The position numbers and the translations under genes are program-made. A stretch of DNA of 33,118 nt from Cytophagales bacterium (GTDB lineage Bacteria > Bacteroidota > Bacteroidia > Cytophagales > Thermoflexibacteraceae), in NCBI GenBank assembly GCA_013298985.1, contig JAAFJS010000037.1, positions 1-33,118 of the forward strand, given 5' to 3'. The first letter of the stretch is position 1. Every line of letters begins with the position of its first letter. The notes under the pieces are model-generated. The model saw only the letters and a program-made list of their open reading frames with translations, made no database searches and was not told the DNA's origin. Below are positions 1 through 33,118 of the stretch, piece by piece.

Positions 1-173
1 AAAGTTTTGAGAGGAACGTCTGCCAAAGCCATCTGCGCCGCTACTCTTTCCGAATAGGACTGCGCGGCAAGCCCCGCTAACTGGTCGCCTGAACGCAAGG
101 GAGTGGCTTTTGCCATCAAAACAGCTAAGGTTTCAAACGTATAAACTTGATTTTTAAGGGAATAACGATACAT
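1..173 (-). CDS. eutB: Ethanolamine ammonia-lyase heavy chain, N-terminal part (runs off window)
   Basis: Only the first 57 codons are present, read from ATG at 173 toward the window edge. The peptide starts MYRYSLKNQVYTFETL and continues with KATPLRSGD, AGLAA and ERVAAQMALADVPL. This matches the conserved N-terminus of EutB, the large subunit of the adenosylcobalamin-dependent enzyme that converts ethanolamine to acetaldehyde and ammonia. The family N-terminus carries the same pattern of a beta-rich start, LRSGD-x-LAG and ERVAA. The gene lies 41 nt downstream of kynureninase on the same strand, so the two may be co-transcribed. The catalytic domain and any eutC lie outside the window. The identification rests on the N-terminus alone. 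Confidence 0.85.
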   Translation of the reverse strand, partial: MYRYSLKNQVYTFETLAVLMAKATPLRSGDQLAGLAAQSYSERVAAQMALADVPLKT

Positions 174-214
174 TGTTTTTTGAGTTAAAAGAATGAAATC
201 TTACTTTCTTTTTA

Positions 215-1516
215 TCAAAACTTCCCCAGCAATTCCACGAAACTGTAAATTTCCTCAAAGGTATTGTAAAGCGGAACAGGAGCAATGCGTACAACTTCTG
301 GTTCGCGCCAGCCTGTACTTACACCGTTCTCCATCAGGAAGTTATAGAGTTTTTTACCTACGCCTTTTATCACCAAAGAAAGCTGGCAACCACTTTGGTT
401 TTCATCTTTTGGGGTGATAACCTCCACTTGAATTTTGGTTTGACTTTGGTTAAATTCATCTATTAGAAAATAAAAAAACTGATTCATTTTGAGGTGTTTA
501 GCCCAAAGTTTGTCCATTCCTGCCGCCTCAAATAATTCAAGAGAAGCCTTATGCACAGCCATCGGCAAGATTTGGGCATTACTCAACTGCCAGCCTTCTG
601 CACCGCGCATAGGTTTAAAGCCTTTTTTCATTAAAAAACGTTCATTTTCATCATGTCCCCACCAGCCTGCAAAGCGCGGAATGTCTTGATTATCAGCATA
701 TTTTTCATGAATAAAAACGCCCGAAGTTCCTCCTGCGCCAGAGTTGAGGTATTTGTAGGTACACCAAGTCGCAAAATCTACCTCCCAGTCATGCAAGCGG
801 AGAGGAATATTGCCCGCAGCGTGCGCCAAGTCAAAACCTGCCAATGCGCCAATCTCATGCGCTTTTTGGGTAATTGATTGTATATCAAATGCTTGCCCAG
901 TATAATAATTGACTCCACCAAACAAGACCAATGCCAATTCATTGCCAATTTCTTTGATTTTCTGCGTGATGTCTTCTGTACGTAAATAGGTTTCTCCTTC
1001 TCTGGGAAAAATCTCTACGATAGTCGTTTCAGGCGCAAGCCCATGAAATCTAACCTGACTTTCCACCGCGTATTGGTCAGAGGGAAATGCACCACCTTCC
1101 ATCAAAATTTTATTCCTCTGGGCGGTAGGACGATAAAAAGATACCATGAGTAGGTGCAAATTGACTGTCAGCGTATTCATCACCACGACTTCGATGGATT
1201 TTGCTCCTACCAATTTCGCCGTCGGCTCTGTCAATAATTTGTGGTAAGAAAACCAAGGATTTTTGCCCTCAAAATGTCCTTCACCTCCCAGCTTTGCCCA
1301 GTCTTCTAATTCTTGTAAGACGGCTTCTTTGGCTGTAACTGGCTGTAAACCAAGCGAATTTCCTGTAAAATAAATGACATCTTTCCCTGACTGGGCTTTG
1401 GGGATATGAAAAAAAGAACGGAACTTGCGAAGTTCGTCTTGTGCATCTAAACTTTGTGCAAAAGCAAGGGAATTTTCAAATTTCATGTTTTCAAATAAAT
1501 TCAGTGTATTAGACAT
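215..1516 (-). CDS. kynU: Kynureninase
   Basis: Predicted 433-aa PLP-dependent aminotransferase-fold enzyme that cleaves L-kynurenine to anthranilate and alanine in tryptophan catabolism. Visible family features are YFTGNSLG near residue 50, the FDLAHAAGN segment near 228-235 (PLP-contacting Asp/His), and WCTYKYLNSG at 251-260, where Lys255 is the expected Schiff-base lysine. WWGH and the substrate-side arginine region GWREPEVVRIAP near the C-terminus also fit kynureninases. The open frame extends upstream to 1618, but that part runs through palindromic repeats and is unlikely to be coding. I chose ATG at 1516. ATG at 1486 (MKFENS) is equally plausible because family members often start that way. 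There is no other kynurenine-pathway gene nearby; eutB follows 41 nt downstream. Confidence 0.93.
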   Translation of the reverse strand: MSNTLNLFENMKFENSLAFAQSLDAQDELRKFRSFFHIPKAQSGKDVIYFTGNSLGLQPVTAKEAVLQELEDWAKLGGEGHFEGKNPWFSYHKLLTEPTAKLVGAKSIEVVVMNTLTVNLHLLMVSFYRPTAQRNKILMEGGAFPSDQYAVESQVRFHGLAPETTIVEIFPREGETYLRTEDITQKIKEIGNELALVLFGGVNYYTGQAFDIQSITQKAHEIGALAGFDLAHAAGNIPLRLHDWEVDFATWCTYKYLNSGAGGTSGVFIHEKYADNQDIPRFAGWWGHDENERFLMKKGFKPMRGAEGWQLSNAQILPMAVHKASLELFEAAGMDKLWAKHLKMNQFFYFLIDEFNQSQTKIQVEVITPKDENQSGCQLSLVIKGVGKKLYNFLMENGVSTGWREPEVVRIAPVPLYNTFEEIYSFVELLGKF

Positions 1517-1550
1517 CTTGCAGACTAAAAACGCCGTTAGGTGTTTGATG

Positions 1551-1726
1551 TTGGCGGTTCGCCACTGCGATAGTAAATAAATGATAGTCAATGTATTATG
1601 AACTCTATAGGAGTTCAATCGCAGCGGCGAACCGTATTAAGCCTCTACGAGGCTTACAGGAACAAGGTAATGCTTTTGTGTTACCGCAACGGCGGACCGT
1701 CAACATTTAAGCCCTAATGGGCTTGC
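1551..1726. repeat. Cluster of short palindromic repeats upstream of kynU
   Basis: At least four inverted repeats lie in 130 bp: GAACTC...GAGTTC at 1600-1616, TAAGCCTC-TAC-GAGGCTTA at 1638-1656, GGTAA...TTACC at 1666-1685, and AAGCCC-TAAT-GGGCTT at 1709-1724. A second motif, CGCARCGGCGRACCGT, occurs directly at about 1620-1635 and 1685-1700. It also occurs inverted at 1553-1570 with near identity. Two composite units (motif plus an AAGCC/GGCTT hairpin) are 65 bp apart. The block fills the spacer between the DUF1501 gene and kynU, both on the minus strand. It could be a REP-like dispersed repeat or a structured leader. Confidence 0.7.
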
Positions 1727-1778
1727 AAACTGCAATTATTTAAGCAAGTTATCTATTAAAACAATGCAGGATAAATTC

Positions 1779-3266
1779 CTAAGCCACAATTTTATCTATC
1801 ACTTTTCCATGCACGTCAGTCAGGCGGAAATTGCGCCCTTGAAACGGATAGGTAAGTTTTTCGTGGTTCATGCCCATTTGGTGAAGGATAGTTGCCTGCA
1901 AATCATAGACGCTGGTGCGGTCTTTAATACCATAATAACCAATTTCGTCCGTTTCACCGTAGGTCAAGCCTTGTTTGATGCCGCCGCCAGCCAGCCAGCA
2001 AGTAAATGCCTCTGTATGATGGTCGCGACCTGCAAAAGGCATTTTCTTTCCTTCGCGGTTTTCCTGCATGGGCGTTCTGCCAAACTCTGCTCCCCATACT
2101 ACTAAGGTTTCTTCTAATAAACCCCTCATTTTCAGGTCTTGGAGCAGTGCCGCAATGGGTCTGTCCATGCCTTTACACAGATTTGCAAAACCGCCATTGT
2201 TCAGGGCATTGCTTGGGCTGTTGCCATGCGAGTCCCAACCCCAGTCAAAAAGCTGGACAAAACGCACTCCTTTTTCCACCAAACGCCTTGCTAACAGGCA
2301 GTTATTGGCAAAAGAAGATTTCCCTCTTTCCGTCCCATAAAGTTCGTGTATCCACTCAGGTTCTTTGCCAATATCCATCACCTCGGGGACAGAAATTTGC
2401 ATTTTGAAAGCCATTTCGTACTGAGAAATCCGAGAAATGGTTTCAGGGTCTTGCATTTCCGTATAATGCGCCTGGTTGATGTCATTAATTGCCTCTACCG
2501 TTTGCCCGCGTAGCTCGCGATTCATGCCTTCGGGATTAGAAACATACAAAACAGGCTCACCTTTGGAACGGCACTCTACGCCCTGATAAACCGTTGGCAA
2601 AAAGCCACTTCCGTAGCCTGCCTTGCCCGCGTCAGGAGCTTTACCACCTGAGAGCAGTACAATGAAGCCAGGCAGGTCTGCATTTTCGGAGCCTAAGCCA
2701 TACGTTACCCATGCGCCCATGCTTGGTCTGCCCAGACGCGCATGACCTGTTTGCATCAGCAACTGCGCGGGAGCGTGGTTAAACTGGTCAGTATTCATTG
2801 CTTTCAAAAAAGTAACTTCGTCTGCCATATTCGCAAAAAGTGGTAAGTGGTCAGAAATCCACGCCCCCGATTGTCCATATTGCTTGAAGCCTACCTGATG
2901 CCCAAGCATCTGCGGCACACCCTTGATGAAGGCAAAACGCTTGCCTTCCAGCAGTGATTGTGGACATAGTTTCCCGTCTAACTTTTGGAGTTCGGGCTTA
3001 TAATCAAAGAGTTCTAACTGCGAAGGCGCACCCGCGCAGTGTATGTAAATCACACGTTTTGCCTTGGCAGGATAATGAGGCGGCAGTATGTCAAATGGCT
3101 TAGAAAGGTCGCGATGCACGCGCATATCGGCAAATTTTTCGCTTGGAGGTGATGAGCAACCACCTATAGAAGCAAGCGCAAGCCCACCTAAACCTGCGGC
3201 ACATTCCCAGAGAAAGTGGCGACGCGTAACTGATTGGAGTTCATTAAAGATATTTGTTTTCATCAT
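1779..3266 (-). CDS. DUF1501 family protein with Tat/lipoprotein-type N-terminus
   Basis: A 495-aa protein of the DUF1501 family, whose members have an alkaline-phosphatase/sulfatase-like fold and mostly unknown substrates. The N-terminus has a twin-arginine motif (SVTRRHFLWECAAG) followed by a hydrophobic stretch and SIGGCSS, which resembles a lipobox. Export by Tat and lipid anchoring are therefore likely. Family landmarks are visible: YIHCAGAPSQLELFDYKP, NHAPAQLLMQTG, DWGWDSHG, VVWGAEFGRTPM and GRDHHTEAFTCWLAGGG. In Bacteroidota and Planctomycetes this family is usually encoded next to a DUF1553/DUF1549 cytochrome-like gene, and no such partner is in this window. The start at 3266 is followed immediately by a second ATG at 3263. 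The function is not known. Confidence 0.9.
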   Translation of the reverse strand: MMKTNIFNELQSVTRRHFLWECAAGLGGLALASIGGCSSPPSEKFADMRVHRDLSKPFDILPPHYPAKAKRVIYIHCAGAPSQLELFDYKPELQKLDGKLCPQSLLEGKRFAFIKGVPQMLGHQVGFKQYGQSGAWISDHLPLFANMADEVTFLKAMNTDQFNHAPAQLLMQTGHARLGRPSMGAWVTYGLGSENADLPGFIVLLSGGKAPDAGKAGYGSGFLPTVYQGVECRSKGEPVLYVSNPEGMNRELRGQTVEAINDINQAHYTEMQDPETISRISQYEMAFKMQISVPEVMDIGKEPEWIHELYGTERGKSSFANNCLLARRLVEKGVRFVQLFDWGWDSHGNSPSNALNNGGFANLCKGMDRPIAALLQDLKMRGLLEETLVVWGAEFGRTPMQENREGKKMPFAGRDHHTEAFTCWLAGGGIKQGLTYGETDEIGYYGIKDRTSVYDLQATILHQMGMNHEKLTYPFQGRNFRLTDVHGKVIDKIVA

Positions 3267-3376
3267 TACTAAAAATAATGGTAGGAGAAATTTTCACTTT
3301 ATCAAAAATAAGAAAAACAAAGAGAAAAATATGATTTTTAAGACAAATTCTCATTTTTCTGATTAATTTCGAGAGG

Positions 3377-3709
3377 CTATAGCTTGCCTCTAAGTTCGGT
3401 GAGGAAAGATTTTACATCTTCTAAGATATTGATAATCTGTATGGTGCTGTCAGCTATTTGTGCTTTGTTTTGTAAAACTTCCTTTGCGCCTTGTAGGGTA
3501 TAGCCTTTCTTTTTGACCAAAAAATAAATTGTTTGGAGGGTATCAATGTCTTCTTTGGTGTATTGGCGAGTTCCGTTTTTTGTTTTGCGCGGCTTTATCA
3601 TGTCAAAATGACTTTCCCAAAAACGAATAAGTGAAGGTGCTACCTCAAAAAGTTGGGCAACTTCGCCGATGCTATAATATTTTTTCTCTATGTCGTTGTC
3701 CTCTTTCAT
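3377..3709 (-). CDS. MerR family transcriptional regulator
   Basis: A 110-aa protein with an N-terminal MerR winged helix-turn-helix: YYSIGEVAQLFEVAPSLIRFWESHF, then RQYTKEDIDTLQTIYFLVKKKGYTLQGAKEVL. The C-terminal 30 residues are a short helical tail and no metal- or effector-binding cysteines are visible. This is the small MlrA-like MerR type common in Bacteroidota. The frame extends to an ATG at 3733, but 3709 (MKEDND) fits the family N-terminus better. It is divergent from the lysozyme-like pair that starts at 3857, with about 150 bp between the two starts. A regulatory link to that pair is possible but unproven. Confidence 0.88.
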   Translation of the reverse strand: MKEDNDIEKKYYSIGEVAQLFEVAPSLIRFWESHFDMIKPRKTKNGTRQYTKEDIDTLQTIYFLVKKKGYTLQGAKEVLQNKAQIADSTIQIINILEDVKSFLTELRGKL

Positions 3710-3856
3710 GGGGCGTAGTTTGTAAAAAAGCAAAGCAATTTATAAATGATTTCTGAGATTTCAAAACTTTTTTTTTATAAAGCATTGTAATTCAAAAAAA
3801 TATCAATAATTTTAAATTTTAAAATGGGCAAATTAACCAATTAATAAAATCTATAT

Positions 3857-4807
3857 ATGAGTAACGTACAGTCCTTTTTGAATGCGCGCGGGGTATTCAG
3901 AGTCAGTACAACCAACGAGGGTGCGCGAAACAGGTATGATGTTTCTTTTCCTCGCCCTACGGGTGGTGTAGGCACAGCAACTTTCCGCGACAACGTACCC
4001 AGTTCATTTACAGTCTATAAACAAGGCATTACGTATGCAGGTACACCTACGGCAAGCATAGACAAATTACCGCCACAGGCATTTGCCGCCGCAGGCTTGA
4101 ATGCTACACTCACCAAAGCCCTGCGCTTGGTTTCCTCGCACGAGGCAAAGTTTGATGGTATCAATAGCTACGATAAAGCTATTTTTTCTTTTGGTTTTAT
4201 TCAGTTTGCAGGCGGTTCTGTTTCAGCAGGTCAGTTGCCCAATATGATGATGCTTTTCAAAACCAAACAGCCGCAAATGTTCCAACAAATCTTTGGACAA
4301 TACGGAATTGATGTGGTAGCTGCTTCGCCTCGCCCCAATGTGGTGATTTGGACGGAAAACGGCAATCAGGTAGGTGGAGATGACGCTTGGAACTATGTGA
4401 TGCTCAATAAACAACTGACCACTGCTTTTATCGCGGCAGGCAATAGTCCTATCTGTATGGCGATGCAAATCGAGCAAGCCGCAGTAGGCTATGTATTTCC
4501 TGCCCTCAAAATGTCGCTGGATTTGGGCGCGCTCGGCAAAGTGCCAGCAAGCTCTATTTTGCGCTCAGAAGCAGGCAATATTTCTCTCATTGACCGCACT
4601 ATCAACATGGGCGGTGGCGGCGCAAGCAGGCTTTTCACAGAAGCTATCACCGCATTAGCCCCTGGTGCTTCTTTGGGGCAGATTCAGGCACTCAGCGACC
4701 AGCGTATTTTACAGCAACTCGTGTCGATAGGCACTGCACGCAACGACAAACGCATCATAGACCGCATGAACAGCATCTTGAATGGCGGATATAGTTTTGC
4801 AAAATAA
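3857..4807 (+). CDS. Unrecognised protein with lysozyme-like signature (paralogue 1)
   Basis: A 316-aa protein I cannot assign to a named family. Residues 96-120 read E-AKFDGINSY-D-KAIFSFGFIQFAGG. The pattern is Glu, nine residues, Asp, four residues, Ser-x-Gly, then IQF. It resembles the catalytic Glu/Asp and beta-hairpin of lysozyme-superfamily enzymes (compare T4 lysozyme Glu11, Asp20, Thr26-x-Gly28). A second conserved block, ATFRDNVPSSFTVYKQGITY, lies at 41-60. There is no signal peptide or membrane segment, so an enzyme acting on peptidoglycan would need a non-Sec route or cell lysis. The next gene is a clear paralogue 31 bp downstream, so they are probably one operon. The coding region is more GC-rich than the spacers around it. 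The lysozyme reading is inference. Confidence 0.8.
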   Translation: MSNVQSFLNARGVFRVSTTNEGARNRYDVSFPRPTGGVGTATFRDNVPSSFTVYKQGITYAGTPTASIDKLPPQAFAAAGLNATLTKALRLVSSHEAKFDGINSYDKAIFSFGFIQFAGGSVSAGQLPNMMMLFKTKQPQMFQQIFGQYGIDVVAASPRPNVVIWTENGNQVGGDDAWNYVMLNKQLTTAFIAAGNSPICMAMQIEQAAVGYVFPALKMSLDLGALGKVPASSILRSEAGNISLIDRTINMGGGGASRLFTEAITALAPGASLGQIQALSDQRILQQLVSIGTARNDKRIIDRMNSILNGGYSFAK

Positions 4808-4835
4808 TTCATCATTTATCATTCATAATTCAAAA
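4808..4835 (+). repeat. Heptamer repeat (YTCATAA-like), four degenerate units
   Basis: Seven-base units TTCATCA, TTTATCA, TTCATAA and TTCAAAA fill the spacer between the two paralogues and end 3 bp before the ATG at 4839. Similar arrays occur at four other places in the window in the same orientation. Confidence 0.55.
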
Positions 4836-4838
4836 AAA

Positions 4839-5822
4839 ATGGTTGAAACTCAACATGGAGTAAGTTTCGAAGAGGCTCTCCAAGCACGCCAGATATTTCA
4901 GATAGGGAAAGAAGACAAATTGGGCTACACCGAATATACGGCAACTTTCCCAAAGGCAGACGGAACAATAAGTACGATAGCCTTTCGCGACAATGTTCCC
5001 AGCCCTTACATGACTTATACAGAAGGAATTGTGCATATTGGAACTTTTATGCCCAAAGACATAGAGCCAGGAACACTCCCTAACGTGGCTATCTCGGATA
5101 CATTGGCAAAATCACTCCAATTCGTCTATGCCGAAGAGGGCTGTTTTGATGCCGTTAATACGTATGACAAAGGCATTTTTTCTTATGGATTTATTCAGTT
5201 TTCAGGAGGAATGGGCGGCAGTTTGAATGATTTTATGCTTCTTTTGAAAATAAAATATCCAGAAACTTTTGCCCAATGCTTTGGTAAATACGGCATCGAC
5301 GTAGAGGAAGCAACGCCTCGCGCAGTCGTTTCTGTGCTGGATACCGAAGACAATCAAGAGCTTACGAGTGATGCCGCTTGGGTATATATGATGAATAACA
5401 AGCAACTTACGGCTGCCTTCATCGCCGCAGGCTCTGATATGAATGTAGTTTCTACCCAAATAGAGTACATCATGTATGCCTACATGAATCCTGCTATTAA
5501 CAGCTTGATAGAATTGGAGATAGCTGGTACTTTACATCAGGGTATTCCCTTACACTCCATCATCAATTCCGAAATGGGCATTGCCGCTATGGTGGATTTG
5601 ACGATTGTGATGTGGGTACGCAAAATGAATGTACTGTTCAAACAAGCCATTGAGGAAGTAGCAACTGAGTTTGGGCTGACCACCATCGAAGATGTCAAAA
5701 ACATTGACGAACGCGCAGTGATTCAGAAAATCATTAGCTATGAAGATACCAAAGCACTGACTGACAGACGATTAAATAAAGTATTGAGTAGCGGAATGAG
5801 TTTTGAGAAAAACACATTATAA
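4839..5822 (+). CDS. Unrecognised protein with lysozyme-like signature (paralogue 2)
   Basis: A 327-aa paralogue of the preceding gene, matched along its whole length. The shared blocks are IAFRDNVPSPYMTYTEGI (48-65), EEGCFDAVNTYDKGIFSYGF (99-118) followed by IQFSGG, FGKYGIDVEEATPR, MNNKQLTAAFIAAGS, and a C-terminal L..GMSFEK tail matching L.GGYSFAK in the first copy. Glu100 and Asp110 keep the ten-residue spacing of the candidate catalytic pair. The open frame begins at 4782, but its first 19 codons overlap the upstream gene and the heptamer repeat. ATG at 4839 is the better start, because the family-like sequence begins there. There is no signal peptide. The pair looks like an old tandem duplication, since the copies are clearly diverged. 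The function is unknown. Confidence 0.8.
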   Translation: MVETQHGVSFEEALQARQIFQIGKEDKLGYTEYTATFPKADGTISTIAFRDNVPSPYMTYTEGIVHIGTFMPKDIEPGTLPNVAISDTLAKSLQFVYAEEGCFDAVNTYDKGIFSYGFIQFSGGMGGSLNDFMLLLKIKYPETFAQCFGKYGIDVEEATPRAVVSVLDTEDNQELTSDAAWVYMMNNKQLTAAFIAAGSDMNVVSTQIEYIMYAYMNPAINSLIELEIAGTLHQGIPLHSIINSEMGIAAMVDLTIVMWVRKMNVLFKQAIEEVATEFGLTTIEDVKNIDERAVIQKIISYEDTKALTDRRLNKVLSSGMSFEKNTL

Positions 5823-5853
5823 GATTTTAGTATAAATGATTATATTTTTTTAA

Positions 5854-5873
5854 CCCACCGTTTTAACGGTGGG
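5854..5873. repeat. Perfect 9-bp inverted repeat in spacer
   Basis: Arms CCCACCGTT and AACGGTGGG are separated by TT. There is no U-run after the stem on either strand: AAATCACC follows on plus, and an A-run follows on minus. It is therefore not a classical intrinsic terminator. It lies 31 bp after the lysozyme-like pair and resembles the short palindromes near kynU in size. Confidence 0.6.
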
Positions 5874-5958
5874 AAATCACCCGCGAATCAAAAAACACTT
5901 TATTTGCGAATAAACTGACCAGATAAACTGTTTTTCCATCTCTTAATCCTTCAAAAAT

Positions 5959-6582
5959 ATGAAATTTAGCACTAAAATAATACTCATTATTTTTTCTGCC
6001 ATTTTCCTTTGTGCCTGCGCTAACCAAGAGGACGAAGTAGTTACGATTTCCACCCAATTTGGTGATATTCAAGTTATTCTATTTGACAAAACACCAAAAC
6101 ACAAGGCAAATTTCTTGAAATTAGCAAAGGAGAAATATTACGACAGCACTGCTTTTCACCGCGTTATCAATAATTTTATGATTCAAGGCGGCGACCCCAA
6201 TACCAAAAATGGTTCAGATGTTGGCACTTGGGGGCTGGGTTCGCCTGACTACCTGCTCCCAATGGAAGTAGATTTGGAACTGATGCACTATCAGGGCGCA
6301 CTGGCAGCCGCGCGCAAACCTGACCAAGCCAATCCCAACAAAGAGTCTAACGGTTCGCAGTTTTATATCGTCCAAAATCCGCAAGGCGAGCATCGGCTCA
6401 ATATGGAATACACCGTTTTTGGGCAGGTCATTAGCGGCATAGAAGTCGTAGATAAAATAGCACAAATTCCTGTAAACGAAATGTTTAGACCCATGCAAGA
6501 TAGCCGAATAAAAATGACGGTGAGCAAAATGAAAAAATCAGAAATTACAGCCAAATACGGATACATTTATCCACAGAAATAA
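5959..6582 (+). CDS. Cyclophilin-type peptidyl-prolyl cis-trans isomerase, lipoprotein
   Basis: A 207-aa exported cyclophilin that should catalyse proline cis-trans isomerisation in the cell envelope. The N-terminus MKFSTKIILIIFSAIFLCACA is a lipoprotein signal with candidate lipid cysteines at residues 18 and 20. The cyclophilin core runs from about residue 30 to 195. It has VTISTQFGDIQVILFD, YYDSTAFHRVINNFMIQGGD (the FHR motif of the active site), GSQFYIV and a following H near 145. The segment between the Gln-Gly-Gly-Asp motif and GSQFY carries the LMHYQGALAAAR stretch usual in Bacteroidota homologues. The rRNA methyltransferase gene follows after 14 nt, so they probably share a transcript. 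Confidence 0.92.
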   Translation: MKFSTKIILIIFSAIFLCACANQEDEVVTISTQFGDIQVILFDKTPKHKANFLKLAKEKYYDSTAFHRVINNFMIQGGDPNTKNGSDVGTWGLGSPDYLLPMEVDLELMHYQGALAAARKPDQANPNKESNGSQFYIVQNPQGEHRLNMEYTVFGQVISGIEVVDKIAQIPVNEMFRPMQDSRIKMTVSKMKKSEITAKYGYIYPQK

Positions 6583-6596
6583 AATCTAATACTCAT

Positions 6597-7781
6597 TTGA
6601 CAAAAATTATTCTTTCCCCCAAAATTAGCAAGCGCATAGAGCAAGGGCATCCTTGGGTTTATGACAACGAAGTAGCTGATATTCAAGGAGATTTGCAACA
6701 AGGCGAAATTGTAGAGGTTTTTAATCACAAAAAAAAATTTGTGGGAAAAGGTTATGCAAACCCGCGCTCACATATCTTGGTGCGCCTGCTCGTAAACCAC
6801 CCCAAAGAGGAAATCAATCGCAATTTATTCAAAAAACGAATAGAGCAAGCACTCAAATACAGGCAACAGCTTGGTTATCAGGGTTCTTTCCGATTGGTCT
6901 TTGGAGAGGCTGATTTCTTACCAGCCTTAGTAATTGACAAGTTCAATGACTATTTTTCTATCCAAACGCTTGCCTTTGGAATCGACCAATTCAAAAACGA
7001 AATCGTTGATGTGTTGGAGGAAATTTTTAAAAAAGAATCTCTCAGTTTTGGTATTTACGAACGTAATGACGTACCTGTACGAGAACTGGAAGGATTGGAG
7101 CAAAAGACAGGTTTTTTGTCAAAACCATTTGAACCACAGACAATTATCAATGAAAATGGTTTCAAAATGTTGGTAGATATTGCCAACGGACAAAAAACAG
7201 GTTACTTTTTAGACCAAACGGCAAATCGCGCCGCCCTTGCACCTTTTGTCAAAAATGCAGAAGTGTTGGATTGTTTTTCACACACAGGCTCTTTTGCGAT
7301 TCATGCGGCAGGTTATGGCGCAAAAAAGGTCAGTGCAGTTGATATTTCGGAGTTTGCAAGCAAGACAGCCCAAGAAAATGCAAAACTCAATGGACTGGAA
7401 AGCAAAATAGAGTGCATTACTGCCAATGCTTTTGACCTGCTGAGTGATTGGTCAAAGGAAAATCGCCAGTTTGATGTGGTGATTCTTGACCCGCCAGCTT
7501 TCACCAAAAGTCGTGGAAATGTCGAAAATGCCCTGCGTGGCTACAAAGAAATCAATTTGCGCGGCATGAAACTGCTCAAAAAGGGTGGATTCTTGGTAAC
7601 TTGCTCTTGTTCACATTTTATCAAGCCCGATATTTTCAAAAATGTGATTTACGAAGCCGCCTTGGACGCTGGGAAAATAGTGCGCGAAGTGCTTTACAAG
7701 CCACAGGGAAACGACCACCCTTTTTTATGGAATGTCGAAGAAACGCTGTATTTGAAGTTTTACATTTTACAGATTATTTGA
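6597..7781 (+). CDS. Class I SAM-dependent rRNA methyltransferase, RlmI-like, with TTG start
   Basis: A 394-aa enzyme of the RlmI/YccW family, which methylates cytosine C5 in 23S rRNA (C1962 in E. coli). It has an N-terminal PUA domain (ISKRIEQGHPWVYDNEV onward, about 1-80). A linker EEI domain follows, then a Rossmann methyltransferase domain with NGQKTGYFLDQ, VLDCFSHTGSFAIHAA (SAM-binding motif I), ILDPPAFTKSRG near 297-305 (motif IV) and TCSCSHF near 335-341, where the catalytic cysteine is expected. No in-frame ATG lies between the upstream stop and the PUA domain. The start is therefore TTG at 6597, giving MTKIILSPK. The gene is 14 nt after the cyclophilin gene. The exact nucleotide target is inferred from the family. 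Confidence 0.92.
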   Translation: MTKIILSPKISKRIEQGHPWVYDNEVADIQGDLQQGEIVEVFNHKKKFVGKGYANPRSHILVRLLVNHPKEEINRNLFKKRIEQALKYRQQLGYQGSFRLVFGEADFLPALVIDKFNDYFSIQTLAFGIDQFKNEIVDVLEEIFKKESLSFGIYERNDVPVRELEGLEQKTGFLSKPFEPQTIINENGFKMLVDIANGQKTGYFLDQTANRAALAPFVKNAEVLDCFSHTGSFAIHAAGYGAKKVSAVDISEFASKTAQENAKLNGLESKIECITANAFDLLSDWSKENRQFDVVILDPPAFTKSRGNVENALRGYKEINLRGMKLLKKGGFLVTCSCSHFIKPDIFKNVIYEAALDAGKIVREVLYKPQGNDHPFLWNVEETLYLKFYILQII

Positions 7782-7848
7782 AAAGATACGCCTTGTTCAT
7801 CTTATTTTAATACAAATTTTACGGATAGGAAAATGTTGAATCTTGTCG

Positions 7849-7856
7849 TAACTTTG
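7849..7856 (+). promoter_or_regulatory. Bacteroidota -7 box TAACTTTG just before tsaD
   Basis: TAACTTTG matches TAnnTTTG exactly and ends 5 nt before the tsaD ATG. No TTG stands at the usual 19-20 bp upstream. If used, transcription would start at or next to the start codon, giving a leaderless or nearly leaderless mRNA. Confidence 0.45.
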
Positions 7857-7861
7857 CAATT

Positions 7862-8863
7862 ATGATTAACATTTTAGCCATTGAGTCGTCTTGTGATGAA
7901 ACTTCTGCCGCTATCATTAGTGATGGAAAAGTATTAAATAACATTGTTGCTAACCAAACTATACACGAGCAATACGGTGGGGTTGTGCCTGAGCTTGCTT
8001 CGCGGGCGCATCAGCAACACATTGTACCTGTGGTAGATAAGGCATTCAAAGACATCAGTATTTCCAAAAAAGAATTGAGTGCAGTTGCCTTTACGCGAGG
8101 TCCTGGCTTGCTGGGGTCGCTATTGGTAGGGACTTCTTTTGCCAAGTCTTTTGCCCTCGCCTTAAATATTCCTTTGATTGAGGTAAACCACATGGAAGCG
8201 CATATTTTAGCACATTTCATCGACGAGCCAAAGCCCAAGTTTCCTTTTTTGTGCCTAACGGTCAGTGGTGGACATACGCAAATTGTACTTGTCAAAGATT
8301 TTTTGCAGATGGAAGTCATTGGTCAAACCCAAGATGATGCCGTAGGAGAGGCATTTGACAAGGGTGCAAAAATACTTGGGCTGCCTTACCCAGGTGGTCC
8401 CTTGATAGACAAATATGCCAAAGAAGGTAATCCAATGGCTTTTTCTCTGCCCGAAGTGAGCCTTCCCGAACTTAATTTTTCATTTAGTGGTATCAAAACT
8501 GCTTTTTTGTACTTGATTCAGGAAAAAACAAAAGAAAATCCTCATTTTATCCAAGAAAACCTAAATGATATTTGTGCAAGCCTCCAATATAGCTTAGTCA
8601 AAATTTTATTGCAGAAACTTAAACGTGCTTCCAGAGAACTGAATATCAAAGAAATAGCGATTGCTGGCGGCGTTTCTGCCAATTCAGGTTTGCGAAATGC
8701 ACTGCAAACACTGGCAGTCAAAGAGCAATGGAATATCTATATTCCTGATTTTCAATACTGTACAGACAATGCCGGCATGATTGCTATGGCGGCGCACTAC
8801 AAGTTTTTGGCGGGAGAGTTTTGCGGACAGGAAGTCAGCCCTCTGCCACGAATGACTATTTAG
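7862..8863 (+). CDS. tsaD: tRNA N6-adenosine threonylcarbamoyltransferase TsaD
   Basis: A 333-aa ASKHA-fold protein of the Kae1/TsaD family. It transfers the threonylcarbamoyl group to A37 of ANN-decoding tRNAs, working with TsaB and TsaE, which are not in this window. Diagnostic features are ILAIESSCDETSAA at the N-terminus and YGGVVPELASRAH. The metal-binding motif NHMEAH has His110 and His114. Also present are VSGGHTQ, DDAVGEAFDKGAKILGLPYPGG, ELNFSFSGIKTA, GGVSANSGLR and TDNAGMIA near the C-terminus (third metal ligand Asp). The length is typical. The gene ends 11 bp before the convergent stop of the next gene, with no clear terminator between them. Confidence 0.98.
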   Translation: MINILAIESSCDETSAAIISDGKVLNNIVANQTIHEQYGGVVPELASRAHQQHIVPVVDKAFKDISISKKELSAVAFTRGPGLLGSLLVGTSFAKSFALALNIPLIEVNHMEAHILAHFIDEPKPKFPFLCLTVSGGHTQIVLVKDFLQMEVIGQTQDDAVGEAFDKGAKILGLPYPGGPLIDKYAKEGNPMAFSLPEVSLPELNFSFSGIKTAFLYLIQEKTKENPHFIQENLNDICASLQYSLVKILLQKLKRASRELNIKEIAIAGGVSANSGLRNALQTLAVKEQWNIYIPDFQYCTDNAGMIAMAAHYKFLAGEFCGQEVSPLPRMTI

Positions 8864-8874
8864 TGCAATAGAGC

Positions 8875-10581
8875 TTATTTCCATTTGACAAAACCACTTA
8901 GAAAACCATTTTTGTTGATAATCAACTTAATTTCTGTATAAGCAATGGTGATTTCGATAGGTTCTGCGAGCAAATTATTTTTCTTGTAATCTCGGAAAAA
9001 TACAATTCCCTGTGAGGTAAAATAATAGTTTTTCATCATTTCTTCTACGCTTGTATTGACTTCGGTAACGGGTGGGCGCAATTTGGCAAACTGCTTTCCT
9101 ATTTTCTCGCGCAACAGGTTGAAAATACTTTTCTCGAAACCTGCATTCAGCACTTCATTCAAGGTAATTTCTGAGCCATTAGAAAGATTAAAAGATTTGT
9201 GAATAATCTTGCTTTGTGGCTCTATCACGATAAGTTCGTTACTCATGCGAAGGCTCAGTAAATTTTTGGTGTTTTCGAGTATTTTTGTTTCATAAGTCTG
9301 TGATAACCACCGATATTGGGGATAGAAAGACATGATTTTTTCCAGCCCTTGTTTTAGCTGAGTATCCACTTTGTTGGTCATAGATTCCTCATCACTTGCC
9401 CCAGAAAGTTGAGTAGCGAGTGTATTGATTTTACCCTCGACCACTCTCGAATTTGTGCCAATCATCATTGGATATTCTAAGTACAAATCTGCACCCATTT
9501 CACCACTTTTCCCTTGCTGACTTTTCTTTTTATAAATGCTGATGATGTCAAACTGCGCGCTTCCTGTGGGATAAGTTTCTTTTAAGGCAAAAGTGAGGTT
9601 TTCATTGGTTTCAATATCTTTGACAGAAAACGCAAGTTTCATCTGCTCAGTTTTGGGGCTGGCGGACGCTTTGACCATCAAGCCGCTTTCCGTAGAAAAC
9701 TGCGTTTCGGGCAAGCTGTTATTGCCTGCGCGATAACCATAATAGACAAATTTTTTGCGTGTTTTATTTTTAGGGTCATCATAAAAACCTGTGATTGAGG
9801 CACTTGAAAAATAAGCATGCACCGTAACTGGGAAAACGGTATTTAGCGTTCCTTCCATACGCTTGTAAAAACTTGCGGTTTCAAAGTTGCGAACAGGGCG
9901 ATACGTTTGCGCCAAGTCTGTATTTATAGTGCTTCCTGGCACTGCCATAAGTGCGTCTTGCAAGTCATCTTCGACCATAAAGGCATTGTCATAGCCCATT
10001 TCTTTTACTTTGGTCAGGTAGATTTCCGCCGAATCTTTATTGGTAAACATACCCGAAAGCCATTTGGTAGTGCTGTCTTGCTCGACCACAAAAGGGCGTT
10101 CCAATTTATCCAAATTGGGCATATCTTCAGTATTCATGCTGGTTTTTTTACCAAAAGCACCAATCTGAATCGAGTAGGCGGCAGGGCGTGCCACAGGTGG
10201 GCGGTCTAACTTGGGTTCGTATTTTTTTGGGTCTTGCGTTTTGGTGATTACCTCAGAAGTTACCTGTTTGGAAATTGTAATTTCAGTGATAACCACAAAG
10301 GCTTTGGTATAATTTCGTGCCTTGACGATGTTTAGCACACTGTCAGCTTTGGCGCGCCTTTCATAGTTACCAAGTTTGATGCGCGTAAGTTTGCTTGGTA
10401 ATTCCTCCGTATAAATTTCTCCTAAGTCAGTCAAGTCCAAAAACCTGCTTTTGTCGGGAAACTTGAAAACGCCTAACTGAATTGCAAAGCCTTGTTTCTT
10501 AATGACTTGGGCAAAAGAAGGCACGCAATATAAAAGTAAGAAAGAAGTTAATAAGGTAATTCGGCAAAGAATAAGGGTCAT
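8875..10581 (-). CDS. Exported protein with two SPOR-like segments and DUF3298-like C-terminus
   Basis: A 568-aa protein with a signal peptide (MTLILCRITLLTSFLLLYC, then PSFAQ). Two N-terminal segments resemble SPOR peptidoglycan-binding repeats: GFAIQLGVFKFPDKSRF with LTRIKLGNYERRAKADSVL, and YSIQIGAFGKKTSMN with WLSGMFTNKDSAEIYL. The C-terminal third resembles the DUF3298/RsiV-like domain. It reads MSNELIVIEPQSKIIHKSFNL, GSEITLNEVLNAGFE and YYFTSQGIVFFRDYKKNNLL, followed by IEITIAYTEIK. The middle has no recognised domain. The likely location is periplasmic or outer-envelope, in contact with peptidoglycan or a surface ligand. No enzymatic residues are evident. It is convergent with tsaD and appears monocistronic. 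The domain calls are by eye and the SPOR assignment is tentative. Confidence 0.8.
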   Translation of the reverse strand: MTLILCRITLLTSFLLLYCVPSFAQVIKKQGFAIQLGVFKFPDKSRFLDLTDLGEIYTEELPSKLTRIKLGNYERRAKADSVLNIVKARNYTKAFVVITEITISKQVTSEVITKTQDPKKYEPKLDRPPVARPAAYSIQIGAFGKKTSMNTEDMPNLDKLERPFVVEQDSTTKWLSGMFTNKDSAEIYLTKVKEMGYDNAFMVEDDLQDALMAVPGSTINTDLAQTYRPVRNFETASFYKRMEGTLNTVFPVTVHAYFSSASITGFYDDPKNKTRKKFVYYGYRAGNNSLPETQFSTESGLMVKASASPKTEQMKLAFSVKDIETNENLTFALKETYPTGSAQFDIISIYKKKSQQGKSGEMGADLYLEYPMMIGTNSRVVEGKINTLATQLSGASDEESMTNKVDTQLKQGLEKIMSFYPQYRWLSQTYETKILENTKNLLSLRMSNELIVIEPQSKIIHKSFNLSNGSEITLNEVLNAGFEKSIFNLLREKIGKQFAKLRPPVTEVNTSVEEMMKNYYFTSQGIVFFRDYKKNNLLAEPIEITIAYTEIKLIINKNGFLSGFVKWK

Positions 10582-10735
10582 TTTTTAACAGTCGTTAGTA
10601 ATAGTAAATAAAATCAGTCGTCTAATTTAACGAATTAAAATTAGCTATAAATTAAGAAGTTACAAAAAAATATCCTGTAAAAATACAATTTTTTAGTAAA
10701 ATGTATAAATTTCCAATGCCTTTTTGATTATCCAC

Positions 10736-10978
10736 TCATTTCACTACCATTTGTGCGAGGCGAAAAACATTTAGCGCAATGATAACCACTTCTAAGACAA
10801 TCAAAGGTAGAAAATTTAATAAGAGTGCCGTTGCCAATAGCAAACCAGCACCAAATAGCTGTACACACATAAATAGTTTAATATTTTTGGCAGGGGATAA
10901 AAAATTAAAACTCATTAGAAATGTATTGGTAAGCACGACTGCTACCGCTATCCAACCTACTAATTCTGCTTCTTTCAT
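10736..10978 (-). CDS. Small two-to-three-helix membrane protein (CBU_0592-like)
   Basis: An 80-aa protein that is almost entirely hydrophobic. Likely membrane segments are at about 6-25 (LVGWIAVAVVLTNTFLMSF), 35-56 and 55-72 (LPLIVLEVVIIALNVFRL). The GWI start, the central Lys-Ile-Lys break and the terminal aromatic/basic end resemble the small CBU_0592-type membrane proteins of unknown function. It is transcribed divergently from the cytochrome peroxidase gene, with 59 bp between the two start codons. There are no cysteines or histidines suggesting metal binding. The family link is tentative, but the frame is convincing from its composition and isolated position. Confidence 0.65.
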   Translation of the reverse strand: MKEAELVGWIAVAVVLTNTFLMSFNFLSPAKNIKLFMCVQLFGAGLLLATALLLNFLPLIVLEVVIIALNVFRLAQMVVK

Positions 10979-11037
10979 ATTTGTAGTGTTTAAATATTTT
11001 CCTTAAATTTACGAAATAAAATGAAATTTTTGCTTTA

Positions 11038-12042
11038 ATGAAAACTTCGCCAACTATTTCACTGCTTTTCTGTCTGCTATTTTTGCTCGTATGGGCGCAG
11101 TCGCTGACTACTTCCTGCACCTCGCCGCCCAATCTGTCCATCAAACTCAGTCCTTATTTTGCAGATTCTATTCCCTATCCTGTCCAAAATCCTTTTTCTG
11201 AGGCGGGCATTGCACTTGGCAAATTGCTCTTTGATGACCCAACACTTTCTGGGAACAATCAGATTTCCTGCGCCACCTGTCATCATAAATCAAAACACTT
11301 TACAGATGGTATATCGCTGAGTAACAATGGGTTAAGTAAAAAAAGGTTGCCCAGAAATGCGCCAACACTTTTTAATTTGGCATGGGCAGACCAAGGACTT
11401 TTTTGGGACGGAGGCGCGCAAAATCTGGAATCTTTGGTCTTTGCGCCCCTCAAACACGCGGACGAAATGGGGCAGGACTTAAAGCTGCTGCCAGAAGAAT
11501 TAAGGCAAAAAGACAACTATAAAACCTTGTTTTTCAAGGCATTTGCCCAAGATACCATTACGAATGCCCTCATCGCGCGCGCATTGGCACAATACGTGCG
11601 GACGCTGACCGCCGCCCATGCCCGCTATGATGAGGTAATACAAAAAAAAGCACAATTCACCAAGTTGGAGCAGCAAGGATTGGAGATTTTTAATCAGCAA
11701 TGTGTTTCCTGCCACCCGCCTCCTTTTTTTACAGATTTTGGCTTTCATGCTGTTGGTGATTTTTTAGAGGCAAAAGAAATAAAAACACCAGAAAATGATG
11801 AAAATAAGATAGAAAAAGGTAGGTATCGTATCACTGCCGATTCCGCAGACTTGGGGAAGTTTAAAACGCCTACGCTGAGAAACTTAGCAATGACTGCACC
11901 CTATTTTCATGATGGGCGTTATCAGACCATAGAAATCGCTATCCAAAAACACACGAAGGCAACAAACCCACCGCGCAAAGAAGAAATTTCTTTGTTGATT
12001 GCTTTTTTGAATACGTTGAATGAAAAGCAAATAAAAGAATGA
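11038..12042 (+). CDS. Di-heme cytochrome c peroxidase (MauG/CcpA family)
   Basis: A 334-aa exported di-heme protein. The signal sequence is hydrophobic to about residue 22 and followed by LTTSC at 23-27, a possible lipobox. Two CxxCH heme-attachment sites are visible, CATCH at 78-82 and CVSCH at 222-226. Family landmarks are GKLLFDDPTLSGN, PRNAPTLFNLAW, FWDGGAQNLESL and KTPTLRNLAMTAPYFHDGRY, where Met about 281 is a candidate axial ligand. Such enzymes reduce hydrogen peroxide with electrons from cytochrome c or oxidise other substrates in the periplasm. No MbnP-like or MauG substrate gene is adjacent. The stop codon overlaps the ATG of a 34-codon frame. Confidence 0.93.
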   Translation: MKTSPTISLLFCLLFLLVWAQSLTTSCTSPPNLSIKLSPYFADSIPYPVQNPFSEAGIALGKLLFDDPTLSGNNQISCATCHHKSKHFTDGISLSNNGLSKKRLPRNAPTLFNLAWADQGLFWDGGAQNLESLVFAPLKHADEMGQDLKLLPEELRQKDNYKTLFFKAFAQDTITNALIARALAQYVRTLTAAHARYDEVIQKKAQFTKLEQQGLEIFNQQCVSCHPPPFFTDFGFHAVGDFLEAKEIKTPENDENKIEKGRYRITADSADLGKFKTPTLRNLAMTAPYFHDGRYQTIEIAIQKHTKATNPPRKEEISLLIAFLNTLNEKQIKE

Positions 12043-12143
12043 GAAAAACGCTTTTTGATTTTTTTCTTTTGGTAGTGTGCGCTTCTAACTTTGATAAGAA
12101 AGGTAAAAAGGATAAAAAAATTGGGCAAGCAGACCAAGATTAG
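12039..12143 (+). CDS. Possible 34-aa peptide overlapping the peroxidase stop (ATGA)
   Basis: A short frame starts in the ATGA overlap with the cytochrome peroxidase stop. It encodes MRKTLFDFFLLVVCASNF followed by a Lys/Asp-rich tail ending KKIGQADQD. The hydrophobic start with a Cys and charged tail could be a tiny lipoprotein or membrane peptide, but a chance frame is just as likely. A TAACTTTG box at 12086-12093 lies inside it. Confidence 0.2.
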   Translation: MRKTLFDFFLLVVCASNFDKKGKKDKKIGQADQD

Positions 12144-12176
12144 CTCATAAATAGAAAATTTTGGGTAAAAGATTTC

Positions 12177-12184
12177 TACTTTTG
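12177..12184 (+). promoter_or_regulatory. Candidate -7 box TACTTTTG upstream of metZ
   Basis: TACTTTTG matches TAnnTTTG and ends 54 nt before the metZ ATG. No TTG is found 19-20 bp upstream (the nearest, TTTG at 12160-12163, leaves only 13 bp), so this is a partial match. Confidence 0.3.
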
Positions 12185-12238
12185 AGTATTCAATATTATT
12201 ACCATTGAAACCAAATAAAAATACCAGACAGACTAACA

Positions 12239-13414
12239 ATGAATTTTGAAACAAACGCTATTCGCACACAAGCAGAGCAAACGGATTTTAGGGAACATTC
12301 CGTTCCGCTTTACATGACATCAAGTTTTACCTTTGAGGACGCAGAACAAGGCAGGGCTTTGTTTGCTGACGAAATCGCAGGTAACATCTATACTCGTTTC
12401 TCTAACCCCAATAATTCAGAATTGATAGAAAAGCTATGCTTGCTGGAAGGTACGGAAGATGGCATCGCAACGGCATCGGGCATGGCAGCAATGTTTGTTA
12501 GCATGGCAACGTTTCTCCAAAGTGGCGACCATATTGTAGCTTCACGTTCTGTTTTTGGCTCTACCCATCAAATCTTGACTATGATTTTGCCAAAATGGGG
12601 CATCACGCATACCTACGTGGATATTAACGAACCCGAAAAATGGGAAAGTGCGATTCAGCCCAATACCAAAATGATTTTTGTAGAAACCCCGTCAAATCCC
12701 GCCTTAGACATTATTGACTTGGCGTGGCTGGGCAATTTGGCAAAAAAACACCAACTTATCCTGAACGTAGATAACTGTTTTGCCACACCTTACCTCCAAA
12801 ATCCTGCACTTTACGGGGCAGACATCATCACACACTCTGCTACTAAGTTTATTGACGGACAAGGCAGAACCATTGGTGGAGCTATTCTGGGCAAACGCGA
12901 CCTAATCAAACAAGTTCGCTTTTTTGCGCGCCATACGGGACCTTCTATGTCGCCTTTCAACGCGTGGATTTTGTCCAAAAGTTTAGAAACATTAGCTGTC
13001 AGAATGGACAGACACTGCGAAAATGCCTTCAAATTAGCTACTTTTTTGGAAACGCTGCCCTCTGTAAATATCGTAAAATATCCGTTTTTGCCCTCTCACC
13101 CACAATATGAGTTGGCAAAAAGACAAATGCGTTTGGGTGGAGGTGTGGTTACTTTTGAGCTGGAAGGTGGCATACTACAAGGACGAAATTTCTTGAATCA
13201 ACTGAAAATGTGTTCTTTGACAGCAAATTTGGGAGATTCACGCACTACCGTAACACACCCTGCGTCCACTACACACTCCAAGCTCAAAGAGGAAGAACGG
13301 CAGGCTGTAGGGATTACGGCGGGATTGGTCAGGGTTTCGGTGGGATTGGAACATATCGAGGACATTATAGCTGATATGGGGCAGGCAATCGCAAACTCGG
13401 CTGTGGTCAAATAA
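12239..13414 (+). CDS. metZ: O-succinylhomoserine sulfhydrylase (Cys/Met metabolism PLP enzyme)
   Basis: A 391-aa member of the cystathionine gamma-synthase family. It begins with the family N-terminus TNAIRTQAEQTDFREHSVPLYMTSSF and contains ASGMAAMF (81-84 region, phosphate binding), VETPSNP (148-154), VDNCFATP (177-184) and HSATKFIDGQGRTIGG. Lys203 is the expected PLP lysine. The GQGR sequence after the lysine and the C-terminal SLGDSRT-like NLGDSRTTVTHPASTTH point to the MetZ branch. MetZ makes homocysteine from O-succinylhomoserine and sulfide. A cystathionine gamma-synthase or O-acetylhomoserine sulfhydrylase role cannot be excluded by eye. Homoserine kinase, the competing branch from homoserine, lies about 1.2 kb downstream on the other strand. 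Confidence 0.9.
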   Translation: MNFETNAIRTQAEQTDFREHSVPLYMTSSFTFEDAEQGRALFADEIAGNIYTRFSNPNNSELIEKLCLLEGTEDGIATASGMAAMFVSMATFLQSGDHIVASRSVFGSTHQILTMILPKWGITHTYVDINEPEKWESAIQPNTKMIFVETPSNPALDIIDLAWLGNLAKKHQLILNVDNCFATPYLQNPALYGADIITHSATKFIDGQGRTIGGAILGKRDLIKQVRFFARHTGPSMSPFNAWILSKSLETLAVRMDRHCENAFKLATFLETLPSVNIVKYPFLPSHPQYELAKRQMRLGGGVVTFELEGGILQGRNFLNQLKMCSLTANLGDSRTTVTHPASTTHSKLKEEERQAVGITAGLVRVSVGLEHIEDIIADMGQAIANSAVVK

Positions 13415-13472
13415 AAATTTGTAATTTTGTAAAAAATAAAGAGTACCCAATTTATTTTAATTTTAGCATAAT

Positions 13473-14609
13473 ATGAGTGAAGAAAATAATCATTTACAGC
13501 GACTTCCTTGGCACGTAAACGTTACAGTGGCTCTTTTTGGGCTTATCCTATTTTTTTATGTACTTGATATTGGCTCGACCATTTTGATTCCACTTGCCTT
13601 TGCATTTATTTTTTCTCTTTTTCTCTATCCATTGTGCAGAAAATTAGAGCATTATGGTATTCACAGAAGTTTGGCTATTTTGTTTTGTTTACTGATTGTA
13701 ATAGGCATTTTGTATTTGGTTTTTTGGCTAATTTACGAGAATATTGTTTCCTTTTCCGCAGACCTCCCGCGTATGCAGGAGCGCGGGCTGGAGTTAGTTT
13801 CTGTTTTACAAAAATTTGTAGAAGATACTTTCAAGCTAAGTTCTGAAAAACAAATAGAGTGGCTCAGGCAAAATTTGCGCGGCTTTGCGACCACAGGCGG
13901 GCAGGTGCTGAATGGTATGCTCAATGGAATGACCACTTTTTTGGCGCAATTTTTCTTGATTCCTGTCTATACCTTTTTTATGTTGCTTTACCGCCGCGTT
14001 TTCAAAGGATTCTTGGACAGGGCGTTAGATACCGCTCACCACGAAAAGTTGGGGTTCATTCTCCATCAAATCCAAACAGTGATTCAGAAGTATATCGTTG
14101 GGCTTATCACCGTTGTTTCCATCATTGCCGTTCTCAACATCATTGGTTTAACAGTAATTGGCATCAAGCACGCCGTCTTTTTTGGCGTATTTGCCGCTTT
14201 CTTGACCATTATTCCCTATATTGGAATTTTTATAGGCTCTATGTTGCCCATTGTTTATGCACTGGCAATGACGGATAGCTTTTTCTTTCCATTGGCGGTT
14301 TTTCTTTGGTTTCAGGTCGTGCAGATGCTCGAAGGCAATGTTATCACGCCCAATATCGTCGGTTCACAGGTGAGTATCAACCCCTTAGTGGCGATGCTTG
14401 CCTTGCTCGTGGGCGGAAGTTTGTGGGGAGTTGCGGGCATGGTGCTGTTCGTTCCTTTGACAGCAATGGTCAAAGTAGTGCTTGATAACGTGCCTGAGCT
14501 TGCTCCTTACGGCTTTTTACTGAGTGAGGGCGAGCCTACGCCAAAACCTGACCGCCCAAACAGTTTTTGGAAAAAATTGGTGTTTTGGAAAAAAAATAAA
14601 ACACAATAA
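13473..14609 (+). CDS. AI-2E family transporter (PerM/YdiK-like permease)
   Basis: A 378-aa polytopic membrane protein of the UPF0118/AI-2E exporter family. It has paired N-terminal helices (VALFGLILFFYVLDIG and PLAFAFIFSLFLYPLC), and REL-like soluble segments around 75-130. The family core follows: FLIPVYTFFMLLYRR, IQKYIVGLITVVSIIAVLN, FFGVFAAFLTIIPYIGIFIGS, FQVVQMLEGNVITPNIVG and LLVGGSLWGVAGMVLFVPL. The conserved IPYIG and EGNVITP-IVG motifs are clear. Substrates of the family vary; export of small molecules or Na+/H+ exchange has been shown for some members. It follows metZ by 58 bp on the same strand and converges on homoserine kinase, with 16 bp between the stops. Confidence 0.93.
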   Translation: MSEENNHLQRLPWHVNVTVALFGLILFFYVLDIGSTILIPLAFAFIFSLFLYPLCRKLEHYGIHRSLAILFCLLIVIGILYLVFWLIYENIVSFSADLPRMQERGLELVSVLQKFVEDTFKLSSEKQIEWLRQNLRGFATTGGQVLNGMLNGMTTFLAQFFLIPVYTFFMLLYRRVFKGFLDRALDTAHHEKLGFILHQIQTVIQKYIVGLITVVSIIAVLNIIGLTVIGIKHAVFFGVFAAFLTIIPYIGIFIGSMLPIVYALAMTDSFFFPLAVFLWFQVVQMLEGNVITPNIVGSQVSINPLVAMLALLVGGSLWGVAGMVLFVPLTAMVKVVLDNVPELAPYGFLLSEGEPTPKPDRPNSFWKKLVFWKKNKTQ

Positions 14610-14625
14610 AAATTCACTAAAAAAA

Positions 14626-15606
14626 CTAAGCACTTGTTGTCGCATATCCACTTCGAGCCGCGAAAGATGACTCGTTGTTAGAAATCACTCTTGGACCTAC
14701 TTTATTGATAGGTGAAATATAAACATCACAATCTATTCCTATCATTTTCAACTCTTTACGCATAGCAGAAGCTATTTCTCCTGCCGTTGCCAGTGAGGTA
14801 CTCAATGCAAAAATAGAAGGACCTGAACCTGAAATACTACAGCCTAATGCTCCACTATCCAATGCTGCTTTTTTCACCTTATCGAAACTTGGAATGAGCA
14901 GGGAACGCACAGGCTCAATAATTACATCTTGTAAAGACCTCTTTATCAGCGCATAATCTTCTTGAATCAGCCCCGCTATCAGCCCACCAATGTTGCCCCA
15001 CTGCTGGATAGCATCTTTGAGCAAAATGGATTTTTTCAAAATGCTTCGTGCATCTTCGGTGCGAATCTCGATTTGTGGGTGAACTACCGTCGCCACCAAA
15101 TCCTTGGGAAAAGGGATACTGACCACATCTAAGGGCGCATAGCTGCGAACCAAAACAAAACCGCCCAATAGCGCAGGTGCAACATTATCCGCATGAGCCG
15201 CACCGCAGGCTATCCGTTCGCCCTCCATCGCGAAAGGCAACAATTCCTGACGCGTCAAAGGCGAGCCAAGTAGCTCATTAACAGCGAAAAGGCTTGCTAC
15301 TGCACTCGCCGCACTCGACCCCAGCCCACTGCCCAAAGGCATACGCTTTTGTAACTGAATATCAATGCCCTGCTTGCTCCCGATATGCTCCAAATATTGC
15401 TTTACAACCACGCCCGCCGTATTTTTATTGGCATTCAAAGGTAGCTTCCCATCATCACCTATGATTTTACTAATTGTAACTTCCTCACTGTCATTGGTTT
15501 GCATTATTACCTCGTCGCCAGGCTCGTTTAGAGCAAAACCCAGTACATCAAAACCACAAGCTACATTGGCTACGGTGGCAGGTGCAAAAACTCTTATTTG
15601 CTTCAT
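14626..15606 (-). CDS. thrB: Homoserine kinase
   Basis: A 326-aa GHMP-superfamily kinase that phosphorylates homoserine for threonine synthesis. It starts with VFAPATVANVACGFDVLGFAL (substrate-binding N-terminus). The GHMP ATP-binding motif PLGSGLGSSAASA lies at 90-102, and the third motif GALGCSISGSGPSIFAL is near the C-terminus. The open frame begins at 15657, but ATG at 15606 (MKQIRVFAPA) matches the family start. The usual thrA and thrC neighbours are absent on both sides, so the gene is separate here. Confidence 0.96.
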   Translation of the reverse strand: MKQIRVFAPATVANVACGFDVLGFALNEPGDEVIMQTNDSEEVTISKIIGDDGKLPLNANKNTAGVVVKQYLEHIGSKQGIDIQLQKRMPLGSGLGSSAASAVASLFAVNELLGSPLTRQELLPFAMEGERIACGAAHADNVAPALLGGFVLVRSYAPLDVVSIPFPKDLVATVVHPQIEIRTEDARSILKKSILLKDAIQQWGNIGGLIAGLIQEDYALIKRSLQDVIIEPVRSLLIPSFDKVKKAALDSGALGCSISGSGPSIFALSTSLATAGEIASAMRKELKMIGIDCDVYISPINKVGPRVISNNESSFAARSGYATTSA

Positions 15607-15811
15607 TATTTCCATTGTTTTTATCATAGCAAACAATCTCTTGTGTTTGCGTTCCATTTTTGCAAATTTCGCTATTTTTTTTGAAAGAGTAGTGAATTGT
15701 ATTTCAATAGTTATTCTAAAATTTTAATTCATTTATTTTTTTAGTAAAAAAACGTTATGAAGTAAATTTTTTCAAAGAATAGTGCTAAATTTCGTTTCAA
15801 ACTCAATACTC

Positions 15812-16933
15812 ATGGACGAATATACAGAGCCTAAACATCGTGTAAATCAACAACTTTCATGCTCTAACTGCGGCGCAATTCTCAAATTTGCGCCTGGCAC
15901 TCATGCGATTGCCTGTACCTATTGTGGCACGCATAACCAAATCGAGCAAAAATCTGAGGAAATTGTCAGTGAGGCTATCCAAGAGATAGACTTTCATTCT
16001 TTCTTAAAACATAATAAAGATAGAGGATTAAAAATAGAAGTAAAAACGGTAAAATGTCCTGGCTGTGGGGCGGTTTCTTCCCTCAAACCTAACGTAACTT
16101 CCGATGAATGTGCTTTTTGTGGGACGAGCCTGGTGCTGGATAGCGCAAGTATCTCTACCCTGATTAAGCCCAAGGCATTGCTTCCGTTTGGGCTTGACCA
16201 CAAAAGAGCTATCGAAGTATTTAACGGCTGGATGAGTTCGCTTTGGTTTGCGCCCAATAATCTTACACGCATTGCGCGCCAAAATGAAGCACTCAAAGGA
16301 ATGTATATCCCCTATTGGACTTATGATTCAAGCACTTATAGCACTTACTCTGGTGAGCGCGGCGACAATTATACAGAAACGGAATCTTATACAGACAGTG
16401 ATGGTAATTCACAGACACGCACCGTCGTCAAAACAAGGTGGTTTTATGTTTCAGGCAATGTTCAGAATAACTTTGATGATGTATTGGTAGTAGCAAGTAA
16501 CTCATTACCAAGAGAATATGCCCAAAACTTAGAGCCTTGGGACTTGGAAAAATTAGTACCGTATGACGAAAAGTTTTTGAGTGGTTTCCAAACAGAGGCA
16601 TATCAGATAGAATTAGAAAAAGGCTTTGACTATGCCCAAGAAATCATGGAAAAAGAAGTTCGTGATAGCGTGAGGCGCGATATTGGTGGCGACCAGCAGC
16701 GAATCCACTCTGTCCATACTGACTATGACGACATTACTTTTAAGCATATTTTACTCCCCATTTGGATTAGCTCCTATAAGTATAACGATAAGATTTACAG
16801 ATTCTTAATCAATGCGCGTACAGGCGAGGTGCAGGGTGAAAGACCGTACAGTTGGATTAAAATTACGCTGGCGGTGTTGGCGGTGGTAGCGGCAATTTTT
16901 GCGTATTTGTACTTTTCAGGAAATTTGAAATAA
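15812..16933 (+). CDS. Double zinc-ribbon protein with C-terminal membrane anchor
   Basis: A 373-aa protein with two N-terminal zinc ribbons. The cysteines are C17-x2-C20...C35-x2-C38 (CSNCGAILKF, CTYCGT) and C82-x2-C85...C100-x2-C103 (CPGCGAVSSL, CAFCGTS). A region near 165-215 holds MYIPYWTYDSSTYSTYSGER and a Thr/Ser/Glu-rich stretch. A conserved-looking ILLPIWISSYKYNDKIYRFLINARTGEVQGERPYSW precedes a single membrane helix (about 346-368). The type resembles proteins loosely annotated as TFIIB-type zinc ribbon or PriA-like Zn proteins, but no helicase motifs exist here. The N-terminus is probably cytoplasmic. Start chosen at ATG 15812 (MDEYTEPK); the frame opens at 15782. The function is unknown. 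Confidence 0.82.
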   Translation: MDEYTEPKHRVNQQLSCSNCGAILKFAPGTHAIACTYCGTHNQIEQKSEEIVSEAIQEIDFHSFLKHNKDRGLKIEVKTVKCPGCGAVSSLKPNVTSDECAFCGTSLVLDSASISTLIKPKALLPFGLDHKRAIEVFNGWMSSLWFAPNNLTRIARQNEALKGMYIPYWTYDSSTYSTYSGERGDNYTETESYTDSDGNSQTRTVVKTRWFYVSGNVQNNFDDVLVVASNSLPREYAQNLEPWDLEKLVPYDEKFLSGFQTEAYQIELEKGFDYAQEIMEKEVRDSVRRDIGGDQQRIHSVHTDYDDITFKHILLPIWISSYKYNDKIYRFLINARTGEVQGERPYSWIKITLAVLAVVAAIFAYLYFSGNLK

Positions 16934-16957
16934 ACAAAAAATAGTAGCTTTTATTCC

Positions 16958-17512
16958 ATGCTCGTATCTATCAAATTAGCCCAATCAGAGGACATTGAGC
17001 AGATGTTGGCTTTGCAAAAAGAAAATCTTTCACAAAATATCTCTCGCCAAGAAGCGATTGAACAAGGATTTCTGACTGTTCAGCACAATTTTGCGCTGTT
17101 AGAAAAAATGAATTTGCTTGCGCCAAGCGTTATAGCCCAAGCTGAGGGAAAGGTGGTAGGCTACTGCTTGGCAATGCTTCCGCGCTTTCAGCAAGATATT
17201 CCTATTTTAGCTCCCATGTTTGAGATGTTTCAAACCATTGATTATCAAGATAAAATGTTGTCAAAATATCAATATTTGGTAATGGGGCAGGTATGTGTGA
17301 GCAAAGATTATAGAGGGTTAGGTATTTTTGACAAGATGTACGCACATCTCAAAGAAACCTACAAAGATAGGTATGAAATGCTCATCACTGAGGTAGCCAC
17401 GCGCAATACACGTTCTATGCGCGCGCACCAAAGAGTTGGCTTACAGCCCGTCCATGAATATACGTCAAAAGAAGGTGAAAATTGGGCGGTGATGCTTTGG
17501 GATTGGCGATAA
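16958..17512 (+). CDS. GNAT family N-acetyltransferase
   Basis: A 184-aa protein with the GNAT layout. It has an N-terminal acceptor region (IKLAQSEDIEQMLALQKENL), a central strand with VIAQAEGKVVGYCLAML, and motif A as YLVMGQVCVSKDYRGLGIFDKMYAHLKE (V-C-V--YRG-G acetyl-CoA loop). The C-terminal ITEVATRNTRSMRAHQRVGLQPVHEY (N-x-R-xx-R-xH-x-x-x-G) follows. The acceptor is unknown. It follows the zinc-ribbon gene by 24 bp on the same strand and converges on the flippase gene with 21 bp between them. Confidence 0.88.
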   Translation: MLVSIKLAQSEDIEQMLALQKENLSQNISRQEAIEQGFLTVQHNFALLEKMNLLAPSVIAQAEGKVVGYCLAMLPRFQQDIPILAPMFEMFQTIDYQDKMLSKYQYLVMGQVCVSKDYRGLGIFDKMYAHLKETYKDRYEMLITEVATRNTRSMRAHQRVGLQPVHEYTSKEGENWAVMLWDWR

Positions 17513-17533
17513 AAAAACACTTTCGCAAGAAGT

Positions 17534-19165
17534 TTAATGTCCAAAAATTCCGCCTCGTACCCCCCAAATAATCGCATACGCAAGTAAGGCAAGCAAAGGC
17601 AATAGCGAAACATCTTTTTCAAATTGCCAAAAATGTAAGCCAAACTCCTTATAACTTCTGTAAGCACAATACCAAGAATAAAATAGTAAACTACTGATTA
17701 TTAAGGCAATAGGATAGCTATAAAGTGGATTGAAATGGTAGAAAACGACCAAAAAGGTGATGATGAAAATGGTACTTGCGACTGAATTGACCTTGTGCCA
17801 AATAATCTGATTGGTGGTAGAGAAAAAATGAAGATGCATTGCGCCGAAGCGTTGGAAAAAATAGGCAACCCCAAGTCCAAGCCAAAGCAAAGTATCAGGA
17901 AATTGAGTTTTAGACCCAATAAATTTCAGCGCAAAATCGCCAAATAAGCCCACCAATATAAATGCGCCTACAAAAATGAGGTGAGAACGAGCCATACCTT
18001 GCTTGGCTATGCCCACCATTACGCCCATATTCCGTTCGGCATAAAGGCTTGCCAATCTGGGCAATTTGCTGTAAATGGGTGCTTGGGCAAACTCATTTAT
18101 CATCTCAATAATTCGTAAGCCAAATAAAAATATTGCCGCTTGCGTACTTACCATCTCGCGCCCCATATACAAGGAAGCAAAACGCAAAGAGCCGAAAGAA
18201 ACCAATACGCCCACGCCACTTCGCCATGCAGTTTGCCATATCGTTTGGAAAATAGCATTTTCATCTGATTTTTCGCCATTGTCAGTGTCCCCACTGACAA
18301 TTTTTTCTTCTGGTTCAAGGCTCTGCCTTGAACTGTCGCTGTTGTCAGTGTCCTCACTGACAACAACTTCGCCTTCTGGTTTAAGGCTCTGCCTTGAACC
18401 TTCCATTTTTTCTTCTGGTTTAAGGCTCTGCCTTGAACCTTCCATTTTTTCTTCTGGTTTAAGGCTCTGCCTTGAACCTTCCATTTTTTCTTCTGGTTTA
18501 AGGCTCTGCCTTGAACCTTCAATCTTACTCACCAACCAGCGATTCAGCAATATTCCCATCAATACCCAAACTTGACTGGCAACGACTATTCCCAGCACGC
18601 CGCCGTCCAAAAGTAAAACTACAAAACTGCTGATAATTCCGCCCGTTGAGATTAGCACTTCCCACCTACGAAGTGTAGCTACTTGGTTAAGCCCTTGGAG
18701 ATAAGCACTATATAAATTCCCTCGTAGGTAAAATAGAGAAGTCAAAACAATCATTGCCCACGCCAGCCAGCCGTTTAGATGATTTTCGCCTAACTTATTG
18801 ATGGGTTCATAGACAAAATAAGTGCCGATAGTGAGCAATATTCCAAAGGAAATGAGGGTCATGCGCGCGTAAACAATGCCCATGATTTTTCTGATTTGGC
18901 TGACTAACTGCCAGTTTTGTGCGGCTTTGGCATAGGCTATTTGGCGGGCAAAAGTAGGTGTAAAACCCATATCCACCAGAATTTGTAGGCTAATTATTTG
19001 GGCAAACATGAGCCAAAGTGTGATTTCTGCTTGCTGGAAATTACGCAGCACCAAAGGCAAAATTACCACCGCAGAAAGTGAGCGCGTCAGAAAACTACCC
19101 CAAGTCATTAGCGTAGGCGATTCCCAAAGAAAAAGAAGAAATTGACGTGGATTAGTTGGTTTCAT
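17534..19165 (-). CDS. Polysaccharide biosynthesis/flippase-type membrane protein with translated repeat insert
   Basis: A 543-aa polytopic membrane protein of the MATE/Wzx (oligosaccharide flippase) type. It has N-terminal FLTRSLSAVVILPLVLRNF, QILVDMGFTPTFARQIAYA, and LYSAYLQGLNQVATLRRWEV, features usual in this superfamily. Between residues about 215 and 303 there is an 85-90 residue hydrophilic insert. It contains four 13-residue repeats GSRQSLKPEEKME (217, 230, 243, 256), followed by VVSEDTDN, a fifth SSRQSLEPEEK and VSGDTDN. Without it the length would be about 455, normal for the family. The insert sits between two membrane segments and should be a loop. The flanking helices (LMGILLNRWLVS and GVGVLVSFGSLRFASLYM) look intact. 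No glycosyltransferases are adjacent, so the substrate is unknown. Confidence 0.88.
   Translation of the reverse strand: MKPTNPRQFLLFLWESPTLMTWGSFLTRSLSAVVILPLVLRNFQQAEITLWLMFAQIISLQILVDMGFTPTFARQIAYAKAAQNWQLVSQIRKIMGIVYARMTLISFGILLTIGTYFVYEPINKLGENHLNGWLAWAMIVLTSLFYLRGNLYSAYLQGLNQVATLRRWEVLISTGGIISSFVVLLLDGGVLGIVVASQVWVLMGILLNRWLVSKIEGSRQSLKPEEKMEGSRQSLKPEEKMEGSRQSLKPEEKMEGSRQSLKPEGEVVVSEDTDNSDSSRQSLEPEEKIVSGDTDNGEKSDENAIFQTIWQTAWRSGVGVLVSFGSLRFASLYMGREMVSTQAAIFLFGLRIIEMINEFAQAPIYSKLPRLASLYAERNMGVMVGIAKQGMARSHLIFVGAFILVGLFGDFALKFIGSKTQFPDTLLWLGLGVAYFFQRFGAMHLHFFSTTNQIIWHKVNSVASTIFIITFLVVFYHFNPLYSYPIALIISSLLFYSWYCAYRSYKEFGLHFWQFEKDVSLLPLLALLAYAIIWGVRGGIFGH
18279..18520 (-). repeat. In-frame palindromic and 39-bp tandem repeats inside the flippase gene
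   Basis: Palindrome A has arms GTTCAAGGC and GCCTTGAAC around TCT. It is perfect at 18313-18333, and one-mismatch copies (arm GTTTAAGGC) lie at 18379-18399, 18418-18438, 18457-18477 and 18496-18516, exactly 39 bp apart. Palindrome B has arms TTGTCAGTG and CACTGACAA around a 4-base loop, at 18279-18300 and 18342-18363. In coding order they run A-A-A-A-B-A-B. Copies keep the reading frame, coding GSRQSLKPE for A and VS(E/G)DTDN for B. Confidence 0.92.
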
Positions 19166-19304
19166 GCTGGGCTAACATATATACTTTTTGACGAATGGAG
19201 TAGTTTGTCTGTTGCTTTGATTTTAAAATTGACAACAACGACTTAATTCTTGCTTGCAAATTACGATTTTTTCTATTACTGTACTGACTCACTACAAATT
19301 ATCA

Positions 19305-19335
19305 TTTGCTTTTATTTATCTTTTTACTAATTTTG
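19305..19335 (+). promoter_or_regulatory. Full Bacteroidota promoter for the TIGR04255-type gene pair
   Basis: TTTG at 19305-19308, 19 bp, then TAATTTTG at 19328-19335: an exact match to TTTG-N19-TAnnTTTG. It lies 21 nt upstream of the GTG at 19357. It covers the first codons of a longer open frame that starts at TTG 19306, which argues against that upstream start. Confidence 0.75.
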
Positions 19336-19356
19336 ATAAATTTTTGTCCAAAATAC

Positions 19357-20151
19357 GTGAAAAAAGATAATCATTACAAGAACGCACCTATTTCCGAAGT
19401 CATTTTTGGGGTTACTTTCAGTAGAGGTATCTTAGGGATTGATAACCTCATTTTTGACCTCATCAGCGACTTTAAAGACCATTATCCCATTGTTTATGCA
19501 CAAAATCCTCTTTTTGATGAGGAACTCCAAGACTTCCGCCTACTCACCAATCTAAATCTACACCAAACGGGGCAGGCAGTTTACAGACTCCAAAATGAAA
19601 GTGAAAAGCGATTGTTGCAAATCCAACACAATAAATTCTTTTTCAACTGGGTGCGTCGCGACCACCAATCCGTAGGCGAATATCCTGGTTTTACCAAACT
19701 TTACAACCTTTTTTCGAGTGGTTATGAAAATATTGTAAAAAAGTTTGCAAAACTACTGCCCGACATGGAGGTAGATAAATACGTCAAATACTACGAACTG
19801 CACTACCAAGACCGCCTCAACTGGCAAAACTACATCAGCGATTTGTCAGAGATAGACAAAATCCTCAAAATCCAAATTCCAGTAATGCCCAATCTGAACG
19901 GTGGCGTATATGCACCTAATAATATTTTTTCCAAATTTACCGTTCCCATGCCCGACCAAGACGGTTTTAGCGTCATCACGATTAATACTGCGTCCTCAGA
20001 GCAAGGCGAGCAATTACTGGTCGTAGAGTGTTCTGTAAAAGGGAAAGCAGAAAATATGAGCCGCAAGGAATGGTTTTTGAAAGCCCGCGATATGCAACTT
20101 CAACTTTTTGACCAATTATTTCAAAATCAAATACTTGACTCATGGACTTAG
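19357..20151 (+). CDS. TIGR04255-type protein, GTG start
   Basis: A 264-aa protein resembling the TIGR04255 family. The N-terminal pattern YKNAPISEVIFGVTFSRG, the middle LLQIQHNKFFFNWVR and the nearby GEYPGFTKLYNLF match that family's P-x-x-E, W-R and YP-x-F landmarks. These proteins are cytoplasmic, of unknown function, and often sit in accessory regions. The open frame reaches back to TTG 19306, but that overlaps a complete promoter. GTG at 19357 gives MKKDNHYKNAPISE, the usual family start. The C-terminal 10 bp overlap the next gene's start (ATG at 20142), so translation of the two is probably coupled. There is no signal peptide or catalytic motif. Confidence 0.8.
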   Translation: MKKDNHYKNAPISEVIFGVTFSRGILGIDNLIFDLISDFKDHYPIVYAQNPLFDEELQDFRLLTNLNLHQTGQAVYRLQNESEKRLLQIQHNKFFFNWVRRDHQSVGEYPGFTKLYNLFSSGYENIVKKFAKLLPDMEVDKYVKYYELHYQDRLNWQNYISDLSEIDKILKIQIPVMPNLNGGVYAPNNIFSKFTVPMPDQDGFSVITINTASSEQGEQLLVVECSVKGKAENMSRKEWFLKARDMQLQLFDQLFQNQILDSWT

Positions 20152-20720
20152 CCAATATCACCCAAGTCAGCAGCTCTTCTTCTTTCTATCGTGAAACCCA
20201 CAGCAACTACCTGCCCAACGGCGGCAACCATTTTAGCTTTTTCCATTCTGGCGGTGCGATGAACAATATAGCCTATGAAGGACAATCCTCCGTATCCATG
20301 TTTGCCAAAAACTTAGACCTTAGCCAGATAAACATGATTTCCTTTCAGCAATTTATCCAAAAACAGTTAGTTACAGTAGATTTGTCAGGAAAAACGCCCT
20401 CAGAAGACCATGCCAAGACTTTTCTGAAACAATTTTCAGATTTGTTTGCTTATTTTTTTGCGCCACACTACCAATCCCCCAAACTCATTATCAGTGCAAA
20501 TGCAGATTCAAATGAGATTGGAATCGAGATGACCCTCAGCCCACACACCAAAATCTTTATTACTTTTGCAGAGAAACAAGTTTTACTCACTTACAGACAT
20601 GAAAAAGAACTGAAGAAAAGAGAAATTAACCCAGAAAGTTTGTTAGAAAACTTAGCTGACCTCTTTGCCCAGTATGGCACAAAACATGACTTTGCAAGAA
20701 GCGGAAGCGTATTTTTCTAA
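20142..20720 (+). CDS. Unrecognised partner of the TIGR04255-type protein
   Basis: A 192-aa soluble protein I do not recognise. It starts MDLANITQVSSSSSFYRETHSNYLPNGG and has a low-hydrophobicity N-terminal third rich in Ser, Asn and Gly. An alpha/beta-looking middle (ISFQQFIQKQLVTVDLSGKTPSEDHAKTF) is followed by a C-terminal strand-rich segment with KIFITFAEKQVLLTYRHEKELKKREIN. It overlaps the upstream gene by 10 bp and is translated in a different frame, a typical sign of obligate partner proteins. No toxin, antitoxin or nuclease motif is visible. The two genes are flanked by their own promoter and by a separate promoter for the next gene, so they form a self-contained two-gene unit. Confidence 0.78.
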   Translation: MDLANITQVSSSSSFYRETHSNYLPNGGNHFSFFHSGGAMNNIAYEGQSSVSMFAKNLDLSQINMISFQQFIQKQLVTVDLSGKTPSEDHAKTFLKQFSDLFAYFFAPHYQSPKLIISANADSNEIGIEMTLSPHTKIFITFAEKQVLLTYRHEKELKKREINPESLLENLADLFAQYGTKHDFARSGSVFF

Positions 20721-20735
20721 ACCTTTTTGAGTAGC

Positions 20736-20767
20736 TTTGTGTTTTGCCTAAAATCTGATTATCTTTA
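20736..20767 (+). promoter_or_regulatory. Promoter for the PF04020 membrane protein gene
   Basis: TTTG at 20736-20739, 20 bp, then TATCTTTA at 20760-20767, ending 30 nt before the ATG. The -7 box has A for the final G, as in the queA promoter. TAGCTTTG at 20732-20739 also fits a -7 box, but has no -33 partner. Confidence 0.45.
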
Positions 20768-20797
20768 TGCACTCAAACTCAAACCCTCAATAAATTT

Positions 20798-21145
20798 ATG
20801 GTAAAAATTATCTTAAAAATTGTCGTTTCTGCCGCCGCTATCCTATTGGCAGCAGGTTTTTTGGAAGAAGGCGTGCAAATCAAAGATTTCATCACCTCTC
20901 TTAAAGTGGCTGTGATTTTGGGCTTGCTCAATACATTTATCAAACCTATTTTTAAGCTACTTACCTTTCCTATCACGCTGATGACTTTTGGGCTTTCTTT
21001 GCTGGTAATCAATACGATAATGGTGGTAGTGGCTGATTTTTATGTCGCAGGTTTTGACATTGCCAATTACGTTTGGGCGTTTATTTTTAGCCTTATTGTT
21101 TCCGTAGTTACCTATATTTTAGAATTAGTTTTTGGCTTAGATTAA
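20798..21145 (+). CDS. PF04020-type (phage holin-like) membrane protein
   Basis: A 115-aa protein with four predicted membrane segments: 4-22 (IILKIVVSAAAILLAAGFL), 35-52, 55-78 and 90-112. The family pattern is clear: VAVILGLLNTFIKPIFKLLTFPITLMTFGLSLLVINTIM (N-x-x-I-K-P, then L-T-x-P-x-T-x-x-T-x-G), with a final helix ending YILELVFG. The name phage holin is a database label. These are chromosomal proteins of unknown role and there is no prophage here. The gene has its own likely promoter and is separated by 89 bp from the cyclase gene. Confidence 0.9.
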   Translation: MVKIILKIVVSAAAILLAAGFLEEGVQIKDFITSLKVAVILGLLNTFIKPIFKLLTFPITLMTFGLSLLVINTIMVVVADFYVAGFDIANYVWAFIFSLIVSVVTYILELVFGLD

Positions 21146-21151
21146 ATAGCT

Positions 21152-21212
21152 AAGTAGTGATGAATGATGAGTAAACACAATTAACTCATAATTCACAATT
21201 CATAACTCATAA
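21152..21212 (+). repeat. Intergenic repeat element with four heptamer units
   Basis: The segment begins AAGTAG and ends with CTCATAA, TTCACAA, TTCATAA and CTCATAA at 21185-21212, which are contiguous 7-base units. It ends 22 bp before the ATG of the cyclase gene. Its start resembles the AAGTAGCC start of the elements at 23344 and 24961, though the middle does not align well. Confidence 0.6.
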
Positions 21213-21234
21213 CCCATTTTAAATTTCTTTCATC

Positions 21235-22383
21235 ATGTTGCCCATCGAGCAATCTTTTACAGTCAAATTTCAATACAAGACTTATTTCACCCAAGGCATT
21301 TTTATACCAGAAAACTCTCTTTTTAGAGACGTTATTGCCGCAGATGGCAATGAAGGGCGCAGAAAAATACTGGTCGTTATAGATAGTGGTGTAGTAGAAA
21401 CCAATCCACTCCTCATTTCCCAAATCAGGCAATATGCACACCAGCATCAGGAAATACTGGATTTGAGAGGCGAAATTTTAGTGGTGCAAGGCGGAGAAGC
21501 GGTTAAAAATGACGAAATAGGAGTGCAAAAAATTCTCCAAGCGGTCAATGATGATGCCATTTGCAGACATTCTTACGTGGTGGCGATTGGCGGCGGTGCA
21601 GTGCTTGATATGGTAGGCTTTGCGGCAGCCATCGCGCATCGCGGCGTAAGGCACATCAGGATTCCGACCACCGTACTTGCCCAAAACGACTCTGGCGTAG
21701 GAGTCAAAAATAGCATCAATACCTTTGGCAAGAAAAATTTTACAGGCACTTTCAAGCCACCCCAAGCCGTTATCAATGATGCTGATTTTCTACTTACTTT
21801 GAGTGTAAGAGATTGGCGTTCAGGTATTTCTGAAGCTATCAAAGTGGCACTAATCAAAGACAAAACCTTTTTTGACCAAATTGTGGCAGATGTTCCCCTG
21901 CTCAATGCGCGTGATAGGCTGACGATGGATAGGCTGATTTACCGTTGTGCGGAAATGCACATCAGGCACATTGCAGGCGCAGACCCTTTTGAGATGGGTT
22001 CTTCGCGCCCTTTGGATTTTGGGCATTGGTCAGCGCACAAATTGGAGCAACTCACCCACCACCAAATCAGGCATGGAGAAGCAGTAGCTATTGGCATTGC
22101 CTTAGATACTACTTACTCATTTTTCATGGATTTGATAACAGAAAATGAATGTACGCAAGTAATAAATCTCCTCAAAAACTTGGGTTTTGACCTTTATCAC
22201 CCTGCGCTGTCTGCCAAAGAAAATGATGAATACCTCATTATCAGAGGTTTACAAGAGTTTAGAGAGCATCTGGGCGGCAAGCTGACCATCATGCTCTTAG
22301 AAAAAATAGGAAAAGGCGTGGAGGCAAACCAAATAGACAAATCGATAATGATAAAATCAATTGAAAGTTTGGCTTTGGTATAA
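21235..22383 (+). CDS. EboD-like 3-dehydroquinate synthase family sugar phosphate cyclase
   Basis: A 382-aa member of the dehydroquinate synthase family. It has the NAD-binding GGGAVLDMVGFAAAIAHRGV at 119-138 and IPTTVLAQNDSGVGVKNS at 143-160. The metal-ligand set is Glu200 (SGISEAIKV), His264 (DFGHWSAHKLEQL) and His280 (RHGEAVAIG). The GHWSAHKLEQ motif, DSGVGVKN in place of the AroB DSSVGGKT, and FQYKTYFTQGIF at the N-terminus point to the EboD branch found in ebo clusters rather than true AroB. No eboA, B, C, E or F gene is visible nearby. All metal ligands are present, so it is probably an active cyclase. The substrate is uncertain and dehydroquinate synthase activity remains possible. Confidence 0.85.
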   Translation: MLPIEQSFTVKFQYKTYFTQGIFIPENSLFRDVIAADGNEGRRKILVVIDSGVVETNPLLISQIRQYAHQHQEILDLRGEILVVQGGEAVKNDEIGVQKILQAVNDDAICRHSYVVAIGGGAVLDMVGFAAAIAHRGVRHIRIPTTVLAQNDSGVGVKNSINTFGKKNFTGTFKPPQAVINDADFLLTLSVRDWRSGISEAIKVALIKDKTFFDQIVADVPLLNARDRLTMDRLIYRCAEMHIRHIAGADPFEMGSSRPLDFGHWSAHKLEQLTHHQIRHGEAVAIGIALDTTYSFFMDLITENECTQVINLLKNLGFDLYHPALSAKENDEYLIIRGLQEFREHLGGKLTIMLLEKIGKGVEANQIDKSIMIKSIESLALV

Positions 22384-22445
22384 AGCGCGTTTGGGCAGCT
22401 TTAAGCAAGCATAAATATTTTTTGTGTGATTAAAATGACAAAGAT

Positions 22446-23204
22446 ATGTTTAGTACCATTTTGATAGATGATGAAAAACTGGCGGTGAGTCGATTAAAGC
22501 GATTATTGCTTGATTATCAATCTATTGTTGATGTGATAGGAGAAGCAAATAATGGCTTAGAGGGACTTGAAATCATAGAACGCTTACGCCCAGATTTGAT
22601 TTTTTTGGATATAGAGATGCCTGGCATGAATGGATTTGAGATGCTTTCCAAACTTGATTTTATGCCAATGGTCGTTTTTGCCACAGCCTTTGATGAGTAT
22701 GCTATCCGCGCTTTTGAGGAAAACTCTATGGATTATTTGCTCAAACCGATTGAGAAAGAACGCTTGGAAATTACGATTCGGAAGTTAGAGCAAACCAAAA
22801 AGAATAAATTTCAAAATATTGATAATGAATATTTTATGCAACTGATAGCACAGGTAAAGCCACAGAAAGAAATGGTTTCTATTGCTGTGAAGTCTGGTGA
22901 GAGGATACTTTTGATTAGATTGGAAGAGATAAGCCACTTCGAGGCAGAAGATAAATACACTTTCCTCATTACCACTGAGGGTAAAAAATATTTGACAGAT
23001 TATACCATCACCATTTTGGAAGAAAAACTGCCTAACTTTTTTATTCGCGTGAGTCGTTCTGTCATTATCAATACTCACTTAATCAAAGAGATACAAAAAT
23101 ATTTTAGTGGAAAATTCATGATATTTTTGGACGACAAGCCACAGAGCAAGGTAGAATCTGGCTTAAAATATGGAGATAACATCAAGGCATTGCTAAATTT
23201 GTGA
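22446..23204 (+). CDS. LytTR-type DNA-binding response regulator (orphan)
   Basis: A 252-aa regulator. The receiver domain (1-120) has the acidic pocket DDE at 8-10, phospho-acceptor Asp55 in DLIFLDIEMPG, Thr80 in FATAF and Lys100 in DYLLKPI. The C-terminal LytTR domain (about 143-245) has GERILLIRLEEISHFEAEDKYT, GKKYLTDYTITILEEKLP, FFIRVSRSVIINTHLIKEIQKYF and KVESGLKYG, typical of LytR/AlgR proteins that bind direct repeats. The family normally partners a LytS-like kinase. None is adjacent, and the nearest kinase is about 6.5 kb away with its own regulator. It is followed by a strong hairpin at 23263-23305. Confidence 0.93.
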   Translation: MFSTILIDDEKLAVSRLKRLLLDYQSIVDVIGEANNGLEGLEIIERLRPDLIFLDIEMPGMNGFEMLSKLDFMPMVVFATAFDEYAIRAFEENSMDYLLKPIEKERLEITIRKLEQTKKNKFQNIDNEYFMQLIAQVKPQKEMVSIAVKSGERILLIRLEEISHFEAEDKYTFLITTEGKKYLTDYTITILEEKLPNFFIRVSRSVIINTHLIKEIQKYFSGKFMIFLDDKPQSKVESGLKYGDNIKALLNL

Positions 23205-23262
23205 GTAAGAATGTGTGTTTTGCAAAATGCTCTTTTATTATAGACTCGTGCCTCAATAAGTT

Positions 23263-23305
23263 ATCTTAGAAATTCCATTTCTTTGAGAAATGGAATTTCT
23301 AAGAT
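23263..23305. terminator. 20-bp perfect hairpin between convergent genes
   Basis: Two perfectly complementary 20-base arms (23263-23282 and 23286-23305) are separated by the loop TTG. There is no U-run on either side (TGTTTC follows on plus), and the stem is about two-thirds AT. Its position between the convergent LytTR regulator and GntP genes suggests a bidirectional terminator or mRNA 3'-end stabiliser. A small structured RNA or repeat element is also possible. Confidence 0.55.
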
Positions 23306-23343
23306 TGTTTCATATAATAATTTAATGAGCTTATGTAACATAA

Positions 23344-23438
23344 AAGTAGCCATATAAAATTGGATTATAGTATGATTTTACATAAAATACTGATTATGAA
23401 ATAATTGCATTAATTCATAACTCATAATTCATAACTAC
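23344..23438 (+). repeat. Intergenic repeat element, copy A
   Basis: This block runs from AAGTAGCCATATAAAATT to ATTCATAACTAC and aligns along its length with copy B at 24961-25062. Shared segments include AAGTAGCCA, CATAAAATA, TGATTATGAA and AATTCATAACTA. It ends in three heptamers (TTCATAA, CTCATAA, TTCATAA at 23414-23434). It lies just beyond the 3' end of the GntP gene, while copy B lies upstream of it, so the two copies bracket that gene. Confidence 0.75.
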
Positions 23439-23447
23439 GTATTTTAC

Positions 23448-24755
23448 TCAGATTATCATATTCAAAATCAGCACACCTATTAGCCCCACCACCGAAACAA
23501 TGGTTTCCATGACCGTCCATGTTTTCAAAGTTTCTTTGATAGTGAGGTTAAAATACTCTTTGAAAAGCCAAAAACCAGCATCGTTGAGGTGGGAAAACAT
23601 CAGGCTTCCCGCGCCAATCGCCAGTACCATTAATTCAGGCTTGATGTCCGTTTGTTGCTGAATCATGGGCGCAAGAATCCCCACTACGGTCAATCCTGCC
23701 ACCGTTGCCGAGCCTACGGCGATGCGTATTGCACCTGCAATCGCCCAACTTAGTACCAAAGGCGAAATAGGAATAAATAATAATTGCTCGCCAATATACT
23801 TGCTAATTTGGCTATCGTTCAGGATTTGTTTGAGCGCGCCCGCGCCCGCCATTACGAGCAGAATGGAAGCAGACGCTTTGAAAGCCTCCTCTAATTTTTT
23901 CATTACAGCTTTCATGGACAGTCCTTGTTTAAGCCCCAAGAAATAAACTGCAACCAATACAGACAACAACATTCCAAAATAAGGCGCGGCAAGTAGCTGT
24001 AAAACAGGAGATTCTACGTTAAAACTATTGATAATGGCAGTGAATAAAAATAGCAACAAAGGCAAAAGCGTTACGATGATACTAATGCCCAAACTTGGTA
24101 ACTGTTCCGCGGGCAAAGTATTGGCTTGGAAAGGAGAATCTCCGCCTTTGTATTCGTATTTTCGCAAAGTTTTTCCAAAAATAGGACCTGCGATGATGAT
24201 GGCAGGAATCGCGACAATGATACCATAAATGAGAACCAAGCTCATGTCTGCGCCTAATTGTGTGGAAATAGCGACTGGGGAGGGGTGAGGCGGCAAGTAG
24301 CCATGCGCCACTGATAAGGCGGAACACATCGGGATTGCAATATATAAAATGGGCAATTTGGTAGAAGATGCCACCGCAAAAATCAAAGGGACAACGATAA
24401 TAAAACCTGCATTGTAAAATAAAGGGATTCCTATGATGAAACCTGCCAAAGCAAGCCCCCACTGCACATTTTTAATACCAAAAATAGAAATGATAAACTG
24501 CGTAATGCGCTGCGCTGCCCCACTATCTGCTACCAGCTTGCCCAGCATCGCCCCAAAGCCAATTATTAAAATCAAATCGCCCAGTGTATTGCCAATTCCT
24601 GTTTGGATAGACTTGCCTATTGCAGGTACGCCCATGCCTGTAAGCAGTCCCAAGCCTAATGCCACCAAAATAAAAGAAATAAAGGTATCTAACTTGACAT
24701 AAGTAATGAGCAGGATAAGGGCTAAAATTCCGATAAATGCGTATAAAATTGGCAT
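23448..24755 (-). CDS. GntP family permease (gluconate/organic acid:H+ symporter)
   Basis: A 435-aa protein with about 12 hydrophobic segments, typical of GntP in length. Recognisable blocks are GLGLLTGMGVPAIGKSIQTGIGNTLGDLILIIGFGAMLGKLVADSGAA, GIPLFYNAGFIIVVPL, HGYLPPHPSPVAISTQLGAD and GSATVAGLTVVGILAP. The C-terminal MFSHLNDAGFWLFKEYFNLTIKETLKTW also fits. HGYLPPHP-P and S-L-ND-GFW are strong family signatures. The substrate is probably gluconate or another sugar acid or hydroxy acid. No kinase or dehydratase for sugar acids is adjacent. It is bracketed by the two copies of the 100-bp intergenic repeat. Confidence 0.95.
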   Translation of the reverse strand: MPILYAFIGILALILLITYVKLDTFISFILVALGLGLLTGMGVPAIGKSIQTGIGNTLGDLILIIGFGAMLGKLVADSGAAQRITQFIISIFGIKNVQWGLALAGFIIGIPLFYNAGFIIVVPLIFAVASSTKLPILYIAIPMCSALSVAHGYLPPHPSPVAISTQLGADMSLVLIYGIIVAIPAIIIAGPIFGKTLRKYEYKGGDSPFQANTLPAEQLPSLGISIIVTLLPLLLFLFTAIINSFNVESPVLQLLAAPYFGMLLSVLVAVYFLGLKQGLSMKAVMKKLEEAFKASASILLVMAGAGALKQILNDSQISKYIGEQLLFIPISPLVLSWAIAGAIRIAVGSATVAGLTVVGILAPMIQQQTDIKPELMVLAIGAGSLMFSHLNDAGFWLFKEYFNLTIKETLKTWTVMETIVSVVGLIGVLILNMII

Positions 24756-25112
24756 AAGCGTCGTTGGATTATAGGTTTACAAAAAATAAGTTTCAATCCA
24801 AACAAAGTAACTAAGTTTCGAATTAAAATGCTAATATCTTCCTTTATTCTCTCCAAATATTACCATTCCATTTCTTTGCCTAAAAATTCAAGTTTACAAA
24901 AAATAGAAAGCCATCAAAATTTTTCTATTTTTGTTTTTATATCCGTACTTTTATAAATTTAAGTAGCCACACAAAATTAGTTTATACTACAGATATTGCA
25001 TAAAATATTGATTATGAAGAATTTGTATTAATTTATAATTTATAACTAATAATTCATAACTATTTAGCATCTAAATAATTCCTATTCTCCTTTATCATTT
25101 AATCTTTTGAAC
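24756..25112. other. 357-bp noncoding spacer
   Basis: An AT-rich spacer between the divergent GntP and M14 peptidase genes. The first 200 bp contain no gene I can support and no clear promoter pair. The second half holds repeat copy B (24961-25062). Both gene promoters must lie here. Confidence 0.7.
24961..25062 (+). repeat. Intergenic repeat element, copy B
   Basis: This block aligns with copy A (23344-23438) by eye at roughly three-quarters identity. Its tail has four heptamers (TTTATAA, TTTATAA, CTAATAA, TTCATAA at 25032-25059) against three in copy A, so the length difference equals one heptamer. It ends 50 bp before the M14 peptidase start. Confidence 0.75.
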
Positions 25113-27626
25113 ATGAAAAAAATCTTACAAATCGCTGTTTTGTTATTTCTTGTAAATGAAGTAGTTGCACAAAATATCCAATCACCAGAGCAGTTTTTAG
25201 GCTATCCTTTGGGCAACAGATTTACACCACATCACCGCGTAGTTGATTATTTTGAACACTTGGCAAGTGTGGCAAGCAATCGCGTCAAGCTCATCAAATA
25301 TGGCGAAAGTTATGAATATCGTCCACTCCAAATCGCGGTGATTTCCGCCCCAGAGAATATGAGTAAGTTAGAGGAAATACGTACTAATAACCTGAAAATC
25401 ACAGGCTTGATGGAAGGCTTACCCACTTCAAATGTATTGCCCATCACCTGGCTCAGTTATACGGTACATGGCAACGAGGCAGTTTCCCCCGAATCTTCTA
25501 TGCTTACCGCGTATGAGTTACTAACTTCTTCAAAATCAACGCAGTGGCTTCAAAACTCGGTAGTCATCATAGACCCCTGTTTGAATCCTGACGGGCATAG
25601 CCGTTATGTGAATTGGTACGGTCAAATGGCAGGTGAAACACCCAACGTATCTCCTTACGCGCGCGAACATTATGAACCTGCCCCAAGTGGCAGACCCAAC
25701 CATTATATGTTTGACCTGAATCGCGACTGGGCATGGCAATCCCAAAAGGAAAGCCAAGCACGCACTGCCATTTACCAACAATGGATGCCGCATATTCACG
25801 CCGATTTCCACGAAATGGACATGAATAGTCCTTATTATTTTGCACCTGCGGCTGAACCATATCATAGCGAGGTTACTGCTTGGCAACGAGAGTTTCAGAC
25901 CACGATTGGGAAAAATCACGCCAAGTATTTTGACAAAAATAATTGGCTTTATTTTACCAAAGAAACATTTGACTTGCTCTACCCAAGTTATGGAGATACC
26001 TGGCCTACTTTTCATGGAGCTATTGGCATGACCTACGAACAGGGTGGCTCTGGGCGCGCGGGTCTGGGCATCATCATCGAAAACGGAGATACATTGACGC
26101 TAAAAGACCGCATAGAACACCACCATATTGCAGGAATTTCGACAGTGGAGGCTACAGCAACGAACAAGGAAAAAGTCGTGCAAGAATTTAAAAACTACTT
26201 TAATGCCAATAATAATAATCCCACAGGAACATATAAAACATACGTCATTGCTGCTGATAATGAAACAGATAAGCTCAATGAATTGCTTTCTTATTTGGAT
26301 AAACAGCAGATTCGATATGGCTATGCAAAGGCAAATCTCCCAAAACTGACAGGCTATAATTATTTCACAGGTAAAGACGAAAGTTTTTCTCTTCAGAAAA
26401 ATGACATTGTGATTAATACTTACCAACCTAAGTCTGTGTTAATCAAGGTTTTATTTAATCCTAAAACAGTGTTGGCGGATTCTGCTACTTATGATGCTAC
26501 GGCGTGGGCTATTCCTTATTCTTATGGATTAAAATCTTTTGCACTTACTCAAAAAATTGATATTGAACCACTTAAAGGCGTTCCATCACAAACTATTCGT
26601 CCAAATACTGAAAAACCGTATGCCTATATTGCGGAATGGAAATCATTTAAAGATTTGCAGTTTTTAGTAAAATTGCTCAACAAAAATATTAAAGTGAGGT
26701 TTGCCGAAAAGGATTTTTCACTTCAAAACAAAAAATACAAAGCAGGAACACTCGCTATCACACGTACTGACAATGAGTTCGTCAAAGACTTAGACAACTT
26801 GGTAGTTTCGTTGGCAACTGAACTAAATCAGCCTTTGTACTATGCCAGCACAGGTTTTGCCAATGAAGGTGCAGACTTGGGGTCAAGCAATATGCACTTC
26901 CTCAAAAAGCCTCACGTGGGCTTACTCACAGGTGATGGAGTAGGTACAAATGCCTTTGGCGAGCTATGGCATTTTTTTGACCAGCAGTTGGGCTATCCTG
27001 CCACAGTCGTCAATATCAGCGCGTTATCTAATCTCAAACTTAGCGACTTTGATGTGATGGTTTTGCCAGATGGCAACTATGGAAGCTATGCCACCAGCCA
27101 ATTGCGTGCGTGGGTACAGCAAGGAGGAAAGCTCATCGCCATGGAGGGCGCAAACTATCAATTTGCTGATAATGAAGGATATGAATTAAAAAAAGTAAAT
27201 ACTACTGAGAAACCCAAAGACGACAAAGAAAAGAAAAATTGGGACGACTACCTTCTCAAGTATGGCGACCGCGAACGCAATAATCTTAGCGATTATGTGG
27301 CAGGAAGTATTTTTAAAGTAGTCCTCGACAATACGCACCCTTTGGGCTATGGTTATGAAAAAGAATATTACTCTTTACGCCAAATAACGGACGGCTTCGA
27401 GTATTTCAAAAGAGGCTGGAATGTAGGTATTATCAAAGAAAATGCGTATATTGATGGTTTTACGGGCTATAAAGTAAAGCAAAAATTGAAAAATAGCCTT
27501 GTCTTTGGCGTGTCAGAAATTGGCAGAGGCACTATCGTACACCTGATTGACAATCCGATATTTAGGGCTTCTTGGTCAAATGGCAAACTGCTGATGGGTA
27601 ATGCTATATTTTTGGTAGGTCAGTAA
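25113..27626 (+). CDS. Secreted M14 family zinc carboxypeptidase
   Basis: An 837-aa exported peptidase. The signal peptide is MKKILQIAVLLFLVNEVVAQ (cut expected after VVAQ). The M14 zinc site is visible as His119-x-x-Glu122 (YTVHGNEAVSPESS) and His233 (HADFHEMD). Substrate-side DPCLNPDGHSRYVNW lies near 154-168 and DLNRDW at 201-206. GMTYEQGG near 308-315 carries the likely catalytic Glu. The C-terminal third (about 610-830) has a class-I glutamine-amidotransferase-like look (VGLLTGDGVGTNAFGELWHF, LPDGNYGSYATSQLRAWVQQGGKLIAMEG) as in many long Bacteroidota M14 proteins. Start chosen at ATG 25113, although an in-frame TTG stands six bases upstream. There is no C-terminal secretion domain. Substrates are presumably peptides outside the cell. 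Confidence 0.92.
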   Translation: MKKILQIAVLLFLVNEVVAQNIQSPEQFLGYPLGNRFTPHHRVVDYFEHLASVASNRVKLIKYGESYEYRPLQIAVISAPENMSKLEEIRTNNLKITGLMEGLPTSNVLPITWLSYTVHGNEAVSPESSMLTAYELLTSSKSTQWLQNSVVIIDPCLNPDGHSRYVNWYGQMAGETPNVSPYAREHYEPAPSGRPNHYMFDLNRDWAWQSQKESQARTAIYQQWMPHIHADFHEMDMNSPYYFAPAAEPYHSEVTAWQREFQTTIGKNHAKYFDKNNWLYFTKETFDLLYPSYGDTWPTFHGAIGMTYEQGGSGRAGLGIIIENGDTLTLKDRIEHHHIAGISTVEATATNKEKVVQEFKNYFNANNNNPTGTYKTYVIAADNETDKLNELLSYLDKQQIRYGYAKANLPKLTGYNYFTGKDESFSLQKNDIVINTYQPKSVLIKVLFNPKTVLADSATYDATAWAIPYSYGLKSFALTQKIDIEPLKGVPSQTIRPNTEKPYAYIAEWKSFKDLQFLVKLLNKNIKVRFAEKDFSLQNKKYKAGTLAITRTDNEFVKDLDNLVVSLATELNQPLYYASTGFANEGADLGSSNMHFLKKPHVGLLTGDGVGTNAFGELWHFFDQQLGYPATVVNISALSNLKLSDFDVMVLPDGNYGSYATSQLRAWVQQGGKLIAMEGANYQFADNEGYELKKVNTTEKPKDDKEKKNWDDYLLKYGDRERNNLSDYVAGSIFKVVLDNTHPLGYGYEKEYYSLRQITDGFEYFKRGWNVGIIKENAYIDGFTGYKVKQKLKNSLVFGVSEIGRGTIVHLIDNPIFRASWSNGKLLMGNAIFLVGQ

Positions 27627-27658
27627 AACAGTTTTTTTTCATAAAACACGTTAATTAC

Positions 27659-27690
27659 TTGACAAAGGGGGTAGTGATTTCGTACCTTTA
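27659..27690 (+). promoter_or_regulatory. Promoter for queA
   Basis: TTG at 27659-27661, 21 bp, then TACCTTTA at 27683-27690, ending 25 nt before the queA ATG. The last base of the -7 box is A rather than G; spacing is slightly longer than the usual 19. Confidence 0.55.
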
Positions 27691-27715
27691 CTGTCTTATT
27701 TTTTAAACAAAATAC

Positions 27716-28768
27716 ATGAAGCTTTCAGCATTTAAGTTTGATTTGCCCGATGACGCAATAGCGTTACGCCCTGCCCCTAACCGCGACGAGTCGCGCCTAA
27801 TGGTTGTTCATAAAAAAACAGGTAAGATTGAGCATCGATTCTTCAAAGATATTTTAGAATACTTTGACGAAGGTGATGTGATGGTGATGAATGACACCAA
27901 AGTTTTTCCTGCACGCCTTTATGGAAAAAAAGAAAAAACAGGCGCAAAAATAGAAGTATTTTTGTTACGCGAACTAAGTGCTGAAGCACATCTTTGGGAC
28001 GTGCTGGTTGACCCTGCGCGCAAAATCAGGGTGGGGAACAAGCTCTATTTTGGTGATAACGACTTAGTAGCAGAGGTCATAGACAATACAACCTCACGTG
28101 GGCGCACAATTCGCTTCCTTTTTGACAAAGGTGATGTTGAGTTTAAAAAACTAATTAACGAATTAGGAGAAACACCAATTCCAAACGACATCAAAAACTT
28201 ACGACCAACAGAGGCAGAAGACCGCGAACGCTACCAAACTATCTTTGCCCAACACGTAGGCGCAGTTGCTGCACCTACGGCAGGATTGCATTTTACGCCT
28301 CAGTTGGTCAGGAGGTTACAGCTCAAAGGAGTAGATATAAACCCAATTACACTGCACGTAGGCTTGGGGACATTCCGAGAAGTTGATGTCGAGGATTTGA
28401 CCAAGCATAAAACAGATTCAGAAAATTATAATGTGCCTCTACTGACCTCAAGCAGGGTAAACGAAGCAATAGAAGCAAAGAAAAACGTCTGCGCTATCGG
28501 AACAACAGTGATGCGTACCTTAGAAACCTCTGTAACAGCAGGCGGAAGGCTCAAATCAAGTAACGGCTGGACTGATAAGTTTATCTTTCCGCCCTACGAC
28601 TTCAAGATTTGTAAATCATTAGTTACAAATTTTCATAAACCAATGTCCACTTTGCTGATGATGGTTTGCGCTTTTGGAGGCTACGACCTGACCATGAAGG
28701 CTTACGATATTGCTATCAAGGAACGTTACCGATTCTTTACTTATGGTGATGCAATGTTAATTCTCTAA
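27716..28768 (+). CDS. queA: S-adenosylmethionine:tRNA ribosyltransferase-isomerase
   Basis: A 350-aa enzyme of queuosine biosynthesis. It transfers the ribosyl part of SAM to preQ1 in tRNA, making epoxyqueuosine. Conserved blocks are [24 protein letters not shown] at the N-terminus, [74 protein letters not shown], and the C-terminal [21 protein letters not shown] and [13 protein letters not shown]. Length and both termini are complete. It has its own promoter and a clear terminator, so it appears to be transcribed alone. Confidence 0.98.
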
Positions 28769-28814
28769 CAGTTGGTTTATCAAGGAAACAAAGGAATGAT
28801 TTTGAAATATTATC

Positions 28815-28854
28815 AAAAAGTGGTTGTCTTCTAAGTAAGATGACCACTTTTTTT
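28815..28854 (+). terminator. Intrinsic terminator after queA
   Basis: The stem arms at 28815-28830 and 28837-28852 pair over 16 positions, including two adjacent G-U wobbles, around a 6-base loop. The descending arm ends in a seven-T run (28848-28854). The core is AAAAAGTGGT with ACCACTTTTT. It could also work for the convergent LytTR gene, because the A-rich left arm gives a T-run on the minus strand. Confidence 0.85.
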
Positions 28855-28880
28855 AATAAATATCCTCATTGACACTATCC

Positions 28881-29624
28881 TCACAATTTTTCAATTATCT
28901 TCAATAAGCCATCTTTTTTGCGGATAGAAACTGGAATTTCTGAGCCAGCTTCCATGAGAAGGTAATTATCCAATTTATGAAACTGCTTGATTTTATGTAA
29001 ATTAATAAGGTGCGCGTGATGTACCCTAAAAAAGAGAAAAGGAGAAAGCAAGTCTTCATATTCTTTCAAGGTTTTCGATACCAAGATTTGTTTTCCACTT
29101 TCCAAATAGAATAGTGTATAAGCTCCTTGTGCTTGGCAGTGGATAATCTCTTGAACCTTCACGAAATAGATACTTTCTTGGTCGCGCAGCGCAATTTTCT
29201 TATCATGATTGTGGAGAGATTGTAGGCTTTCTGCCAATATAGAAAGCTGATTTTCAATTTGTTGATTGTGCAGATTCCTCTTTACTCGCTGCAATGCTCT
29301 TTGCAGATGCTCCTCATCAATGGGCTTGAGTAAAAAATCTATAGCACTAAACTCAAAGGCACGAATCGCATAGTGGTTATGTGCAGTGATGAAAATAAGC
29401 TGAAAACTAACCTCTTTCAAAGAAGATAACAAGTCAAAACCTGTTCCGTCTTGCATCTCCACGTCCAAAAAAACAATGTCAGGCGCGTGTAACTGAATCG
29501 CTTGTAATCCGTTCTGCACACCGTCCGCCTCGAAAATCGTGTTGCTTTCCGTCAAAATCTCTTGTACTAAAAAGTGAAGCCCACTGCGGACAAGTTTATC
29601 ATCATCTATTATTAAAATGTTCAT
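28881..29624 (-). CDS. LytTR-type response regulator paired with TPR histidine kinase
   Basis: A 247-aa regulator. The receiver domain has DDD at 7-9, phospho-acceptor Asp54 (DIVFLDVEMQDG), Thr80 (FITAH) and Lys100 (DFLLKPI). The LytTR domain (about 140-245) has DQESIYFVKVQEIIHCQAQGAYTLF, GKQILVSKTLKEYEDLL, FLFFRVHHAHLINLHKIKQFHKLDNYLLM and IPVSIRKKDGLLKIIEKL. Upstream, on the same strand after 129 bp of repeat-containing spacer, lies a LytS-like kinase, so the pair is very likely a two-component system. It is only distantly similar to the other LytTR regulator in the window. It converges on queA with a shared terminator. Confidence 0.93.
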   Translation of the reverse strand: MNILIIDDDKLVRSGLHFLVQEILTESNTIFEADGVQNGLQAIQLHAPDIVFLDVEMQDGTGFDLLSSLKEVSFQLIFITAHNHYAIRAFEFSAIDFLLKPIDEEHLQRALQRVKRNLHNQQIENQLSILAESLQSLHNHDKKIALRDQESIYFVKVQEIIHCQAQGAYTLFYLESGKQILVSKTLKEYEDLLSPFLFFRVHHAHLINLHKIKQFHKLDNYLLMEAGSEIPVSIRKKDGLLKIIEKL

Positions 29625-29649
29625 TTGCTGTGTGTTATATTATAAAAAT

Positions 29650-29749
29650 AAGTATTTGAGCAAAATTAGTTTGAGTTTAAATTTTTTTAATAATATACTA
29701 TCAATCTTTTATACCAATTTACAAACTCATAACTAATGATTCATAACTA
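29650..29749 (+). repeat. Degenerate intergenic repeat with three heptamers (possible copy C)
   Basis: It begins AAGTATTTGAGCAAAATTAG, close to the AAGTAGCC/AAAATTAG start of copy B. It ends with CTCATAA, CTAATGA and TTCATAA at 29726-29746, followed by CTAC as in copy A. The middle is diverged. It fills most of the spacer between the kinase and its response regulator. Confidence 0.5.
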
Positions 29750-29753
29750 CTTA

Positions 29754-31697
29754 TTACATCAAAGGCAATATTAAAGTAACTCTTACACCACTTTGTTCCT
29801 GCCTATTTTCGATAGAAACGTAACCCGCGCTTTTTAGTTTCTTTTTGAGCAAGGCAAGCCGCTCTTGAGTAATTTCTAAAGCTCTGGAACGGTGTCTGCT
29901 TTGCTTTTCATCAGTTACACTACCAAGTCCTTTGCCGTTGTCTTCTATTCTGATTTTGAGGGATTTATCTAATTTTTCAAAATAAATATCTATTTTACCT
30001 TGTGTTTGTATATTTTTAAAACCATGCTCTATTGCATTTTCTACAAAAGGTTGCAGGAGCATACTCGGAATCATTAATTCACTGATTTCCAAATCATTGG
30101 CGAGGTGAATTTCAAAATCGAATTTGCTGTCCATTCGCATTTGTTGAATCGCTAAGTAGCTCTCTATGAACGACTTTTCCTCCTCTATGGGTATTAAATC
30201 CTGATACGTACTTTCCAAAGATTGGCGCATGACCGAAGCAATTTTGGTAAGGTAATTGGCAGTTTTGCGGGTATTCTGCTCTCCCAAAAGCAAGGCATGA
30301 ACCGAAGTAAGCGCATTGAACCAAAAGTGAGGATTTAGGCGACTACGCAAAAGGCGTTGCTCCAAATCTGCAAGCTGTTGAATATCTTTGAGTTGCTTTT
30401 GCTTGTAAAATAAAAAACCTACCAGTGCAAGTAAAAGCGTTCCTCCGCCCAAAGCAAGCAACAGTGTGTTTTTTTGCTGTATTTCTAAGTCTTGCATTTG
30501 GGTTTGTTGATTCAGTGTAACTATTTCTTGTTCTTTCTTTTGCGTTTCGTAGAGGCTCGCCAAAGCATTGTTTTGGGATTCTCTTTCCTTGTTAGAGGCA
30601 CTGTCTTTCAAGGAGATAGCCTTCTCATAATGCGTCAGGGCAAACGCATAGTTCCCTTGGTGCTTGTAAATCGCAGCTAAGATTTCCAATGCCTCACCCT
30701 CTTCCTGTAAGGGATTTATTCCTGCTACTTTAAATTCCTTGGTGAATGTAAGCCCTTTTTTTGCATTTTCTAAGGCTTTATCGTATTCTTTTAAAGAATC
30801 ATAAGCAACTGCTATTTTGCGATAGGCAGTGCCTAAATAGCCTTTTTGGTTATATTTTTCTGCTTGCGTAACTATTTCACTTCCAATTACTAATGCTTCT
30901 TGATGCTTGTTTTGCAAAAGCGCAATATTCGTCTTTTGAATAAGACTGCGAATGATGCCTATAGGAAAAGTAATTTTTGCACTTTTTTGATAGGCTTGGT
31001 CTGCATAATAAAAAGCACTGTCATACATTTTTTGATTATTAAAAGTAGCTACAGCATTGACAATTGCAAAAATTTCCCTTGGTAAGTCTTTGTTTTTCTG
31101 ACAAATAGCAATTGATTTTCTATGATAATCCATTGCTTCCTTGTGCCTCTCCAATTTGTTTAGCCCAATCGCAAGATTGATATAGGCGGCAGAGAGAGCA
31201 GGATTTTTTTTGTCTTTTTCCAATAATTGTGTAGCTTCTAAAAAATACTTGGTGGCATTATTGGCATCACCTGCTGAGAGATAGATATTACCAAGCCCAT
31301 ACAAAGCCTGTCCACCTTCTCTTTCTATGCCCAATTTGGTATAAAGTTGATACGCCTTTTGGATTGAGGAAAAAGCCTTACCAATTTCCCCTTTTTCGTT
31401 GTACATATTGCTTTTAATCATATTTCCACGCGCCATACCTTTCTCATAGTTGAGCTTAGTAGCAAGGTCTAAACCTTTGTCAGTGTAGAAGTTAGCGGAG
31501 TCTATATTAGAAAAGCGATTGTTATAGAGGAGTGAAAATTGCTGATACACATTGACTAAAGTAGTATCTTTCTTGCTTTTTGCTTTTGCCAAAACTCGAT
31601 ATAGGCTATCCAATTGAGCAAGGATTGGAGAGGTAAAAAATAATACAAAAATAGTTGATAATGAGAAAATTATATATTCTACTCGTAGTTGTTTCAT
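29754..31697 (-). CDS. TPR-containing LytS-like sensor histidine kinase
   Basis: A 647-aa kinase. It has an N-terminal signal or anchor (YIIFSLSTIFVLFFTSPILAQ), and then about 370 residues of tetratricopeptide repeats (for example GQALYGLGNIYLSAGDANNATKYF, and NPALSAAYINLAIGLNKLERHKEAMDYHRKS). A coiled coil with many Gln/Glu follows (about 378-410), then a single membrane helix (about 410-430, LLALGGGTLLLALVGFLFY). The HisK domain has SRLNPHFWFNALTSVHALL with phospho-acceptor His457. The ATPase domain has the N-box FVENAIEHGFKN near 553-564 and a glycine box EDNGKGLG near 585. The TPR part is predicted periplasmic, with the kinase in the cytoplasm. It is upstream of its LytTR regulator. The ligand is unknown. 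Confidence 0.93.
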   Translation of the reverse strand: MKQLRVEYIIFSLSTIFVLFFTSPILAQLDSLYRVLAKAKSKKDTTLVNVYQQFSLLYNNRFSNIDSANFYTDKGLDLATKLNYEKGMARGNMIKSNMYNEKGEIGKAFSSIQKAYQLYTKLGIEREGGQALYGLGNIYLSAGDANNATKYFLEATQLLEKDKKNPALSAAYINLAIGLNKLERHKEAMDYHRKSIAICQKNKDLPREIFAIVNAVATFNNQKMYDSAFYYADQAYQKSAKITFPIGIIRSLIQKTNIALLQNKHQEALVIGSEIVTQAEKYNQKGYLGTAYRKIAVAYDSLKEYDKALENAKKGLTFTKEFKVAGINPLQEEGEALEILAAIYKHQGNYAFALTHYEKAISLKDSASNKERESQNNALASLYETQKKEQEIVTLNQQTQMQDLEIQQKNTLLLALGGGTLLLALVGFLFYKQKQLKDIQQLADLEQRLLRSRLNPHFWFNALTSVHALLLGEQNTRKTANYLTKIASVMRQSLESTYQDLIPIEEEKSFIESYLAIQQMRMDSKFDFEIHLANDLEISELMIPSMLLQPFVENAIEHGFKNIQTQGKIDIYFEKLDKSLKIRIEDNGKGLGSVTDEKQSRHRSRALEITQERLALLKKKLKSAGYVSIENRQEQSGVRVTLILPLM

Positions 31698-32343
31698 TTT
31701 ATATTTGTTTGAAAAAGTAATTTTACAATATTTATATTAAAATATCAAAAATGGAAATTTAAAAACATCGAAGTCTTTAAATAGTTTATCCGAAACAATG
31801 ATGCGTTAATTGGTGATATTCCATAAAAAATAAAGAAATTCTGACAAAGTTTGTGGAAAACTCACCTAATGCTTGGGGAGAAAGATTTTCAATTGTTGTA
31901 GTAGTTTTTCACTAATTTGGATAGGAAAATAGATAGAGAATAATCCTTATACTGTATAGTTAGGTTTTGCACATTAGACCTTTTGTCGTAGAAGTTAGCC
32001 CCACGCCAATTCTATTTTGGCATAAAAGACGTAATTTAAAGACAGTCTCTCGCTTTGGTGGGGGAAATCAGCCTCAACTAAAAGGCGTTTTATTCTTGAA
32101 CATCAATAATACAATAATTGAAACAGTAAACCTTATCAGAGATTATTTATAAAAAATCAAATAAAGCAATTTTAGAATTCGCCTAAGGGAAAACTATCAA
32201 ATTAATATGGCAAAATCATAAAACATGATTATTAAAAATTATAATTATTTGAAAATCAAACTGTTGTATAATTTTATATATTTACTCTATCAAATTGATG
32301 AAAGAATGAATTGGATTCTTTGTATGCTTTCCCCAAATATCTA
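31698..32343. other. 646-bp noncoding spacer with a GC-richer island
   Basis: It lies between the 5' end of the kinase and the 3' end of the CoxG-like gene. Most of it is very AT-rich, with no supported gene. About 31975-32095 is clearly less AT-rich (TAGCCCCACGCC; CGCTTTGGTGGGGG) and contains a 61-codon frame (31967-32152) ending in a low-information tail. I regard it as a possible remnant or repeat fragment, not a gene. The kinase promoter should lie near 31700-31800, but I could not identify it. Confidence 0.5.
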
Positions 32344-32793
32344 TTAAACTTTACGACTTTCAATCTCTTTTTCCAAAGATTTGAAAAACATATTGACCAA
32401 CATATTTGCTACCCCACTCATTACACGATTCCCTGTGCGTGCAAGTAAGCCAGAAAGATTTGCCTCACCATCAAAAATCATTTCTGTTAGAGAATCATCA
32501 ATCTCCTTCAAACTGATATTGCCTTGCGCGGATACATTGCCAATCTTACTGTTTTGCTTCATCACCAATGTAAAACTCTCCATAGGATTAAGGTTTATCG
32601 TTTCCATAGACCCTTCAAAAGTGCCACTTACAGGACCCATTTTCACTTCACAGATAGCCTTATAAACACCTGCTTCGGTAGCTTCTAATGATTTAAGGCT
32701 TGGGATAACCTTTGTTAGGATATTTGGGTCTAAGAGCATGAGCCAAAGTTGTTCTTTTGAGGTATTTAGAGCATGACTTCCATTTAATTGCAT
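32344..32793 (-). CDS. CoxG-like SRPBCC (START-fold) protein
   Basis: A 149-aa protein of the CoxG/SRPBCC family, whose fold binds hydrophobic ligands. Its pattern is MQLNGSHALNTSKEQLWLMLLDPNILTKVIPSLKSLEATEAGVYKAICEVKMGPVSGTFEGS, followed by F-x-L-x-M-x-x-x-SKIGNVSAQGNISL, TEMIFDGEANLSGLLARTGNRVM and a C-terminal helix VNMFFKSLEKEIE. This matches family proteins first named for carbon monoxide dehydrogenase subunit G. No coxL/M/S genes are present, so a CO-oxidation role is not implied. The open frame extends to 32934, but its upstream part crosses a promoter-like sequence. ATG 32793 starts with the family pattern. Confidence 0.9.
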   Translation of the reverse strand: MQLNGSHALNTSKEQLWLMLLDPNILTKVIPSLKSLEATEAGVYKAICEVKMGPVSGTFEGSMETINLNPMESFTLVMKQNSKIGNVSAQGNISLKEIDDSLTEMIFDGEANLSGLLARTGNRVMSGVANMLVNMFFKSLEKEIESRKV

Positions 32794-32825
32794 AGTTTTG
32801 ATTTGGATTAAGTGTTTTTTTCTTG

Positions 32826-32856
32826 AAAAGTTACCTATATTATATGAATAAGTCAA
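32826..32856 (-). promoter_or_regulatory. Candidate promoter for the CoxG-like gene
   Basis: On the minus strand, TTG (32856-32854), 20 bp, then TAACTTTT (32833-32826), which has T in place of the final G. It ends 32 nt before the ATG at 32793 and supports that start over the one at 32934. Confidence 0.45.
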
Positions 32857-33070
32857 GCAATAGGATATAATAATTTTGTATATTTTATTAGGTTTAACGA
32901 GAGAAGGCTGAGATTTAGATTTGAGGTTTATCATAGATTAGCAAGAATATGTTTATATAGGATAGATTTATTAATATGGTTAAAAATTTGAAAATCAATA
33001 GCTTACTATGTATTTAGAGTAGTTTTTCCTTTATAACTTTTGCTTACTTCAAAAAATAGTTTATAAAAAG

Positions 33071-33101
33071 TTTGGAGAATAGGAAAAGGGTTGTACCTTT
33101 G
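33071..33101 (+). promoter_or_regulatory. Consensus Bacteroidota promoter at the window end
   Basis: TTTG at 33071-33074, exactly 19 bp, then TACCTTTG at 33094-33101. It is a full match to TTTG-N19-TAnnTTTG, read rightward. Only 17 bases follow in the window, so the gene it drives is not visible. Strong matches of this kind commonly precede stable RNA or translation genes. Confidence 0.8.
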
Positions 33102-33118
33102 CAGTCCCAAAAGAGGGG

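Follow-up and report, generated by a model that had tools for sequence, protein, structure and literature searches.

The closest described systems to the locus reported here are the repetitive extragenic palindromes (REPs) and the REP-associated tyrosine transposases (RAYTs). Subclass 2.6 of these transposases occurs in Bacteroidetes, has the motifs NH[LIV]H, WQ and YIH[QN]NP, and has flanking hairpins of an atypical form, which lack GT[AG]G and are present elsewhere in the genome too (PMC6006769). In-frame REP insertions have been reported within tnpA_REP genes of subclass 2.4, with a general mention of unrelated genes, and the same paper discusses in-frame REPs located in loops (PMC6006769). 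REPs of the GTAG/CGTC type were described inside ORFs, in frame and often grouped (Di Nocera et al. 2013; PMC3733652), for example as intragenic clusters encoding 43-82 residues in Thauera and Rickettsia conorii, and the Rickettsia palindromic element (RPE) sequences of R. conorii bear the CGTC tag (PMC3733652). Bacteroidetes are also known to contain CGTC repeats, but the two palindromes considered here, A and B, are without that tag.

Both palindromes lie in frame in a flippase-like gene within a 33,118-nucleotide stretch of a Cytophagales genome (hereafter the window). Palindrome A resembles the REPs of subclass 2.6 in being a short imperfect palindrome that is found in many extragenic copies and is clustered to either side of a RAYT with the motifs NHLH, WQ and YIHNNP, and in having no GT[AG]G foot; it differs from the system of PMC6006769 in that five copies are in frame in an unrelated gene. 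With the intragenic GTAG/CGTC REPs (PMC3733652) the locus shares in-frame placement, grouping and a similar cluster size, but it has neither tag, lies in a Bacteroidota host, combines two unrelated palindrome families in one loop, and is accompanied by a REPtron with identical copies in the same genome. As with RPEs, palindromes of several families add translated segments to proteins that are otherwise normal, and in-frame insertion relative to homologues is seen in the flippase, in CysN and in a DUF2126 protein; however, the CGTC tag is missing, and A comes with a RAYT of its own and is extragenic elsewhere. The flippase locus works like an RPE and yet, on the tag tested, is not one. PARCEL elements are likewise tandem palindromic coding repeats in membrane-associated proteins, but this identity was rejected: their 25-residue amphipathic motif with conserved hydrophobic positions is absent, and the flippase units are 13 residues long (EGSRQSLKPEEKM), hydrophilic and predicted to be disordered.

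In-frame intragenic REPs have already been described, and the flippase locus is an additional intragenic REP cluster. Distinctive are its cognate RAYT, the empty sites, the two palindrome families in one loop, and the parallels in CysN and DUF2126. One genome unites a translated palindrome cluster, its extragenic family and the probable mobilising RAYT gene, and relatives provide the empty sites, which makes a route from selfish DNA to a new protein segment traceable and testable. In-frame intragenic REPs are also extended to a little-studied RAYT subclass of Bacteroidetes, and such loops should not be taken for conserved domains in annotation. In a literature search of incomplete coverage we came across no paper that reports palindromic repeats in Thermoflexibacter or intragenic REPs in Cytophagales.

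The palindrome cluster and its host gene

Palindrome A (GGTT[T/C]AAGGC-TCT-GCCTTGAAC[C/T]) is a hairpin-capable element of 23 nt with 10-bp arms, at most 1-2 mismatches and a 3-nt loop, and is present in five in-frame copies in the gene for a MOP-type flippase, together with two in-frame copies of palindrome B (TTGTCAGTG-TCCY-CACTGACAA) (Table 1). The coordinates, the copy numbers, the coding order A-A-A-A-B-A-B and the conservation of the frame given by the first-pass annotation were all confirmed on the sequence; the palindromes encode residues 217-296 of the 543-aa ORF. Its description of the arms as palindromes stands in part: all seven copies were located, but the stem is perfect only in the A copy at 18312. 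The other four A copies are mutually identical (GGTTTAAGGCTCTGCCTTGAACC) and share one T-for-C change, which leaves one arm mismatch (T opposite G) between GGTTTAAGGC and GCCTTGAACC.

Table 1 Features of the palindrome cluster, in coordinates of the window
Feature	Position	Strand	Encoded peptide or basis
Host gene, predicted MOP-superfamily (Wzx/O-unit flippase-like) transporter, 543 aa	17534..19165	-	NCBIfam, AlphaFold, Foldseek
Palindrome-coded insert, residues about 217-296, predicted disordered loop between helices	18279..18520	-	Orthologue comparison and pLDDT
Palindrome B copy 2	18279..18300	-	IVSGDTDN
Palindrome A copy 5, perfect stem	18312..18334	-	SSRQSLEP
Palindrome B copy 1	18342..18363	-	VVSEDTDN
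39-bp (13-codon) tandem array, unit of one A palindrome and linker	18373..18520		Tandem Repeats Finder
Palindrome A copy 4	18378..18400	-	GSRQSLKP; same 23-mer as in copies flanking the C24 RAYT
Palindrome A copy 3	18417..18439	-	GSRQSLKP
Palindrome A copy 2	18456..18478	-	GSRQSLKP
Palindrome A copy 1	18495..18517	-	GSRQSLKP

Chance palindromes were rejected, as the cluster exceeds both shuffle and Markov expectations. The A core, with up to 2 mismatches, has 6 matches against 1.46 expected, a number reached in 0 of 100 shuffles, and three of the four perfect hairpins in the window (arms of at least 9, loop of 3-4) belong to the cluster, the Markov null giving a mean of 0.57 and a maximum of 4 in 30 under the same settings. 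A perfect hairpin unrelated to A or B (TCCATTTCTTTGAGAAATGGA) is present at 23274-23294, in the spacer after a response-regulator gene.

The 39-bp spacing of four A copies that had been pointed out earlier corresponds to a tandem unit, repeated 3.8 times at 100% identity and encoding a regular 13-residue motif, and a 66-bp unit of B and A is likewise duplicated (1.9 copies, 84%; Tandem Repeats Finder). Perfect identity over 3.8 copies and a unit length that is a multiple of three would suit a length-variable contingency locus, in which the copy number of the 39-bp unit alters the flippase loop. However, a 13-codon change is unable to switch the gene off and the loop has no known function, and we consider this explanation improbable.

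The flippase scores 139 bits against the NCBIfam family NF041503 (WZX_like), below the 300-bit cut-off, and a Pfam search returned no family at E 0.001. Its AlphaFold model, built on a 10-sequence alignment, has a mean pLDDT of 82.6 and matches MurJ, WzxE and MATE structures in Foldseek (E about 5e-6 to 1e-4); on the basis of these matches, the modelled host protein is a MOP-superfamily flippase-like transporter. Residues 233-236 and 238-294, which lie between a helix that ends at 229 and one that starts at 297, have a pLDDT below 50, and the mean hydropathy of the insert is -1.45. The palindrome-coded loop is predicted to be disordered and the flippase fold to be kept. The hydrophilic loop of about 85 residues between helices proposed in the first-pass annotation was correct in character, but about 80 residues are spanned by palindromes and the net gain is smaller, namely 68 residues relative to Thermoflexibacter ruber and about 75 relative to a more distant genus.

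Neither T. ruber (G297), which belongs to the same GTDB genus, nor any of five other orthologues of the GTDB family has the insert. The tblastn matches of these six genomes end near residue 215 and restart at 285-305, and no trace of the palindrome repeats was seen in any of them in the orthologue alignment. As the earlier annotation had suggested, we compared the flippase among relatives, and no homologue carries the loop. Many further copies of the palindromes exist, and neither of the two refuting observations named in that annotation was made. The nearest orthologue, that of T. ruber, is 65-71% identical in protein outside the loop, so a target duplication is unreadable at the insert; it has an extra segment of its own (GGAKDLYSFSNLVNNQNDARKTSN), with no visible palindrome. 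A protein search of the genome contigs was carried out with the flippase alignment (8 relatives) and with the window flippase alone, which gave no matches. By this orthologue comparison, the palindrome-coded segment is shown to be an insertion in the lineage leading to the present genome.

Dispersal of the palindromes and the associated transposases

A genome-wide search for both palindromes, as proposed earlier, revealed that they are dispersed, A being almost only intergenic and B occurring in genes and spacers. The A core is found at 13 exact places in the genome (0 for a reversed-pattern control). Many copies form pairs with a sister palindrome, A' (GGTNCAAGCGTNACGCTTGNACC), a variable base in one arm being met by its complement in the other arm, and a search for the relaxed A/A' shape gave 95 places, compared with 9 for the control. 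Of the 44 distinct A/A' places counted in the retrieved loci with ORF length as a proxy for genes, the flippase copies alone lie within a convincing gene, and one further place is inside a doubtful 162-aa ORF with a TTG start. The two genus mates examined have almost no copies of A. Most copies have NCTGG at the 5' foot and lack the canonical GT[AG]G tetranucleotide, which excludes a canonical GTAG REP but not one of subclass 2.6, since the REPs of that subclass lack this consensus (PMC6006769).

A dense array of A palindromes surrounds a 174-aa ORF on contig C24 (L052:5896-6420). This ORF is an intact RAYT (NCBIfam NF047646, 101.6 bits, cut-off 80; Pfam Y1_Tnp, 33.5, cut-off 23) with A-type palindromes on both sides, in a REPtron arrangement, and its motifs NHLH, WQ and YIHNNP fit subclass 2.6, the Bacteroidetes subclass with atypical REPs. 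Four palindromes of the array are identical to the flippase 23-mer over 23 nt; the longest exact match between array and insert is 25 nt, and a further match of 37 nt with 32 identical positions reaches into the linker CAGAAGAAAA. The C24 RAYT probably moves the A palindromes. Moreover, in another genus of the family (G302), a frame-broken RAYT with 44-50% identity to that of C24 lies between A-type palindromes at C38:49490 and 51239. Given the extragenic dispersal and the A-type palindromes flanking RAYTs on C24 and in G302, A is a REP, and we assign it to those that accompany subclass 2.6 RAYTs.

Other elements were noted around these genes. A retron-like reverse transcriptase (L052:2837-4150; RVT_1, 78.8 bits; top NCBIfam matches to the retron Ec67/St85 families, below cut-off) is encoded near the C24 REPtron, and its stop codon is closely followed by an A palindrome. 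In addition, contig C95 of the same genome has a second intact RAYT (189 aa) with its own palindrome GGTCAAGATTTGYAATCTTGACC at L105:1255-1277 and 1968-1990, followed by an additional RAYT-like ORF (L105:2138-2512).

Palindrome B, a second dispersed and REP-like palindrome, has 8 exact places in the genome (0 for the reversed pattern) and is bordered by GC[CT] in most copies there. Among 59 relatives, exact copies are present in this genus and in one other family genome (G305), and a search of 296 genomes of the phylum recovered B in its own genome alone; B is therefore no repeat of the Bacteroidota in general. Apart from the flippase copies, 3 of 6 B places in this genome and 4 of 5 in relatives are within ORFs, the others including spacers. 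It is translated in three reading frames (VSEDTDN, LSVKTLTT and VVSVFTDN), which indicates that the DNA, not the peptide, spreads. No exact B was found at any RAYT locus retrieved, but in the sister species a RAYT (G296:C15, L132) has B-like flanks, TTGTCAGTTTTGAGAAACTGACAA, with the outer 8 bp of each arm in common with B. This similarity is a lead only towards a possible membership of B in the L132-type RAYT group. The counterpart of the L132 RAYT in the present genome, on C108, is broken and flanked by other palindromes. On either side of this broken RAYT and its palindromes lies a copy of a direct repeat of ~72 bp with one mismatch (L119:2038-2109 and 2790-2861), in which the 3' end of a cytochrome-peroxidase-like gene is included, as if a unit of both had inserted with a long duplication.

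The behaviour of B fits the analogy with Rickettsia drawn in the first-pass annotation. A Rickettsia-type RPE would be a palindromic element with its niche in coding DNA and no dedicated transposase; B has in-frame copies in unrelated genes of four family genomes, and no cognate transposase has been demonstrated for it in this genome. However, B is also found in spacers, and its 7 genic places out of 11 outside the flippase do not exceed what the usual coding density of bacteria predicts, so that a preference of B for genes is not supported. Moreover, neither palindrome has the CGTC tag of the R. conorii RPEs (PMC3733652), and A has a RAYT and is otherwise extragenic. What stands of the analogy is the presence of dispersed elements in frame in a Bacteroidota gene. 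Because the genome that carries A also encodes its RAYT, the REP/REPtron is the closer analogy, and we hold an RPE to be quite unlikely.

Origin of the insert

Insertion, dispersal, the physical linkage of A to a RAYT and perfect tandem repetition are directly supported. Very probably, RAYT-type REPs entered the codons of the loop in a stop-free frame, and duplication then amplified the 39-bp unit. According to this scenario, copies of A and B would have entered codons of the loop between two flippase helices, mobilised by a transposase of the HUH type (RAYT) that cleaves and rejoins single-stranded hairpins; the latter step is proposed by analogy with the RAYT literature and leans on the work on E. 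coli TnpA_REP cited in PMC6006769. The inserts would have been retained because their frame is stop-free and their product a hydrophilic, disordered loop, and it is this disorder that may have made them tolerable, the loop being presumably neutral for transport, again by analogy with RAYT systems. The 39-bp unit would later have been amplified head to tail in whole codons, via slippage or unequal recombination. Three of the six frames are open for the flippase-type A and four of six for B, so survival in frame requires no special explanation.

Folding of the 251-nt palindrome stretch gave z-scores against shuffles of -10.2 as ssDNA and -10.3 as RNA. Hairpins of such predicted strength might suggest an RNA-level element within the mRNA, such as a terminator, an attenuator or processing hairpins; however, there is no Rfam match, the folding energy follows from the palindromes themselves and the orthologues are without the insert, which leaves this explanation very improbable. 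Least credible of all is a conserved functional segment of the flippase (e.g. a binding or regulatory loop) with codons palindromic by accident, which the intact reading frame and the regular 13-residue motif might recall. It is largely refuted, since the sites are empty in relatives and copies exist outside genes: no family orthologue carries the loop, the identical 23-mer is found in untranslated DNA around the RAYT, and B is translated in three different frames in other genes.

Palindrome inserts in other proteins of the genus

The RAYT-driven origin preferred for the flippase insert can be set beside two parallel cases. The large subunit of sulfate adenylyltransferase, CysN (G000:C54, L015:466-1938), has two palindrome-rich segments inserted in frame between conserved blocks, one of about 44 residues (about residues 169-212, with other palindromic repeats) and one of about 37 (about residues 343-379, with B); they coincide with the only two gaps that its alignment to PDB 1zun contains. 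In the sister species (G296), a DUF2126 protein harbors a three-palindrome cluster, of which only a remnant is present in the orthologue of our genome and none in T. ruber; its loop (L112:2514-2660 and L172) contains VGTQTT, VVSDDTDN, FVGENTNK and SPFGGGKGE, each from a different palindromic repeat. From these cases, protein loops in this genus appear to gain and lose palindrome inserts. A B site in an AMP-ligase of G305 was not counted as proof of insertion, as no insertion is seen relative to PDB 3nyq.

A broader and tentative possibility, which we rate below even chances by some distance, is that the protein loops of this clade are accretion zones, in which unrelated mobile palindrome families would have been repeatedly inserted, swapped and trimmed in frame, and that B may have adapted to translation (4 of 6 frames open, at least three of them giving a short peptide that is tolerated). 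Finally, B also occurs in frame in a gene coding for a ProA/Hhe-like anti-phage helicase (L019:3-3017, G000:C317; NF058533, 415 bits, below cut-off).
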